Source: Caproicibacterium lactatifermentans (GTDB taxonomy: Bacteria; Bacillota; Clostridia; Oscillospirales; Acutalibacteraceae). Taken from it: 64,000 bases of DNA. A program made the position numbers and the translations under genes. How positions within the stretch are numbered: position 1 is the first letter of the stretch; the number at the start of each line of letters is the position of its first letter. The DNA lies in assembly GCF_013315815.1 (NCBI RefSeq), contig NZ_CP046051.1, positions 1 to 64,000 on the forward strand, in the 5' to 3' direction. Positions 1 to 64,000 of this stretch are shown here, in pieces. The notes under the pieces were generated by a model. It saw only the letters and a program-made list of their open reading frames with translations, was not told the DNA's origin and did no database searches.

Positions 1-1317
1 ATGGATTCCTTCACAGAGGCCTGGGGGCTTATCTGCGACTACTGTAAAACTAAGATTACAGAGGTGGCCTACACCACCTGGATTTCGCGCATTGAGCCTG
101 TTAATCTGGACTTTTCCAGCGGGACCGCGGTACTGAAAGTTCCAAACGATTTTCACCGAAAAACCATTACCCACTACTACCTGGATACCATCAAAGAGGC
201 ATTCTGGGAAGTTTTCGGAACATCAGACATCAAAATTGACCTGCGCACCGATGAAGACCTTGCGCCTAAAAAACAGGCGGAAAGCGGTCAGCCGGGCGCA
301 GAAAACTATGAATATACGTTCGACACATTTATCGTAGGCCCCAGCAATAAGTTTGCCCATGCTGCCAGCATGGCTGTTGCCACAAAACCGGCTGAACTTT
401 ACAATCCGCTGTTCATCTACGGCAACTCCGGCCTTGGAAAAACACATCTTCTGTATGCCATCTGCAACGAAATTAAAAAGAATTCTCCTAATATGGATAT
501 TGTGTACATCAAAGGCGACGAATTTACCAATGAATTGATTGATGCCATTCAAAAGGGTACCACAGCTGAGTTTCACAACCGTTACCGCAATGCCGACGTC
601 CTTTTGGTGGATGATATTCAGTTCATCGCCGGCAAGGACTCCACCCAGGAGGAGTTCTTCCACACATTCAATACCTTATATGAGGCAAAAAAGCAGATTG
701 TTCTGACCAGTGACCGCCCACCAAAGGATATTGCTACCCTGGAAGAACGGCTGCTCACCCGTTTTGAGTGGGGTTTGACTGCTGATATCCAGCCGCCGGA
801 TTTTGAAACGCGCATCGCTATTATTAAGCGCAAGGCAGAGCTGCTGGGAATCTCACTGGACGACAATGTAAACGAATATATGGCCAACCGCTTGAAGGAC
901 AACATCCGCCAGCTGGAGGGTGCAGTCAAAAAAATGAAGGCATACCACCTTCTGAACGGCTATCCTCTGAATATCAGCACCGCACAGGCCGCTATCAGTG
1001 ACATCATTAACAATGACCAGCCTGTACCGGTCACCATCGAAAAAATCATAGAGGAAGTCAGCCGTACGTTCGGCACAACACCGGAAGACATCCGTTCCAG
1101 CAAACGCAGTGCCAACATCAGCAGTGCGCGGCAGGTCGCTATGTATGTTGTGCGTGAAATTACGCAAATGCCAATGGCGCGCATTGGCGCAGAATTTGGC
1201 GGACGTGACCACTCTACGGTCGTGTACGCTATCCAGCAGGTCGAGAAAAATATCAAGAAGAACCCCCGGATGCGTGCCACTGTCGAAGATATCATCAAAA
1301 ATATACGGGACCGCTGA
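1..1317 (+). CDS. dnaA: chromosomal replication initiator DnaA
   Basis: DnaA binds origin boxes, oligomerises with ATP and opens the origin to start replication. The 438-aa product has the full family layout: an N-terminal helicase-contact domain, a short linker around residues 85-100, the AAA+ core with Walker A GNSGLGKT (about residues 141-148) and Walker B LLVDDIQF (about 201-208), and a C-terminal DNA-binding domain with the family signature GGRDHSTVVYAI (about 400-411). Length is close to other Firmicutes DnaA proteins, with a short linker. The window starts exactly on its ATG, so its promoter and the upstream part of the origin are not visible. dnaN follows after a 303-bp AT-rich gap, the usual order at a bacterial origin. 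Confidence 0.98.
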   Translation: MDSFTEAWGLICDYCKTKITEVAYTTWISRIEPVNLDFSSGTAVLKVPNDFHRKTITHYYLDTIKEAFWEVFGTSDIKIDLRTDEDLAPKKQAESGQPGAENYEYTFDTFIVGPSNKFAHAASMAVATKPAELYNPLFIYGNSGLGKTHLLYAICNEIKKNSPNMDIVYIKGDEFTNELIDAIQKGTTAEFHNRYRNADVLLVDDIQFIAGKDSTQEEFFHTFNTLYEAKKQIVLTSDRPPKDIATLEERLLTRFEWGLTADIQPPDFETRIAIIKRKAELLGISLDDNVNEYMANRLKDNIRQLEGAVKKMKAYHLLNGYPLNISTAQAAISDIINNDQPVPVTIEKIIEEVSRTFGTTPEDIRSSKRSANISSARQVAMYVVREITQMPMARIGAEFGGRDHSTVVYAIQQVEKNIKKNPRMRATVEDIIKNIRDR

Positions 1318-1620
1318 TTTTTTATACTTATCAGTATTCATTTTTTCGTATATTTATTCGTCTATTCCTTGTATATTTTCATCTTTATTCTTCAACTTGT
1401 TTTCAACTTTCCCCACCGAGTTTTCAACAGCGCGTTGAAATGTGGATTGTGTTGATTCTTTTTCACAAATTCCAAACTGTCCGCAGTTTAAAATTTTTTC
1501 TCTCTTTTCGCAGTGTTTTCCGGGCCTTTTCCCGTCTTTCAACTTTTCCAAAGCCCTTACTACTATTTCTAAATCTATCTCTTTCAAATTATACTCTCAG
1601 TAAACGGAGGCTGTCCTTCT
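1318..1620. promoter_or_regulatory. dnaA-dnaN intergenic region, part of the likely origin
   Basis: This 303-bp AT-rich gap holds no gene. It contains repeated TTCAAC words at 1391, 1402, 1423 and 1538, and the reverse GTTGAA at 1434. Two sit inside longer nine-base words, TTTTCAACT (1400-1408) and TTTTCAACA (1421-1429), the latter matching 7 of 9 bases of the DnaA box TTATCCACA. The complement of 1441-1449 (CAATCCACA) also matches 7 of 9. The TTTTCAAC copies are about 21 bp, two helical turns, apart. No perfect DnaA box is present. The dnaN ribosome site (CGGAGG) lies near 1605-1610. The origin role is inferred from position and repeats. Confidence 0.55.
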
Positions 1621-2736
1621 ATGAAATTCACCTGTGACCGTCAGCTGCTGACGGAAGCTGTATTAAATGTACAGCGTGCTGTATCTTCAAAGAGTTCCAT
1701 CCCTGCCCTGCAGGGCATTCTATTAAAGGCAAAGCAAAATAGCATTTTCCTGTACGGCTACGATGCCGAAATGCTGGGAATGACTACGGAAATCCCCGCA
1801 GATATTTCCGAAATCGGTACAGTTGTTCTGTCCGCTCGTCTATTTGGTGATATTGTACGTCGTTTACCGGATGCCAGCGTACACATTGCGGCGGACGACC
1901 ACAACGTTACAACCATTCAAAGCGGACAAAGCCATTTTTCCATCGTCGGCATTCCTGCAGAAGAATATCCGGAGCTTCCCCACGTTTCCAGCGAACGGAG
2001 CATTCGCATTTCCAGCCAAGTCTTAAAAAATATGATTCGGCAGACCATTTTTGCTGTTGCCGAGAGTGACGCCAAGCCGATTCACACCGGCACCCTATTT
2101 GAAATCGGGAACGGAAAAATCCGTTTGGTCAGCGTAGACGGCTATCGTTTAGCTATCCGGGAAGAAATGGTAAGCAGTGAGGAGCAGGACCTTTCCTTTG
2201 TCGTGCCGGGAAAGGCACTGCAAGAAGTCAGCAAACTGCTGCTGGAAACTGACGAACCCTGCACCATACAGGTCGGAAGCCGTCACATTCTGTTTATCAT
2301 TGGCAGTTATACGGTCATTGCACGTCTACTGGAAGGCGAATTTCTAGATTATCGTGCAGCTATCCCGCAGACCAGCAGCACGACCATTACGGTCAAAACC
2401 AGCGATTTTATCGACAGTGTAGAGCGTGTTTCCCTGCTGATTACTGACCGGCTGAAAAGCCCAATCCGCTGCCTGTTTGATGAAGATACAGTTCGACTGT
2501 CCAGCTATACGCCTATCGGGCGCGCAAGCGACCAGTTCCCGGCACAACTGACAGGAAATTCTGTCGAGATGGGCTTTAACAATCATTATCTGCTGGATGC
2601 TCTGCGCAATGCTGAGGGAGATCAAGTGAAAATTGAGCTGAACGGTCCGCTTTCACCTATGAAGGTACTGCCGATGGAAGGAAACAGCTTTCTTTTCCTA
2701 GTGCTTCCGGTCCGCCTGAAAGCTTCTGAGGACTAA
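1621..2736 (+). CDS. dnaN: DNA polymerase III sliding clamp (beta subunit)
   Basis: The clamp dimerises into a ring around DNA and tethers DNA polymerase III and other replication and repair proteins. The 371-aa product aligns over its whole length with the family: it opens MKFTCDRQLL, has three similar clamp domains of about 120 residues each, and ends with the typical VLPVR motif near the C-terminus (LVLPVRL). Length is normal. The ATG is preceded by a good ribosome site. It lies directly after dnaA and before the S4-domain gene and recF, as in Bacillus and most Clostridia. Confidence 0.98.
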   Translation: MKFTCDRQLLTEAVLNVQRAVSSKSSIPALQGILLKAKQNSIFLYGYDAEMLGMTTEIPADISEIGTVVLSARLFGDIVRRLPDASVHIAADDHNVTTIQSGQSHFSIVGIPAEEYPELPHVSSERSIRISSQVLKNMIRQTIFAVAESDAKPIHTGTLFEIGNGKIRLVSVDGYRLAIREEMVSSEEQDLSFVVPGKALQEVSKLLLETDEPCTIQVGSRHILFIIGSYTVIARLLEGEFLDYRAAIPQTSSTTITVKTSDFIDSVERVSLLITDRLKSPIRCLFDEDTVRLSSYTPIGRASDQFPAQLTGNSVEMGFNNHYLLDALRNAEGDQVKIELNGPLSPMKVLPMEGNSFLFLVLPVRLKASED

Positions 2737-2777
2737 AAATTTTCTCTATTAAAACAACGATTGAGGATTAAAATAAT

Positions 2778-2993
2778 ATGAATAGGAAAATAATAACAAT
2801 TAGTACACCTTATATCCGTTTGGATGCGCTGCTAAAGCTGGCGGGGGCGGTGGACACCGGCGGCCGTGCCAAATATGTGATTCAGAACGGTGAGGTACAG
2901 GTTAATGATGAGGTTTGCACCATGCGCGGTAAAAAGCTGCACCCCGGTGACACGGCTTCCTATGGAGGCAGTATCTTTGAGGTAGCGGAGTGA
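2778..2993 (+). CDS. rlbA: S4-domain RNA-binding protein (YaaA/RlbA)
   Basis: This 71-aa protein is essentially one S4 RNA-binding domain: IRLDALLKLAGAVDTGGRAKYVIQ is split over residues about 11-34, followed by the domain's basic turn and a hydrophobic end. The family sits between dnaN and recF in Firmicutes and is thought to act in ribosome assembly; that role is known from the family, not visible here. Its stop codon (2991-2993) overlaps the GTG start of recF by four bases, so translation of the two is probably coupled. Confidence 0.9.
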   Translation: MNRKIITISTPYIRLDALLKLAGAVDTGGRAKYVIQNGEVQVNDEVCTMRGKKLHPGDTASYGGSIFEVAE

Positions 2994-4123
2994 GAATCGT
3001 TTCCCTTTCCTGCCGGGATTACCGCAATTTAGCGCCGCTCTGTTTTTCACCGAAGCCGGAAGGAAATGTCCTATGGGGGCAGAACGCCCAGGGCAAAACA
3101 AACTTGCTGGAAGCACTGTGGATTTTTACCGGCGGCCGCAGCTTTCGCGGTGCGAAGGACAGCGAACTGGTACGTCACGGCGCGGCAGGTGCACGGCTTC
3201 TTCTCTCCTTTTACAGTGAGGAGCGGGAGCAGTCTGCGGAAATCCGCATTGCCGGCGGAAGACGACAGGTACTTCTTAATGGCATTGCACTGCATTCTCC
3301 TGGTGAATTGGTTGGACACGTTTATGCGGTTATTTTTTCACCGGAACATCTGGCGCTGGTACGCGGCGGTCCGGCAAATCGGCGCAGCTTTATGGACGCG
3401 GCGCTTTGCCAGATGAAGCCCGGATATGCTGGAATCCTCAGCCGCTACCACCGGGCGCTTTCGCAGCGGAATGCCCTGTTGAAGGATATTCCTCGTCATT
3501 GGGAGCTGGAAGATACGCTGCCGATATGGGACGCACGGCTGGTGCAGGATGGTGAACGAATTGTTTCACAGCGGAAAGCGTTTCTCAGCCGGCTGTCTGT
3601 TTTTGCGTCCTCCGTGTATGCCGGACTCAGTCACGGTGCAGAATCCCTGCAGATTTTTTACCATGCTTCTGCACCAAATTTTGCAGACAACCTGCAAAAA
3701 GAGCATAAGCAGGATATTCGGCAGGGCTTTACCGGCGCGGGTCCGCATCGGGACGACATGGTCCTGCAGCTGAATGACAGTTCAGCCCGCTCCTATGCCT
3801 CCCAAGGACAGAAGCGCAGCATTGTACTTGCACTCAAACTGGCCGAAGCGCACATTTTGGAAGAATGCACCGGTGAAAAGCCGGCTGTCCTGCTGGATGA
3901 TGTCTTGAGTGAACTGGACAGTGCACGGCAGGACTATCTGCTGAATCACCTTTCGCAGTATCAGGTATTTATTACCTGCTGTGAACCGCAGCAGGCAATG
4001 AATCTGCACAGCGGTGGATTGTTTCGGGTAGAGAACGGAATGGTAACCGCTGCAGGGCCGGAAAAACGGAAAGGAGAAGTTTATGTATCTTCATCTGGGA
4101 CAGAACACGGTGATACGAAGTGA
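2990..4123 (+). CDS. recF: DNA replication and repair protein RecF
   Basis: RecF is an SMC-like ATPase that works with RecO and RecR to load RecA at single-strand gaps. The 377-aa product shows Walker A GQNAQGKTN near residue 30, an ABC-type signature region around SQGQKRS (about residue 266), and Walker B AVLLDDVLSELD near residue 300. The GTG start at 2990 overlaps the end of the upstream S4 gene as GTGA. The last 41 bases overlap the start of remB, encoding a short unconserved tail after the ATPase core. That overlap is longer than the usual 4-base couplings in this region. Confidence 0.97.
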   Translation: MRIVSLSCRDYRNLAPLCFSPKPEGNVLWGQNAQGKTNLLEALWIFTGGRSFRGAKDSELVRHGAAGARLLLSFYSEEREQSAEIRIAGGRRQVLLNGIALHSPGELVGHVYAVIFSPEHLALVRGGPANRRSFMDAALCQMKPGYAGILSRYHRALSQRNALLKDIPRHWELEDTLPIWDARLVQDGERIVSQRKAFLSRLSVFASSVYAGLSHGAESLQIFYHASAPNFADNLQKEHKQDIRQGFTGAGPHRDDMVLQLNDSSARSYASQGQKRSIVLALKLAEAHILEECTGEKPAVLLDDVLSELDSARQDYLLNHLSQYQVFITCCEPQQAMNLHSGGLFRVENGMVTAAGPEKRKGEVYVSSSGTEHGDTK

Positions 4124-4382
4124 AGATATCCTCGGCATTTTTGACATGGAAACTTCTACAATTTCTTCTTCCACGCGCGTTTATTTAGCAAACAGCGAAA
4201 AAGCAGGCCATGTTGTCAATGTTTCCATGGATATGCCAAAAAGTTTTGTCTTGTGCTGTCCGCCGGGCGGCCGGGAAACCGTTTACATTACCCCTATCAG
4301 CTCAGCCACTCTGCTGAGGCGCGCGAGCTTTGAAAAAGAACTGAGAAACGTGAACACTGACAGACAGGAGCCGATAAAATGA
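4083..4382 (+). CDS. remB: RemB/YaaB-like DUF370 regulatory protein
   Basis: The 99-aa product matches the DUF370 family: it begins MYLHLGQNTVIRSEDILGIF and has the conserved region with PKS and YITPISSATLLRRA. In Bacillus subtilis the neighbour of recF is yaaB/remB, a paralogue of RemA, which binds DNA and activates matrix and osmoprotection genes. Position after recF and before gyrB supports the RemB assignment. A strong ribosome site (GGAAAGGAG) lies inside the 3' end of recF. The C-terminal 15 residues run past the usual domain. DNA binding is inferred from the family. Confidence 0.85.
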   Translation: MYLHLGQNTVIRSEDILGIFDMETSTISSSTRVYLANSEKAGHVVNVSMDMPKSFVLCCPPGGRETVYITPISSATLLRRASFEKELRNVNTDRQEPIK

Positions 4383-5086
4383 AACAAAACAGAGGCCCAC
4401 GCTGCCCATACTGTGGGAAAAAAGTAAATCCACTGATTGCCTTTGTACTGAAGAACCGGGGGGAGTACCGCTGTACCAAGTGCAAAGGCATTTCAAACAT
4501 TCATCTAAACGCTGGTATTTACCGGCTGGCAGTTGTTATGGTACTGGCTGCAGCAGCAGTGCTGCTGATTGAAGAAGTCTTTGTGCGCCATTTTACATGG
4601 TACTCTCCGCCGCTGGTTTTTCTGCCGTTTTTGATTTTTTACCTGCTGTCTGCCCGTTATGTAGAATTACGCCGTCCAGTTATTCCACGGCGTCCCGTGA
4701 AAAGACGCGCGCCAAACAGCATTACCGGAGGTTTTACGTCCGTTTGTGACCACAAAGAAGAACCAACCGTCAGTGTGCCTTCTCTGTATGACCGCCCTGT
4801 TGCGGTATATGAGGAAAGCCCTGAGCCTGTCCATGAGGACCCCACTATCCAAATGGGACAGATTGACGAAATGTCACCAGTTCCGCCGCTTCGGACAATC
4901 AAAGCACAGAAACAAAAACAAGAAAAGGTACCAGAAGAACTGCTGCATCAGTTTGAGGAGAACCTTGGCGAAGAAGCAGAACCGGTCTTCTACAAAAAGA
5001 CAGATGCAAAAACTCCCTCCGGAAAATACCACAGTTACCGTGCCCCACTGGAAGAATCGGAGGAAAATCCGCATGAAAACCCGTAA
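4379..5086 (+). CDS. zinc-ribbon membrane protein of unknown function
   Basis: The 235-aa product starts with a two-knuckle zinc ribbon, CPYCGKK about residues 9-15 and CTKCKG about residues 32-37. Two hydrophobic membrane segments follow, at about residues 50-68 and 75-93. The remaining 140 residues are acidic, rich in Pro, Glu and Gln and probably disordered. The ribbon is likely cytoplasmic. The ATG overlaps the remB stop (ATGA). The next gene also encodes a zinc-ribbon membrane protein, so the pair may work together. I do not recognise a characterised family. Confidence 0.75.
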   Translation: MKQNRGPRCPYCGKKVNPLIAFVLKNRGEYRCTKCKGISNIHLNAGIYRLAVVMVLAAAAVLLIEEVFVRHFTWYSPPLVFLPFLIFYLLSARYVELRRPVIPRRPVKRRAPNSITGGFTSVCDHKEEPTVSVPSLYDRPVAVYEESPEPVHEDPTIQMGQIDEMSPVPPLRTIKAQKQKQEKVPEELLHQFEENLGEEAEPVFYKKTDAKTPSGKYHSYRAPLEESEENPHENP

Positions 5087-5384
5087 ACAGGCTTCGTGCT
5101 GCCCATGGTGCGGTGCACATTATACCCAGATGGAACGCTGCCGGGCGGCCCGCAAAAGCGGACATCTGCAGTGTCCGGTGTGCGGTCGGCTGATACACGC
5201 TTTCCGCAGCGGAAAACGCATGGCGGCCTTCATCTCTTTGACTGTGGCCATGTGTGTGTGTGATTTTTTTCTGCTGCAGGCAGGTGTTCCACTGGTTGGC
5301 ATCTGGGTACTGACAGCGGCGCTGGCAACGGTGCTTTGGTGTTTTCGCGGCTGGACGGTCGTCTTTGAAAAATCGCCTTCTTAG
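5073..5384 (+). CDS. small zinc-ribbon membrane protein of unknown function
   Basis: The chosen ATG at 5073 is preceded by CGGAGG near 5058-5063 and overlaps the upstream gene by 14 bp. The 103-aa product has two Cys pairs, CPWCG near residue 10 and CPVCG near residue 35, which form a zinc ribbon. Two hydrophobic helices follow, at about residues 49-66 and 70-88, and then a short tail. It has the same plan as the gene before it but lacks the long acidic tail. The reading frame stays open upstream of 5073, but no ribosome site supports a longer form. Function unknown. Confidence 0.75.
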   Translation: MKTRKQASCCPWCGAHYTQMERCRAARKSGHLQCPVCGRLIHAFRSGKRMAAFISLTVAMCVCDFFLLQAGVPLVGIWVLTAALATVLWCFRGWTVVFEKSPS

Positions 5385-5413
5385 CGGAAGACGAATTTAC
5401 ATACTAGAGTTGA

Positions 5414-7435
<2,022 letters not shown>

Positions 7436-7488
7436 CAAAAGGACACAGCTTCCACTGTGCGGCGGGTGTTTTCATTTGCCCGAAAATC

Positions 7489-7497
7489 TGGTATAAT
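7489..7497 (+). promoter_or_regulatory. extended -10 promoter for the gene at 7556
   Basis: TGG-TATAAT (7489-7497) is a perfect -10 with the TGn extension, 59 bp before the next start codon. No good -35 lies 17 bp upstream. It gives the small gene between gyrB and gyrA its own promoter. Confidence 0.6.
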
Positions 7498-7555
7498 AAA
7501 AACATATTCATTCGGTAAAAATTGAGGCCGAAACGGACAAAGGAGTTTATAGAGA

Positions 7556-8218
7556 ATGAGCGAAAAACAAATCGAGGAAGAGGCTGTAAAGCCTCCGCAA
7601 CCGGAGCAGCAGGACGCAGACGACGACGGCATCCGATGGGACGGCAGTGAGGCACGCATGGTCCCGGACGAGGATGCGCAGGCATATGAGGAAAAGATGA
7701 CTGCAGTCCGTATCCGCTATAAGCTGACGAAAGAGGAGCTGTGCCGTGCCCTTCTGCGGGAGGGCATGAACCGAAGCAAACGGTTTTTGCTGTGCGGCAT
7801 TTCCATTGTTTCATTTGTCGCGGCGGCCGCTTTTCTGGCAGAATTTAGTCTGCGGTCACTTCCCGCTATGCTGTTGTTTGTTGTGATGTTTTTGGTAGTC
7901 GGTATCTTTTCGGCTGTTTTTCCGCGGTTCGCTATTCGCAGATTTGTTCAGAAAAACTATGATTGTCAGGAGTATGTACTAAATATTTACCCGGATGTAA
8001 TAGAGGGAACCTACGGCAATGAAAAAATTTCCATTCCGCTGGATGGCTCTGCCTGCAGTATGCTGTACAAGGGACTGGCGCTGTTGCAGTATAGTGAAAA
8101 GTCCGGCAGCGGCCCCAAAAAGCACTTGTTGGTTATTCCGCTGCGCAGTGTGGAGCCGGGCGTTTTGGCAGACGTGGAGGCTATGCTTTGTGTCGGAACC
8201 CGCCGGGTTAGAAAATAA
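7556..8218 (+). CDS. YcxB-like membrane protein
   Basis: The 220-aa product has an acidic, charged N-terminus of about 75 residues, then two hydrophobic helices (about residues 79-96 and 100-121) ending in a basic turn, and a beta-rich C-terminal half with the pattern Y-x-L-N-I-Y-P-D-x-I-E-G and later LLVIPLRSV. That order of two helices plus a small beta domain matches YcxB-like proteins, a family of unknown function; the match is by pattern only. It lies alone between gyrB and gyrA, with its own extended -10 promoter. The ATG follows AAAGGAG near 7539-7545. Confidence 0.65.
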   Translation: MSEKQIEEEAVKPPQPEQQDADDDGIRWDGSEARMVPDEDAQAYEEKMTAVRIRYKLTKEELCRALLREGMNRSKRFLLCGISIVSFVAAAAFLAEFSLRSLPAMLLFVVMFLVVGIFSAVFPRFAIRRFVQKNYDCQEYVLNIYPDVIEGTYGNEKISIPLDGSACSMLYKGLALLQYSEKSGSGPKKHLLVIPLRSVEPGVLADVEAMLCVGTRRVRK

Positions 8219-8318
8219 ATCTGCTTTTTATACGGCGTGTTCCTGACACGGCCGTTGTTTCGCCGGACAGACCACAGCGGAACATTGTGTACATTGGTGT
8301 ACGGGAGGAAGTCCTTTC

Positions 8319-10883
8319 ATGGATGAAATACAAAATGAAAATAAATCAAAAATTATCGATGTAGACCTGGAAAAGGAAGTACAAAAATCCTTTATGGCAT
8401 ATTCTATGTCGGTCATTGTACAGCGTGCATTACCGGATGTACGGGACGGGCTGAAGCCTGTCCACCGCCGGATTCTGTACGCCATGTATGAGGACGGCAT
8501 TACACCGGATAAGCCCTATAAAAAATGTGCAACCACCGTCGGCGACGTGCTGGGCCGGTATCATCCGCACGGCGACGCCTCTGTGTATGACGCGCTGGTA
8601 CGTTTGGCACAGGATTTTTCCATGCGCTATATGCTGGTAGACGGCCACGGCAACTTTGGCTCCGTGGACGGTGACCCGCCGGCTGCTTACCGTTATACAG
8701 AATCCCGCATGAGCCGCCTGTCCGTAGAAATGCTGCGCGATATTGATAAGGATACGGTCGATTTTGGTTCGAACTTTGATGACAGCCGCAAGGAACCCAC
8801 GGTACTGCCCGGCCATTTTCCAAACTTGCTGGTCAACGGCTCCACGGGTATTGCGGTCGGTATGGCAACCAATATTCCACCGCACAATATGGGAGAAGTT
8901 CTGGACGGCGTCTGTGCCCTTATTGACGATCCGGATATCGGCCTGGAAGGTCTGATGCAGTACATTAAGGGACCAGATTTCCCGACAGCCGGTATCATTA
9001 TGGGCCGTGCGGGTATCCGTGCCGCTTATGCAACCGGACGCGGCCGCATCACGGTGCGTGCCCGCGCGGAAATTGTGGAGGAGAAAAACGGCCGCTTCAG
9101 CATTGTTGTTACGGAACTGCCCTATCAGGTCAACAAAGCACGCCTGATTGAAAACATGGCGGACCTTGTTAAAAACAAGCGCATTACTGGCATTTCCAAC
9201 ATTGAGGACCATTCAGACCGCAACGGCATGCATATTCTTATTACGCTCAAGCGGGACGCTTCCCCTCAGATTATCCTGAACCAGCTGTATTCTTACACCC
9301 AGCTGCAGACAACCTTCAGCGTCAATATGCTGGCGATTGTCGGTGCACATGGCAGCTACAGCGGCGAGCCAAAACTGCTGACCTTAAAGCAGATTTTGCA
9401 GGAATATGTGGCCTTTCAGAAGGACGTCATTACACGCCGGACAAAGTATGACTTGAAAAAGGCACTGGCCCGTGCGCATATTCTGGAAGGATTAAAAATT
9501 GCCGTCGATAATATCGATGAGATTATTGCCATTATCCGTTCCAGCCGTGACCGTGCTGCGGCGCGTGCGCGTATGACGGAACGTTTTGGGTTGGACGATA
9601 TACAAACACAGGCCATTGTGCAGATGCCTTTGGGTGCCCTGACCGGTTTGGAACGCAAAAAACTGGAAGAAGAACTGGCTGCCATAGAGGCAAAAGTGGC
9701 GGACCTGCGCGATATTTTGGCACACGAGGAGCGTGTCCTTGCTATCATTAAGGAAGACGCGCAGAATGTCAAGAAAAAGTTCGGCGATGAACGCCGCACC
9801 GAAATTGTTTCTGTTTCCGGTGAAGTGGATATTGAGGACCTGATTCCAGACGAGGAATGTGTGCTGACACTGACGAACTTCGGTTATGCCAAGCGTCTGG
9901 CGGCGGATACCTATCACACACAGAACCGCGGCGGACGGGGCATCAGTGCTATGACACGTCGGGATGAGGATTTTGCCAGTGAGATGTTTGTGTGCGGCAG
10001 CCATGATTATGTTTTGTTCTTTACCAATTTTGGCCGTGTGTACCGTCTGAAGTGCTATGAAGTGCCGGAGGGCAGCCGTACCAGCAAGGGTGTCAATATT
10101 GCCAACCTGCTGCCGATTTCACAGGGCGAAAGTGTCACCTCCATGATTCGTGTGCCGGAGTTTGACGATGAAAGTTATCTGTGTATGGTTACCCGCAATG
10201 GCATTATTAAGCGCACAGCGCTGTCCGCGTATAATACGGCGCGGAAGGGCGGCGTGATTGCGCTGGGTTTGGACGACGGTGACGAGCTGTGCTGGGTGCG
10301 TCTGACAAGCGGCGATGATGAGCTGCTGGTTGCTACCCATTTTGGTATGGCCATTCGGTTTAATGAAAATGATGTGCGTCCAATGGGCCGTGCGGCGCGC
10401 GGTGTTAAGGCGATTACCCTGAAAGAAAGCGACTACGTTGTCGGCATGAGTATCCTGCGGGAAGGCGGCCGTGTGCTGACAGTCAGTGAAACTGGCTTTG
10501 GCCGTCTGTCACCGATTGAAGATTACCGCATTCAAAACCGTGGCGGCAAGGGTCTTACGAACTACCATATTGATAAATATGGCTGTGTGGCCGGCATTAA
10601 AGTTGTGGACCTGACAGACGATATTATTTTAATTTCGGAGGACGGCATTCTTATCCGTATTCCGGCAGATTCCATTCGTATTTGTTCCCGTCCGAGCAAG
10701 GGTGTCAAAGTAATGCGGCTGAACGGCACCGACAAAGTTGTCACGCTTGCCCGTACAGAGCATGAGGAAGACGTGCAAATGGACGAACTGCCGGACAACG
10801 GTGACAATGACGATGAAACGGAAGGCGCTGACGATTCAGCTGAAACGGAAGACCAGCAGCCTGAAGAGCAGGAAGAAAACTGA
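8319..10883 (+). CDS. gyrA: DNA gyrase subunit A
   Basis: GyrA cuts and rejoins DNA in gyrase. The 854-aa product has the breakage-reunion domain with the catalytic Arg-Tyr pair at residues 125-126 (in AAYRYTE), the coiled-coil arm, and a C-terminal beta-pinwheel with repeated GGRG/GGKG turns, including the GyrA box near QNRGGRG that separates gyrase from topoisomerase IV. The last 45 residues are acidic. The ribosome site GGGAGGAAG is well placed. In the quinolone-contact loop the sequence reads [11 protein letters not shown], so the position equal to E. coli Ser83 is Ala and the next residue is Ser. Confidence 0.97.
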
Positions 10884-10915
10884 CCTGCAAAAAAATACCC
10901 GCTGAGGTGAAGCAG

Positions 10916-11464
10916 ATGATACAGACAGAAAAAACGCTGGAACAAAAGTATATGTACCACGGCCGAATCCTGCAGATGCACGTGGATAAAGTACAGCTGG
11001 AGGACGGCAGCGTTTCCGTACGGGAATGTATCGACCACCCGGGCGGTGTGTGTGTGGCGGCCATTACGCCAAAAGATGAAATTCTTTTGGTTCGGCAGTT
11101 TCGATACCCCTACCATGAGGCAGTGGTAGAGGTTCCGGCTGGCAAGCTGGACCGCCTCGGCGAGGACCCGCTGGAAGCGTGTAAACGGGAGCAGCTGGAG
11201 GAAACCGGCACGTCTGCGGAAACCTACCTTCCGCTTGCGGTGCTGTACCCTTCGCCCGGCTATACCAATGAAAAACTGTATCTGTATGCCTGCCGCATTA
11301 CCGGGCAGGGCTGTCAGCAGTTGGATAAGGGCGAGTTCCTGGATGTTGAGCGTGTTCCCCTGCGAGAGGCCGAGGCAATGGCTGCGCGCGGCGAAATACA
11401 CGATGCAAAGACGTATGCGGCGATTCTGCGTACAGCACAGCTGGTCAAAGAGGGAAAGCTGTAA
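10916..11464 (+). CDS. NUDIX hydrolase, probable ADP-ribose pyrophosphatase
   Basis: The product is close to Bacillus NudF/YqkG, which splits ADP-ribose to AMP and ribose 5-phosphate. The Nudix box lies around residues 78-101 and ends REQLEETG. Compared with the classical spacing it carries one extra residue between the first Gly and the first Glu. The flanking family motif LVRQFRYP and the downstream SPGYTNE loop are present, the latter typical of the ADP-ribose subgroup. I prefer the ATG at 10916, which has GAGGTGA six bases upstream, over the in-frame GTG at 10907, giving 182 aa. It sits 32 bp after gyrA. A strong terminator follows. Confidence 0.85.
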   Translation: MIQTEKTLEQKYMYHGRILQMHVDKVQLEDGSVSVRECIDHPGGVCVAAITPKDEILLVRQFRYPYHEAVVEVPAGKLDRLGEDPLEACKREQLEETGTSAETYLPLAVLYPSPGYTNEKLYLYACRITGQGCQQLDKGEFLDVERVPLREAEAMAARGEIHDAKTYAAILRTAQLVKEGKL

Positions 11465-11528
11465 CCGAAAACCGCTGGAAAGGTATTTTTGCAGGTTAAT
11501 GGAAATACAGAGCTTTTCATGAAACACG

Positions 11529-11579
11529 GAGCAAAACAGATGAGGGCTTTTCCGGCCTTTGTTTGTTTTGCTCTTTTTT
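11529..11579 (+). terminator. terminator after the NUDIX gene
   Basis: A perfect 10-bp stem, GAGCAAAACA (11529-11538) with TGTTTTGCTC (11564-11573), is followed by six T residues. The loop is 25 nt and holds a smaller imperfect hairpin. It separates the gyrase and NUDIX genes from the flavoprotein operon. Confidence 0.8.
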
Positions 11580-11620
11580 GAAGCACGGGGGTTTATTTTA
11601 CAGGACAGGAGGAATGCAAT

Positions 11621-13066
11621 ATGTATGATGCAGCAATTATCGGCTGCGGCGTAGTCGGTGCGGCGGCGGCCTATGTCCTTTCCCACTATGACCTGAACGT
11701 GGTGGTGTTGGAGGCGGAAAATGACGTTGCGGAGGGTGCGACCAAGGCAAACAGCGCCATTCTTCACGCGGGATTTGACCCGGAGCCGGGAACCCGCATG
11801 GCACAGCTGAATGTCAAAGGCATTGCGCTGGCAAAGAAAATCTGTAGCCGGCTGGACGTTCCCTATCGGGTATGCGGCAGCATGGTGCTGGCACTTTCAC
11901 CGGAGGACCTGCCGCGGCTGCGGCATTTGTATGAAAATGGTCTGGCAAACGGTGTGCCGGATATGCAGCTGCTTTCCGCACAGGAAACGCTGCAAAAAGA
12001 ACCGAACCTTTCCAAACAGGTTTTGGGTGCCTTGTGGGCGCCCAGCGCCGGTATTGTCAGCCCGTGGGAGTATGCGCTGGCCATGATAGAAGTGGCCGTG
12101 CGGAACGGCACAAAGCTTTTGCGGCGCAGTCCTGTTTCCGCCATCCGCAAAAAAGACGGTGTCTTTTCGCTGACAGTCCCCGGCGGGACGATTGAAAGCC
12201 GGTATGTCATCAATGCAGCGGGTGTGTATTCGGAAAAAATACATAATCTGATTTGCCAGCCGCGTTTTCATATCCTCCCCACCCGCGGCGAGTACTATGT
12301 TTTGGACAAAAACGAGGGCAATTTGGTACATTCTACGATTTTTCAGTGCCCTGGAAAATTTGGAAAAGGCGTTTTGGTTACACCAACAGTGGATGGCAAT
12401 CTGCTGATTGGCCCGAATGCGGAAGAAGTGGAAGAGGAGAACCGGTCCTGTACGGCCGCCGGACTGCATTTTGTCGAAGAAAGTGCCAGACGCAGTGTGC
12501 CGGGCTTTCAGCTGGGGGACGCGGTCCGCAGCTTTGCGGGCGTGCGTGCCAACGTGGACACGGACGACTTTATCATCGGCGAGGCACCGGACGTGCCGAA
12601 CTTTATTGACCTTGCGGGAATCAAATCCCCCGGCCTGTCCTCGGCTGCGGCCATTGGACAGGAAGTGGTCAAAATTTTGCGGGACAAGCATGACCTGCCG
12701 GATCGGAAAAAAGAGTATCGGGACGGCCGCCGTCATATTCGCTTCCGCCAGCTGTCGCCGGAGGGTAAAAAGAGGTTGGTACAGGAGTACCCCGCGTACG
12801 GTCGTATTATCTGCCGCTGTGAAACTGTTACAGAAGGCGAAATTTTGCAGGCCATTCACAGTGAAGTGCCTGCGTGGACGATTGACGGTGTCAAGCGCCG
12901 CTGCAATGCGGGCATGGGGCGCTGTCAGGGAGGCTTCTGCGGACCGCGTGTGCTGGAACTTCTGTGCCGGGAACTGCATATGGACCCGCTGCAGGTACAG
13001 CAGGACCGTGACGGCAGCTATGTGCTGGCCTGCGAAACCAAACAGGGAGGGAATCCTCATGTATGA
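11621..13066 (+). CDS. FAD-dependent glycerol-3-phosphate dehydrogenase-like protein with BFD [2Fe-2S] domain
   Basis: The 481-aa product has an N-terminal FAD-binding Rossmann motif, GCGVVGAAAAYVLS, residues 8-21, and the DAO/GlpA-LhgO fold up to about residue 360. A BFD-like [2Fe-2S] domain follows with Cys398, Cys400, Cys435 and Cys440 (CRC ... GRCQGGFC). This is the layout of GlpA-type anaerobic glycerol-3-phosphate dehydrogenases. The downstream FAD reductase and DUF1667 genes form the same trio seen in Thermotoga and many Firmicutes. It probably oxidises glycerol 3-phosphate or another 2-hydroxy acid and passes electrons through the cluster to its partners. The substrate cannot be read from sequence. 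The end overlaps the next gene by 8 bp. Confidence 0.85.
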   Translation: MYDAAIIGCGVVGAAAAYVLSHYDLNVVVLEAENDVAEGATKANSAILHAGFDPEPGTRMAQLNVKGIALAKKICSRLDVPYRVCGSMVLALSPEDLPRLRHLYENGLANGVPDMQLLSAQETLQKEPNLSKQVLGALWAPSAGIVSPWEYALAMIEVAVRNGTKLLRRSPVSAIRKKDGVFSLTVPGGTIESRYVINAAGVYSEKIHNLICQPRFHILPTRGEYYVLDKNEGNLVHSTIFQCPGKFGKGVLVTPTVDGNLLIGPNAEEVEEENRSCTAAGLHFVEESARRSVPGFQLGDAVRSFAGVRANVDTDDFIIGEAPDVPNFIDLAGIKSPGLSSAAAIGQEVVKILRDKHDLPDRKKEYRDGRRHIRFRQLSPEGKKRLVQEYPAYGRIICRCETVTEGEILQAIHSEVPAWTIDGVKRRCNAGMGRCQGGFCGPRVLELLCRELHMDPLQVQQDRDGSYVLACETKQGGNPHV

Positions 13067-14312
13067 TTTGATTATTGTCGGCGGCGGTCCTGCCGGTTTG
13101 GCGGCTGCGTACCGGGCTTATCAAAGCGGTCTTCGCCGTATTTTAATTATCGAGCGGGACAAAGAACTGGGCGGCATTCTGAACCAGTGCATTCACAACG
13201 GGTTCGGTCTGCACCGGTTTGGTGAGCAGCTGACCGGCCCGGAGTACGCCGGCCGGTTTATCGATATGCTGCAGGATACACAGGTGCAGGTCAGCTTGGA
13301 TACGATGGTGCTGGCTGTGACACCGGACAAAAAGGTACACTGTGTTTCACAGAAAGACGGATACCGTGTCCTGGAAGCAAAGGCTGTTTTGCTGTGCATG
13401 GGTTGTCGGGAGCGTCCCCGCGGTGCAATCGGCATACCGGGAACCCGGCCGGCCGGTATTTACACGGCTGGCACCGCACAGAGGTACGCCAATATAGAGG
13501 GATATCTGGTCGGCAAACGCGTGCTGATTCTCGGCAGCGGCGACATCGGTCTGATTATGGCACGCCGCATGACACTGGAGGGTGCCAAGGTGTTGGCCTG
13601 TGTGGAACTGATGCCCTATTCCAGCGGCCTGACACGAAACATTGTGCAGTGTCTGCAGGACTTTCATATTCCGCTGTACCTTTCTCATACCATTGTCGAT
13701 ATACAGGGACAGAACCGTGTCGAAAAGGCGGTTGTTGCTAAAGTGGGACCGGATCGCAAACCCATTCCCGGAACGGAAATCACCTTTGACTGTGACACCA
13801 TCCTGCTGAGTGTCGGCCTCATTCCCGAAAACGAGCTGACGCGGCAGGCTGGTATCTGCATGGACCCGCACACAAAGGGCGCTGTGGTCTATGAAGATAT
13901 GGAAACCAGCATTCCCGGCATTTTTTCCTGCGGCAACGTTGTGCAGGTACATGATTTGGTGGATTTCGTTTCCGATGAAAGTGAAAAAGCCGGCACGGCC
14001 GCTGCCCATTATGTACGGTGCGGCGAGCCGTCCGGCGGTCGTGTGCTGGAGCTTCAACCCGGCAGTGGTGTGGGCTATACGGTGCCGCAGCGGGTGCGTC
14101 TGAATCATGTGGAAAAGACAGTGACGGTTTCGTTCCGTGCCCGCCGTATTTTTGGAAAGAGCAGCATTGTAGTAAGAAGCGGCGATGCCGTAACGGCGCG
14201 TTATCCGCGGGAGCGTGTTACGCCCGGTGAAATGGAGCATATTTCTCTTCCCCGTGTTCTGTTGGAAAAGGCGCCGCAGGATACGCTGACCGTACAGGTA
14301 GAGGAGGCATAG
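13059..14312 (+). CDS. FAD/NAD-dependent oxidoreductase, partner of the GlpA-like protein
   Basis: This 417-aa protein starts MYDLIIVGGGPAGLAAAYRA at 13059, behind GGGAGGG, and overlaps the previous stop by 8 bp. It has two nucleotide-binding motifs: the FAD one at residues 7-15 (GGGPAGLAA) and a second, NAD-type one at about residues 150-160 (LILGSGDIGLIMARR). A conserved GxFSCGNV block near residue 290 completes the two-dinucleotide-binding fold. The motif CMGCRERPRGA near residue 110 is typical of the reductases paired with GlpA-like enzymes. It probably moves electrons between the dehydrogenase and NAD(P). Translation is coupled with both neighbours. Confidence 0.87.
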   Translation: MYDLIIVGGGPAGLAAAYRAYQSGLRRILIIERDKELGGILNQCIHNGFGLHRFGEQLTGPEYAGRFIDMLQDTQVQVSLDTMVLAVTPDKKVHCVSQKDGYRVLEAKAVLLCMGCRERPRGAIGIPGTRPAGIYTAGTAQRYANIEGYLVGKRVLILGSGDIGLIMARRMTLEGAKVLACVELMPYSSGLTRNIVQCLQDFHIPLYLSHTIVDIQGQNRVEKAVVAKVGPDRKPIPGTEITFDCDTILLSVGLIPENELTRQAGICMDPHTKGAVVYEDMETSIPGIFSCGNVVQVHDLVDFVSDESEKAGTAAAHYVRCGEPSGGRVLELQPGSGVGYTVPQRVRLNHVEKTVTVSFRARRIFGKSSIVVRSGDAVTARYPRERVTPGEMEHISLPRVLLEKAPQDTLTVQVEEA

Positions 14313-14317
14313 ATGCT

Positions 14318-14662
14318 ATGAAAGAAATTATCTGTACCTGCTGTCCGAAAGGCTGCCGCCTTCAGGTAGATGAGATGCAGGACTATCGCGTGACAGGCAA
14401 CGGCTGCCCGAACGGCGCTGTTTACGGTCGGCAGGAAGCAACCAATCCCGTACGCATTGTTACCAGCACTGTGAGTATTCGGGGCGGTCTGCACCCGCGC
14501 TGTCCAGTTAAAACTGAACAGGCCGTTCCCAAAAAGCAGGTGCCCGCAGTCATGAAAGCTTTGGAAAAGGTGGAACTGCAGGCGCCTGTTTCCCGTGGGC
14601 AGGTTGTTTTGCAGGACATCTGCGGGACCGGCGTCAATCTGATTACGACACGCAGTATGTAA
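14318..14662 (+). CDS. DUF1667 cysteine-rich protein
   Basis: The 114-aa product has the family's N-terminal pattern, CTCCPKGC at residues 6-13, a further GNGCPNG near residue 27, and Cys near residues 66 and 102. DUF1667 (COG3862, conserved CxxC pairs) is found with the two flavoproteins encoded just upstream. The Cys set suggests an iron-sulfur or zinc site and a role as the third subunit in electron transfer, which is inference. It starts only 5 bp after the upstream stop, with GGAGG overlapping the end of that gene, and closes the operon. Confidence 0.85.
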   Translation: MKEIICTCCPKGCRLQVDEMQDYRVTGNGCPNGAVYGRQEATNPVRIVTSTVSIRGGLHPRCPVKTEQAVPKKQVPAVMKALEKVELQAPVSRGQVVLQDICGTGVNLITTRSM

Positions 14663-14668
14663 ACAATA

Positions 14669-14715
14669 AAAAAAGTCCGAACAGCTTCTTTTAAAAACAG
14701 CTGTTCGGACTTTTT
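14669..14715. terminator. bidirectional terminator
   Basis: A 17-bp perfect stem, 14669-14685 with 14699-14715, has five A on one side and five T on the other, so it can stop transcription from both converging genes. The loop is 13 nt. Confidence 0.9.
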
Positions 14716-14733
14716 CCTGTTTATTTGGATTTA

Positions 14734-15162
14734 TCAGAGATAAATTTTTCCTTCTTTTCCGTTAATGACATAATACACAATGCCATCCTCTGGTTTGACG
14801 TACAGGCGGCAGGAATAAATGGCACCCTTGTTGGTCATATGATAATCTGTTTTGGCACGTTCTATCAGGTCTGCGGTCTGTACTTCGCGGTTGCCCCACT
14901 GTACATAAACCTCCGGAACCAGTGCAGAAGCGGCCCTCCGGCCTGCCTCGGTGGCCTTTTTTCCGGTGTCACGGATTGTCTGCCCAACGGCCTTTACGGT
15001 CGGCTCGGCTTTCTCAGCGGCGTCTCTGGCGGCAGAAGCGGCTTTTCCTGCGGTTTCGCGCGCCATGTCGCTTACGGTTTGGGAAGCCTTGGCCATGGCC
15101 TCGCTTACCGGTTCCAGCTTATCTTTCAAGTCCTGTTTGGTTAGCTTCTTCTTTGTGTCCAT
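14734..15162 (-). CDS. DUF6465-family protein with LEA-like helical half
   Basis: The 142-aa product has two parts. Residues about 1-85 are a highly charged Ala/Lys/Glu-rich helix with repeated A-x-x-A-A-x-K spacing, like LEA or phasin-type amphipathic helices. Residues about 86-142 form a small folded domain (VYVQWGNREVQTADLIERAK, then YVKPEDGIVYYVINGKEGKI) that matches DUF6465 of gut Clostridia. There is no signal peptide. Function is unknown; DNA- or stress-linked roles are only guesses. The start is preceded by AAAGGAAGG. Its promoter carries a striking palindrome (15212-15240). Confidence 0.75.
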   Translation of the reverse strand: MDTKKKLTKQDLKDKLEPVSEAMAKASQTVSDMARETAGKAASAARDAAEKAEPTVKAVGQTIRDTGKKATEAGRRAASALVPEVYVQWGNREVQTADLIERAKTDYHMTNKGAIYSCRLYVKPEDGIVYYVINGKEGKIYL

Positions 15163-15211
15163 CTTGTTTGCGCCTTCCTTTCATCTGTTTTTCAGGGGAT
15201 ATAGTTTCTTA

Positions 15212-15244
15212 TTTTATTGTAGGCTATTTTTACAATAAAATCAA
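15212..15244 (-). promoter_or_regulatory. promoter with palindromic operator for the DUF6465 gene
   Basis: On the minus strand, TTGATT (15239-15244), a 17-bp spacer and TACAAT (15216-15221) form a promoter 54 bp before the start codon. Overlapping it is a perfect 10-bp inverted repeat, TTTTATTGTA (15212-15221) and TACAATAAAA (15231-15240), nine bases apart. Half-site centres are 19 bp apart, so a dimeric repressor bound here would cover the -10. Confidence 0.6.
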
Positions 15245-15265
15245 GTATAGGAAAAAATTTTACAA

Positions 15266-16561
15266 TCAAGTGCGATTTTTATCATGACTGATTTGCTCAC
15301 CGGCAAAGACATTGGTCAGGCCGGCTTCCGCGACACGTTCTTGCACTTCCACAGTATTGGTTGTGTATAAGCCTCGCTCCTTCATATGCGCGAAAAGGAC
15401 CGAGCCGGAAAAAGTGAATTTTTTCCGTAGGCCTTCCTCGGTTTTCATCTGTTCCCGCACAAAGTGAACAGCGTCCCCCACAGCCAGTGTATCGGGCAGT
15501 GTTAAAAGCGGAAGACCGCGGGCACACTGAACCGCATTCCATCCGGCCAGCGTACCGGTTGCAATGGCCTCCGTGTGGCCAACCAGCAGCCCCGCCTTTT
15601 CTCCGGCACAGAACAGGTTGTCCATGCCCTGTACCCTCAGCGTATCGTCCCGCGGCGCCATGGCGAAGAACCGCATGGAATTGCCTTTTCCGCCAGCGTA
15701 TGGGTCCTCGTACCGCGCGGTTTCAAAACCGGGCACTTTGTGCAGCTGCGCCAGCGTAAAATACGGTGTCATCAGCTTGGCGTGGCCAGTGTCCAGCAGG
15801 ACCAGATTCTGTGAGTAAGCGGGTAAAGCGTACTGCTGGCACGCCTTTAGGGAGAGATGGTCTTCACACAGTTCCGGAGGCAGCGGAACAACCACCACAC
15901 CATCCCGGTCCAGCTGCTCCACAATTTCCGGCGCCAGCGAGCCTTTCATCAGCTTGCAGGAGCCGCTCATGGCGCCAATGGAGCCGTCAGCTTTTTTCCC
16001 GTGCATTTCCGGAATGCCGCACAGGCCGGTCAGGCTGATTCTTCCGCCGAAACTGGGGCACCGCAGAATACACATGGCACAGCCGTTGCCGTATTTTGTG
16101 CAGTTTTGTGTGGGACCGGCTGTGCCGGTGGTATCCAGAAAAGCGTCCGCCGAGAAGCGGGTGCCGTCCTGCAGCTTCACAGCTTTTAGCTGGCTGCCGC
16201 CCAGTTCGACGCCGGTCACGCGGGATTGAAACCGCAGATGAATGCCGAGACTGCGCAGATACTGTTCCGTTTTTCCGGGCGTTTTGCCAACGTCGTAAAG
16301 GCTGGCGTGCGCGTGGCCGGGAAAGGAGATGTTTTTGTGACGGCAGCAACTGTCAATCAGCTGAAACAACTCGCCGCCGCCCATGGCAATGCATTCCTCA
16401 GCGGCGGTCCAGCGCCCGTTATTCCGCATAATACCGCCCACCTGCCCGGTACCCAGCAACATATCGGTGCGCTCCAGCAGAACGGTTTCTGCACCTGCCT
16501 TGGCGGCACGCACAGCGGCGGCGCATCCGGCCCAGCCCCCGCCGACAATGACAATTTTCAT
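15266..16561 (-). CDS. FAD-dependent oxidoreductase (pfam12831 type)
   Basis: I place the start at 16561, behind AAGGAG, giving 431 aa that begin [17 protein letters not shown] with the FAD-binding GGGWAG near residue 7. The frame stays open 273 bp further upstream but there is no support for that extension. Further features are a Cys-rich stretch [15 protein letters not shown] near residues 150-165 and a GidA-like second FAD motif with a [13 protein letters not shown] block near residue 345. The fold resembles FAD_oxidored and GidA-like proteins. It is not TrmFO, whose folate-site motifs are absent. The substrate is unknown. It is divergent from the YyaL-like gene. Confidence 0.8.
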
Positions 16562-16777
16562 ACAATTCGGCTCCTTTCTGGTCCTTTTTCTTATTTTAAA
16601 ACTTTCCCGTTCATCTGTACAGCATACACGGAAAAAAGAGGAAACAATCCCGTCCTCTTTGACATCTGTCAGTGCTTTTTGTATAGAAAAACCGCTTTCG
16701 CAAACACTAGAAATAATTTGCATTTTGTTTGTCACAGATTCCATAGGATAATATTTGCGCGGAAGGAGCGGCTTTGT

Positions 16778-18745
16778 ATGTACGAAAATCAGCTCATTCA
16801 CGAAACCAGCCCGTATCTTCTCCAGCATGCCCACCAGCCGGTCAACTGGTATCCATGGGGGGAAAAGGCCTTTGCCAAAGCACGAGCGGAGGACAGGCCA
16901 ATTTTTTTAAGCATAGGATATTCCACCTGTCACTGGTGCCATGTCATGGCAAAGGAAAGTTTTGCGGATAAAGAAATTGCAGCTTTGCTTAATAAAAGTT
17001 TTGTTTCCATTAAAGTGGACCGGGAGGAACGCCCGGATTTGGACAGCGTCTATATGGCCGTTTGTCTGGCGATGACCGGCAGCGGCGGCTGGCCGCTGAG
17101 TGTTTTCCTCACACCGGACAAAAAGCCGTTTTTTGCCGGTACCTATTTTCCTAAAGACAGCCAAATGGGGATGGTGGGATTCCGGCAGCTGCTGCAGGTT
17201 ATCTCTGGGAAATGGAGACAGGACCGGAATGCACTGCTACAGTCTGCGGAGGAACTGACGGAACTTTTGTCCAAGCAAAAAACCAGCGGCGGCCATGTGG
17301 ACGATTCTCTTTTGGACCGGGCAATGCAGCAGTTTCAGCAGAGTTTTGATGAAGAATACGGCGGTTTTGGAGAAGCCCCAAAATTCCCCACGCCGCACAA
17401 TCTTTTGTTTTTATTGGACCGGTTTCAAAAAACGGGCAATTCATCCGTGCTCCGTATGGTGGAACTGACACTGCGCCGGATGTATCGGGGCGGTCTGTTT
17501 GACCATATCGGTTTCGGTTTTTCCCGCTATTCCACGGACCGCGCGTTTCAAGTTCCGCACTTTGAAAAAATGCTTTATGACAATGCCTTGTTAATAATGA
17601 GCTATACCAAAGCCTATGATGTCACAGGTGACGCTTTTTATTTGGAGGTCGCGAAACAGACAGCGGACTATGTGCTGCGGGAGATGACCAGCCCGGAAGG
17701 AGCGTTTTACAGCGCCCAGGATGCAGATAGCGAGGGTGCGGAAGGCCGGTACTATGCATTTACACCGTCTGAGATTCAAAAAATTTTGGGAGAAAAAACC
17801 GGAGAAGCGTTCAATCGCTGCTATGGCATTACCGAGTATGGAAACTTTAATGGAAAAAGCATTCCGCATCTGATGGGAAGTATGGAGGATGTTCATGCGT
17901 TGGCGGACTGTCTCCCCCCTTTGCGATTATATCGCAAACACCGTAGCCGTCTTCACTTGGACAATAAGATTTTGACGGCGTGGAACGGGCTGATGATTGC
18001 GGCACTGTCACAGCTTGCGCGTGTTTCCGGAAGTAAGCGGTACCTGTATGCGGCGCTGACCTGTGAGCAGTTTCTGCGGACAAACCTTTGTGAAGATAAC
18101 TTTTTGTATGTCAGTTGGTGCAGCCGTGTCCGCGGCGGTCCCGGCTATCTAAATGACTATGCCTGCGCCATATTCGCCCTGCTGGAGCTTTCTCAGGCAG
18201 CGCAGGAACCGATGTTTTTGGTGAAGGCACAGCGGCTGTGCCAGCGGGCACTGCATGATTTCTGGGACCAGGAGCAGGGAGGCTTCTTTTTGTCGGGTAA
18301 AAAGAACGAGGAGTTGATTCTGCACCCCAAAGAAACGTATGACGGGGCCATGCCCAGCGGCAACTCGGTCATGGCGTACAATCTGGTTCGGCTGTCCCAA
18401 ATGACAGACGATGCGCACTGGGAGGACCTTGCTCGGCGCCAGCTGGCGTTTTTGTCCAAACAGGCAGAGGAGATTCCGATGGGACACGCATTCTTTCTGC
18501 TGGCGCTTTCTGATTTTCTTTCACCGCCGGACCACGTCACGGTGGTGCCCGCGGCGGATGAAGATGTAAGCGAACTCCTAAAAAAATGCAGCCTAAACGC
18601 TATGGTGACAATTTTGAAGCGTCCCACAGCGGACTATCCGCTGCTGAATGGGCGAACAACCTATTTCGTTTGTACTGGACACTCCTGTCTGCCGCCCACC
18701 AATGAGCCGCCTGCCCTGCACCGACAACAGCCCGCAGAATTTTAA
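16778..18745 (+). CDS. YyaL/DUF255 thioredoxin-domain protein
   Basis: The 655-aa product starts at the ATG at 16778, behind GGAAGGAG. The N-terminal third is the DUF255 thioredoxin-like fold, with the conserved [20 protein letters not shown] opening and the redox motif STCHWCHVM (CxxC near residues 50-53). The remaining two thirds form an (alpha/alpha)6 barrel like that of N-acylglucosamine epimerases. This matches Bacillus YyaL and mammalian SPATA20. The biochemical role of the family is not established. The reading frame is open further upstream, over the divergent gene, but that extension is unlikely. A bidirectional terminator follows at once. Confidence 0.9.
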
Positions 18746-18786
18746 AAAACCGGAAGGCCCTGTTCAAAAGGGCTTTCCGGTTTTTT
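18744..18786. terminator. bidirectional terminator between YyaL-like gene and fruA
   Basis: A 17-bp stem (18744-18760 with 18770-18786) with one G-T wobble has an A-run on the left and seven T on the right. It overlaps the stop codon of the + gene and serves both converging units. Confidence 0.9.
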
Positions 18787-18812
18787 TCTGATTGTAGTTT
18801 TCAAAGATACCG

Positions 18813-20735
18813 TTATGCGGCATCAGTACGTGTCTTTTTTAACAGGCTGAGCATCACTGCGCCAACAATGCTGCCAGCAGCCAGAGCAACTACGTACATC
18901 AGCGGATTCCCTACCACTGGGAACACGAAGATGCCGCCATGCGGGGCACGCAGTGTACAGCCGAACAGCATAGAGAGTGCACCAGAAACAGCGGAACCGA
19001 CAATACAGCTTGGCAGTACGCGCAGCGGGTCGGCTGCGGCATAAGGAATGGCACCCTCAGAAATAAAGCACAGGCCCATTACATAGTTGACAATGCCATT
19101 CCGGCGTTCGCTGGGTGTCCACTTCTTCGGGAAGAAAGTGGTAGAGAGCGCAATCGCCAGGGGCGGAACCATGCCACCGACCATGACCGCGGCCATCACG
19201 TCAAAGCTGCCGCTGGCCAAAGCCGCCGTGCCGAACACATAGGCTGCTTTGTTAACAGGGCCGCCCATATCCACACTCATCATGCCGCCCAAAATAGTGC
19301 CCAGCAGTACTTTGGAAACACCGCCCATCGAGTTCAGCCAAGCGGAAATGCCGGAATTGATGAGGCCCATCAGCGGGTTGATAGCACACATCACTATGCC
19401 GATACACGAGATGCCGCCCAGCGGATAGATAAGCATTGGCCGGATACCGTCCATACTTTTTGGCATATTTTCGGTGGTTTTCTCCAGAAATTTCACTAGG
19501 TAGCCTGCTACAAAGCCGGAGAGCAGTGCCGCCAAAAAGCCGCCGGAAATGCCTGTGGCATCGCCGCTGGCAAGTCCCGAAAAGTTGGTGCCGGTCATGG
19601 CCAGTATACCGCCGGCAAAACCAACTGCCAAACCGGGCCGGTCCGCAATGGACATGGCAATGAATGCGGAGAGAATAGGCAGCATATAGTTGAATGCCGC
19701 GCCGCCGATAGTCTTAAAGAAAGCCGCAAGCGGGGTGTTCATGCCGAAATTCTTTGGGTTAATGGCGTAATCATCAAATAAAAACGCCAACGCAATGAGA
19801 ATGCCGCCGCCAATGACAAAAGGCAGCATATGTGAAATGCCGTTCATCAGGTGCTTATAGATGGTGTGACCGACACTGCTGTTCTGCGCTTCCTCAGCGG
19901 GTTTGCCGCCCTGTGCGTGGAACACGGGTATGCTGCCGCTTTCAATCTTTCGCAGCAGCTCCTCCGGCTTGTGAATGCCGTCATCTACACGGGTGAAAAT
20001 GACGGGTTTGCCGTCAAAACGGGCGGTTTCGACATTTTTGTCCGCCGCAATGATAATGCCGTCACATGCGGCAATCTCGGCGGCGGTGAGCACATTTTTT
20101 GCCCCACCGGAGCCGTTTGTTTCTACCTTACAGGAAATTCCGAGCTTTTTGCCGGCTTTATCGAGTGCCTCTGCCGCCATGTAGGTGTGGGCAATGCCGG
20201 TGGGACAGGCTGTGACCGCCAGCACACGGTAGCCGGTAGGGACGCCGGCGTCCTCTTTTGTGATACTTTCGTTACCAAACTGCGCCTCTTCCTGCGTGTC
20301 AATTACAGAGAGAAACTCTTTTGGAGTTTTGGCGGCGTGCAGTTTTGCCACGAAATCTTCATTCATCAGCATCTGCATCATGCGGGCCAGCAAATCCACG
20401 TGCAGGTTGCTATTGTTTGGCGCGGCAATCATAAAAAACAGGCTGCTTTTTTCCGCGTCATCTGGGTTATACTGCACCGGCGTTTTCGGACGCAGGGCCG
20501 CAAGGCTTGGCTTTGTCACGCAAGTGCATTTTGCGTGGGGCACTGTGATGCCGCAGTCCACATAAGTGGAAGCCTCAGCCTCACGGGCATAGATGGCCTT
20601 TTTGTAGGTCGCCACGTCCGTGATGCCACCGTGGGTAACCTGCAGCGAAACCAGCTTGTCAATGACCTGCGTCTGATTTTCCACGGGGAAATCCAGCGCA
20701 ATGGATTCGGTGCTGAGAAGGTCTGTGATACGCAT
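18813..20735 (-). CDS. fruA: fructose-specific PTS transporter, fused IIABC
   Basis: FruA imports fructose and phosphorylates it to fructose 1-phosphate. The 640-aa protein is a fusion in the order IIA (about residues 1-150, phospho-His in ITVPHAKC), IIB (about 170-270, phospho-Cys in VTACPTGIAHTYMAAEAL) and IIC (about 300-635, eight or more membrane segments with the GGMMSVDMGGPVNKAAY block). All three active sites are intact. The ATG follows GGGAGGAG. It is the last gene of fruR-fruK-fruA; a 78-bp gap separates it from fruK. Confidence 0.96.
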   Translation of the reverse strand: MRITDLLSTESIALDFPVENQTQVIDKLVSLQVTHGGITDVATYKKAIYAREAEASTYVDCGITVPHAKCTCVTKPSLAALRPKTPVQYNPDDAEKSSLFFMIAAPNNSNLHVDLLARMMQMLMNEDFVAKLHAAKTPKEFLSVIDTQEEAQFGNESITKEDAGVPTGYRVLAVTACPTGIAHTYMAAEALDKAGKKLGISCKVETNGSGGAKNVLTAAEIAACDGIIIAADKNVETARFDGKPVIFTRVDDGIHKPEELLRKIESGSIPVFHAQGGKPAEEAQNSSVGHTIYKHLMNGISHMLPFVIGGGILIALAFLFDDYAINPKNFGMNTPLAAFFKTIGGAAFNYMLPILSAFIAMSIADRPGLAVGFAGGILAMTGTNFSGLASGDATGISGGFLAALLSGFVAGYLVKFLEKTTENMPKSMDGIRPMLIYPLGGISCIGIVMCAINPLMGLINSGISAWLNSMGGVSKVLLGTILGGMMSVDMGGPVNKAAYVFGTAALASGSFDVMAAVMVGGMVPPLAIALSTTFFPKKWTPSERRNGIVNYVMGLCFISEGAIPYAAADPLRVLPSCIVGSAVSGALSMLFGCTLRAPHGGIFVFPVVGNPLMYVVALAAGSIVGAVMLSLLKKTRTDAA

Positions 20736-20813
20736 GGTTAACTCCTCCCATTGTCATTCAATGAATTTTGTAATTTCCGCAAACAATTTTGCAAAAAAGA
20801 TAAACAGAAAAAA

Positions 20814-21719
20814 CTACATCTTTGCAAGCATCGCGTCGATTTCTTCTTTGCCTGCCAGCCCTAAGGAACAGGCGGTGGCGCTGCCGGCGGCGGTTCCTAA
20901 GCGCAGTGCTTTTTCATAGCTGCCAGTTTGCAGCCAGCCGGCCAAGAAGCCAGCTACCATGCTGTCGCCCGCGCCCACGCTGTTGCGTACTTTACCGCTC
21001 GGTGCGGCCATTCGGTGGACCTTTCCGGTTTCATCCAGCAGAAGTGCGCCGTCCTTTGCCATGCTTACCAGCACGTTGCGTGCACCACGCTCCTGCAGCT
21101 TAGTGGCACATTCAGTAATTTCCCGGTCGCTTTTCAGTTCCCGGCCAAAGATTTCACCCAACTCGTGGCTGTTGGGCTTAATCAGAAACGGTTGGTATGG
21201 GAGGACATTTACAAGAAGGTCACGTGTTGCGTCCACCGCGACGAGAATATTTCGTACGGCAAGTCTCCTCATAATTTTTTCATAGGTATCGCTTGCAAGA
21301 CAGGCAGGAATGCTGCCCGCTAATACCAATATATCACCGCTTTTCAGCGCGTCCAGTCGGGTATAAAGCCGCTTCATATCCGCCGGTGAAATGACCGGAC
21401 CACTGCCGTTAATTTCAGTTTCTTCCTTATCTTTCACTTTTACGTTGATACGCGTCATGCCGGAAGGAAGGCGAATAAAATCCGTTAAAAGGCCCATATT
21501 GTGCAGTCCTTTTTGCAGCCAGCTTCCGGTTTCCCCAGCGATAAAGCCCAGTGCAATGGCATCATGACCCAGATTTCGCAGCATCACGGCTACGTTGATT
21601 CCTTTTCCGCCGAACTGGTAGGTCTCATCGGTGCAGCGGTTAATTTTTCCCGGTTGCAGGTGATTTTCCAGATGGACCACATAATCAATAGCGGGATTAA
21701 AAGTCATCGTATAAATCAT
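20814..21719 (-). CDS. fruK: 1-phosphofructokinase
   Basis: FruK phosphorylates fructose 1-phosphate, the FruA product, to fructose 1,6-bisphosphate. The 301-aa product has the PfkB fold: N-terminal MIYTMTFNPAIDYVV, the substrate motif GGKGINVA near residue 38, and the catalytic GAGDSMVAGFLAG near residue 250 with the base Asp. Its ATG overlaps the fruR stop (ATGA), so translation is coupled. Length is normal. Confidence 0.96.
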   Translation of the reverse strand: MIYTMTFNPAIDYVVHLENHLQPGKINRCTDETYQFGGKGINVAVMLRNLGHDAIALGFIAGETGSWLQKGLHNMGLLTDFIRLPSGMTRINVKVKDKEETEINGSGPVISPADMKRLYTRLDALKSGDILVLAGSIPACLASDTYEKIMRRLAVRNILVAVDATRDLLVNVLPYQPFLIKPNSHELGEIFGRELKSDREITECATKLQERGARNVLVSMAKDGALLLDETGKVHRMAAPSGKVRNSVGAGDSMVAGFLAGWLQTGSYEKALRLGTAAGSATACSLGLAGKEEIDAMLAKM

Positions 21720-22474
21720 TTTACGTCACTCTCTTTTACCAAAGTATATTGGCGATATTTTTCATTTGGAAGGTGATTTGTAAAAATGGAACCCTCTATG
21801 AGAGGACAAATGACGGCGGCATAAACTTTGCCGAATTTGGAGTCATCTGTAAGAAACCAGGTTTCCATCGCACGGTTCAGCGCGGTATTTTTCAGCTCGG
21901 CTTCCTCCACATCCGGCGTGGTGAAACCTTCCCCCAGGGTTACACCGTTTGCACCCATAAAGGCCTTTGTGAAATGATAGCGCTGCAGGTTTGCCATGGC
22001 CCCTGCCCCTACAATCGCTTCTGTGCTGGGCCGTACTTGCCCGGCAAGTACATATACCCGACACCCCTTTTGTGCCAGGATGCGCGCATGGGCAATACCG
22101 TTGGTCACATAAACAGCGTGCAGTGCGCTGCCGGAAAGACACTTGACAAGCTGCAGGGTGGTGCTGCCCGCATCAATGTAGGCAAAATCTTCCGGACAAA
22201 TCAGCTGTGCGGCGGCCGCGCCGATGTCAGCTTTCTGTGAAACAGCCTGCGCCTCTTTGGTAGTCATGGTTTCCTCGGCAGCGATAAAGCGGTTATTTGC
22301 TAAAGTTGCGCCGCCGTGCACGCGGTTGAGCCGGCCTTGGGTGTCCAGAGTTTGCAGGTCACGGCGAACCGTTGACTCGCTGGCGCCGAGAACGTCACAC
22401 AGTTGCTGTACGGTAACAGAGTGCTTATCCTGCAGCATGTGCAGAATAATAGAAAAACGTTCTTCCGTAAGCAT
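21716..22474 (-). CDS. fruR: DeoR-family transcriptional regulator of the fru operon
   Basis: The start at 22474 is preceded by AAGAAGGTGG and gives 252 aa; the frame open to 22522 adds 16 residues that do not fit the family. It has the DeoR N-terminal winged HTH (RFSIILHMLQ ... ASESTVRRDLQTLDTQGRLNRVHGG in two parts, residues about 5-60) and the C-terminal sugar-phosphate-sensing domain with the D-A-G-S-T-T motif near residue 100. Such FruR proteins respond to fructose 1-phosphate and control their own operon. Repeats fitting an operator cover its promoter. It is the first gene of the operon. Confidence 0.92.
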   Translation of the reverse strand: MLTEERFSIILHMLQDKHSVTVQQLCDVLGASESTVRRDLQTLDTQGRLNRVHGGATLANNRFIAAEETMTTKEAQAVSQKADIGAAAAQLICPEDFAYIDAGSTTLQLVKCLSGSALHAVYVTNGIAHARILAQKGCRVYVLAGQVRPSTEAIVGAGAMANLQRYHFTKAFMGANGVTLGEGFTTPDVEEAELKNTALNRAMETWFLTDDSKFGKVYAAVICPLIEGSIFTNHLPNEKYRQYTLVKESDVK

Positions 22475-22503
22475 TTGACCACCTTCTTTCTGTGAATAAT
22501 TAC

Positions 22504-22532
22504 AGTATACAATCAAAAACATTCAATATCAA
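22504..22532 (-). promoter_or_regulatory. fruR-fruK-fruA promoter
   Basis: On the minus strand, TTGATA (22527-22532), a 17-bp spacer and TATACT (22504-22509) form a good housekeeping promoter 30 bp before the fruR start. TTGA/TTGATTG-type words recur about every 9-10 bp across 22510-22540, overlapping the -35 and spacer, where a repressor would block polymerase. Confidence 0.75.
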
Positions 22533-22620
22533 TCAATAATATTCACAAATTTAGAAAAATTGTTTGAATATTTTGCATAAAGGCAAATTAAACTAACAAG
22601 ACTTATTATATAAAGCAATT

Positions 22621-22650
22621 TCAATCATAATCAATCATAAAGAATCATTC
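22621..22650 (-). repeat. TCAATCATAA direct repeats upstream of fruR
   Basis: Two perfect 10-bp copies of TCAATCATAA (22621-22640) are followed by a weaker third, AGAATCATTC (22641-22650). They share the TTGATT core, on the minus strand, with repeats at the fru promoter about 90 bp downstream. A distal FruR site is the simplest reading. Confidence 0.5.
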
Positions 22651-22687
22651 CGCAGAGAAGGCGCGCAGAATCCTTCATACAGGGCAA

Positions 22688-22725
22688 AACCCTCTTACCG
22701 CTTAGTCCGATGCGATAGGAGGGTT
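22688..22725. other. 14-bp imperfect hairpin of unknown role
   Basis: AACCCTCTTACCGC (22688-22701) pairs with GCGATAGGAGGGTT (22712-22725) around a 10-nt loop, with one mismatch and one wobble. It lies between the tRNA terminator and the fru promoter. It lacks a clear T-run on either side, so it may be a second weak terminator or the remnant of a small RNA. Confidence 0.4.
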
Positions 22726-22781
22726 CTATATCATTTGTAGTCTATTGGCATGATTTGTTTTTCGGGAGGGTGACAAAAGAA

Positions 22782-22812
22782 AAACGCCGAAAACCTTGAC
22801 GGCACGGCGTTT
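22782..22812 (-). terminator. terminator of tRNA-Arg
   Basis: On the minus strand AAACGCCG pairs with CGGCGTTT (22805-22812 with 22782-22789) around a 15-nt loop, followed by a T-rich stretch. It starts directly after the CCA end of the tRNA. Confidence 0.75.
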
Positions 22813-22813
22813 G

Positions 22814-22890
22814 TGGTGTCCTCGGGCGGATTTGAACCGCCGGCCTACCGCTTAGGAGGCGGTCGCTCTATCCAGCTGAGCTACGAAGAC
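22814..22890 (-). tRNA. tRNA-Arg(CCT), CCA encoded
   Basis: The minus strand folds into a full cloverleaf. The 7-bp acceptor stem is GTCTTCG with CGAGGAC (one G-T pair). The D arm includes AGCTCAGCTGGATAGAG. The anticodon stem ACCGC/GCGGT holds the loop CTCCTAA, giving anticodon CCT, which reads AGG. The T arm is GGCGG-TTCAAAT-CCGCC. The discriminator is A at 22817, and CCA is encoded at 22814-22816. A terminator follows immediately, so it is probably a single-gene unit. Confidence 0.96.
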
Positions 22891-22933
22891 AAATGAAAAC
22901 TACTCTCCATTTTATCAAAAGAAAGAAAGAATG

Positions 22934-23395
22934 TCAATTTGGCTTTTTCCACGCCAGCATAAAAGCGTGCAGAAAAAGGGCCGCATTCAAAATTTCCAAC
23001 AGAACAACTGCATAACAGACACAGCTTTTTAAAGTAAGAATGCCGCTCATTCGGTGGGCCACCACCGTGTAAAAAATGGAAGAGGAAATGAATTCCCAGG
23101 AACACATCCCAATGCACACACCGTATCTAGAACGAGTTTTGCGCAGGAAAGTTATCAGCCAGATGGCAACAGGAAGCACAAGCAGTGGAACACAGTACAG
23201 AAGGCCGCCGATAAAGTGTATCCAGTCTCCATACTTCAGGTACAACAGGCCCATTTGCAGGGAGTTAACAGGCAGGCGGCTGTCTGTCAAATTCCCTGCC
23301 GGCAAAAAAATCAGCACGACAAAAAGGACCTGCAGAATCAATGCGGCCCATTGGGTGATTTTCAGGTTCTTTTTATCGTAGCGGTCTCGTGACAT
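22934..23395 (-). CDS. four-helix membrane protein of unknown function
   Basis: The start at 23395 has AGGAGGG upstream and gives 153 aa; the frame extends 120 bp further but without support. After a short basic N-terminus (MSRDRYDKKNLKI) there are four hydrophobic segments, at about residues 15-35, 55-80, 90-110 and 115-145. There are no recognisable catalytic motifs. It lies between ppdK and tRNA-Arg on the same strand, with ppdK isolated by its own terminator. I do not recognise a family. Confidence 0.6.
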   Translation of the reverse strand: MSRDRYDKKNLKITQWAALILQVLFVVLIFLPAGNLTDSRLPVNSLQMGLLYLKYGDWIHFIGGLLYCVPLLVLPVAIWLITFLRKTRSRYGVCIGMCSWEFISSSIFYTVVAHRMSGILTLKSCVCYAVVLLEILNAALFLHAFMLAWKKPN

Positions 23396-23483
23396 CGGCA
23401 GGTCCCTCCTAAAAAGGTGATAATTTTTCTTTTTTATATTATAACAAAAAAGAGGGGCTGTGTATAGGGTACGAAAAGGGCGC

Positions 23484-23524
23484 AAAAAACCGGTGCTGTC
23501 CTTTTGGGGCAGCACCGGTTTTTA
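23484..23524 (-). terminator. terminator of ppdK
   Basis: A strong stem (CCGGTGCTG with CAGCACCGG plus flanking A/T pairs, 23484-23524) lies 48 bp after the ppdK stop. On the minus strand it ends in six T. It is also close to symmetrical. Confidence 0.88.
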
Positions 23525-23571
23525 TTGGTCAGATACAGCAGCCAAAGGATGGCTGCATGTTATAGAAAAAC

Positions 23572-26235
23572 TCAGGCTTTGGCCTTTGCGCGATTTTCTT
23601 TGATAGCGGCCTGTGCGGCAGCCAGACGTGCAATCGGTACACGGAATGGAGAACAGGATACATAGTCTAGGCCCGAGTTGTGGCAGAACTCAATGGAAGA
23701 CGGATCACCACCGTGTTCACCGCAGATGCCGAGGTGCAGCTGCGGGTTGGCAGCTTTACCTTCCTCGGAGCTCATCTTGACCAGACGGCCAACACCCTCT
23801 GTGTCCAGATGCACAAATGGGTCAGATTCGTAAATCTTGTTCTCGTAGTAGGAATCCAGGAACTTGCCGGCATCATCACGGCTGAAGCCGAAGGTCATCT
23901 GTGTCAGGTCGTTGGTACCATAGCAGAAGAAGTCAGCTTCCTTGGCGATCTTGCCTGCAGTCAGTGCAGCACGCGGAATTTCAATCATAGTGCCGACTTC
24001 GTACTTCAGGTCCATACCGGAATCCTTAATAATCTTATCGGCAGTCTTCACAACGGTATCCTTAACAAACTTGAGTTCCTTGGCTTCGCCAACCAGAGGA
24101 ATCATAATCTGCGGGACAATCTTCTTACCGGTTTTCTTTGTTACATTGATAGCAGCGTTGATGACAGCGGTGGTCTGCATTTCAGCGATTTCCGGATAAG
24201 TGACAGTCAGACGGCAGCCACGGTGACCCATCATCGGGTTGAACTCATGCAGAGAGGCGATAACGTCTTTCAGCTTTTCAACGGTGATGTGCAGATCGTC
24301 CGCCAGGTCCTTAATGTCGTTTTCTTTTGTCGGCAGGAATTCATGCAGCGGCGGGTCGAGGAAACGAATGGTGACCGGGCGCTCGCCCATGATTTCAAAC
24401 AGGCCCTCGAAGTCGCCCTGCTGATACGGCAGAATCTTCGCCAGAGCCTTCTTACGGTCTTCTACATTCTCGGCGACAATCATTTCACGCATAGCCTTAA
24501 TGCGGTTGCCCTCGAAGAACATGTGCTCGGTACGGCACAGACCAATGCCTTCTGCGCCAAAGTCACTTGCCTGCTGGGCATCCTTCGGGCGGTCAGCGTT
24601 GGTGTAAACCTTCAGGGTGCGGACCTTGTCGGCCCACTCCATGAAGCGGCCGAAGTTGCCGGTAATGGAAGCCGGAACGGTCGGCAGAGCTTCACCGTAA
24701 ATGTTGCCGGTGGAGCCGTCAATGGAAATGTAGTCGCCCTCTTTGTAAGCCTTGCCGCCAAGGGTGAACTGCTTTTTGTCATAGTCAACGGTAATTTCGC
24801 CGCAGCCAGAAACACAGCAGGTGCCCATACCGCGCGCCACAACAGCAGCATGGCTGGTCATACCGCCGCGGACAGTCAGAATGCCCTCTGCGGACTGCAT
24901 GCCTTCAATGTCTTCCGGAGAAGTTTCCAGGCGAACCAGAACAACCTTTTCGCCGTTCTTCTTCCATGCCTTTGCGTCCTCAGCGGAGAACACAACTTTG
25001 CCACAGGCAGCTCCGGGGGAAGCAGCCAGGCCTCTGCCAATGACTTCTGCTTTCTTCAGGGCATCCGGGTCAAACTGCGGATGCAGCAGAGCGTCCAGCT
25101 GATGCGGTTCAACACGCAGGACAGCCTCTTCCTTGTCAATCATGCCTTCATCGACAAGGTCGCAGGCAATCTTCAGAGCAGCGGTAGCGGTACGTTTGCC
25201 GTTACGAGTCTGCAGCATATAAAGGTGGCCGTCTTCGATGGTGAACTCCATGTCCTGCATATCCTTGAAGTGATTTTCCAGCTTTGTGGCAATATCCGTG
25301 AACTGGTCATACACAGCAGGCATCTGGTCCTTCAGATGGCTGATGGGGGATGGTGTGCGCACGCCAGCGACAACGTCTTCGCCCTGTGCGTTAATCAGGT
25401 ATTCACCAAACAGCTTCTTTTCGCCGGTTGCCGGGTTGCGGGTAAATGCAACGCCTGTGCCGGAGTTGTTACCGGAGTTGCCGAATGCCATCTGCTGTAC
25501 GTTGACAGCGGTGCCCCACTCGTACGGAATTTCGTTCATTTTGCGGTAAACGTTTGCACGGGGGTTGTCCCAGCTGCGGAAGACAGCCTTCACTGCTTCA
25601 ATAAGCTGTACCTTCGGGTCCTGCGGGAAGGGTTTGTGCTCGTTGTCTTCATAAATTTTCTTGAAGACGGCAACCAGCTTTTTCAGGTCTTCAGCTGTCA
25701 GGTCGATGTCGCTCTTGTAGCCCTTTTCGGCCTTCATCTTGTCAATTTCATCTTCAAAGAGACTTTTGGAAACGCCCATGACAACATCGGCAAACATCTG
25801 AACGAAGCGGCGGTAGCTGTCGTATGCAAAGCGCGGATTGTTGGTCTTCTTTGCCAGGCCTTCCACGGCTTCATCGTTCAGGCCGAGGTTCAGAATGGTA
25901 TCCATCATGCCGGGCATAGACTGACGTGCGCCGGAACGGACAGAAACCAGCAGCGGGTTTCTGTTGTCACCAAAGGTCTTCCCCGTGATTTTCTCGAGGC
26001 CTTTCATGTGCTCGAAGATATCCTTCTGGATTTCGTCGTTAATCTGGCGGCCGTCGGTGTAATACTGCGTGCAGGCTCCGGTCGTAATAGTGAAGCCCTG
26101 CGGAACCGGCATACCGGCTGCGGTCATTTCCGCAAGGCCAGCGCCCTTGCCGCCCAGGATGTTCTTCATCGTGATCATATCGCCTTTAAAGGCTTTGTTA
26201 CCCTCGGTGAAGTAGTAAAGGTACTTGCAGCTCAT
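23572..26235 (-). CDS. ppdK: pyruvate, phosphate dikinase
   Basis: PpdK interconverts pyruvate, ATP and phosphate with phosphoenolpyruvate, AMP and pyrophosphate. In anaerobic Clostridia it serves glycolysis or gluconeogenesis. The 887-aa product has the full layout: N-terminal ATP-grasp nucleotide-binding domain (GGKGAGLAEM near residue 29), the swivelling phospho-His domain with GGMTSHAAVVARG (catalytic His near residue 455), and the C-terminal TIM barrel for PEP/pyruvate with GHRGCRL, GTNDLTQ and the catalytic Cys in LGICGEHGGDP near residue 830. The start is well supported by AGGAGGATC. It is flanked by an extended -10 promoter and a strong terminator, so it is monocistronic. Confidence 0.97.
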   Translation of the reverse strand: MSCKYLYYFTEGNKAFKGDMITMKNILGGKGAGLAEMTAAGMPVPQGFTITTGACTQYYTDGRQINDEIQKDIFEHMKGLEKITGKTFGDNRNPLLVSVRSGARQSMPGMMDTILNLGLNDEAVEGLAKKTNNPRFAYDSYRRFVQMFADVVMGVSKSLFEDEIDKMKAEKGYKSDIDLTAEDLKKLVAVFKKIYEDNEHKPFPQDPKVQLIEAVKAVFRSWDNPRANVYRKMNEIPYEWGTAVNVQQMAFGNSGNNSGTGVAFTRNPATGEKKLFGEYLINAQGEDVVAGVRTPSPISHLKDQMPAVYDQFTDIATKLENHFKDMQDMEFTIEDGHLYMLQTRNGKRTATAALKIACDLVDEGMIDKEEAVLRVEPHQLDALLHPQFDPDALKKAEVIGRGLAASPGAACGKVVFSAEDAKAWKKNGEKVVLVRLETSPEDIEGMQSAEGILTVRGGMTSHAAVVARGMGTCCVSGCGEITVDYDKKQFTLGGKAYKEGDYISIDGSTGNIYGEALPTVPASITGNFGRFMEWADKVRTLKVYTNADRPKDAQQASDFGAEGIGLCRTEHMFFEGNRIKAMREMIVAENVEDRKKALAKILPYQQGDFEGLFEIMGERPVTIRFLDPPLHEFLPTKENDIKDLADDLHITVEKLKDVIASLHEFNPMMGHRGCRLTVTYPEIAEMQTTAVINAAINVTKKTGKKIVPQIMIPLVGEAKELKFVKDTVVKTADKIIKDSGMDLKYEVGTMIEIPRAALTAGKIAKEADFFCYGTNDLTQMTFGFSRDDAGKFLDSYYENKIYESDPFVHLDTEGVGRLVKMSSEEGKAANPQLHLGICGEHGGDPSSIEFCHNSGLDYVSCSPFRVPIARLAAAQAAIKENRAKAKA

Positions 26236-26346
26236 AGACTGATCCTCCTATAAATTTTTTCTGATTCCTAATAAAACTTCAGGATGAGAAGCAAAATTAA
26301 GGATATAAAATCCATATTTAGACTTTCAAACGAAAGCCCAACAAAT

Positions 26347-26355
26347 ATTATAGCA
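26347..26355 (-). promoter_or_regulatory. extended -10 promoter of ppdK
   Basis: On the minus strand TGC-TATAAT (26355 down to 26347) is a perfect extended -10, about 112 bp before the ppdK start. No good -35 is present, as is usual for this type. Confidence 0.6.
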
Positions 26356-26489
26356 AATGTCAGGAGGAAATTCCAGATGAATTTGTGTTTCTGCTGTTAA
26401 TTTTTTGCGGATTTTTTGACTGGCCCTGCCTTTGGTCCGGCACAAGGCCCTGTTTTCCGCGGAAGCAGCGGAGATTGCGGATAAAGGTC

Positions 26490-26518
26490 TTGCATTTTGC
26501 CGCAGAAATACGTATACT
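26490..26518 (+). promoter_or_regulatory. promoter of the glmU-like/prs unit
   Basis: TTGCAT (26490-26495), a 17-bp spacer and TATACT (26513-26518) form a plausible housekeeping promoter 76 bp before the glmU-like start. Confidence 0.6.
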
Positions 26519-26594
26519 GGTAATGTCTAATTATGACTTTCTTTACTGACAGCAAAAAACTGGCGGGCTGAGGCCCGTCTGCCCGGGAGGTTTT

Positions 26595-27638
26595 ATGGGC
26601 ATAATGGGAGAACGATACTGTGCAGTGGTTCTGGCTGCAGGGGAAGGTAAGCGCATGAAGGCAGACCGCCCAAAAGTGCTGTGCGAGGTACTATTTAAGC
26701 CAATGCTGCGCTGGGTGCTGGATGCCGTGCAGGCAGCCGGCATTCAGGACATCTGCTGTGTGACGGGACACCGCCACGAACAGCTGGAAGCATATCTTGC
26801 AAAGATTAATGCTGGTTCGTTTGCTGCACATCCTGTACGGTGTGTCCTGCAAAGGGAGCGCCGAGGCACCGGCCATGCGGTTATGACGGCCCGCGCTTTT
26901 TTGGAAAAACACCACGGCGGTCAGGTGCTGGTCTTAAACGGCGACGCACCGTTTATGTCAGCGGAAACCATATCGGATGCGCGACAGATGCACGATGCAA
27001 GTCACAATGCTGCAACCGTCGTTTCGGCGAAAGTTGAAAACCCCACAGGTTACGGCCGAATTGTTCGTGACCCAGCAACACAGCTCCTTTCTGCGATTGT
27101 GGAGCAGAAGGACGCCAGTTCGGAAGAACAAAAAATTAATGAAATCAATTCCGGCTCCTATTGGTTTGCTGTGGATGACCTGCTGAGCGTTTTGGACGAT
27201 ATTACCAGCGACAACGCCCAGGGTGAATATTATCTAACGGACGCCATTGCGCTGCTTCACCGCAGCAGGCAGGTCAGCGTGTTTCCGGCGAAAGACTCAG
27301 CTGCAGTTTTGGGTGCGAACGACTGCATACAGCTGTATCAGCTGAACCAAATCGCACGGGAGCGCGTTCTGCACCGGCACATGGCGGAAGGCATTGCCAT
27401 CCCTTGCACAGACGGCGTTATTATTGGACCAGATGTCAAAATTGGCGCATATTCCTGCATTTTACCGGGAAGTATCCTGCAGGGGACTACCTCGGTGGGG
27501 CAGGACTGCACCATTGGACCTAATACAATCCTGCAAAACGCGTATGTGGAAGACCACGTTTTGCTTAACTCCGTGCAGGTTTACAATAAAAAAGTTGCAG
27601 AAGGGGAGATTTTAGAACCCTATTCTGTACTGCGATAG
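26595..27638 (+). CDS. GlmU-like nucleotidyltransferase lacking the acetyltransferase region
   Basis: Full GlmU (about 450 aa) acetylates glucosamine 1-phosphate and then makes UDP-GlcNAc. This 347-aa protein keeps the uridylyltransferase half: LAAGEGKRMKADRPKVL near the start, the RRGTGHAV loop near residue 92, NGDAPF with the metal-binding Asp near residue 115, and the GYGRIVR and EINSGSYWF blocks. The C-terminal beta-helix stops after about five hexapeptide turns, so the acetyl-CoA site and catalytic His region are missing. The place before prs matches Bacillus glmU. The start could also be the ATG at 26604, since GGAGG is only 4 bases from 26595. It probably makes a nucleotide sugar. Confidence 0.85.
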   Translation: MGIMGERYCAVVLAAGEGKRMKADRPKVLCEVLFKPMLRWVLDAVQAAGIQDICCVTGHRHEQLEAYLAKINAGSFAAHPVRCVLQRERRGTGHAVMTARAFLEKHHGGQVLVLNGDAPFMSAETISDARQMHDASHNAATVVSAKVENPTGYGRIVRDPATQLLSAIVEQKDASSEEQKINEINSGSYWFAVDDLLSVLDDITSDNAQGEYYLTDAIALLHRSRQVSVFPAKDSAAVLGANDCIQLYQLNQIARERVLHRHMAEGIAIPCTDGVIIGPDVKIGAYSCILPGSILQGTTSVGQDCTIGPNTILQNAYVEDHVLLNSVQVYNKKVAEGEILEPYSVLR

Positions 27639-27648
27639 TTGTCAACAA

Positions 27649-27676
27649 CAGGGTGCTTCAGCGGTGGAGCACCCTG
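27649..27676 (+). terminator. possible weak terminator or attenuator after the glmU-like gene
   Basis: CAGGGTGCT pairs perfectly with AGCACCCTG (27649-27657 with 27668-27676, loop 10 nt). No T-run follows directly, so partial read-through into prs is likely. The 203-bp gap before prs holds nothing else that is clear. Confidence 0.45.
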
Positions 27677-27841
27677 CTTGTGCGTGCGGGCCTTTTTGGC
27701 CTGTACACAAAATAGATGGAAAGAATAGCAGGGGGCACTTTTTCGGTGGAAAGGCACGCTTTGCGGTGACTTGTTTCCTGCGGAAAAAAGATGCCAAAAG
27801 GCAAAAAGACAAATGATTGTTTCAAAACAGGGGGAAAAGAA

Positions 27842-28798
<957 letters not shown>

Positions 28799-28842
28799 TT
28801 TTCGCTTAAAAATGCATTAAAATTACAAAATAAAAAAGAACA

Positions 28843-28894
28843 GGGTTGCCGCAAAGCACCGAAAAACCGGTGCCGTCCGCGGCAGCCCCTTTTG
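28843..28894 (+). terminator. terminator of prs
   Basis: An outer stem GGGTTGCCGC/GCGGCAGCCC (28843-28852 with 28879-28888) encloses an inner stem GCACCG/CGGTGC, followed by CTTTTT-like sequence. The nested form is unusual but stable. Confidence 0.75.
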
Positions 28895-28913
28895 TGTTGA
28901 GGCATCGTATATT

Positions 28914-29522
28914 ATGTTATTTTCTAAAAATTCCTTTTCTGCGGGACCGGTCGAGTGGATACTGGCCGGTTTGGGCAACCCCGGCAGCCAGTATGAGGGT
29001 ACCCGGCACAATACCGGCTTTATGGCACTGGATACCATTGCAAAGAAAGCCGGCGTTTCCATAGATAAGCTGCAGTTTCAGGGACAGTGCGCCCAAGCTG
29101 TGGTGGGCGGCAAAAAAGTTTTGCTGCTGAAGCCCTCTACCTATATGAATCTGTCCGGCCAGAGCGTGACCGCGGCCATGCGCTTTTATAAGCTGCCGCC
29201 AGAACGCACCATTATTTTCTTTGACGACATTTCTCTCCCCTGCGGCCGGCTGCGTCTTCGCCGAAAGGGCAGCGACGGCGGGCACAACGGCATGAAAAAT
29301 ATCATTTATCTTGCCGGCAGTGACCAATTTCCCCGCGTGAAAATCGGCATCGGTGCCAAGCCGACGCCGCAGTGGGATTTGGCGGACTGGGTTCTCAGCC
29401 GTTTTTCGAACGAGGACAGCCAACAAATGCAACAGAGCTTTCAGCACGCGGCTGAGGCAGCGGAGCTGCTGGTCAATGGCAAAATGGTGGAGGCCATGAA
29501 TCTTTATAACGGAAAAGGTTAA
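28914..29522 (+). CDS. pth: peptidyl-tRNA hydrolase
   Basis: Pth frees tRNA from peptidyl-tRNA dropped by ribosomes. After an extra N-terminus of about 14 residues, the 202-aa product shows GLGNPGSQYEGTRHNTGF (with the catalytic His), the tRNA-binding STYMNLSG block near residue 80, and the catalytic Asp in IIFFDDISLP near residue 105, followed by GGHNGMKNI. All key residues are present. It lies after prs and before mfd as in Bacillus. A sodium symporter on the other strand is inserted between pth and mfd. Confidence 0.96.
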   Translation: MLFSKNSFSAGPVEWILAGLGNPGSQYEGTRHNTGFMALDTIAKKAGVSIDKLQFQGQCAQAVVGGKKVLLLKPSTYMNLSGQSVTAAMRFYKLPPERTIIFFDDISLPCGRLRLRRKGSDGGHNGMKNIIYLAGSDQFPRVKIGIGAKPTPQWDLADWVLSRFSNEDSQQMQQSFQHAAEAAELLVNGKMVEAMNLYNGKG

Positions 29523-29547
29523 AGAAAGCTGTAAAAAGCGTATAAAG

Positions 29548-29586
29548 AACGCCGCACAACTGTAGAATGCAGTGTACGGCGTTTTC
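29548..29586. terminator. terminator between pth and the sodium symporter gene
   Basis: AACGCCG (29548-29554) pairs with CGGCGTT (29577-29583), followed by TTCC; the loop holds a weak inner hairpin. It lies between converging genes and may serve both. Confidence 0.65.
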
Positions 29587-29606
29587 CGTTTAGCTAGACA
29601 GAACGG

Positions 29607-30974
29607 TCAGAGCTTAATAATTCCCAGGGAGTTCAGCACACTGGAAACCAGAATCAGAATAATAAAGATTGGCGCAATCCATTTAATCATGACATTGCAC
29701 AGCTTTTCACGGCGGAACTTCGAGCTGATGGTTACTTCGTCGTCAATCGTCTTCATGCCAACAACCCAGCCGACCAGGATACAGGTGAACAGAGCGACCA
29801 GCGGCATAAGAATGCTGTTGCTGATAAAGTCAAAGAAGTCTAGGAAATCAAAGCCGAACAGGGTTACACCGGATAGCGCGCCGAAGCCCAGCGAAGACAA
29901 AAGGCCAAGCACCACGGAAATTGCCAGTGTCAGTATGGAGGCTGCCATGCGGCCAATGTGCAGTTTGTCCTGAAAAATGGACACAACCGTTTCCATCAGT
30001 GCAATCGAAGAGGTTAAGGCCGCAAACAGTACCAACAGGAAGAATGCCGCACCGGCAATGACTCCACCGAAGCCCATGCTGCTGAATACCTTTGGCAGCA
30101 TGACGAACATCAGCCCGGGGCCCTGCTGCAACTGTGCCTGGCTGCCGCCGGAGAAAGAAAATACGGCTGGAATAATCGTCAGGCCGGCCAGCAGAGCAAC
30201 ACCGGTATCAAAGATATCTACCTGTGTGGAAGATACTTCCAAATCGTCTTTCTTACTGCAGTAAGAACCGTATGTAACGGTAATACCCATGGCGAGGCTC
30301 AGGGAATAGAACAGCTGGCCGAGTGCCGCAAGCACGGTATTGACGGAAAAATGGGAGAAGTCCGGAATCAGATAATATTTGACGCCGGCCATGGCGTTTG
30401 GCAGTGTCAGGGAATACACGGCCGTGACAATACTCAGGATGAGCAGCAGAGGCATCAGGGTGCGGCTGACTTTTTCTACGCCTTTTTCCACACCAAGCAT
30501 AACGATGATGGCCGTTGCAATCATAAAGACCATAAACCAGACAATGGGCTCCGCTGTCTGACCAATGTAATTTGAAAAGAAGCCGTCTTTTGAGGAAGCA
30601 CCGGCTTGGCCGGAAATAAAGACACCAAAATACTTGAAAACCCAGCCACCGATAACGCAGTAATACGGCAGAATAATAATCGGCACAATGGAGGCAAGGT
30701 ATCCCAGCCACTTGAAGCGGTGGTCCAGCTTGCCATACGCTTCAATAGCGGATATATGCGTTTTACGGCCAATAGCGAACTCTACGATCATCAGACTGAA
30801 ACCAAAGGTGACAGCCAAAATGATGTACACAAGCAGAAAGGCGCCGCCTCCGTACTTTGCCGCAAGATACGGAAAGCGCCAGATGTTCCCCAGACCTACC
30901 GCAGAACCGGCCGCCGCCATCACAAAACCGATACGGCTGGTAAAGGATGCACGGCTTTTTTGTTTCTCTTCCAT
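29607..30974 (-). CDS. sodium-dependent transporter, NSS (SNF) family
   Basis: This 455-aa, strongly hydrophobic protein has about 11-12 membrane helices. The family signature GSAVGLGNIWRFPYLAAKYG lies in helix 1 (about residues 23-42), with the unwound Na+-binding segment intact. Bacterial members of this family import amino acids or related compounds with sodium; the substrate cannot be told. The start follows GAGGGGGAT. It sits on the opposite strand between pth and mfd, interrupting the usual order, which suggests insertion into this locus in this lineage. No partner gene is visible. Confidence 0.92.
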   Translation of the reverse strand: MEEKQKSRASFTSRIGFVMAAAGSAVGLGNIWRFPYLAAKYGGGAFLLVYIILAVTFGFSLMIVEFAIGRKTHISAIEAYGKLDHRFKWLGYLASIVPIIILPYYCVIGGWVFKYFGVFISGQAGASSKDGFFSNYIGQTAEPIVWFMVFMIATAIIVMLGVEKGVEKVSRTLMPLLLILSIVTAVYSLTLPNAMAGVKYYLIPDFSHFSVNTVLAALGQLFYSLSLAMGITVTYGSYCSKKDDLEVSSTQVDIFDTGVALLAGLTIIPAVFSFSGGSQAQLQQGPGLMFVMLPKVFSSMGFGGVIAGAAFFLLVLFAALTSSIALMETVVSIFQDKLHIGRMAASILTLAISVVLGLLSSLGFGALSGVTLFGFDFLDFFDFISNSILMPLVALFTCILVGWVVGMKTIDDEVTISSKFRREKLCNVMIKWIAPIFIILILVSSVLNSLGIIKL

Positions 30975-31158
30975 AAAAATCCCCCTCAGAACACTGCTTT
31001 AAAGCAGTAAGCATTTAAACTTGGAAACTTATAAATTTTAATCTCTATTATACCATAAGGCCCCAAGAACTGCAAAAAAATATGAGTATCTGACTTTCTG
31101 CCTTTTCGACAGGAAAAATGGACCTATTGTTTTATGCTTGACAGAACAGGAGAGCACT

Positions 31159-34100
31159 ATGAAATTTATTGCAAATGCCCTTTCCCATATGGGAGAATAT
31201 CAGACTTTGCTGGAGGCTGTGCGCCAGCATAGGTTTCCGGCGGCGGTTACCGGATTGTCCGGCATCCATAAGGCAAACCTGATTTATTCTCTGTGGGTGC
31301 ATACCGGCCGCCGGGTGTTCCTTATTGCCGGCGACGAACCGGAGGCAAATCGGATGGCAGGTGACCTTTCTGCGCAGGGAATGCGTGCCCTGTATTATCC
31401 GGTGAGGGACTTTACGCTGCGCGGCGATGAAACCGCTTCCCATGAATATGAACACAAACGACTGCAGGTGCTGTCCCGCCTGACGGCCGGCGGCTGTGAT
31501 GCCGTTATCTGCTGTATCGACGGCGCCCTGCAGGATACCATTCCACCGGAGGAACTGCGCAAGCGCACACGAACCCTTGCGCCCGGAGATACCGTTGCTC
31601 CGGAGAAAGTGGAAAAACTGCTGCTGAACTGTGGCTATGAGCGTGCGGCACAGGTGGAAGGCCCTGGCCAGTTTGCCCGCCGCGGCGGCATTTTGGATCT
31701 TTTTTCACCGGGAAACAGTGCCCCCGTGCGTGCGGAATTTTGGGGAGACGAAATCGACACGCTTTCTTCTTTTGATACACAAACACAGCGGCGAACGGTT
31801 CCAGTCGACAGTGTCTGCATATCTCCGGCAGCGGAAGCCCTGGCGGATAATACAGCCTCGCTGGCAGCGCGGCTGCGCAGGATTGCATCTTCTCTGCGGG
31901 GGAAAAATGCACCGCTCGCGCGGCCAATTTTACAGGAACAGGCTGATTCTCTGGAACAGGGTGTGGCCCTTTCATGCATGGACAAATTCCTGCCGATTCT
32001 GTATGACCAGCCAGCCTGCCTGCTTGACTATTGCGCAGAAAACGACCTTTTATTTGTCAGTGAAACCGTCAATGTTAAAGAAAAAATGCGCACAGCGCAG
32101 CTGCACTGGAACGAGGACCTGAAAGGGTATCTGGAGGAGGGCGTGCTGTGCAGACATTTAGACGATTACAATCAAACATGGACCGACGCACTGTCCTATT
32201 TTGAAAAGCGGGATACCATTTTTCTGGATACCTTTGCCCGCGGCAGTTATGAGATTCCTGTTCAGACACTGCTCAACTTTACAGCCCGTCAGCTTTCCGT
32301 TTGGGGAGGTTCCGTGCAGGTGCTGACCGAGGACCTGTCCGAAATGCTGCGCAAAAAATGGTCTTGTGCGGTATTGGCCGGCAATGAGCGCAGCACGCAT
32401 ACCATCGTGACCGACCTGCTTGCCGCGGGCATTAACGCCTACTATACAGAGGATACACAGGAAATTGCGCGCGGTGCGGTCGCAGTGCTGCCCGGCTCCC
32501 TTTCAGCTGGCGCGGAATGGCCCGGTGCCTTTTTGGGAATTCTTACGCATGGCCGGCTGCTGCAGTCCGACGGCCGCCGCCGCAAAAAGCACAGCAAAAA
32601 CAGCCGCCCGCTTAGTTCTCTGTCTGAGCTGCAGCCGGGGGATTATGTTGTGCATGAAAGCCACGGCATTGGTATTTATCAGGGTATACAAAAAATAGAT
32701 ACCCACGGTATTGTGAAAGATTATCTGAAAATTCAGTATGCCAAGGGAGATATCCTGTATGTTCCGGTGACACAGCTGGACCTTGTCAGCCGCTACATTG
32801 GGCCGCGGGAGGACGCTTCCATGCATCTGCACCGGCTGGGCGGCACCGAATGGGAAAAAACCAAAACGCGTGTCCGCCGTGCGGTGCGCGATATGGCAAA
32901 AGAATTGATTCAGCTGTATGCAGCGCGTATGCAGGCAAAAGGCTTTGCTTTCTCCCCCGACTGCGATATGCAGCGTGACTTTGAAAGCCGGTTTGAGTTT
33001 GATGAAACCGATGACCAGCTGCGCTGCGTTGAGGAAATTAAGGCAGACATGGAGAAGCAGGCACCCATGGACAGGCTGCTTTGCGGGGACGTGGGCTTTG
33101 GCAAAACAGAGGTTGCTCTGCGCGCGGCATTCAAATGTATTTGTGACGGCAAACAGTGTGCGTTGCTGGTGCCGACGACCATTTTGGCATGGCAGCATTA
33201 TCAAACTGCCCTGCGCCGTATGGAGGGCTTCCCTGTCAATATTGAGCTGCTGTCCCGCTTCCGTACCCCTAAACAGCAGCAGAAGATTATCGATAAGCTG
33301 CACCATGGCAGCATTGATTTGATTATTGGCACACACAGGCTCATCAGCAAAGATGTGGAGTTCCGCGACTTGGGTTTGGTAATTATCGATGAGGAACAGC
33401 GCTTTGGTGTGGCACAAAAAGAAAAACTCAAGCACCTGTGCAACAATGTCGATGTGCTTACCTTGTCGGCAACGCCGATTCCGCGTACCCTCGACATGGC
33501 CATGTCCGGCATTCGGGACATGAGCGTTCTGGAGGAAGCCCCCCATGACCGTCATCCAGTGCAGACGTATGTCATGGAGCACGATGAGGGCGTTTTGGCA
33601 GACGCCGTCCGGCGGGAACTGCGCCGCGGTGGGCAGGTTTACTGGCTGCACAATGATGTTGCTTCCATCACGCGTGTGGCAGCACGGCTGAAGGCCCGTG
33701 TGCCGGAGGCACACATTGGCATTGGTCACGGCAAAATGAGCGAACAGGAACTTTCGGAAGTATGGCGGCAGCTGATAGACCACGAAATTGATGTACTGGT
33801 CTGTACCACTATCATTGAAACCGGCGTAGATGTGCCGAATGCCAATACCTTAATTATTGACAACGCGGACCGAATGGGCCTGTCACAGTTGCACCAGATA
33901 CGCGGCCGTGTGGGGCGCAGTTCCCGCCGGGCCTACGCGTACTTTACATTCCAGCCGAATAAGGCACTGTCCGAAATTGCCCAGAAACGCCTATCGGCAA
34001 TACGTGAGTTTACGGAGTTCGGCTCTGGTTTTAAGATTGCCCTGCGGGACTTGGAAATTCGCGGCGCGGGCAATATACTGGGAGGAGAACAGCACGGTCA

Positions 34101-34674
34101 CATGGAGGCGGTTGGCTACGAAATGTACCTAAAGCTGCTGGGCGATGCCGTGGCTGCCGAAAAAGGAGAGGCGCCGCCGCAGGGCGAGGAGTGCGTCATG
34201 GACTTGCCGCTGCAGGCACATATTTCGGAGTCGTATATCAGTGACAACAGCGGCAGGCTGGAAATGTACCGCCGCATTGCGGATATCCGCAGCGATGCGG
34301 ACGCGCTGGATGTGACCGATGAACTGATTGACCGCTACGGTGACCCGCCCAAAAGTGTACAGGGCCTTATTCAGATTGCCCTATTGCGCAACATGGCCGG
34401 TTTGTGCGGTGTAACCGAAGTAAAAGAAGGACAAGGGCAGCTGCAGCTGTACCAGAAAAAGCTGAATATGCAGTGGATTTCCCAGCTGTCGGCACGTTAT
34501 CCCGGCCGTGTGCTGGTTAATGCGGGCCAAAAACCCTATATTGCGGTTCACCCACAGCCAGGCGAAGATATTTTGGCACTGCTGAAAGACATTTTGGAAA
34601 GCAGCCCTGCCGCACCGAGTGGTTCATCCAGCAAAGCAAGCGCAAAACAAATGGACAAATGTACCTCTGTGTAG
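31159..34674 (+). CDS. mfd: transcription-repair coupling factor Mfd
   Basis: Mfd removes RNA polymerase stalled at DNA damage and recruits UvrA. I place the start at the ATG at 31159, six bases after AGGAG, rather than the in-frame TTG at 31138; the product is 1171 aa, the normal length. In order: UvrB-homology module, the polymerase-interacting domain with LQPGDYVVHESHGIG, and the RecG-like helicase with Walker A CGDVGFGKTEVA and the DEEQRFG box, ARRAYAYF-type and QIRGRVGR motifs. The C-terminal TRCF domain follows. The promoter of the next gene is embedded in the last codons. Confidence 0.97.
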   Translation: MKFIANALSHMGEYQTLLEAVRQHRFPAAVTGLSGIHKANLIYSLWVHTGRRVFLIAGDEPEANRMAGDLSAQGMRALYYPVRDFTLRGDETASHEYEHKRLQVLSRLTAGGCDAVICCIDGALQDTIPPEELRKRTRTLAPGDTVAPEKVEKLLLNCGYERAAQVEGPGQFARRGGILDLFSPGNSAPVRAEFWGDEIDTLSSFDTQTQRRTVPVDSVCISPAAEALADNTASLAARLRRIASSLRGKNAPLARPILQEQADSLEQGVALSCMDKFLPILYDQPACLLDYCAENDLLFVSETVNVKEKMRTAQLHWNEDLKGYLEEGVLCRHLDDYNQTWTDALSYFEKRDTIFLDTFARGSYEIPVQTLLNFTARQLSVWGGSVQVLTEDLSEMLRKKWSCAVLAGNERSTHTIVTDLLAAGINAYYTEDTQEIARGAVAVLPGSLSAGAEWPGAFLGILTHGRLLQSDGRRRKKHSKNSRPLSSLSELQPGDYVVHESHGIGIYQGIQKIDTHGIVKDYLKIQYAKGDILYVPVTQLDLVSRYIGPREDASMHLHRLGGTEWEKTKTRVRRAVRDMAKELIQLYAARMQAKGFAFSPDCDMQRDFESRFEFDETDDQLRCVEEIKADMEKQAPMDRLLCGDVGFGKTEVALRAAFKCICDGKQCALLVPTTILAWQHYQTALRRMEGFPVNIELLSRFRTPKQQQKIIDKLHHGSIDLIIGTHRLISKDVEFRDLGLVIIDEEQRFGVAQKEKLKHLCNNVDVLTLSATPIPRTLDMAMSGIRDMSVLEEAPHDRHPVQTYVMEHDEGVLADAVRRELRRGGQVYWLHNDVASITRVAARLKARVPEAHIGIGHGKMSEQELSEVWRQLIDHEIDVLVCTTIIETGVDVPNANTLIIDNADRMGLSQLHQIRGRVGRSSRRAYAYFTFQPNKALSEIAQKRLSAIREFTEFGSGFKIALRDLEIRGAGNILGGEQHGHMEAVGYEMYLKLLGDAVAAEKGEAPPQGEECVMDLPLQAHISESYISDNSGRLEMYRRIADIRSDADALDVTDELIDRYGDPPKSVQGLIQIALLRNMAGLCGVTEVKEGQGQLQLYQKKLNMQWISQLSARYPGRVLVNAGQKPYIAVHPQPGEDILALLKDILESSPAAPSGSSSKASAKQMDKCTSV

Positions 34675-34680
34675 TATAAT
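34652..34680 (+). promoter_or_regulatory. promoter of the PrsA-like lipoprotein gene
   Basis: TGGACA (34652-34657), a 17-bp spacer and a perfect TATAAT (34675-34680) lie across the 3' end of mfd. The leader to the next start codon is about 68 nt. Confidence 0.75.
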
Positions 34681-34754
34681 TTATCTGTTATATCCGCTTT
34701 TGTATATCAGGAAATACAGTCCATAAAATCTGACAATCGGAGAGTGTAGCAGCA

Positions 34755-36002
34755 ATGAAATTAAAGAGATTTACGGCTGGTGTTTTGGCCTGTGCGCTGG
34801 TTGTCGGTGCCGCCGCCGGCTGCACCATTGGCAAAGATGAGTCCTGGTGTGCCAAGACCGCGAACTTGACTCTGCCTTCTGGTGTTTATATCTATGAACT
34901 TTACAACGCCTACAGCGAGGCACAGAGTAAAACCACCACAGCTGACATGAAAAAAGCAAAAATCGACAACAAGGACGCCATGACGTGGGTTAACGACCGC
35001 GCAAAGCAGCTGACGAACGAACTGTTCGTCCTGAACGACAAGATGAAGCAAATGAAGCTGAGCCTTACTTCATCTGAAAATTCCGCCGTAGAGCAAGCTG
35101 CGCAGAACGCATGGGCACAGCAGTTCTCCAGCACGCTGGCGGACAAGCATGTGTCCGAATCATCTTTCCAGACGGCGTATGCGGAATATATCTATCAGCT
35201 GCGCAAGGTCTTTATGGGCACCTATGACGCCGGCGGAAGCAAGGCAATCCCCACCAGCACCCAGAAAGATTATTTTGAAAAGCACTACTCAGACATTGAG
35301 TATATGTTTGTGCCGCTGGAAAAGCCGGCTTCTTCCGCATCCAGCGGTGCCGTTTCCTCCGCTGCCTCTGCCGCAGCCGGCAGCGCCGCCGCCACTTCCA
35401 GCGGAACAACAGCGATGACGGCGTCCGAAAAAGCGGCCCTGAAAAAAGAGTTGGACGGCTACCTTTCCCAGATTCGCGGTGGAAAAACGACACTAAAGGC
35501 CGCCAGCACGTCCTTTGCCAACGCCCACGGAACCTCCGACACTTATCAGGCCATGACCGGGGACATGGATTCCTCCACAGTGGCTTCTTCCCTGCCAACG
35601 GATATGATTTCTGCCGTGAAGGGAATGAAGGCCGGTGAAACACGTCTGCTGGAAGCTTCCTCTTCCTACTATGTCCTGATAACGAAAAACGACATTAAGG
35701 AAAAGACAGATTCCTTCCTGAAGAACGGCGACAACCGCCTGCAGCTGCTGCACGCGCTGAAGGGCGAAACATTTCTCCAGGATATTGAAAACGAAGCAAA
35801 GTCCTATAAAGGCGCCACATGGAACGACGCTGTAACAAAGAAGTTTACGGCGGACCTTTACTATACGGCGCCCTCCAGCACCGCTTCCGCAGCTTCTGCT
35901 GCCGCGCCGGTTTCCTCGGCAGCAGTCAGCAGTACTGCTTCTTCCAAAGCGTCCAGTGCTTCTTCCAAGGCAGCCAGCAGTGCAGCTTCCTCTAAAAAAT
36001 AA
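34755..36002 (+). CDS. PrsA/SurA-like lipoprotein foldase
   Basis: The 415-aa product has a basic, hydrophobic signal ending in a lipobox-like AAGC (Cys at residue 23), so it should be anchored outside the membrane. A SurA-N-like helical region with a conserved YAEYIYQLRKVF segment fills residues about 35-170. A parvulin-like region follows (EYMFVPL ... MKAGETRLLEASSSYYVLITK) but is split by a Ser/Ala-rich linker of about 35 residues, and I see none of the usual parvulin active-site His residues. A second Ser/Ala-rich tail ends the protein. It is probably a chaperone for exported proteins; isomerase activity is doubtful. Confidence 0.75.
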   Translation: MKLKRFTAGVLACALVVGAAAGCTIGKDESWCAKTANLTLPSGVYIYELYNAYSEAQSKTTTADMKKAKIDNKDAMTWVNDRAKQLTNELFVLNDKMKQMKLSLTSSENSAVEQAAQNAWAQQFSSTLADKHVSESSFQTAYAEYIYQLRKVFMGTYDAGGSKAIPTSTQKDYFEKHYSDIEYMFVPLEKPASSASSGAVSSAASAAAGSAAATSSGTTAMTASEKAALKKELDGYLSQIRGGKTTLKAASTSFANAHGTSDTYQAMTGDMDSSTVASSLPTDMISAVKGMKAGETRLLEASSSYYVLITKNDIKEKTDSFLKNGDNRLQLLHALKGETFLQDIENEAKSYKGATWNDAVTKKFTADLYYTAPSSTASAASAAAPVSSAAVSSTASSKASSASSKAASSAASSKK

Positions 36003-36023
36003 CTGCTTTCGTAAAAAAGCGTA

Positions 36024-36062
36024 AAAAATGCCGTCCCGGAAAATTCCGTGGACGGCATTTTT
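36024..36062. terminator. bidirectional terminator
   Basis: ATGCCGTCC (36028-36036) pairs with GGACGGCAT (36050-36058), extended by A/T pairs and followed by T5 on the + strand and A5 on the other side. It serves the two converging genes. Confidence 0.88.
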
Positions 36063-36077
36063 GTATGCAGTCAAAGA

Positions 36078-37244
36078 TTAAAACAAAACCAATGTATTGT
36101 TGCGGACCGCACAGCGGCCTTCCAGCTCCGTGGTGTGCCCGGTTTGTGTATCCAGCAGGTGATAAAACAGAAGGCTGTCCTTTCCGTCACAAAGGATATC
36201 ACGCAGCAGTAGCCAGCGGTCATCCAGACAGGCGGCCAGCTGTCCAAGGCTTCGGCTGTAGACCGTGTCAAGGGTACTGTTTAGAATTCCCTGTACATGG
36301 GTGCGTCCGTCCGGCAGGTCGCTCAGCTTGAAAAAGTGTCCGTTTTCCGCAAGAAAGGAAGCGTCCTTTTCCGAGGGAGAAAGATTGAGGGAGGCGGCCC
36401 GGCGCTTCGCGCCGGTGTGTTTGCTTATCGCGAGAAGCTGCTGATCCTGTGTCGGAAAATATTGGGCGCGGAAATATAAGGAATCCCGGTCCTGTCCGGC
36501 ACAGCGAACCATACCATCAATTCCCGCCCGCAGGGTGCAGGTCATGGGAACTTCGGGGCACTCCGCTTCAATGGAGGAGAGAAACTGCTGCAGTGTGCAC
36601 AGCCAAACACGGTCCTCGACAGGGGCGGAAACCCACTCACGTTCCAGAAAAGCTTTTTGCTTTTCCTTCTCGGTTCCCCATGCTTTTACGGCCAGCAGCC
36701 GGCGCTCACCGCCTCCATCAAACGGAATCAGCTGGGCACCGGCACAAATACGCGGGTCCCGAATGGACCAGCAGCAGTCCTTTTGCAGGTCATAAAGGCT
36801 TGCCGCCTGCCCAAAACCGGTGTGGCGGCGGTATTCCAAAAACAAAGAGGCGTCCCGCCGGCTGGCATGGGAGTACAGAACGACGTGGTCTGCATCCAGT
36901 GCGCAGCATCCGGCAAAGTTTCCGGCAAAGCGCACGCGGGAAAGCTGCTCTTCTGCACCGGTGTGCTTATTTAGCTTCAGTATCCATGCTTCACTGTCCC
37001 CGTTTTCCATGACGACAAGGACAGAGTCGGGAAAGGCAAAGGAGTGCATTCGGTATTCTGGTTTCATAATGAGGTAGGAAGCCAACGTGCGGCTGCTTTT
37101 TGCCGCTTGGCTGTAAACCAGCAGGGAAAGCCGGTGACAGCCCGGAGCGTTGGTTTCGCGGGTGTAGTACAAGTGCTCCCCGCCAATTTCAAGAAGCCTG
37201 TCATTGCAAGAAAGCAGGGTACGGCGCAGGTCTGCAGTTTTCAC
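36078..37244 (-). CDS. protein of unknown function, probably beta-propeller-like
   Basis: I place the start at the GTG at 37244, behind AGAAGGTGA; the frame stays open 264 bp upstream without support. The 388-aa product has no signal peptide and no clear membrane segment. It consists of many short beta-strand patterns, with repeated turns such as RRLLAVKAWG, DSLYFRAQYF and DDRWLLLRD spaced about 40-50 residues apart, like a propeller of repeated blades. I recognise no family or active site. It is alone on its strand between the PrsA-like gene and the Smr gene. Confidence 0.55.
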   Translation of the reverse strand: MKTADLRRTLLSCNDRLLEIGGEHLYYTRETNAPGCHRLSLLVYSQAAKSSRTLASYLIMKPEYRMHSFAFPDSVLVVMENGDSEAWILKLNKHTGAEEQLSRVRFAGNFAGCCALDADHVVLYSHASRRDASLFLEYRRHTGFGQAASLYDLQKDCCWSIRDPRICAGAQLIPFDGGGERRLLAVKAWGTEKEKQKAFLEREWVSAPVEDRVWLCTLQQFLSSIEAECPEVPMTCTLRAGIDGMVRCAGQDRDSLYFRAQYFPTQDQQLLAISKHTGAKRRAASLNLSPSEKDASFLAENGHFFKLSDLPDGRTHVQGILNSTLDTVYSRSLGQLAACLDDRWLLLRDILCDGKDSLLFYHLLDTQTGHTTELEGRCAVRNNTLVLF

Positions 37245-37467
37245 GGTTTCACCTTCTGTACAGGAACGAATTTGTCGAAAAAATAGGATAAAAGCATTAT
37301 AACACAGTTTCTGCTTTTTTGCAGGTGCGGCGGCTTGAATCGTATTCCTTTTCGGCGGGGAACCGAGTATAATAAGGGTAGTAAACGCACAAGAAATAAG
37401 AGGATAAATCCTTTTTGGGGGCATGTCTGTTCCCAAAAGGTTCCTATAGGGAAAGAAGTAAAAGAAT

Positions 37468-37722
37468 ATGACGGAATACCGGCATGGCTCTGTAGTAGAA
37501 CTGGACATTCACGGTGAAACGCGGGAAAGCGCCATGCACCTTTTAACACACTGGCTTTCCCATACACCGGCTGATGTGCAGGAGGTACGGGTGATTCACG
37601 GCTGCCACGGGGGCACGGTCCTGCGGGACATGGTGCGCAGGCAGCTGAAGCACCCGCGCATTGCTTCCAAACTCATTACGCTGAACCCCGGTGAAACCAG
37701 ACTAATTCTGAAAAAAGGCTGA
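37468..37722 (+). CDS. Smr-domain protein
   Basis: The 84-aa product is a stand-alone Smr domain, the C-terminal nuclease-like module of MutS2. It shows ELDIHGETRESA at residues about 11-22 and the conserved VIHGCHGGTVLRDMVRRQL loop near residues 41-59. Stand-alone Smr proteins may nick DNA or RNA; the target here is unknown. It starts a likely operon with the ABC exporter 20 bp downstream. A TATAAT sits at 37368-37373, about 95 bp upstream. Confidence 0.85.
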   Translation: MTEYRHGSVVELDIHGETRESAMHLLTHWLSHTPADVQEVRVIHGCHGGTVLRDMVRRQLKHPRIASKLITLNPGETRLILKKG

Positions 37723-37742
37723 AGACGAAACGGAGGAAATAC

Positions 37743-38444
37743 ATGGCATACGTTTCCTTTACAGATGTACGCAAGGAGTACCGCATGGGCGACACGGTCA
37801 CTGCTGCGGCAGATGGTGTAAGCTTTGAAATAGAAAAGGGCGAATTTGTCGTTATGGTTGGCCCAAGCGGCGCTGGAAAAACGACCATACTCAACCTGCT
37901 GGGCGGCATGGACAGCTGTACCTCCGGTAAGATTCTGGTGGACGGCAGGGACGTCAGTGCCTGCACGGAGCGCCAGCTGACGGAGTACCGCCGGCATGAC
38001 GTGGGCTTTGTCTTTCAGTTTTACAACCTGATACAGAATCTGACGGCGCTGGAGAATGTTGAGCTTGCCTCCCAAATATGCCGCAGTCCGCTGAACCCGC
38101 GCAAAGTGCTGGAACGGGTGGGCCTTGGCGAACGAATGGACAACTTTCCGGCGCAGCTTTCCGGCGGCGAGCAGCAGCGTGTGGCCATTGCGCGCGCACT
38201 CGCAAAGAATCCAAAACTTTTGCTGTGCGACGAACCGACCGGTGCACTGGACTATGTGACGGGTCGGCAGGTTTTGCAGCTGCTGCAGCACACCTGCCGT
38301 GACAACGGCCGCACGGTTGTGGTCATTACGCACAACCAGGCGTTTGCCGCTATGGCGGACCGTGTGATTCATATTCATTCGGGAAAAGTGCAGAAGGTTA
38401 CCCGGAACCCCGCTCCGCTTCCGGCAGAAAGGATAGAGTGGTAG
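37743..38444 (+). CDS. ABC transporter ATP-binding protein, MacB/LolD type
   Basis: The 233-aa ATPase has all motifs: Walker [10 protein letters not shown] near residue 40, Q-loop FQFYNL near 93, signature LSGGEQQRV near 140, Walker [13 protein letters not shown] near 160, and the H-loop VVITHN near 197. This subtype pairs with FtsX-like permeases that work as mechanical exporters rather than pumps through a channel. The permease gene begins two bases after its stop. The ribosome site is ACGGAGGAAA. Confidence 0.95.
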
Positions 38445-38445
38445 T

Positions 38446-41400
38446 ATGAAGGCATACGGAAAATCCATCCTGCGTTCCTTTTTCCACTCCGGCCGGCGTT
38501 TCTTTGCTATTTTTGCGATTGTAGCGCTGGGCGCCGGTTTTTTTGCGGGCATTTCCTCTGCGGCGCCGCAGATGCGCAGTACGGTAGACGGATACCTTGA
38601 CCAGCAGAATACCATGGATGTGGAGCTGCTTTCCACGCTTGGCTTTTCCGAGCAGGATGTGCAGGCGGTGCAGAAAAGTCAGGGTGTGCAGGCGGCAACG
38701 CCCTCTTATGTGGAGGACGTCATGAGCCGCATCGGCGAATCGGACGTTAGTGTACGTGTCCATGCACTGCCGCAGAATGGAGCGAACGTCATGAACCGCC
38801 CCGTGCTGATTTCCGGCCGCTGGCCGAAAAATGGGCAGGAATGCGTGCTGGACAGTCAGCGTCTTATGCCTATTTCCCTCGGGGATTCCATCACCCTGCA
38901 GGAACAAAATGGGCAGAAAAATCTGAAGTACACGAAGCTAAAGGTTGTTGGGCTGATACAGTCACCTTTATATGTCAGCTTTTCGCTGGGTACGACCAAT
39001 ATCGGCAACGGACAGCTCGGTCATTATCTGTATGTGCTGCCACAGACTTTTTCTTCATCGGCGTATTCCTGTATGTATGTCACGGCAAAAAATGCAAAAG
39101 AAGTCAGCGCCTTTACGGAAGATTATCAAACAAAGGTGTCTGCCGTGTGCAGTACGCTGACATCTTTGGGCAAAACGCGTGCGCCGCTGCGCCGAAGTGA
39201 AGTGACCGCCAGTGCGCAGAAAAAGCTGGACGCAAGCCGAAAAACCTATGAAACGCAGAAAATGGATGCACAGAAACAGCTGGCATCCGCGCAGAAAAAG
39301 CTGACCACTGCCGAAACACAGATAGCGGCAAACGAAAAAAAGCTAGCAGAGGCCCGTCGGCAGACAGCCGCTGGTGAAAAACAGCTTACACAGGCAAAAA
39401 CGCAGTATCAGCAGGGGCTTACAGAATATACAGCGCAAAAAAAGCAGGCAGAAAGCCGTTTTACCGCCGCCGAAGAACAGCTGCGGAGCGGCCGTGAAGC
39501 ATTGGCACAGGCACAGCAGAAACTAATGGCCAGCCGTGCGGAGCTGACCTCACAGGAAGCAAAGCTGTCAGATGCAAAAACGGAGCTGGCGGCCCAAAAG
39601 CAAAAGCTTACTGCGGCGCAGACACAGCTGGAGCAGTCGCGGCAGAAACTGAAGGGCGCTTCCACCGCGGTGGAACAGGCGCGGGCGGCGCTTGCCCAGC
39701 TGGAGACGGCCGGACAGGGTGCCAGTACCGAAGCGGCGGCACTGCGCGAACAAATAGAAGCCTATGACAAAGGAACCCAGCAGCTTGCCGCATCTGAAAA
39801 AGAACTCAACGAAAATCGTGAAAAATGGCAGCGGGCACAGGAACAGTATGAGAAGCAGGCTGCCGCCGCACAGCCAAAGCTGCAGGCTGCCCACAAAAAG
39901 CTTGCAGAGGGGGAAACGCAGATTTCCGCTCAAAAAGCGAAGCTTGCAAGCGGTGGGACCGCCTACCAAAGCCAAAAGCAGCGCACGGAACAGCAGCTGG
40001 CGGAGGCTGCACAAAAGCTTTCTGCGGCAAAAACGCAAATCCAGCGAAATACCCAAAAGCTCGCCGCAGCCAAAGCGGAAACAGAGGCCGGACAGAAAAA
40101 ACTGAATGCTGCCTCGGTGGAGGTACGCAAAAACCGCGCCGCCTTTGAAAAGAGCCGCACACAAACACAGGAAAAGCTTGCCGCAGCCGAAAAACAGCTG
40201 ACAAACGGTGAACAGCAGCTGCGGCAGGTGAAAATGCCGGTGTGGTATGTGCTGGACCGGGACAAAAATGTCGGTTTCCATAGCTTTACGCTTGACGCCG
40301 ACCGCATGCAGTCTATTTCCCGCCTATTCCCTGCCTTTTTCTTCCTGGTCGCGGCGCTGGTCGTGCTGACGACCATGACACGCATGGTGGAAGAAGAACG
40401 TATCGAAATCGGTGCCTATAAAGCAATGGGCTTTTCGGAGCGGTCCATTGCGCGCAGGTACCTATTGTATGCACTGCTGGTCAGTGTGCTGGGCAGTGTC
40501 ACCGGCGTTGTCATTGGATGTTTGACACTGCCGCCGGTTTGTTGGAACGCTTACCGCATTATGTACAGCGCGCCGCCCATGACCGCGCACGTTGTCCCAT
40601 TTTATGCGCTGATAGGCTGCCTGCTGGCGGTGGGTGTTACCCTGCTGTCCACATGGGGTGCGTGCCGGGCAGTCCTGTGCGAAAAAACGGCGGCGCTTTT
40701 GCAGCCAAAGGCCCCGAAACCCGGCCGCCGAATTTTGCTGGAACGTTTGACACCACTGTGGAAACACATGAATTTCACAGCAAAAGTCACAGCGCGCAAC
40801 CTGTTCCGCTATAAAAAGCGGCTGATTATGACGGTTGTTGGAATTGCCGGCTGCACCGGGCTGATTCTTACGGGATTCGGTATCCGCGACAGTGTGCGCC
40901 ATGTGGTATATGACCAATACTACAGTGTCAACCAGTACAATACGGTCATCAGCCTGCAGGACGGCGGCCTTTCCACCGGCGCAAAAAGGATTATGCAGGA
41001 CTCCTCGCAGTTTCAGAAATGGATGCTGTACACCAACCGTTCCGTGGATATTTCCAACCCGTCCGGAACGTCTATGACTGGCAATCTGATGGTGCTGCAG
41101 AATGCGGCGGGCCTTCAAAAATTCGTTCATTTGCGGGACCGCCGGACACACGCCCCGGTCGCTTTCGGCAGCAACAGTGTGGTGGTGACGGAAAAACTGG
41201 CGGACCGGCTGGGCCTGCGTGTCGGCGGCCATGTGGTGGTTCCGGACGGCAGCGGAAAAAAACGGACGTTTACGGTAACCGGCATTACGGAAAACTATAT
41301 TTATCACTATGTCTATATTGCACCGGCTGTTTACCAAAAAGTGACCGGTGAAACGCCGAAAACGAATGGTGTGTGGGCCAGCACTGTGCAGCCGCAGAGT

Positions 41401-41904
41401 GCACATGAAACACTCAGCCGAAAGCTGACACAGCAGAGCGGCGTGCAGACAGTGGCCTTTTTGGACGATATCACAGCGACCTTTGACAACATGATTCGTG
41501 CACTGGATGTGATTGTTCTAGTACTGATTTTGTGTGCGGGAATGCTTTCCTTTGTTGTGCTGTACAACCTAACCAATATCAATATTACGGAACGCACACG
41601 GGAAATGGCAACTCTGCGTGTGCTGGGCTTTTATGAGCGGGAAAGCGCCGCGTATATTTACCGCGAAACAACGGTGCTTACGGCGCTTGGCTGTATTGGC
41701 GGGCTGTTTCTGGGCGTGCTGATGCACCACGCTGTGATTGCCACGGTCGAGATAGATATGTGTATGTTCCCGCGCACCATTGACCCGCTGTCTTACTTGT
41801 GGAGCGTGCTGCTGACGGCAGCCTTCACGGCCGCGGTCGATTTGCTGATGTATCCCCGCTTCCAGAAAATCAATATGGTGGAGAGTCTGAAATCCGTGGA
41901 CTAA
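38446..41904 (+). CDS. FtsX-like ABC permease with a large extracytoplasmic coiled coil
   Basis: The 1152-aa permease has a first membrane helix at about residues 17-37, then an outer domain. Residues about 255-593 are a long Lys/Gln/Glu/Ala-rich coiled coil with heptad-like repeats of the type QKKLxxAxxQL. Three helices follow (about 627-745), then a second outer domain and three C-terminal helices, both FtsX domains being typical of MacB-type exporters. The long coiled coil should project across or along the wall. Its cargo is unknown; lipids, peptides or wall hydrolase control are all possible. It is coupled with the ATPase gene. Confidence 0.92.
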   Translation: MKAYGKSILRSFFHSGRRFFAIFAIVALGAGFFAGISSAAPQMRSTVDGYLDQQNTMDVELLSTLGFSEQDVQAVQKSQGVQAATPSYVEDVMSRIGESDVSVRVHALPQNGANVMNRPVLISGRWPKNGQECVLDSQRLMPISLGDSITLQEQNGQKNLKYTKLKVVGLIQSPLYVSFSLGTTNIGNGQLGHYLYVLPQTFSSSAYSCMYVTAKNAKEVSAFTEDYQTKVSAVCSTLTSLGKTRAPLRRSEVTASAQKKLDASRKTYETQKMDAQKQLASAQKKLTTAETQIAANEKKLAEARRQTAAGEKQLTQAKTQYQQGLTEYTAQKKQAESRFTAAEEQLRSGREALAQAQQKLMASRAELTSQEAKLSDAKTELAAQKQKLTAAQTQLEQSRQKLKGASTAVEQARAALAQLETAGQGASTEAAALREQIEAYDKGTQQLAASEKELNENREKWQRAQEQYEKQAAAAQPKLQAAHKKLAEGETQISAQKAKLASGGTAYQSQKQRTEQQLAEAAQKLSAAKTQIQRNTQKLAAAKAETEAGQKKLNAASVEVRKNRAAFEKSRTQTQEKLAAAEKQLTNGEQQLRQVKMPVWYVLDRDKNVGFHSFTLDADRMQSISRLFPAFFFLVAALVVLTTMTRMVEEERIEIGAYKAMGFSERSIARRYLLYALLVSVLGSVTGVVIGCLTLPPVCWNAYRIMYSAPPMTAHVVPFYALIGCLLAVGVTLLSTWGACRAVLCEKTAALLQPKAPKPGRRILLERLTPLWKHMNFTAKVTARNLFRYKKRLIMTVVGIAGCTGLILTGFGIRDSVRHVVYDQYYSVNQYNTVISLQDGGLSTGAKRIMQDSSQFQKWMLYTNRSVDISNPSGTSMTGNLMVLQNAAGLQKFVHLRDRRTHAPVAFGSNSVVVTEKLADRLGLRVGGHVVVPDGSGKKRTFTVTGITENYIYHYVYIAPAVYQKVTGETPKTNGVWASTVQPQSAHETLSRKLTQQSGVQTVAFLDDITATFDNMIRALDVIVLVLILCAGMLSFVVLYNLTNINITERTREMATLRVLGFYERESAAYIYRETTVLTALGCIGGLFLGVLMHHAVIATVEIDMCMFPRTIDPLSYLWSVLLTAAFTAAVDLLMYPRFQKINMVESLKSVD

Positions 41905-41939
41905 AAAACGGAAACCCTTTCTTTCTGCGGCCTGAATTG

Positions 41940-41948
41940 TGTTATAAT
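41940..41948 (+). promoter_or_regulatory. extended -10 promoter of the YfhO gene
   Basis: TGT-TATAAT (41940-41948) is a perfect extended -10, 41 bp before the start codon. The -35 is weak. Confidence 0.6.
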
Positions 41949-41989
41949 GAGAAAACAAAATACTCATATTTCCGGCAGGAGGCGGTGAC

Positions 41990-44410
41990 TTGGAACGTTT
42001 GCAGAAACCGGAGCAGCACAACTATATACTGCGGGCCTTTTTATTGGGGTTGGCAACTGCTGCGGTTATCTTTATTCCGTTTATGATTTATGATAAGGGC
42101 TATTTCCTTTTCTATGGAGATTTTAATGTACAGCAGGTGCCCTTTTATCAGATGTGCCACGATGCAATCCGCAGCGGAAACTGGCGCTGGAGCTGGACAA
42201 CGGACCTAGGGGCCAATTTTGTCGGCTCCTATACTTTTTACCTATTGGGCAGCCCGTTTTTCTGGCTGACCATGCTGTTCCCCAGCGCAGCGGTGCCCTA
42301 CTTGATGGGACCGCTGTATATCCTAAAGTTCGGCTGCGCCTGCGCGGCCGGCAGCATCTATCTGCGCCGTTACTGCAAAAGCGGCGATTTGGCGGTTTTG
42401 GGCGGCATGCTGTATGCTTTTTCAGGCTTTTCCGTTTATAACGTCTTTTTCAATCATTTTCACGAAGCCATTATTTTCTTCCCGCTGTTCCTGTGGGCAA
42501 TGGACGAATATATGTATCACCGACGGCGGGGCGTGTTTGCGCTGTGCACCTTCCTGTGCTGCTTTGTCAATTACTACTTCTTTGTGGGACAGGTTGTTTT
42601 TGTCATCATCTATTGGCTGGTGCGCTGGTTTGCACATGATGAACAGTACCGCAGCATCAGCGGCAAGGACTTTGCCCTACTGTGGGTGGAGGCCGTTCTG
42701 GGAGTGGCGTGTTCCTGCATACTACTGCTGCCGACGCTGTTTGCCATTTCACAAAACAACCGTGTCAATGACCCCAGCAACGGCTGGAATGCACTGCTGT
42801 ATGACCGCAACCAGCGTTATCTGCATATTTTCAGCTGCTTCTTCTTCCCACCCGACCTGCCGGCTCGTGCTAACTTCACGCCGGACAGCGACAGCCAGTG
42901 GGCTTCACTGGGAGCATGGCTGCCGCTGTTCAGCATGAGCGGCGTCATTGCAGCGCTGCAGTCCCGCAAAAAAGCATGGTATAAAACACTGTTGACCGTA
43001 CTGTTCTTTATGGCGTTTGTGCCAGTTTTAAACAGCGCGTTCCAGCTGTTCAACGCTTCTTATTATGCGCGTTGGTATTATATGCTTGTACTGATGATGG
43101 TCCTGGCAACGCTTGCCTGCCTGCAGCGGACAGATGTGGACTGGGGCCGGGCGATTCGGTGGACATTGGGCATTACGCTGGCGATCGGTCTTTCTATCGG
43201 TCTAATGCCGAACATCACCAGAACCGATACCAACGACGGCCGGAAAATACAAACGATTTCCTACGGACTGGAAAAGTACCCCACCCGCTTCTGGGCTTAT
43301 GTGGCCATTGCGCTGGTTAGTCTTCTTTTGCTCATTATTATTTTCCGATATTACCGCCGCCATAAAAAAATATTTCTGCGTATGGCTACGGTCGGTGTAG
43401 CATTTATCGCGGTTATTTACAGTCTGTTCTACATTACAACCGGAAAAACGCAGAGCGATGACACACACAATGAGATTATCCCCTATGCGCTGAACAAGGG
43501 TGATGACATTCACCTGCCAAGCGACGGCAAGCAGTTCTGTCGGCTGGACGTGTACGACGGCATGGACAATCTCCCCATGTACTGGCAGCGCCCGACGATT
43601 CAGGCGTTCCACAGCATTGTTCCCGGCTCCATTATGGATTTTTATCCCACCGTTGGAGTTACGCGCGATGTGGGCAGCCGACCCAGCACAGATGTGTATG
43701 CGCTGCGCAGCTTTCTGAGCTGCCGGTGGCTGTTTGACCCCATCAACCACGGGGAGAACTTTATCGACTCTGCCACCTCACAGGCGCGTATGCCCGGCTG
43801 GGAGTATTACGCAACGCAGAACGGCAGCAAAATTTATGAAAACCAGTATTTTATTCCCATGGGGTACAGCTATGACTCTTATATTACCCGTAAAGAGTAT
43901 AACGCCTTGCCGGAGGGAGACCGCAGCTTGGCGCTGCTGAAAGCGCTGGTTGTCGAGGACAAAGATGTGTCAACTGCAAAGGCTACCTTGACGCATTACA
44001 GCAATATCAGTGCGGCTTCCTACACGGAGCAGGCCTACTTTGTGGACTGTCGGTCCCGCGCGGCCACGACCTGCAGCAGCTTTACAACGGATAAGCTGGG
44101 CTTTACCGCCAAAGTGACTGCGGATAAGCCGCGGCTGGTGTTTTTCAGCGTGCCGTGGGAGGGCGGCTGGAGAGCCTCGGTGAACGGCGCCGCGGCATCT
44201 ATCCAAAAAGTAAACGTTGGCTTTATGGCGGTGCAGGTGCCGGCGGGTACTTCTACTATCCGGTTTACCTATCAGACGCCCGGGCTGAAAGCCGGCGGTG
44301 TGGTTACGGTAGCTAGCTTTGCCCTGCTGGGTGGGTACGTCTATATAACAGATGACAGAAACCGCTGGCACAAAAATAAAACTGCGGAGCTGCCAAAAAC
44401 TTCAGAATAA
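41990..44410 (+). CDS. YfhO-family membrane protein
   Basis: The start is a TTG at 41990 with AGGAGG seven bases upstream (41977-41982). The 806-aa product has about 13-14 membrane helices and the family features: DFNVQQVPFYQ near residue 43, DLGANFVGSYTFYLLGSPF near 67, a conserved NHFHEAIIFFPL near 155, and a C-terminal outer beta domain (FFSVPWEGGWRASVNG). YfhO proteins are GT-C-like; in Bacillus and Listeria relatives glycosylate lipoteichoic or wall polymers. The acceptor here is not known. The unit stands alone between its promoter and two terminators. Confidence 0.92.
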   Translation: MERLQKPEQHNYILRAFLLGLATAAVIFIPFMIYDKGYFLFYGDFNVQQVPFYQMCHDAIRSGNWRWSWTTDLGANFVGSYTFYLLGSPFFWLTMLFPSAAVPYLMGPLYILKFGCACAAGSIYLRRYCKSGDLAVLGGMLYAFSGFSVYNVFFNHFHEAIIFFPLFLWAMDEYMYHRRRGVFALCTFLCCFVNYYFFVGQVVFVIIYWLVRWFAHDEQYRSISGKDFALLWVEAVLGVACSCILLLPTLFAISQNNRVNDPSNGWNALLYDRNQRYLHIFSCFFFPPDLPARANFTPDSDSQWASLGAWLPLFSMSGVIAALQSRKKAWYKTLLTVLFFMAFVPVLNSAFQLFNASYYARWYYMLVLMMVLATLACLQRTDVDWGRAIRWTLGITLAIGLSIGLMPNITRTDTNDGRKIQTISYGLEKYPTRFWAYVAIALVSLLLLIIIFRYYRRHKKIFLRMATVGVAFIAVIYSLFYITTGKTQSDDTHNEIIPYALNKGDDIHLPSDGKQFCRLDVYDGMDNLPMYWQRPTIQAFHSIVPGSIMDFYPTVGVTRDVGSRPSTDVYALRSFLSCRWLFDPINHGENFIDSATSQARMPGWEYYATQNGSKIYENQYFIPMGYSYDSYITRKEYNALPEGDRSLALLKALVVEDKDVSTAKATLTHYSNISAASYTEQAYFVDCRSRAATTCSSFTTDKLGFTAKVTADKPRLVFFSVPWEGGWRASVNGAAASIQKVNVGFMAVQVPAGTSTIRFTYQTPGLKAGGVVTVASFALLGGYVYITDDRNRWHKNKTAELPKTSE

Positions 44411-44441
44411 AACTTTTTTCGCAAATTCCTGTAAAAAGACA

Positions 44442-44478
44442 GGGCCTTATGCAGATTTTCTGCATAAGGCCCGATTTT
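44442..44478 (+). terminator. terminator of the YfhO gene
   Basis: A perfect 14-bp stem (44442-44455 with 44459-44472, 3-nt loop) is followed by GATTTTTA. A second terminator lies 50 bp further on. Confidence 0.92.
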
Positions 44479-44528
44479 TATTGCTGTTTTGTATAAAAAT
44501 TTATTGAAATTAGCGTCTATATAGATAG

Positions 44529-44553
44529 AAAAAGCAAGAACACTTGCTTTTTT
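44529..44553 (+). terminator. second terminator upstream of yfbR
   Basis: AAAAAGCAAG (44529-44538) pairs with CTTGCTTTTT (44543-44552) around a 4-nt loop, followed by one more T. It may also work on the minus strand. It shields yfbR from upstream read-through. Confidence 0.7.
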
Positions 44554-44602
44554 AGTCCCATTTGCTGTAAAATAATCAATAAAAAGTTGCACATACTACA
44601 AG

Positions 44603-44624
44603 GCAGTCAAGAAGCAGTCAAGAA
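44603..44624 (+). repeat. tandem GCAGTCAAGAA repeat upstream of yfbR
   Basis: Two perfect adjacent 11-bp copies of GCAGTCAAGAA end 39 bp before the yfbR start. The 11-bp period puts both on one face of DNA. A regulator site is possible but unproven. Confidence 0.5.
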
Positions 44625-44663
44625 ACCTTTCTGCACCTGCCGGGCAACATGAGGGGAAAACAG

Positions 44664-45245
44664 ATGTATCATTTTTTTGCAAAGCTGTCGCGTATGCGGT
44701 ATATTATGCGCTGGGGCCTGATGCGTAATGTACGCAGCGAAAACTTGTGTGAGCATTCCTGGGAAACGGCGGTGCTGGCGCACGCCCTTGCAACGCTTCG
44801 CAACCGGCGGTTCGGCGGTCATGTGGACGCACAGCGCGCAGCGGTGCTGGCCCTGTACCACGATGCACCGGAGATTTTGACAGGAGACCTGCCGACACCC
44901 GTTAAATACGCCAGCGGTGCCATCCATGCCGCCTATGAAAAAGTAGAGCGGGAAGCACAGCGGAACCTGCTGGGCTTGCTGCCGGCTGACCTGCGGGAAG
45001 ACTATGCGCCTCTGCTGCGGCAGGACGACCCAGCCGACGGGGAACTGCTGCAGTTGGTGAAGGCGGCCGATAAACTGAGTGCCCTTATTAAGTGTGTCAA
45101 CGAGCGCAGTATGGGCAACAGCGAGTTCAGCCGTGCAGAGGAAAGTACACGTGCGGCGCTGGCGGAAATGAAGCTGCCGGAAGTAAACCTGTTTGTGCGG
45201 GAATTTTTGCCAAGCTACAGTTTGACGCTGGACGAACAGATATGA
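44664..45245 (+). CDS. yfbR: 5'-deoxynucleotidase, HD domain (YfbR-like)
   Basis: YfbR removes phosphate from deoxynucleoside 5'-monophosphates. The 193-aa product aligns with the E. coli enzyme over its whole length: HFFAKLSRMRYIMRWGLMRN, then the metal-site residues in CEHSWETAVLAHAL, YHDAPEILTGDLPTPVKY and KAADKLSALIKC, and the C-terminal PSYSLTLDE. The start at 44664 has GAGGGGA upstream; an in-frame ATG at 44649 would put the ribosome site inside the gene. Neighbours give no direct metabolic link. Confidence 0.93.
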   Translation: MYHFFAKLSRMRYIMRWGLMRNVRSENLCEHSWETAVLAHALATLRNRRFGGHVDAQRAAVLALYHDAPEILTGDLPTPVKYASGAIHAAYEKVEREAQRNLLGLLPADLREDYAPLLRQDDPADGELLQLVKAADKLSALIKCVNERSMGNSEFSRAEESTRAALAEMKLPEVNLFVREFLPSYSLTLDEQI

Positions 45246-45307
45246 CCTTTTTCGGCAGGGACACAAAAATAGTTCTTTATTAGAACATTGTTGCCCTCGT
45301 TTTTTAG

Positions 45308-45313
45308 TATACT
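45308..45313 (+). promoter_or_regulatory. possible -10 for the LCP gene
   Basis: TATACT (45308-45313) lies 58 bp before the LCP start. The -35 region is weak. A 15-bp inverted repeat GTTCT-N5-AGAAC (45272-45286) sits just upstream. Confidence 0.45.
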
Positions 45314-45371
45314 GAAACAGAATATCATGTATCTTGTCCTTTGAATGAACCAACAGTGAAGGGTTGATGTT

Positions 45372-46637
45372 GTGAAAAAGCAGAAAAAGCCACCCCTGAA
45401 AAAACGATATCTTGTCCGCAATATTTTGATTCTGGTACTCAGTTTGGCACTGCTGGTGGGCGGTGTTGGCTGTATTTATGTGGATAATGTTCTGGGGAAA
45501 GGGCAGTTTGTAGGCGACCAGAACAGCGTCCTCAACGAGCCGATTACTGCCAGCACAGTTGACTCCGGCACAAAGTACAACAGTAAGGGCGCAAACCAGG
45601 TAAACGGCTTGCTGAAAGATGAGGCCGTGACCAACATCTTAGTAATAGGTGTGGACGATTATCAGAAGGATGACCCGATTGGCCGTTCCGACAGCATGAT
45701 GCTTCTTAGCTTAGACAACCGCCACAAAAAGCTGAAAATTACTTCATTCTTGCGGGATACTTACCTTGCCATTCCTGGGAATGGTTCCAACAAACTGAAC
45801 GCTGCCTATCATTTCGGTGCCTGCAGTGCGGTGGACAGCGGCAAAGCAAAGGCTGGGGATATTACCAGCGTCAACGACGGTGCACAGCTCTGCATTAAAA
45901 CGCTGGAGCTGAACTTTGGTATGTATATCGACCGGTATGTCGTTATCAAGGATTCTGTGTTCGACGATGTTGTCAACACATTGGGCGGCGTAGACGTCAA
46001 CATTACCGCCAAAGAGGCAGGATTGATTAACTGCTATTCCGGCTCCACCGCGGAAAAACTGAAAGGTGTGGACGGCGTCCAGCATTTGGACGGCGCGCAG
46101 GCCCACTACTTTGGCCGTATCCGGCAAGAAGGATATGACGAGAACGGAAAAAACATCACAGCTCCGAACGTATACGGACACTACGGCGATGTTGGCCGTG
46201 CGGAGCGGCAGCGCATGGTTGTCACTTCCCTTGTCAATAAGTTTAAGAGCAGTAATCTAAAAACTTTGTCAGATACTGCGACAAAGGTGCTTTTTAAAGT
46301 CATTACGAACTTCAGCCGCAATGAAGTTTACAGCCTGCTGCCGCAGGTCCCTACTGTAATGAACTATCCAATGAAGCAGAATCAGGTTCCGGCGGAAGGA
46401 AACTATGACACACCGGTTATCAGTATCGGCAATCAGAGCGCAGACGTTGTGCAGATTAAGGATAACCAAAGGGTGGTCAAGGATGCGCTGACATTCCTAT
46501 ATGAAAGCGATATGCCGGATGTTTCCAAGGTAGCTTTGGCGGGAACCACCGGTACGGATACCAGCAGTAAGAATGAAGACTCCAGTGAGGCGACGGTAAA
46601 AACCAGCACGGATGATACCAGCTCCGATGAGGAATAA
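45372..46637 (+). CDS. LytR-CpsA-Psr family wall-polymer ligase
   Basis: LCP proteins attach teichoic acids or other polymers to peptidoglycan. The 421-aa product begins at a GTG behind GAAGGG. It has a short basic N-terminus, one membrane anchor (about residues 17-37), and an outer LCP domain with the lipid-binding motifs DDYQKDDPIGRSDSMMLLSL near residue 93, ITSFLRDTYL near 119, VDVNI near 200, and GRAERQRMVV near 275. The last 40 residues are Ser/Thr/Asp-rich and probably disordered. It lies between yfbR and the decarboxylase-like gene. Confidence 0.94.
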   Translation: MKKQKKPPLKKRYLVRNILILVLSLALLVGGVGCIYVDNVLGKGQFVGDQNSVLNEPITASTVDSGTKYNSKGANQVNGLLKDEAVTNILVIGVDDYQKDDPIGRSDSMMLLSLDNRHKKLKITSFLRDTYLAIPGNGSNKLNAAYHFGACSAVDSGKAKAGDITSVNDGAQLCIKTLELNFGMYIDRYVVIKDSVFDDVVNTLGGVDVNITAKEAGLINCYSGSTAEKLKGVDGVQHLDGAQAHYFGRIRQEGYDENGKNITAPNVYGHYGDVGRAERQRMVVTSLVNKFKSSNLKTLSDTATKVLFKVITNFSRNEVYSLLPQVPTVMNYPMKQNQVPAEGNYDTPVISIGNQSADVVQIKDNQRVVKDALTFLYESDMPDVSKVALAGTTGTDTSSKNEDSSEATVKTSTDDTSSDEE

Positions 46638-46707
46638 AAGCTAAGGAAAGGGCTGCTGTGGGTGATTCCTGCGGCAGTTTTTGCTTTTTCAGAAAGGACT
46701 TTCATAC

Positions 46708-47988
46708 ATGAGTGAAACACCACTTTATACGGCCCTGCGCCACCACCATGCATTGCACCGGGCGCCATTCCATACGCCCGGCCATAAATGTGCTGCTGGT
46801 GCGCTGCCGCCGGACCTTTTGCAGCTGGACTATACGGAACTGCCGGATACGGACAGCCTTTTTGAGGCAAGTGGGCCAATCCTGCAGGCGGAGCAGGCGG
46901 CAGCGGCACTGTTTGGGGCCCGGCGCACGCTGTTTTCCGCGGGCGGCTGTTCCCTGTGTATCCAGACAATGCTGCGGCTTAGCTGCCCGCAGGGCGGGAC
47001 GGTGCTATGCGCACGCAATGCCCACCGAACCGCCGTAAATGCCATGGCTTTGCTTGGTTTGACACCACTTTGGGTTATGCCAAAGAATATACTTAATATA
47101 TTAAATAAAAATACAGATAGGATAGATGCCTGCTATGTTACCAATCCGGACTATTATGGTCGTCTGTTAGATATTTCGGCACTGGCCGCTGCCTGCCGCC
47201 GGCGGAACATTCCGCTGCTGGTGGACAACGCACACGGCACCCAGCTGGCCTTTACACAGCCGGACCTGCACCCGCTGCACCAGGGGGCCAGCATGACGGC
47301 GGACAGCGCACACAAAACGCTGAATGTTTTGACAGGCGGTGCATGGCTGCAAATAGGTGAGGAACGATATGTACCGAACGCAAAGGGAGCCATGCAGCTG
47401 TTTGCCTCCACTAGCCCTTCCTATCCGATTATGGCGAGTTTAGACCTTGCCCGTGCCTTTTTGCAGGAGCATCCGGACGCTTTTGTACCGGTGCAGCGGC
47501 GGGTACAGCAGCTGTCACAGCAGGCGGCGTCCCGTGGCATTCTAAACGTCAGCGACGATCCCACACGCCTTTCTTTAAAAACGGCGGAAATTGGCCTGAC
47601 AGGGACACGGGCGGCGGAGATTTTTCGACAGAACGGCGTAGAGCCAGAAATGGCGGACGGTGCCTATGTGGTACTCATTGCTACCCCGTGGAATATCCGA
47701 GAAGATTTTGCACGCGCCGCACGGGCGATAGCGGCGCTGCCGGTTGGGGAACCCCTGTCCTGCGGGCCGGAATTGCCGGCGCTGCCGCCGGTGCGTATGC
47801 CGCTGCGGAAAGCGGTCTTTTCTGCGTCCCATGAGGTTCCTCTGCAGCGGGCAGCCGGCTGTATTGCGGCCGAAGCGGCCTGCCCCTGCCCGCCGGGGAT
47901 TCCCGTTGTTATGCCCGGCGAGGAAATCACGCCGCAGGCGGTGCAGTTTCTGGGCAGGTATGGCTTTCTGTCCCTGCGTGTGTTATAA
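46708..47988 (+). CDS. Orn/Lys/Arg decarboxylase-like PLP protein (YaaO-like)
   Basis: The start at 46708 has AGAAAGGA upstream and gives 426 aa. It has the major domain of the basic amino-acid decarboxylase family: FHTPGHK near residue 22, the substrate loop near LPDTDSLFEASGP, and the PLP-binding Lys in DSAHKTLNVLTGG near residue 200. It is much shorter than true inducible decarboxylases, like Bacillus YaaO. It precedes darA and holB as yaaO does in Bacillus, but tmk, which lies between them there, is absent. Activity on a given amino acid cannot be read from sequence. Confidence 0.9.
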   Translation: MSETPLYTALRHHHALHRAPFHTPGHKCAAGALPPDLLQLDYTELPDTDSLFEASGPILQAEQAAAALFGARRTLFSAGGCSLCIQTMLRLSCPQGGTVLCARNAHRTAVNAMALLGLTPLWVMPKNILNILNKNTDRIDACYVTNPDYYGRLLDISALAAACRRRNIPLLVDNAHGTQLAFTQPDLHPLHQGASMTADSAHKTLNVLTGGAWLQIGEERYVPNAKGAMQLFASTSPSYPIMASLDLARAFLQEHPDAFVPVQRRVQQLSQQAASRGILNVSDDPTRLSLKTAEIGLTGTRAAEIFRQNGVEPEMADGAYVVLIATPWNIREDFARAARAIAALPVGEPLSCGPELPALPPVRMPLRKAVFSASHEVPLQRAAGCIAAEAACPCPPGIPVVMPGEEITPQAVQFLGRYGFLSLRVL

Positions 47989-48109
47989 TTATTTAAAATA
48001 TTATCATTATCTTTGCGTATACAGAATTTTCTGCCGGATATGGCTTGCATACTATAGTGTCCGGTTTTTCACCATATTTTTCATACGGAAAGACAGGGGG
48101 AACCTCAGA

Positions 48110-48433
48110 ATGAAACTGGTACTTGCAATCGTCAGCAATGACGACGCCGCTCTGGTAAACAACAGCCTGACAAAGGCGGGCTTTCAGGCAACAAAATTAG
48201 CGACGACCGGCGGCTTTTTGAAGTCCGGCAATACGACCTTTATTGTGGGTACGCAGAACGATAAAGTGGACCGTGTCATTGAGATTCTGCGCAGACAGTG
48301 CAGCCGCCGTACCCAGATGATGCCCAGCACAAGCGCGCCGGACGGCACCATGTACGGCACCTACCCGATTGAGGTGACTGTCGGCGGCGCAACGGTCTTT
48401 GTATTGGATGTTGACCGCTTTGAAAAGCTGTGA
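48110..48433 (+). CDS. darA: cyclic-di-AMP receptor DarA/PstA
   Basis: The 107-aa product is a PII-like protein of the DUF970 family, close to Bacillus YaaQ/DarA, which binds cyclic di-AMP as a trimer. It opens MKLVLAIVSNDDAALVNNSL and has the ligand-loop features TTGGFLKSGNTTFIVGTQ near residues 32-49 and the C-terminal GGATVFVLDVDRFEKL. The start at 48110 is the only well-placed ATG (AGGGGGAA upstream). Its stop overlaps the holB GTG start. The neighbours are those seen in Bacillus. Confidence 0.93.
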   Translation: MKLVLAIVSNDDAALVNNSLTKAGFQATKLATTGGFLKSGNTTFIVGTQNDKVDRVIEILRRQCSRRTQMMPSTSAPDGTMYGTYPIEVTVGGATVFVLDVDRFEKL

Positions 48434-49293
48434 AGCTGCGTCTGCCGCAGGAGCTGTGCCCGCCATCGGTAAGGACAGCTCTGCTTTCAGTTTATGAAAC
48501 TGGGCGAGTGCCCCACGCGCTGGTTTTTGAGGGTGATGCACAGCAGACGTTGGCGCTGGCAAAATGGCTGGCACAGGTGGCAGTTTGTCTGGCGCCGGAA
48601 GAACGCCCCTGCGGACACTGCGCCGGCTGCCGGAAAGCGCTGGCAGGCAGTCATCCGGATATTATGCGGCTGGGTGGCGGTGAAGCTGGACGGTCCTTCC
48701 ATAAAGAAGAGATTTCTGAGCTGCGGCGCAACGCCTATATCCGTCCCAACGAAGCGGGCGGACGAGTGTTCATTCTGGAGAATGCGCAGAACCTGTCACC
48801 ACAGGCACAGAATGCCCTGCTGAAAGTATTGGAAGAGCCACCGACGAATGTGCAGTTCCTGCTGACCTGTGACCGAGCTACGTCACTGTTGGATACGGTA
48901 CGCAGTCGGTCACAGATTTACACCCTTTCTGCTACAGAACAGCCGCAGGATGACGGCCTTGTGGCACAAATAGCGCTGGCGGTCTGCCGTCCAAAGGAAA
49001 GCGAGCTGCTGTACCTGACGGCGCCGCTGACAAAGGACCGTGTGCGTCTGCATACGGTGCTGGAAAAACTGATGCTCCTGTTTCGGGATGCGCTGGTGCT
49101 GCGCAGCGGCGGGACCGCTGTTTCAGGAGAAACCGAAACGGCGGAAAAATTGGCACAGCAGTTTACACGCGCACAGCTGTATCGATTTGTGCAGACCGCG
49201 TGGGAAATGCTCGGCGATACTGAGCGCAACGCCAATACGGCGCTGCTGGTGACGACACTGTGTGCACGGCTGCGCAGTGCCGCGGAGCATTAA
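48430..49293 (+). CDS. holB: DNA polymerase III delta' subunit
   Basis: Delta' is the rigid stator of the clamp loader. The 287-aa product has an AAA+ fold with a zinc module (CGHCAGC near residue 59), ENAQNLSPQAQNALLKVLEEPP near residue 116, and the sensor-like RSRSQIYTL near 158, where the usual Cys of the SRC motif is Ser. No intact Walker A is seen, as expected for delta'. The GTG start overlaps the darA stop (GTGA). Position between darA and ricT is conserved with Bacillus. Confidence 0.94.
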   Translation: MKLRLPQELCPPSVRTALLSVYETGRVPHALVFEGDAQQTLALAKWLAQVAVCLAPEERPCGHCAGCRKALAGSHPDIMRLGGGEAGRSFHKEEISELRRNAYIRPNEAGGRVFILENAQNLSPQAQNALLKVLEEPPTNVQFLLTCDRATSLLDTVRSRSQIYTLSATEQPQDDGLVAQIALAVCRPKESELLYLTAPLTKDRVRLHTVLEKLMLLFRDALVLRSGGTAVSGETETAEKLAQQFTRAQLYRFVQTAWEMLGDTERNANTALLVTTLCARLRSAAEH

Positions 49294-49339
49294 ACTGGCG
49301 AAAAGGCCGGAACTTTGAAAAGAATGCAAAGGAGGCACT

Positions 49340-50260
49340 ATGGCGGAAGTAATTGGTGTGCGGTTTAAAAATCTGGGGAAAGTATATTACTTTGACCCGG
49401 AAGGAACACAGCTTCAAGTCGGCAGCCATGTCATTGTGGAGACAGCCCGCGGTGTCGAGTGCGGCGAGGTTGCCATGCCAAACCGTGACGTCCCCGAGAA
49501 CCATATTGTGCAGCCGCTGCGCAAGATTATCCAGGTGGCAACGGATGAGGACATGAAAGTGGTGGAAGAAAACTGCCGGAAGGAAATCAGTGCTTTTTCC
49601 ATCTGCCAGAAAAAAATTGCGGCACACAAGCTGGAAATGAAGCTGGTAGATGTAGAATATACATTTGATAATAATAAAATCCTTTTCTACTTTACGGCGG
49701 ACGGCCGTGTGGATTTCCGTGAGCTGGTCAAGGATCTTGCCAGTGTGTTCCGTACACGCATTGAACTGCGGCAGATTGGTGTACGAGATGAGGCAAAAAT
49801 GTTGGGAGGGCTGGGCCTGTGTGGGCGGCCGTTCTGCTGTAGCCAATTTCTGGTTGGGTTTCAGCCGGTTTCCATTAAAATGGCTAAAGAGCAGGGACTA
49901 TCCCTGAACCCTGTTAAAATTTCCGGCACATGCGGGCGGCTGATGTGCTGCCTGAAATATGAGCAGGAAGCTTATCAGGACCTGCAGCAGAACACACCAC
50001 CGGTTGGTTCCTATGTACAGACACCGCAGGGCAAAGGAACCGTTGTGGCGGTCAGTTTGCTGGTGGGAGTTCTGCAGGTGCATTTGGACAGTGCCCCACC
50101 GGAAGGAGCTCCTGTCCGCTGCAAAGTCAGCGAAACCAAGCTGCTGCGTTTGCCGGCTGCCAGACCTCGGCAGCGAGCAAAGGAAAAGGCTGGTAGGACC
50201 AATGCCGATAAAACCAATGGAAATAACCGAGAGAACATACGCGGCGGCCGCGATAATTGA
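49340..50260 (+). CDS. ricT: PSP1-domain protein RicT (YaaT)
   Basis: RicT is part of the RicA-RicF-RicT complex, which carries [4Fe-4S] clusters and assists RNase Y mRNA cleavage in Bacillus. The 306-aa product shows the Cys pattern GLCGRPFCC near residue 160 and GTCGRLMCCLKYEQEAY near 196, matching the cluster ligands. The end is basic (RPRQRAKEKAGR) and probably contacts RNA. The ribosome site AAAGGAGG is strong. RicA and RicF genes are not in the window; a ferredoxin gene follows directly. Confidence 0.93.
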   Translation: MAEVIGVRFKNLGKVYYFDPEGTQLQVGSHVIVETARGVECGEVAMPNRDVPENHIVQPLRKIIQVATDEDMKVVEENCRKEISAFSICQKKIAAHKLEMKLVDVEYTFDNNKILFYFTADGRVDFRELVKDLASVFRTRIELRQIGVRDEAKMLGGLGLCGRPFCCSQFLVGFQPVSIKMAKEQGLSLNPVKISGTCGRLMCCLKYEQEAYQDLQQNTPPVGSYVQTPQGKGTVVAVSLLVGVLQVHLDSAPPEGAPVRCKVSETKLLRLPAARPRQRAKEKAGRTNADKTNGNNRENIRGGRDN

Positions 50261-50279
50261 CAGTTTCAATAATTCTATC

Positions 50280-50307
50280 TTGCATTTCAGGGAAAGTATG
50301 ATAAAAT
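50280..50307 (+). promoter_or_regulatory. possible promoter of the ferredoxin gene
   Basis: TTGCAT (50280-50285), a 16-bp spacer and TAAAAT (50302-50307) lie 36 bp before the ferredoxin start. A TTGACA at 50257-50262 overlaps the ricT stop but has no good -10 at 17 bp. Confidence 0.45.
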
Positions 50308-50343
50308 GATAACAAATACATTAAAGATGGAGGTGTGTTTATA

Positions 50344-50514
50344 ATGGCATATCAGATCAGCAGTGATTGCATTTCCTGCGGCGCTTGCGCAGCAGAATGC
50401 CCGGTCAACGCAATTTCTGAGGGCGACGGCAAGTTCGTCATCGACGAAAATGCTTGCATTTCCTGTGGTTCTTGTGCAGGTGTCTGCCCTGTTGGGGCTC
50501 CTCAGGAAGGCTAA
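50344..50514 (+). CDS. 2[4Fe-4S] ferredoxin
   Basis: This 56-aa protein has two clostridial [4Fe-4S] motifs, CISCGACAAECP (residues 9-20) and CISCGSCAGVCP (residues 39-50), each in the pattern CxxCxxCxxxCP. It is a low-potential electron carrier, for example for hydrogenase or pyruvate:ferredoxin oxidoreductase. GGAGG lies ten bases before the ATG. The gene is framed by its own possible promoter and a strong terminator, so it is likely expressed separately at high level. Codon use looks highly biased (GCT/TGC), as for an abundant protein. Confidence 0.95.
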   Translation: MAYQISSDCISCGACAAECPVNAISEGDGKFVIDENACISCGSCAGVCPVGAPQEG

Positions 50515-50537
50515 TCTGCTTTTTTGCAGTGAGAAGG

Positions 50538-50564
50538 GCGGTGTGCAGGCACACCGCTTTTTTT
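50538..50564 (+). terminator. terminator of the ferredoxin gene
   Basis: GCGGTGTG (50538-50545) pairs with CACACCGC (50550-50557) around a 4-nt loop, followed by seven T. Confidence 0.92.
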
Positions 50565-50634
50565 CTTGCTTTAAAATATTCCTGCTGCGGTCCGTGCAGC
50601 AGAGGACAATCGAAAAAAGAGAGGACGAAATTCC

Positions 50635-51384
50635 ATGCAGCTCTGCCCCGAAGAAAGGCTGGAACCCATTGGCGGAGGCCATCACGTTATCGTCAGCCGC
50701 CGTTACGGCTTTACAACAGATACCATCCTGCTGGCGAAGTATTCCATGCCACGCCATGGGGAACGCTGTGCGGAGCTGGGTACCGGCTGTGGAATGGTGC
50801 CGTTGCTCTGGTGCAACCGCGGCTGTCCCGGTGAGGTCTATGCTCTGGAGGTACAACCGGAAGCGTGCAGACAGGCGCAGCGCAGTGTGCAGCTGAATGC
50901 TTTCACACACCTGCACGTATTGGAATACGACCTGCGGAATATTGCCGTGCAGAAGGCCAGCGACTTGCCTCTTCCACTACAGTTGGATATGGTGGCCTGC
51001 AATCCGCCTTATCAGCCAGTTGGGGACGGTGTGCCAAGCCCGCAGGGCAGCCGTGCAGCTGCTCATCATGAAATCGGCTGTACACTGACAGAGGTGGCCG
51101 CCGCCGCCGCACGGCTGCTGCGCTGGGGCGGCAGTTTTTTCTGCTGTCTGCGTCCGCAGCGCATGGCGGAGGCGTTCCAGACCTTTTCGGCAGCAGGCCT
51201 GGAACCGAAGCGGATGCGGATGGTACAGCACCGGCTGCAAAAAGCGCCGTTTCTGTTCCTATTGGAGGCACGCCGTGGCGGCCGGCCCGGTTTGACTGTG
51301 GAGCCGGTGCTGTTGCTGGAGGAGGCGAACGTCCTGACACAGCTGGACGGTTTGAACGCAAGATATGGGGAGGGACTCCCGTGA
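50635..51384 (+). CDS. TrmN6-like class I methyltransferase (YabB-like)
   Basis: The 249-aa product is a SAM-dependent methyltransferase with motif I AELGTGCGMVPLL near residue 45 and the N6-adenine-type catalytic motif NPPY near residue 123. The opening (LCPEERLEPIGGGHHVIVSRRYGFTTDTILLA, in two parts) and length match tRNA1(Val) A37 N6-methyltransferases and Bacillus YabB. The tRNA substrate is inferred. It overlaps the rsmI GTG start by four bases, the same order as in Bacillus (yabB, rsmI). Confidence 0.9.
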   Translation: MQLCPEERLEPIGGGHHVIVSRRYGFTTDTILLAKYSMPRHGERCAELGTGCGMVPLLWCNRGCPGEVYALEVQPEACRQAQRSVQLNAFTHLHVLEYDLRNIAVQKASDLPLPLQLDMVACNPPYQPVGDGVPSPQGSRAAAHHEIGCTLTEVAAAAARLLRWGGSFFCCLRPQRMAEAFQTFSAAGLEPKRMRMVQHRLQKAPFLFLLEARRGGRPGLTVEPVLLLEEANVLTQLDGLNARYGEGLP

Positions 51385-52220
51385 GTGGTACATTATATAT
51401 AGTTGGTACGCCAATCGGAAATTTGAGTGATTTTTCGCCGCGTGCGGTACAGGTTTTAAGCAGTGTCGATTTTATCGCGGCCGAAGACACCCGTGTGACG
51501 CTGAAACTGCTGACACACTTTGGCATTAAAAAACCATTGATTAGTTATTTTGAGCATAATAAGTGGCAGCGCGGCGGCGGAATACTGGATCGCATTGCGG
51601 CCGGTGAAAACTGCGCGCTGGTCAGCGATGCCGGGATGCCTGCAATTTCGGACCCCGGTGAACTGTTGGTCAAGCAGGCTGCGGAACGCGGCATTCCGGT
51701 GGCGGCGGTGCCCGGTCCCAGTGCAGTGGTAACAGCGCTGGCGGTTTCCGGTCTTCCAACCGGCCGCTTTACATTCGAGGGCTTTTTGAGCGTCAACCGC
51801 AAAAGTCGGCGGGAACATTTGGAAGAGGTCAAAAATGAACACCGTACTATGGTGTTTTATGAAGCGCCGCATAAATTGCTTGCCACCTTGCAGGATATGC
51901 TTGCCGCATGGGGGGACCGGGAGCTGGCGCTGGCGCGGGAACTGACCAAAGTACACGAGGAAGTGCGGCGTACCACACTATCTGAGGCGGCAGAATACTA
52001 TGCACAGAATCCGCCGCGCGGAGAGTTTGTATTGGTTATCCACGGTGCTGCGGCGCCGGAAAAAGAGGTGCTTTCGTTGGAGGACGCAACTGCTTTGGCG
52101 CGCACGCTGATGGCGGAGGACAGCCTTTCCGCTTCTGCGGCGGCAAAGCAGGCGGCAGCGGAAAGTGGTCGCCGGAAAAACGAGATTTACCGTGTGCTGA
52201 CAGCGAAAGAAGAAAAATAA
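51381..52220 (+). CDS. rsmI: 16S rRNA (cytidine-2'-O)-methyltransferase RsmI
   Basis: RsmI methylates C1402 of 16S rRNA. The 279-aa product has the tetrapyrrole-methylase fold: LYIVGTPIGNLSDFSPRA at residue 4, AAEDTRVTLKLL near 34, LVSDAGMPAISDPG near 79, and the P-loop-like VPGPSAVVTAL near 107. GTG start overlaps the upstream stop as GTGA. A C-terminal extension of about 50 residues is normal for the family. It ends a likely operon and is followed by two hairpins. Confidence 0.95.
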   Translation: MSGTLYIVGTPIGNLSDFSPRAVQVLSSVDFIAAEDTRVTLKLLTHFGIKKPLISYFEHNKWQRGGGILDRIAAGENCALVSDAGMPAISDPGELLVKQAAERGIPVAAVPGPSAVVTALAVSGLPTGRFTFEGFLSVNRKSRREHLEEVKNEHRTMVFYEAPHKLLATLQDMLAAWGDRELALARELTKVHEEVRRTTLSEAAEYYAQNPPRGEFVLVIHGAAAPEKEVLSLEDATALARTLMAEDSLSASAAAKQAAAESGRRKNEIYRVLTAKEEK

Positions 52221-52264
52221 AAAAGTTTTCCACACATTCTACATATTTCGTTGAAAACTTTTTT
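52219..52264 (+). terminator. terminator of rsmI
   Basis: AAAAAAGTTTTC (52219-52230) pairs perfectly with GAAAACTTTTTT (52253-52264). The 22-nt loop contains most of a DnaA-box-like TTTTCCACA (52226-52234). Confidence 0.7.
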
Positions 52265-52285
52265 GATTAAGAAGAGAATTAATAA

Positions 52286-52320
52286 AAAAGACGTACCCTC
52301 ATTTTGGGGGTACGTCTTTC
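52286..52320. terminator. bidirectional terminator between rsmI and nrdG
   Basis: AAGACGTACCCTC (52288-52300) pairs with GGGGGTACGTCTT (52307-52319), one mismatch, with A/T runs on both sides. It also ends the nrd operon on the minus strand. Confidence 0.85.
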
Positions 52321-52322
52321 TT

Positions 52323-52847
52323 CTATTCAGTTTCTTCGTCCAAATCGTCCAACACAATGTGACCTTCCCGCCGGGTGGCGTTCATGTCAATGACACGCTG
52401 GTTACGGCTGCCGCGAAAATGCAGTGTCAAATCCCGCTGCGTTTCTATATAGGGACCGTCTACCAGGTAGTCGGTCAAGTCCAGCAGCCGGTGCACGCCC
52501 GGTTTTGTGCATTTCAGCAGTTCCTCATAGGTCCAGCCGGAATAAACGGTCAAATCTAGTGTTGTTTCCCGTTTTAGCCGCTCGGCAAGGTCCGCCAATG
52601 CGTTGGCCTGAGCGAATGGTTCACCGCCGGAGAATGTAACGCCCCTTAACAGCGGGTTTTCCTTCATTTCAGCCAGTAAACTGTCAATAGAAGCAGTATA
52701 GCCGCCGGAAAAATCATGTGTCTGCGGATTTTGGCAACCGGAACAGTTATGCGGACAGCCCTGTACAAAGACCGTATAGCGAATGCCGCGGCCATCTACA
52801 ATGGACTCCGGTTCTGTGCCGGCCAGCCGCAGCTCAGTGCAGGCCAT
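52323..52847 (-). CDS. nrdG: anaerobic ribonucleotide reductase activase
   Basis: NrdG is a radical-SAM enzyme that puts the glycyl radical on class III RNR. The 174-aa product has the cluster motif GCPHNCSGC near residue 31 (CxxxCxxC) and FSGGEPF near residue 83, which binds SAM. The start at 52847 gives normal family length; an in-frame ATG at 52883 would add 12 residues, and neither has a clear ribosome site, so coupling with the overlapping upstream gene is likely. It overlaps the small radical-domain gene by 14 bp. Confidence 0.93.
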   Translation of the reverse strand: MACTELRLAGTEPESIVDGRGIRYTVFVQGCPHNCSGCQNPQTHDFSGGYTASIDSLLAEMKENPLLRGVTFSGGEPFAQANALADLAERLKRETTLDLTVYSGWTYEELLKCTKPGVHRLLDLTDYLVDGPYIETQRDLTLHFRGSRNQRVIDMNATRREGHIVLDDLDEETE

Positions 52848-52998
52848 GTTTGACACGGTCTTTTTCTTCGGCGCGCTTTGCATCGTTCCAGCGGTCCATG
52901 GTGCCTACCAAATAGCCGGTGATGCGGCGAATACGGTCAAAGCTGACGCCTTCGCCAACTGTATTGTTTTCAGGATTTACAATTAACTGATGTATCAT
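52834..52998 (-). CDS. separate glycyl-radical domain of class III ribonucleotide reductase
   Basis: This 54-aa gene has a strong ribosome site (GAGGAG, nine bases upstream) and lies 41 bp after the nrdD stop. Its core, FDRIRRITGYLVGTMDRWND at residues 20-39, with KRAEEKDRVKHG after it, matches the extreme C-terminus of full-length NrdD proteins. In E. coli that region reads RRVCGYLG and holds radical Gly681; the equivalent here is Gly28. The neighbouring large NrdD lacks this region. The protein therefore probably supplies the radical Gly in trans, as GrcA/YfiD does for pyruvate formate-lyase. It overlaps nrdG by 14 bp, linking it to its activase. Confidence 0.88.
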   Translation of the reverse strand: MIHQLIVNPENNTVGEGVSFDRIRRITGYLVGTMDRWNDAKRAEEKDRVKHGLH

Positions 52999-53039
52999 AA
53001 AGCAGCACTCCTCTATTAAAAATAATGGGATAAAAAAGT

Positions 53040-55343
53040 TCAGTGTCCGTCGCAGCCACAGCCGTCAACAATCGGAACATTCGGGTACTTTTTACGTAGT
53101 TTATTCAGCTGTTCTATGCTGACTGGTTCGCCCTCCCGGCGGCCGCAGCGCGGACATACGTTGTCAATTACACCGTTATAGCCGCATACCGGGTCGCGGT
53201 CCACTGGATGGTTGACACTGCCGTAGCCAATGCCGGATTCTTTCATGCAGCGGACAACAGCCTCAAAGGCGTCCAGATTCTTGCAGGTATCGCCGTCCAG
53301 TTCTACGTAAGAAATATGGCCAGCATTTGTCAGGGCATGATACGGTGCCTCTATTTTAATCTTCTTAAATGCACTGGTGGAATAATACACTGGTACATGG
53401 AAGGAATTGGTGTAGTATTCACGGTCCGTAATACCCGGCAGAATACCATACTTAACCTTATCAATTTTAACAAACTGACCGGACAGGCCCTCTGCCGGGG
53501 TTGCCAACAGGGTAAAGTTCAATTTACGCTTTTTGCTCTCGTCATCCATACGTTTACGCATATGACCGATGATTTTTAAACCGAGCTTCTGGCTTGCTTC
53601 ACTTTCGCCGTGATGTTTGCCGGTCAAAGCGACCAGTGTTTCCGCCAGGCCAATAAAGCCGACCGAAAGGGTGCCGTGTTTCAGAACATCTGCCACACTG
53701 TCATCGGGACCGAGCTTTTCGGAATCAATCCATACACCCTGTCCCATGAGGAATGGATAGTTGTACACCTTTTTGCTGCACTGAATCTTAAAGCGGTGCA
53801 GCAGCTGACGAATGCACAGATCAATGCGGTCATCCAAAATCTTATAGAAACGGTCGAGGTCGTGGTGTGCTTCTATGCCGATACGCGGCAGGTTAATGCT
53901 GGTAAAGCTCAGATTGCCGCGGCCGCAGGTTACTTCTTTGTCGGGGTCATAAACGTTGCCCATGACGCGTGTGCGGCAGCCCATGTAGGCGACTTCACTG
54001 TTATAGGTGCCATCATAATACTGCAGATTAAACGGCGCATCAATAAAGCTGAAGTTCGGGAACAAGCGCTTGGCACTGGTCTTCATCGCAAGCTTGAATA
54101 GGTCGTAGTTCGGGTCGCCGGGATTATAGTTAATGCCCTCTTTGACCTTGAAAATCTGTACCGGGAAAATCGGGGTTTCGCCGTCGCCCAAACCGGCTTC
54201 TGTTGCCAGCAGCAGGTTGCGCATGACCATGCGGCCCTCTTCACTGGTGCAGGTACCGTAGTTCACGCTGGAAAACGGAACCTGTGCACCTGCACGGGAG
54301 TTCATGGTGTTCAGGTTATGAATAAGGGCTTCCATGGCCTGATAAGTCGCCTTGTCTGTCTCATGCCAGGCAGTCTGGACTGCGAAACGGTGTGCGGTAT
54401 GGGCCTGTTCCTCGGTGATTTCTTGGTATCCGTTTTCACGCTGATGTGCCGGCAGAATCTTTACCAGCTTTTCTTCCAGCGCATCGCTGTTGTTCATACG
54501 GATTTCATCGGCGTCCAGCTGGTTATACAGATAAGCAGCCAGCGCTTCCGCATCGGGGATACCCATCGAGAGATTGCCTTCAAACCACAGGGCAAGTCCC
54601 AGACGGTACATCTTCCGGTAGGTTTTAGCAACGCCCGGAGCCATGGAGTAATCGAAGTTCGGGACGGACTGTCCGCCGTGCATTTCATTCTGGTTTGCCT
54701 GAATGGCAATGCAGGCCAGCGCCGCGTAGGAGCGAATGTCGTTCGGTTCCCGCAGGGTACCGTGACCGGTGCAGAAGCCGCCTTTAAAGAGCTTCAACAG
54801 GTCAATTTGGCAGCAGGTTTCGGTCAGCATGTAGAAATCTTCATCATGAATATGAATGTCACCGTTCAGGTGCGCTGCGGCGATATCCTTAGGCAGCACA
54901 TAATTGTTGATGAAGTACTTACTGCCTTCACTGCCGTACTTCAGCATGGTGCCCATAGAAGTGTCAGCGTCGATATTGGCGTTTTCGCGCTTTAGGTCTA
55001 CATCTTTGGAGTCACAGAAGGTCAGCTCTTTATAAATATCCATTAGGTCGCCTTCCGCCTGACGGATTTTTGCGTGCTCAGCGCGATACAGAATGTAGGA
55101 TTTAGCTGTTTTTGCAAAGGAAGCTGCAATCAGCTGTGCCTCTACTTCGTCCTGTACCAGTTCTACAGCAGGGACCTTTCCCTGCGGCAGGGAAGCAATG
55201 ACCTTGTCTGCGATGGCATTCAAGTCCTGTGCAGACATTTTTTCACCTGTAACGGACTGATTTGATTTTTCAATCGCACGATAGATTTTTTTTCGGTCAA
55301 ATGGGACAAGGTCACCGTTGCGTTTTCGAATCTGCGTAAACAA
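53040..55343 (-). CDS. nrdD: class III ribonucleoside-triphosphate reductase, large part without glycyl-radical motif
   Basis: NrdD reduces ribonucleotides to deoxyribonucleotides without oxygen. I place the start at the TTG at 55343, with GGAGGG six bases upstream, giving 767 aa. In order: an ATP-cone regulatory domain (about residues 3-95, QIRKRNGDLVPFDRKKIY), then the ten-stranded barrel with ETCCQIDLL, NEMHGGQSVPNFDYSM and NSRAGAQVPFSSVNYGT, and a C-terminal Cys region (DPVCGYN ... CPRCGRREG ... GCGCDGH). The RRxxGYLG radical motif expected after the Cys region is absent; a 54-aa gene just downstream carries it. The gene is led by a strong promoter with possible regulatory sites. Confidence 0.94.
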   Translation of the reverse strand: MFTQIRKRNGDLVPFDRKKIYRAIEKSNQSVTGEKMSAQDLNAIADKVIASLPQGKVPAVELVQDEVEAQLIAASFAKTAKSYILYRAEHAKIRQAEGDLMDIYKELTFCDSKDVDLKRENANIDADTSMGTMLKYGSEGSKYFINNYVLPKDIAAAHLNGDIHIHDEDFYMLTETCCQIDLLKLFKGGFCTGHGTLREPNDIRSYAALACIAIQANQNEMHGGQSVPNFDYSMAPGVAKTYRKMYRLGLALWFEGNLSMGIPDAEALAAYLYNQLDADEIRMNNSDALEEKLVKILPAHQRENGYQEITEEQAHTAHRFAVQTAWHETDKATYQAMEALIHNLNTMNSRAGAQVPFSSVNYGTCTSEEGRMVMRNLLLATEAGLGDGETPIFPVQIFKVKEGINYNPGDPNYDLFKLAMKTSAKRLFPNFSFIDAPFNLQYYDGTYNSEVAYMGCRTRVMGNVYDPDKEVTCGRGNLSFTSINLPRIGIEAHHDLDRFYKILDDRIDLCIRQLLHRFKIQCSKKVYNYPFLMGQGVWIDSEKLGPDDSVADVLKHGTLSVGFIGLAETLVALTGKHHGESEASQKLGLKIIGHMRKRMDDESKKRKLNFTLLATPAEGLSGQFVKIDKVKYGILPGITDREYYTNSFHVPVYYSTSAFKKIKIEAPYHALTNAGHISYVELDGDTCKNLDAFEAVVRCMKESGIGYGSVNHPVDRDPVCGYNGVIDNVCPRCGRREGEPVSIEQLNKLRKKYPNVPIVDGCGCDGH

Positions 55344-55389
55344 TAAGATCCCTCCGATAAAAGCTGTGAAGAATTGATGTGTTAGGGAT

Positions 55390-55418
55390 ATTCTAGCACT
55401 GCAAAACGTGCTTGTCAA
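55390..55418 (-). promoter_or_regulatory. nrdD operon promoter
   Basis: On the minus strand a perfect TTGACA (55413-55418), a 17-bp spacer and TAGAAT (55390-55395) form a near-consensus promoter, with a leader of about 40 nt. Confidence 0.85.
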
Positions 55419-55420
55419 AC

Positions 55421-55454
55421 ACAAAAGTACCGCATGTAGACGCGGTACTTTTGT
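55421..55454. terminator. perfect 13-bp hairpin upstream of the nrdD promoter
   Basis: ACAAAAGTACCGC (55421-55433) pairs perfectly with GCGGTACTTTTGT (55442-55454) around an 8-nt loop. It may be a weak terminator for queH-hxlR on the minus strand, though they end 220 bp upstream. Alternatively it may be a protein-binding palindrome touching the -35. Confidence 0.55.
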
Positions 55455-55457
55455 ATA

Positions 55458-55473
55458 TAACTATATATTGTGG
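55458..55473. promoter_or_regulatory. candidate NrdR box
   Basis: TAACTATATATTGTGG matches 12 of 16 positions of the NrdR box ACACTATATATAGTGT. It lies 40 bp upstream of the nrdD -35. NrdR usually binds paired boxes about 31 bp apart; I see only a weak second match near 55483-55498. Confidence 0.5.
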
Positions 55474-55674
55474 TTTTGGAAAAACGAATTTTTCGTGTGA
55501 AAAGGGCTGCCTTATCGACTTCTCCACCGATTATTCCACTATTCTGTTGAAAAAAGAAGAGAAAAGGGGGACAACACCCGGTGTTTTCCACCCTTTTCAA
55601 CCAGTTATCAACAATACAATGCGGCAGCATCCCAGCGGCAGATACACAATCTGTAGTACATGGACGGCGAAAAA

Positions 55675-56049
55675 TTAAAGGTGCTTTGCCCAGGAGCAAA
55701 GTTTGACAGCGGCCTCCAGTGCACCGGAGGCCTGTTCGGTCAGGCGGTATTCCACCCGCGGCGGAATTTGCTGAAATTGCTGCCGCTGTATCAGACCGGA
55801 GGCGCACAGGTTCTTCAGGCTCTGGCTGAGCATCATGTCCGTGATGCCCGCGACACGGCTGCGGATTTCGCCGTAGCGCAGACTCTCCGCACTGCCTAGG
55901 ACCAGCAGAATACGCAGCTTCCATTTTCCGCCTACCAGTTGCAGTGCATGGGACAGCAGGGCGTCCTGTTCCTCTTCGCCAACAACGGACAGAGAACGCC
56001 CGCGCTTTTTTCCCTTTTTCTCTTTTTCTTTGCTTTTTTCTTTTTTCAT
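55675..56049 (-). CDS. HxlR-family transcriptional regulator
   Basis: The 124-aa product has a very basic N-terminus (15 Lys/Arg in the first 17 or so residues) and then the HxlR winged-helix domain: GGKWKLRILLVLG near residue 40, LRYGEIRSRVAGITDMMLSQSL split over residues 57-78, and the wing PPRVEYRLTEQA. The conserved N-terminal Cys of redox-sensing members is absent; the only Cys residues are near 82 and 118. It overlaps queH by four bases (ATGA), so the two are translated together. The effector and targets are unknown. Confidence 0.85.
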   Translation of the reverse strand: MKKEKSKEKEKKGKKRGRSLSVVGEEEQDALLSHALQLVGGKWKLRILLVLGSAESLRYGEIRSRVAGITDMMLSQSLKNLCASGLIQRQQFQQIPPRVEYRLTEQASGALEAAVKLCSWAKHL

Positions 56050-56684
56050 AGTGTGGATTCCTTCCGGCGGCGAGCAGCTTCGGCGGCAGAGTAAACACAG
56101 CCGCAGTAGTTCTGCCGGTACAGATGATATTGCTGTGAAAGGACGATGCTGCGCTGGAAACCGCCGCGCTTTTTAAAGTCACCCGGCAGCCATGTGACGC
56201 CGTATGTTTCGGCAAGCTCCATACCAATTTGGTTAAGCATCTGTGCGTTTTTGTGTGGGCTGATGGACAGCGTGGTTGTGAAAAAGTCAAAGCTGCTTTC
56301 TTTGGCAGCCTTCGCGGCTTCCGTCAGGCGCAGACGATAGCAGGCAAAACAGCGTTCTCCGCCTTCCGGCAGTGTTTCCATTCCCTTTGCCATGGCAAGA
56401 AAGCGTTCTGGGTCATAGCGGCCCGGCAAAAAGGACACCGGTGTTGGCAGCGGCATTTCCTGCAGCAGGCGGCGAACTTCAGCGACACGCTTTTCATATT
56501 CATCTTTAGAAGAAATATTAGGATTATAATAGAAAAGTGTAATTTGAAAATACGGGGACAGATACTCCAGAACGTAACTGCTGCAGGGTGCACAGCAGGC
56601 GTGCAGCAGCAGGCGGGGTTTTCGGTTTGGTGGCAGGCTGCGCAGGACCTGGTCCAGTGCCAGTTGATAGTTTTGTTTCTGCAC
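56046..56684 (-). CDS. queH: epoxyqueuosine reductase QueH
   Basis: QueH does the last step of queuosine synthesis in tRNA, reducing epoxyqueuosine, and is unrelated to QueG. The 212-aa product has the family Cys pairs: HACCAPCSSY near residue 28, ERCFACYRLRL near 107, and the C-terminal YCGCVYS, which bind an iron-sulfur cluster and an extra metal. The GTG start has AGGAGG nine bases upstream. It is coupled with the HxlR gene; no other queuosine genes are in the window. Confidence 0.92.
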   Translation of the reverse strand: MQKQNYQLALDQVLRSLPPNRKPRLLLHACCAPCSSYVLEYLSPYFQITLFYYNPNISSKDEYEKRVAEVRRLLQEMPLPTPVSFLPGRYDPERFLAMAKGMETLPEGGERCFACYRLRLTEAAKAAKESSFDFFTTTLSISPHKNAQMLNQIGMELAETYGVTWLPGDFKKRGGFQRSIVLSQQYHLYRQNYCGCVYSAAEAARRRKESTL

Positions 56685-56757
56685 TTTTTACAGCCTCCTT
56701 TGGGTAGCAACAAGGACCGCACCGGCGGCTGTGCCGGCACGGCCCTATTAACTTGCT

Positions 56758-58539
56758 TTATTCTTTCTTGCTGAGCGTTGCAATATGCAGGTCGGCCAGC
56801 TGCTGTGGGTCTACCACATCTGGTGCATTGGACATCAGGTCGGCGGATGAAGCCACTTTTGGGAAAGCAACTGTATCGCGCATATCGTCAATGCCCAACA
56901 GGACCATCACCAAACGCTCCAGTCCCCAGGCCATGCCGCCGTGCGGCGGGGCACCGTACTTCAGGGCGTTCAGCAGGAAGCCAAAGCGGCGCTGTGCTTC
57001 CTCTGGCGTAAAGCCGAGTGCCTGCAGCATACGCTGCTGCAGGTCGGTGTCGTGAATACGGATACTGCCGCCGCCGGCCTCATAACCATTGATAACCATA
57101 TCGTAGGCAATGGAGCGAACCGAACCGGGGTCGCTTTCCAGCCGGTCGAGGTCTTCCGGATTCGGCATGGTGAAGGGGTGATGCATGGCCATCCAGCGGC
57201 CCTCTTCTTTGCTGTACTCGAACATCGGGAAGTCCGTTACCCACAGCAGGCACGGCTTGGATTTGTCGATGAGGTTAAAGCGGCGGGCAAGCTCACACCG
57301 CAGGGCACCCAAAGAAGCATAGACAACGGTGTTGTCATCGCTGGCAACCAGGAACAGCACATCGCCCGGCTCGGCATCCATCGCTTCACGGATAGCTTTT
57401 GCCTCTTCTGGTGCAAGGAATTTTTCATAGCTGCTGGTTTCCTTGTCCGCCAGACGTGTCCATGCAAGGCCTTTGGCGCCGTAGCTTTTTACCCAATCGC
57501 CCAGTTTGTCAATTTCCTTGCGGGACAGGTCCTTTGCATGGCCCTTTAGGTTAATGCCGCGTACAGAGCCGCCCGGCAGCGCGCTGTGGAACACCTTAAA
57601 GGCAGTGTCCTTTACACAGTCGCTCACATCGTGCAGTTCCATGCCAAAACGCAGGTCCGGCTTATCCGAACCAAAGCGATCCATTGCTTCCTGCCAGGTC
57701 ATGCGGCGCAGCGGTGTGGGAATGTCGATATTCAATAAATCCTTGTAGACCTTCTGAATGAAGCCCTCGCCAATCGCCATGACGTCGTTTTGTTCGACGA
57801 AGCTCATCTCAAAGTCAATCTGGGTAAATTCCGGCTGACGGTCAGCGCGCAGGTCCTCATCACGGAAACAGCGTGCAATCTGCATATAGCGGTCAAAACC
57901 GGAAATCATCAGCAGCTGTTTGTATAGCTGGGGGCTTTGCGGCAGAGCAAAGAACTTGCCGTCAAAAATACGGCTGGGTACCAGATAGTCGCGGGCGCCT
58001 TCCGGTGTGGATTTGATAAGGTCCGGTGTTTCAATCTCTAAAAATCCGTTGTTGTCAAAGTAGTCGTGGGCGCATTTGGTAATGCGGTGGCGTGCCATTA
58101 GGATGTTCTGCATATCGGGGCGGCGCAGGTCCAGAAAACGATAGCGCAGCCGTGTTTCATTGGATACGTTGGAGTTTTCTTCAATGGCGAAAGGCGGGGT
58201 TTCGCTTTTTGCCAGGATACGCAGTTCCTTTACTTCCAACTCCACATCACCGGTGGGAAGGATTGCGTTTTTGCTGGTGCGCTCCCGCAGAACGCCGGTG
58301 GCAGCCAGCACATACTCGCTGCGGCAGGTGAAAGCTTTATGAAAAACCTCTTTATCGGTCGACTCATCAAATGCAAGCTGCACGATGCCGGAGCGGTCGC
58401 GCAAATCTATAAAAATCAGCTGGCCGAGGTCACGCTGACGCTGTACCCAGCCGCATAGAGTCAAGGTTTTTCCGACATCGGACAGACGCGGTTCGCCGCA
58501 GTAGCAGCTGCGCTTCAGTCCGGTCATAAATTCTGCCAT
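56758..58539 (-). CDS. aspS: aspartyl-tRNA synthetase
   Basis: AspRS charges tRNA-Asp. The 593-aa product has the OB-fold anticodon domain (LCGWVQRQRDLGQLIFIDLRDR, in two parts, near residue 28) and the class II core: motif 1 region near SPQLYKQLLMISGFDRYMQI, motif 2 FRDEDLRADRQPEFTQID, the GAD insertion domain (about 290-410), and motif 3 GMAWGLERLVMVLLG near residue 535. This is the long bacterial type. Whether it also charges tRNA-Asn cannot be told. The ribosome site is GGAGG. No T-box leader is seen in the 113 bp before it; it follows hisS, as in many Firmicutes. Confidence 0.97.
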   Translation of the reverse strand: MAEFMTGLKRSCYCGEPRLSDVGKTLTLCGWVQRQRDLGQLIFIDLRDRSGIVQLAFDESTDKEVFHKAFTCRSEYVLAATGVLRERTSKNAILPTGDVELEVKELRILAKSETPPFAIEENSNVSNETRLRYRFLDLRRPDMQNILMARHRITKCAHDYFDNNGFLEIETPDLIKSTPEGARDYLVPSRIFDGKFFALPQSPQLYKQLLMISGFDRYMQIARCFRDEDLRADRQPEFTQIDFEMSFVEQNDVMAIGEGFIQKVYKDLLNIDIPTPLRRMTWQEAMDRFGSDKPDLRFGMELHDVSDCVKDTAFKVFHSALPGGSVRGINLKGHAKDLSRKEIDKLGDWVKSYGAKGLAWTRLADKETSSYEKFLAPEEAKAIREAMDAEPGDVLFLVASDDNTVVYASLGALRCELARRFNLIDKSKPCLLWVTDFPMFEYSKEEGRWMAMHHPFTMPNPEDLDRLESDPGSVRSIAYDMVINGYEAGGGSIRIHDTDLQQRMLQALGFTPEEAQRRFGFLLNALKYGAPPHGGMAWGLERLVMVLLGIDDMRDTVAFPKVASSADLMSNAPDVVDPQQLADLHIATLSKKE

Positions 58540-58652
58540 AATATACCTCCAGAAAATTGGTTCTATCCTACACAGGACTGTTGTGTCCCGTAAAAATAGT
58601 CCATAAAACGAAACATGGCCGTTTGGTTCCGCCCGGCGTGTTTCAAAAAACT

Positions 58653-59948
58653 TTACAGCGTAGTGAACAGGCTGGAGCGGCGCTCCATGCCTGCAAAGGC
58701 CTTTGCAAAGTTTTCATCAATGGGCAGGTTGTCCTCGTCGCCGGTTTCCATGTTTTTGACAGAAGCCTGTTCGGCGGCAAGTTCGTTATCACCCAGTACC
58801 ATGCTGTAGCGGGCGCCAATTTTATTTGCGTACTTCATCTGTGCCTTCAGACCACGGCCAAGGTCGTCGAAAGCAGCAATCATGTCAGCGGAACGCAGAG
58901 CGGTGGCCAAGACCAGGCTTTTCAGCCGGGCCGCTTCACCGATGCTGGCGATGTACAGGTCACAGGCGGGCTGCTGCGGGAATCGGATATTTTGTGCTTC
59001 CATCAGCAGCAGAAGACGGTCCAGTCCCAACCCAAAGCCGAGGGCTGGCATAGCCGGTCCACCCAGCTCCTCCACAAGGCCGTCATAGCGGCCGCCGCCG
59101 CAGACGGTGCCTTGGCTGCCGAGGTCGTTGGTGGTGAACTCAAAGACGGTGCGGGTGTAGTAGTCAAGTCCGCGCACAATGCGGTCATTGATTTGATAGG
59201 AAATACCCAGTGTGTCCAAGGCGGAGCAGACTTTTTGAAAGTGTGCTTTGCAGTCATCACAGAGATAGTCGAGAATGGACGGCGCTTTTTCGCCGATTTT
59301 ATGACAAATTTCCGATTTGCAGTCCAAAATACGCATGGGGTTGCGCTCCAAGCGGGACTGGCAGGTTTCGCACAGCTGGTCCTTGTACTGGCCGAAATAT
59401 TCCTGCAGCGCCTTGGTGTAGGCCGCACGGCAGGTCGGGCAGCCGATAGAGTTTAGTTCTAGCGTCAGGCCGTGAATGTCCAGCCGGCTGAAGATGGCAC
59501 TTGCAATGGAGATGATTTCTGCGTCGGCCAGCGGGTCCGCCGAACCGTACATTTCCACACCAAACTGGTGGAACTCACGCAGGCGGCCTTTCTGTGCCTT
59601 TTCATAGCGATAGCAGGAGGCTTCATACCAAAGTTTCTGCGGAAGAGCCGCCGCGTACAGGCCGTGCTCCAGCAGCGCGCGCGTGGCACCGGCGGTTCCT
59701 TCCGGGCGCAGAGTGATGGAACGGCCGCCCTTGTCCTGGAAGGTATACATTTCTTTCTGCACGACGTCGGTTGTATCCCCTACACCGCGCTGAAAAAGTT
59801 CCGTATGTTCAAAAACCGGTGTGCGGATTTCGGAAAAGCCGTGCAGGGACGCGACCTGCCGCAGTACGGTTTCGATTGTCTGCCAGTTTTTGCTTTGCCC
59901 GGGCAGGATGTCCTGTGTGCCGCGGGGCACTTTTGTAATCAAATTCAT
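58653..59948 (-). CDS. hisS: histidyl-tRNA synthetase
   Basis: HisRS charges tRNA-His. I choose the ATG at 59948, seven bases after GGAGG; the in-frame ATG at 59954 is only one base away from it. The 431-aa product opens MNLITKVPRGTQDILP and has class II motifs: RTPVFEHTELFQRGVGDTTD near residue 43, motif 2 LWYEASCYRYEKAQKGRLREF near residue 103 split by the ATP site, the His-specific RGLDYYTRTVFE near 257, and GGRYDGLVEELGG. The C-terminal anticodon domain is complete. Confidence 0.97.
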   Translation of the reverse strand: MNLITKVPRGTQDILPGQSKNWQTIETVLRQVASLHGFSEIRTPVFEHTELFQRGVGDTTDVVQKEMYTFQDKGGRSITLRPEGTAGATRALLEHGLYAAALPQKLWYEASCYRYEKAQKGRLREFHQFGVEMYGSADPLADAEIISIASAIFSRLDIHGLTLELNSIGCPTCRAAYTKALQEYFGQYKDQLCETCQSRLERNPMRILDCKSEICHKIGEKAPSILDYLCDDCKAHFQKVCSALDTLGISYQINDRIVRGLDYYTRTVFEFTTNDLGSQGTVCGGGRYDGLVEELGGPAMPALGFGLGLDRLLLLMEAQNIRFPQQPACDLYIASIGEAARLKSLVLATALRSADMIAAFDDLGRGLKAQMKYANKIGARYSMVLGDNELAAEQASVKNMETGDEDNLPIDENFAKAFAGMERRSSLFTTL

Positions 59949-59977
59949 TGTCATTCCTCCTGTATGCTGACCAACTC

Positions 59978-59986
59978 ATTATAACA
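59978..59986 (-). promoter_or_regulatory. extended -10 promoter of hisS-aspS
   Basis: On the minus strand TGT-TATAAT (59986 down to 59978) is a perfect extended -10, about 30 bp before the hisS start. Confidence 0.6.
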
Positions 59987-60038
59987 TATTAAAACAGCAA
60001 AGAAAAGAAAATTGACAACTTTCTCACAATCGCCGAAA

Positions 60039-60091
60039 AACAGAAAAAGGCCGCACAGGGAGCCTTGCCGGCCCAATTCCCTGTACGGCTC
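60039..60091 (-). terminator. terminator of the minD-mgsA unit
   Basis: On the minus strand GCCGTACAGGGA pairs with TCCCTGTGCGGC (60080-60091 with 60052-60063, one wobble) around a 16-nt loop, followed by a T-rich run. Confidence 0.8.
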
Positions 60092-60121
60092 ATTTGAAAA
60101 GTGCTGCCGGAAAGCAGACGC

Positions 60122-60526
60122 TTAATTTTTGGGGTTAAGGATATTGCGCCAGTCAAGGTCACCGCGTTCCAAACCATGGATAAGTACTTCTGCGGTAGCG
60201 ATATTGGTTGCTACCGGAATGTTGTGCATATCGCACAGCCGAAGCATATTCATATCGTTTGGCTCACTGGGCTTTGCGGTCAGCGGGTCGCGGAAAAAGA
60301 GCAGCAAGTCCACTTCATTGCAGGCAATCCTTGCAGCAATCTGTTGGTCGCCGCCTTGGCTGCCACTCAAAAATTTCTGAATTGGCAGACCGGTGGCTTC
60401 ACTGACCAGTTTCCCGGTGGTACCGGTAGCGCACAGGTCATGTCGGCTGAGTACACCACAGTAGGCGATACAGAACTGCACCATCAATTCTTTTTTTGCG
60501 TCATGCGCAATCAATGCAATGTTCAT
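60122..60526 (-). CDS. mgsA: methylglyoxal synthase
   Basis: MgsA turns dihydroxyacetone phosphate into methylglyoxal and phosphate, a bypass of lower glycolysis under phosphate shortage. The 134-aa product has [15 protein letters not shown] at the start, the phosphate-binding GTTGKL near residue 35, [14 protein letters not shown] near 54, and the catalytic Asp in [15 protein letters not shown] near 78. Length is normal. The ribosome site is GAAGGAGG. In Clostridia mgsA often closes the mre-mrd-min cluster, as here. Confidence 0.95.
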
Positions 60527-60622
60527 GGAACGAAAGCCTCCTTCAAAGGCATCTCTGCACAGCAGAGGGAGATATATAGGATAAAAAGAAAGACAAGATG
60601 ATTCAATTTTACAGCAAAAGCA

Positions 60623-61366
60623 TTACAGCTTCTGCAGGGGCGGCAAAGGAACATTGTGGCCTTCCAGCCGAAGGGCCAGCCGCGCAAATGCCAGCACAGC
60701 AGGACTGTTTTTCGGCGGCAACCCGTTTACAGCGGCGGCACACAGCGCATGGTCCTCTGGAATGACTGCAATCAGCTGAATGCCCGTTGTGTCAATCACA
60801 GCGTCCAGGTCACTGAAAAAGTGCGCCCGCCGGAAAAACTTCGGGGAGAAGCGGTTAATGACCAGACGCTGTTCAGAAATACCCAGCGTCAGCAGCTGTC
60901 CGCGCACTTTTGCGGCAGCGGCGGTACTGATACCGTCCGGTGTGGAAACAACCACAGCCCGATCCGCCGCGGCACAGGCACTGCGGAAACCAGTGCCAAT
61001 GCCGGCGGGACAGTCGATCAGAACATGGTCGTAATGATGTGCCAGCGCCGGAACCAGCTGCCGCATGACACCGGTGCTGACTAAATCCTCTTCATGCAGC
61101 GGTGCGGGCATCAAAAACAGGCCGGGCATTAGCGGACTTTGGTAAATTGCCTTGTCCGGAGAGGTCGTACCAGACACAACATCGGAAAGGTCAAATACAC
61201 GCCGCTGGGAAACCCCCAGCAGCATATCCAGACAGCCGAGACCCGCGTCGCAGTCCAGCAGCAGGACACGCCTGCCGCGGGCCGCAAGGGCCAGGCCCAT
61301 ATGTACCGTTGTTGTGGATTTGCCCACTCCGCCTTTTCCAGATGTAATGACTGTGACTGCTCCCAT
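60623..61366 (-). CDS. minD: MinD-like ParA ATPase
   Basis: The 247-aa product is a deviant-Walker ATPase with SGKGGVGKSTTT at residues 9-20, the MinD-type LDCDAGLGCLDMLLG near 38, and DCPAGIG near 118, all with MinD spelling. Classical MinD ends with an amphipathic membrane-binding helix; here the end (RLEGHNVPLPPLQKL) is short and lacks an obvious one. It lies between PBP2 and mgsA, as in the clostridial cell-shape cluster, but minC, minE and rodA, often found there, are absent. Its own promoter is at 61386-61414. Division-site control is inferred. Confidence 0.85.
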   Translation of the reverse strand: MGAVTVITSGKGGVGKSTTTVHMGLALAARGRRVLLLDCDAGLGCLDMLLGVSQRRVFDLSDVVSGTTSPDKAIYQSPLMPGLFLMPAPLHEEDLVSTGVMRQLVPALAHHYDHVLIDCPAGIGTGFRSACAAADRAVVVSTPDGISTAAAAKVRGQLLTLGISEQRLVINRFSPKFFRRAHFFSDLDAVIDTTGIQLIAVIPEDHALCAAAVNGLPPKNSPAVLAFARLALRLEGHNVPLPPLQKL

Positions 61367-61385
61367 ACTAATAACCTCATACTAA

Positions 61386-61414
61386 ATACTAACACAACAA
61401 ACCGATATAGTCAA
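61386..61414 (-). promoter_or_regulatory. promoter of minD
   Basis: On the minus strand TTGACT (61409-61414), a 17-bp spacer and TAGTAT (61386-61391) with a TGn extension lie 20 bp before the start codon, leaving a very short leader. Confidence 0.65.
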
Positions 61415-61518
61415 AGATTTTATCATTCGTTTTCAATTCTTTGTGAAAAGACCATAAAAATAGCTATCCTTTTTTTGTGAAGCAAGTTGCACAAAAAATC
61501 CCAACTGCTTTTTCTGCT

Positions 61519-63585
61519 TTAGCCTGCACTGCTGGAGGACTGGTTAACCTTGAAATAAGAATTGTAAATAGCCTTTGCTACATCCTGGCTGTATTTACCT
61601 TTCTCACCGTGTTCAATCACGACGGCAACGGCAATCTGTGGATTGTCATACGGCGCGAATGTAATGAAAGTGGTGTTGTCGGCGCGGCTGGTTTCAGCGG
61701 TACCGGTCTTAGCAGCAACGGCAATCGGATAATCGGCAAAGGAGGATGAAGCGGTGCCGCTGGTGCAGACTTTGCGCATACCGGCCTTTACAATGTCCAG
61801 GTTTCCTTTGGACAGAAAGCTGTAGTCGCTGTTGTCGGTGTAGGTTTCCGGCTTAACAGTGGAAACCGTTTTCTTGCGGCTGTAGTCGGTCACGTGGTCC
61901 ACCAGATGCACCTGCTTGCGGGTGCCGTTGTTGGCAATCGTTGCAGCATAGGTAGCCAGCTGTGCCGGCGTGAAGGAGTTATCGCTCTGGCCGATGGCGG
62001 CCTGAATCGTGTCAGTTTCATACCAAACACCGCCGCTGGCTTTCTTTTCACCGGGGCCGGCAAGCGTGCCGGTGTTTTCTGGAATTTCCACGCCGGTTTT
62101 GTCGCCCAGTCCCAGCTTTTTGGCATAGACGTTCATGTTGGCGATTTTGGTGTGGTAGCCGGTTTCAAAGAAGAAGATATTGCAGGATTTTGCCAAGGCG
62201 TCCATAATGGTGATGGCGCCGTGGTTGCCTTCACACACCGGGGTGTAGCCGCTGCTTTCAAAACGCAGGTAGCGGTGGTTGCAGACAAAAGTGGTATTTT
62301 CGTTGATAATGCCCTCCTGCAGTGCCGCAAGCGCGACCGAGGGCTTAAAAATGGAGCCAGGGGTGTAGGCACTGCCGAAGGTGCGGTCCACCAGCGGGTT
62401 GGCACTGTCGGCGAGAAGCTTTTTGGTATAGGCGGTGTCCGAGGGGTACTTAGAAAGGTCATAAGAAGGGAAGGAAGCCGCAGCAAGTACGGAAAAGTCC
62501 TTTACGTTCAGCACAACCACACCGCCGGACTTGCACATGGGTTGTGCCGCATGGGCGGCTTTCACACTGGAGGCCAGTGCATCGGAAGCGGCTTTTTGCA
62601 GTTTGGAGTCAATCGTCAGAAAAACGGTTTTGCCGTTTACCGGTGCTTTCAGAACCTTGTCACCGGTTACGTTGCCGCTGGAGTCAATCGTCAGACTCTT
62701 TTCGCCTTCTGTACCGCGCAGCATGCTTTCCATGGCGCTTTCAATGCCGGAGGTGCCCAGCCGGTCGTTCAGGTGGTAGCCTTTATTTTTCAGTGAGGCA
62801 TACTGTTTTTCAGAAATAGCACCCATGGTACCTACCACCTGTGGAATCAGCGTACTGTTGGGATTTTCACGGGTTGTGGTCACTTTTGTCACCACACCCG
62901 GCAGGTTTTCGCTGTTTTCACTCACGATTTCCACCGTGTCACGGCTGACATCCTCCGCAAAGGTGTAGGGAGTGTTCAGGGAATAGTCAAAACCTTCCAG
63001 CGTCATGGCGTAACGGACGGAAATAACCTTGCGCAGGTCGGATTTGCTGTAGCCGGCGGTGGGGTTCTTCTGGTCTTTTGTGGTTTGTTTAAAATATTTT
63101 TTAATCAGATTCTGCATACAGGTCTGGGCATTTGCATAATCGTTTACATTCAAAAAATCTTTGGATTTTAAGTATTTGATTTCTTTCGGGGAGTTGCCTT
63201 TAAACGCGTAATTCCCGCTGTCGTCCATGACAATGGGCAGGGTGTCCAGCCATTTCTCCTGACGCTTTTCCAGCAGATTGATAAGCCGCAGAATGGTGGC
63301 GTTTTCAGTTGCGGTGGTCATATAGGCGTGGTCAAACTGCAGGGCATAGCCCGTTTTGTTGGTTGCCAGGCCCACACCGTGAATGTCCACAATCTCGCCG
63401 CGGTTAGTGGGCATGGTCACATTGGTTTTACTGGTTTTGTCGGATTCCTCCAGGGCTGTGGCGCCCTCTATAATCTGCCACTGGAACAGCCGGGCAACGA
63501 ATACCGCGGCCAGCAGCAGCGCAACTGCACCGCAGACCACATAACGGGCCTGAACAGTGCGCTTCTTTTTTGCATGATGAAGCAT
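61519..63585 (-). CDS. mrdA: penicillin-binding protein 2 (elongation transpeptidase)
   Basis: PBP2 cross-links peptidoglycan during rod elongation with the Mre proteins. The start at 63585 has AAGGAG upstream and gives 688 aa; the frame stays open 216 bp further without support. It has a basic N-terminus, one membrane anchor (about residues 13-35), a pedestal domain (NRGEIVDIHGVGLA near 60), and the transpeptidase domain with the active-site Ser in TPGSIFKP (SxxK), SCN and KTGT. All three motifs are intact. The end is Ser-rich. It follows mreD on the same strand. Confidence 0.94.
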   Translation of the reverse strand: MLHHAKKKRTVQARYVVCGAVALLLAAVFVARLFQWQIIEGATALEESDKTSKTNVTMPTNRGEIVDIHGVGLATNKTGYALQFDHAYMTTATENATILRLINLLEKRQEKWLDTLPIVMDDSGNYAFKGNSPKEIKYLKSKDFLNVNDYANAQTCMQNLIKKYFKQTTKDQKNPTAGYSKSDLRKVISVRYAMTLEGFDYSLNTPYTFAEDVSRDTVEIVSENSENLPGVVTKVTTTRENPNSTLIPQVVGTMGAISEKQYASLKNKGYHLNDRLGTSGIESAMESMLRGTEGEKSLTIDSSGNVTGDKVLKAPVNGKTVFLTIDSKLQKAASDALASSVKAAHAAQPMCKSGGVVVLNVKDFSVLAAASFPSYDLSKYPSDTAYTKKLLADSANPLVDRTFGSAYTPGSIFKPSVALAALQEGIINENTTFVCNHRYLRFESSGYTPVCEGNHGAITIMDALAKSCNIFFFETGYHTKIANMNVYAKKLGLGDKTGVEIPENTGTLAGPGEKKASGGVWYETDTIQAAIGQSDNSFTPAQLATYAATIANNGTRKQVHLVDHVTDYSRKKTVSTVKPETYTDNSDYSFLSKGNLDIVKAGMRKVCTSGTASSSFADYPIAVAAKTGTAETSRADNTTFITFAPYDNPQIAVAVVIEHGEKGKYSQDVAKAIYNSYFKVNQSSSSAG

Positions 63586-63659
63586 GGGGTGCTCTCCTTT
63601 CTGTAAAAAGAAACCCGGGCAGCTTGCAAAATGGCGGCAGCTGTACGGGAAGAGATTTT

Positions 63660-64000
63660 TTATATGCGCAGTGCAATTGTGCGGTTCAGCGCATAAATGG
63701 GCAGACCCAAAGCAATGGTGTACAGGAACCGCGACAGGTAGTGTTCCACCAGTGCGTAGGCTGGGTCCGCATAACCGAGCGAAACGTAGAACAACAGCCA
63801 CTGCAGTATAATGGTGATAGCCGCGGCAATACCGCAGACAAGAAAAGCGGTCAGAGCATTGATTTGCAGTAAGTCATGCGCAAGGTAGCTGACCACAAAA
63901 CAAATGACCGTTAAAATGATGGCGTGCATACCCAGTACGCCGCCGTTTGTGCCCGCGTCGATGAGCAGTCCGCAGAAAAGGCCGAAAGCGGTGGAGGCCA
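63660..64000 (-). CDS. mreD: rod shape-determining protein MreD (N-terminus outside window)
   Basis: The frame is open from the stop at 63660 to the window edge, 113 codons. It encodes a hydrophobic protein with about four membrane segments in this part and the MreD-type motif GLFCGLLIDAGTNGGVLG near the cut end. MreD helps the MreB-MreC-PBP2 elongation complex. It lies 74 bp before the PBP2 gene on the same strand, the usual order. An internal Met at 63929 is not the start, since the conserved motif lies upstream of it. Confidence 0.85.
   Translation of the reverse strand, partial: ASTAFGLFCGLLIDAGTNGGVLGMHAIILTVICFVVSYLAHDLLQINALTAFLVCGIAAAITIILQWLLFYVSLGYADPAYALVEHYLSRFLYTIALGLPIYALNRTIALRI

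Follow-up and report, generated by a model that had tools for sequence, protein, structure and literature searches.

The nrdD gene of Caproicibacterium lactatifermentans and the 54-aa gene beside it very probably form a working two-chain class III ribonucleotide reductase (RNR). Class III RNRs, as far as the literature drawn on here describes them, have the radical Gly near the C-terminal end of the catalytic chain itself. We analyzed a stretch of 64,000 nucleotides from the C. lactatifermentans genome (the window), and sequence comparisons make us highly confident that its nrdD locus encodes an RNR whose radical would be carried by a separate 54-aa subunit; comparison with relatives suggests that this subunit originated from a spare part.

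As listed in Table 1, nrdD, the 54-aa gene and nrdG lie consecutively, all on the minus strand. An earlier note on this DNA had placed a small gene with a ribosome site and an RRITGYLVG motif between nrdD and nrdG, and this layout was confirmed: the 54-aa ORF begins 41 nt downstream of nrdD in a different frame, with AGAGGAG 9 nt ahead of its ATG. From its likely start, nrdG shares 14 nt with the small ORF, an overlap that is identical in a relative (G285, locus L093), and the NrdG activase adjoining the small gene matched TIGR02491 above the cut-off. A scan for promoter-like consensus sites gave none in the 41-nt gap that could serve the small gene alone; one weak site (9/12) was found within nrdD (54043-54015), and the region total was 5 sites against 3.5 expected. 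Note that an upstream NrdR box was also considered and set aside, as the only candidate was a weak match at 55458-55473 with 3 mismatches to the consensus; the window had 2 such matches against 0.46 expected, and 9 of 100 shuffles gave two or more.

Table 1. Features of the nrdD locus in the window.
Feature	Position	Strand	Evidence
nrdD large chain, 767 aa, without radical Gly	53040..55343	-	PF13597 positions 1-531 (E 6.8e-188), ATP-cone, NF005497 equivalog 1049 bits, 8p23 match E 3.1e-175
nrdD ends	ATG at 55343, stop TGA at 53040-53042	-	sequence
ATP-cone, large-chain residues 4-91	55071..55334	-	PF03477, E 7.6e-17
Cys456 codon, predicted finger-loop thiyl-radical cysteine (MGCRTRV)	53976..53978	-	invariant in 45-row alignment; aligned to P. 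copri Cys416
Cysteine knuckle Cys720, Cys730, Cys733, first half of the canonical glycyl radical domain	53145..53186	-	invariant Cys columns (45-row alignment)
Large-chain tail, residues 736-767, replacing the radical loop; possibly a decayed radical-domain copy	53043..53138	-	68 truncated-chain tails; profile comparison weak for short-tail class; predicted helix 743-752
41-nt gap, Shine-Dalgarno AGAGGAG at 53008-53014	52999..53039	-	sequence
54-aa putative stand-alone glycyl radical subunit of NrdD	52834..52998	-	PF13597 533-562 (E 8e-9), NF011292 582-617 (E 4.8e-15), 8p23 residues 707-738
Gly28 codon (RRITGYLVG), predicted radical glycine	52915..52917	-	aligned to 8p23 chain residue 715 = Gly711 of PMC11226230 (offset 4 inferred)
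nrdG, radical-SAM activase	52323..52847 (likely start 52847; ORF open from 52883)	-	TIGR02491 139 bits, cut-off 126.1
Promoter-like site TTGACA-17-TAGAAT with TG, upstream of nrdD	55390..55418	-	11/12 matches; consensus match only

The large chain contains an ATP-cone, the NrdD barrel with its finger-loop Cys456 as the predicted thiyl-radical residue, and the cysteine knuckle. It ends in CPRCGRREGEPVSIEQLNKLRKKYPNVPIVDGCGCDGH, where the RRxxGYLG motif is absent, so that the large NrdD indeed stops past its Cys region without this motif, as the earlier note had read it; the RRxxGY motif sits on the 54-aa protein and not at the end of the catalytic chain. The two proteins divide one NrdD between them. 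Specifically, the large chain covers positions 1-531 and the small protein positions 533-562 of the Pfam NRDD family (PF13597, 562 positions), and on the full-length Prevotella copri NrdD (8p23) the two are complementary and nearly gapless, the large chain aligning as far as residue 705 and the small protein over 707-738, which places the split after the cysteine knuckle and before the radical loop. Cys456 and Gly28 are aligned with Cys416 and the radical Gly711 of P. copri NrdD in the numbering of PMC11226230; note that the 8p23 chain numbering equals that numbering plus 4, an inferred offset that is consistent for both the Cys and the Gly residues. The Cys region highlighted in the earlier note stood in part: its cysteine knuckle is invariant, but its GCGCDGH end was seen, outside the window, only in its closest relatives (L093, L133, L134 and L184), and the idea of a conserved redox tail was dropped.

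The 54-aa protein is a free glycyl radical domain of the NrdD type, matching PF13597 at positions 533-562 only, and it gave no match up to E 1 to the pyruvate formate-lyase type domain (Gly_radical, PF01228). A database search for proteins of 0.55-1.75 times its length matched 4504 relatives, some of which, beyond the best 120, may be contig-edge pieces of one-chain NrdD; among the best 120, the radical motif was present in all 120 and a Met start in 119. The small chain is under selection: pN/pS of its 37-codon core was 0.075-0.244 in 12 comparisons with 11 distinct genes (L094 and L143 being the same), the core having been located with a pattern that itself fixes many residues and was matched at 13 of the 13 chosen loci. 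For longer free proteins, the N-terminal part was inspected in six relatives; all carried NRDD, and no further significant family was found in five of the six. Automatic annotation already labels some of the small proteins after NrdD, and the genes are known as sequences.

The genome, a single contig of 1.99 Mb that is 99.99% complete, has only two NRDD matches, the large chain and the single-copy small protein; a second nrdD, which the earlier note had raised against its own reading, was not found. A search for a class I/II alpha chain (PF02867) gave 0 matches in this genome and was positive in 11 of 14 control genomes, and backup by another NrdD or by such an alpha chain was accordingly rejected for this single-contig genome. 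Free-living bacteria require an RNR for deoxynucleotides. As the searches gave no further RNR large chain, the pair is very probably functional. The two-chain class III RNR proposed in the earlier note is supported by the alignment with full-length NrdD, by the missing other large chain, and by the recurrence of the gene order in other genomes.

To describe this recurrence, 168 loci were tried, of which 25 lacked an NrdD match of 400 bits to the NrdD of the window and 143 were classified as truncated (69 loci, 66 distinct proteins), fused (70) or cut or broken (4). None of the 69 truncated chains has the RRxxGYLG motif in its last 120 residues. The small gene adjoins truncated nrdD at 63 of the 69 loci (L103 and L112 included), a proportion that is not a survey, because many loci were fetched for the small protein or the split; the other six are L144, ending at a contig edge, four Desulfovibrionaceae loci, and that of G215 (L132). 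Split examples are Clostridium sp. D33t1, Anaeromassilibacillus sp. An200 and Anaerotruncus sp. G3, and fused ones are Caproiciproducens, Caproicibacter fermentans and Acetanaerobacterium elongatum. The chance that the pair in the window is an annotation or assembly artefact, i.e., a normal nrdD broken by a frameshift, is practically nil. A frameshifted nrdD does exist in one genome (L185/L242), but the window has a TGA stop, 41 nt with a ribosome site and start codon of the small gene's own, and a large chain with its own 32-residue tail, all in a single-contig assembly, and the same break with the small gene beside it recurs at most of the truncated loci.

We also surveyed co-occurrence by genome. 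The order survey covered 107 genomes, of which 103 gave an NRDD match, and NrdD was taken as truncated if its match stopped at position 530-539 of 562; a stand-alone domain was present in 24/24 genomes with truncated NrdD and in 8/79 others (Fisher p 6e-17), where the counts were hand-read, some of the 79 have contig-edge pieces only, and the p value overstates independence because the genomes are related. In the family survey (60 genomes), truncated NrdD was found in 9, all 9 of which have the stand-alone domain, and 5 other genomes combine a fused NrdD with a free domain. Another NrdD is present in six of the 24 order-survey genomes (G103, G178, G324, G359, G376 and G382), and a full-length one in four of the nine family genomes (G244, G248, G273 and G285); in these genomes, and in G520, the truncated NrdD is therefore not the sole one. 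Among the matches listed in the phylum survey (348 genomes), 25 genomes were chosen for holding a free domain, and these comprise 16 with truncated NrdD (G520, also with a full-length one, included) and 9 with fused NrdD. The free domain need not be linked to nrdD: in family f112 it lies away from nrdD in 6 of 10 genomes, about 430 kb off in the single-contig G564, and no conserved neighbours were evident at six such loci (L120, L121, L123, L125, L128 and L130). Four Desulfovibrionaceae genomes have truncated NrdD, with the small protein on another contig in three and none in G394. In a 138-row tree their NrdD groups with the clostridial split ones, a grouping suggestive of gene transfer; their position is weakly supported in a 158-row tree.

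Some of the tails that follow the knuckle in truncated chains carry probable traces of the missing domain. In 12 long-tailed chains, the tail matches the small protein over its full length (hhalign E 1.7e-6) with a score of 30.7, where 100 column shuffles reached at most 15.9; the score against the fused domain was 23.3. There are good grounds, from these profile comparisons, to regard the long tails as probable relics of the radical domain. The 43 distinct short tails, the class of the window, resemble the small protein over about 12 residues (score 17.3 against a maximum of 16.6 in 100 shuffles), did not match the fused domains significantly (score 9.4, E 0.14), and matched the long tails with a score of 40.2 (E 1.8e-9), their shared start included. 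We tentatively suggest that the window's own tail may likewise be a relic. These tails bear on the view that the small protein is a repair part only, with the large chain having its own radical site or another route. The free domain does occur beside intact NrdD in other genomes, and Gly is kept at the aligned place in four long-tailed large chains (L113, L115, L116 and L118). The large chain of the window, on the other hand, reads KLRKKYP at that place, with no Gly and no RRxxGYLG, the motif is lacking from the ends of all 69 truncated chains, the genome has no other NrdD, and truncated NrdD was always accompanied by the free domain in the order and family surveys; we consider a repair-only role very improbable. 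The chain of G459 stops in FERIHRITE, just short of the radical Gly, that of G215 in FERIPRL and that of G228 in SERVARIKA, and no displaced GYLVG was found in the three-frame translation of the next 260 nt.

We then return to the preferred reading, a radical subunit derived from a spare part. The trees were built from the NrdD body without the radical domain by a quick method with a single support value, and do not by themselves give the direction of change; the 158-row tree leaves out L283. Changes between fused and Gly-less forms numbered 11 among 138 rows and 14 among 158 rows, and at least 9 are forced by well-supported branches in both trees. Two sister pairs, G459 with fused G666 (support 100) and G228 with fused G379 (support 95), have the free domain in all four genomes; the in-chain Gly is lacking in G459 and G228 and the sisters are intact, as one would expect had the spare part existed before the in-chain copy decayed. 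A free radical domain would thus have begun as a spare part beside an intact NrdD, and the in-chain copy would later have decayed on more than one occasion, so that the enzyme came to need both parts; the tree and tails suggest such a repeated passage from NrdD spare part to obligatory radical subunit. Fused rows also stand inside the short-tailed split clade, indicating that the history was not one-way decay everywhere, and re-fusion or transfer probably occurred as well. A rival proposal, with the same two-chain function, is that the split is old in the group and that close one-chain relatives are later fusions. The one-chain NrdDs of Caproiciproducens, Caproicibacter and Acetanaerobacterium, which lie among split ones with similar short tails, favor one split followed by re-fusion or transfer in that part of the tree, but the NrdDs of P. 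copri, T4 and S. thermophilus are single chains, and the relic sequence in some truncated chains and the G459/G666 and G228/G379 pairs look like fresh losses, so that an old split seems unlikely to us.

Structure prediction was consulted for the fit of the two parts. A tethered model of a relative, whose placement was guided by one-chain homologues in the alignment, could be aligned to T4 NrdD as far as residues 585-589, beyond Gly580, and the large chain alone only as far as 567-575. The stretch 766-813 of the model, containing Gly 809, has pLDDT below 50, which makes the model a poor test of contact between the Gly and the Cys. Against P. copri entries, the large chain alone stopped at 674-676 in six, and the best chains are short (542 to 647 residues); the parts of PMC11226230 drawn on describe the radical domain as unseen in some forms of P. 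copri NrdD. Because of these short chains and the unseen domain, the P. copri rows were not taken as evidence, and the T4 rows were used.

We infer physical binding of the two chains, radical transfer between them and activation by NrdG. Specifically, NrdG would generate the radical at Gly28 of the 54-aa protein, the loop of the small protein would enter the large-chain barrel, and Cys456 would receive the radical from Gly28 in the manner of one-chain NrdD. The small protein might also be replaced after oxygen damage, as the earlier note had supposed; in favor of this idea, other genomes have free domains along with an intact NrdD, whereas in the window the presence of just one small gene, and the position of the best promoter-like site ahead of nrdD, weaken it. 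With some reservation, we also entertain an exchangeable radical cofactor, where NrdG would charge the free 54-aa protein, which would dock with and swap between large chains, and where the NrdD spare-part family of the phylum would have been fixed repeatedly as the sole radical carrier for an essential enzyme. If so, an oxygen hit would cost a 54-residue peptide and not the whole enzyme.

The window's pair shares its fold, thiyl Cys, cysteine knuckle, NrdG partner and radical motif with the one-chain class III RNRs of P. copri (8p23) and phage T4 (1h7b), and P. copri NrdD also has a cone like that of the large chain and the radical motif RITGYLVG. It differs from them in having a second protein for the radical loop and C-terminal tail, and in the different sequence of the large-chain tail. 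YfiD/GrcA and Y06I, spare parts of pyruvate formate-lyase (PMC8683613), are likewise small free glycyl radical domains able to replace that of a large enzyme, and, like them, the free NrdD domain coexists unlinked with the intact enzyme in other genomes; unlike them, the window's part has an NrdD-type radical motif and partner and looks obligatory, not spare. According to the parts of PMC8683613 drawn on, only YfiD and Y06I have been validated, both for pyruvate formate-lyase, and other glycyl radical enzymes may have spare parts too. The split class II RNR NrdJa/NrdJb also has its catalytic chain in two chains, but class II uses adenosylcobalamin (PMC9669993). Parts of PMC9531940, PMC12288474 and PMC2795772 were drawn on as well. 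No description of a split NrdD or an NrdD spare part was found in the open-access PMC literature, most subscription papers and all bioRxiv preprints lying outside that scope.

With a naturally two-chain enzyme, in a genome that yielded no further RNR large chain, one may ask whether NrdG can charge a free domain. It also offers a way to study the movement of the radical loop into and out of the barrel, and to learn whether RNR can be repaired like pyruvate formate-lyase. The sister pairs suggest a spare part becoming an obligatory subunit, and Gly-less NrdD chains call for caution before such chains are called broken. A two-chain NrdD would extend the spare-part idea, as set out in the parts of PMC8683613 drawn on, to an essential enzyme.

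The cysteine knuckle in the large chain of the truncated NrdD has three conserved cysteines in the window, whereas the P. copri NrdD knuckle has four. A knuckle ligand could be supplied by the GCGC tail of the window's large chain, a tail that is missing from most of its relatives. At four other loci (L113, L115, L116 and L118), the large-chain tail keeps an aligned Gly within a decayed in-chain radical domain (contexts KGL, KGY, PGY and KGY), even though a separate small protein is present; these systems possibly carry two radical sites. As listed in the table below, further features surround the window locus; the ORF upstream of nrdD resembles, and may encode, a small HxlR-type winged-helix regulator, and the stem was scored by the terminator scan as a predicted plus-strand terminator.

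Features of the window nrdD and its surroundings
Feature	Position	Strand	Remark
ORF upstream of nrdD	55675-56049	-	putative regulator
Cysteine knuckle of nrdD	53145-53186	-	three conserved Cys: 720, 730, 733
15-pair stem	52287-52319		between nrdG end and convergent ORF ending at 52220

Truncated NrdD of the clostridial type was also found in Desulfovibrionaceae (loci L178, L180-L182; L243-L245, L247), where the small protein lies on a separate contig in three of four genomes. In the assembly of Clostridia bacterium UC5.1-1E11 (L185/L242), nrdD reads in two frames, and the small gene and nrdG are seemingly intact.

Some genomes have two or three small radical-domain genes, which are partly unlinked in G242 (L095-L097) and in tandem in G363 (L100), with further cases at L101 and L102 (G332, G319); some variants among these copies read GYLVGDLxRFNxGK. 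Finally, at L119-L130 and L261 the NrdD radical domain is encoded on its own, at a site not adjacent to nrdD, as a protein of ~90-100 aa that is extended at its N-terminus. Because 11 of the 13 genomes concerned (G257, G243, G297, G261, G282, G126, G368, G340, G379, G305, G322, G228 and G215) have an intact NrdD, these proteins look like a ribonucleotide reductase counterpart of YfiD/GrcA, the spare-part glycyl radical protein of pyruvate formate-lyase.
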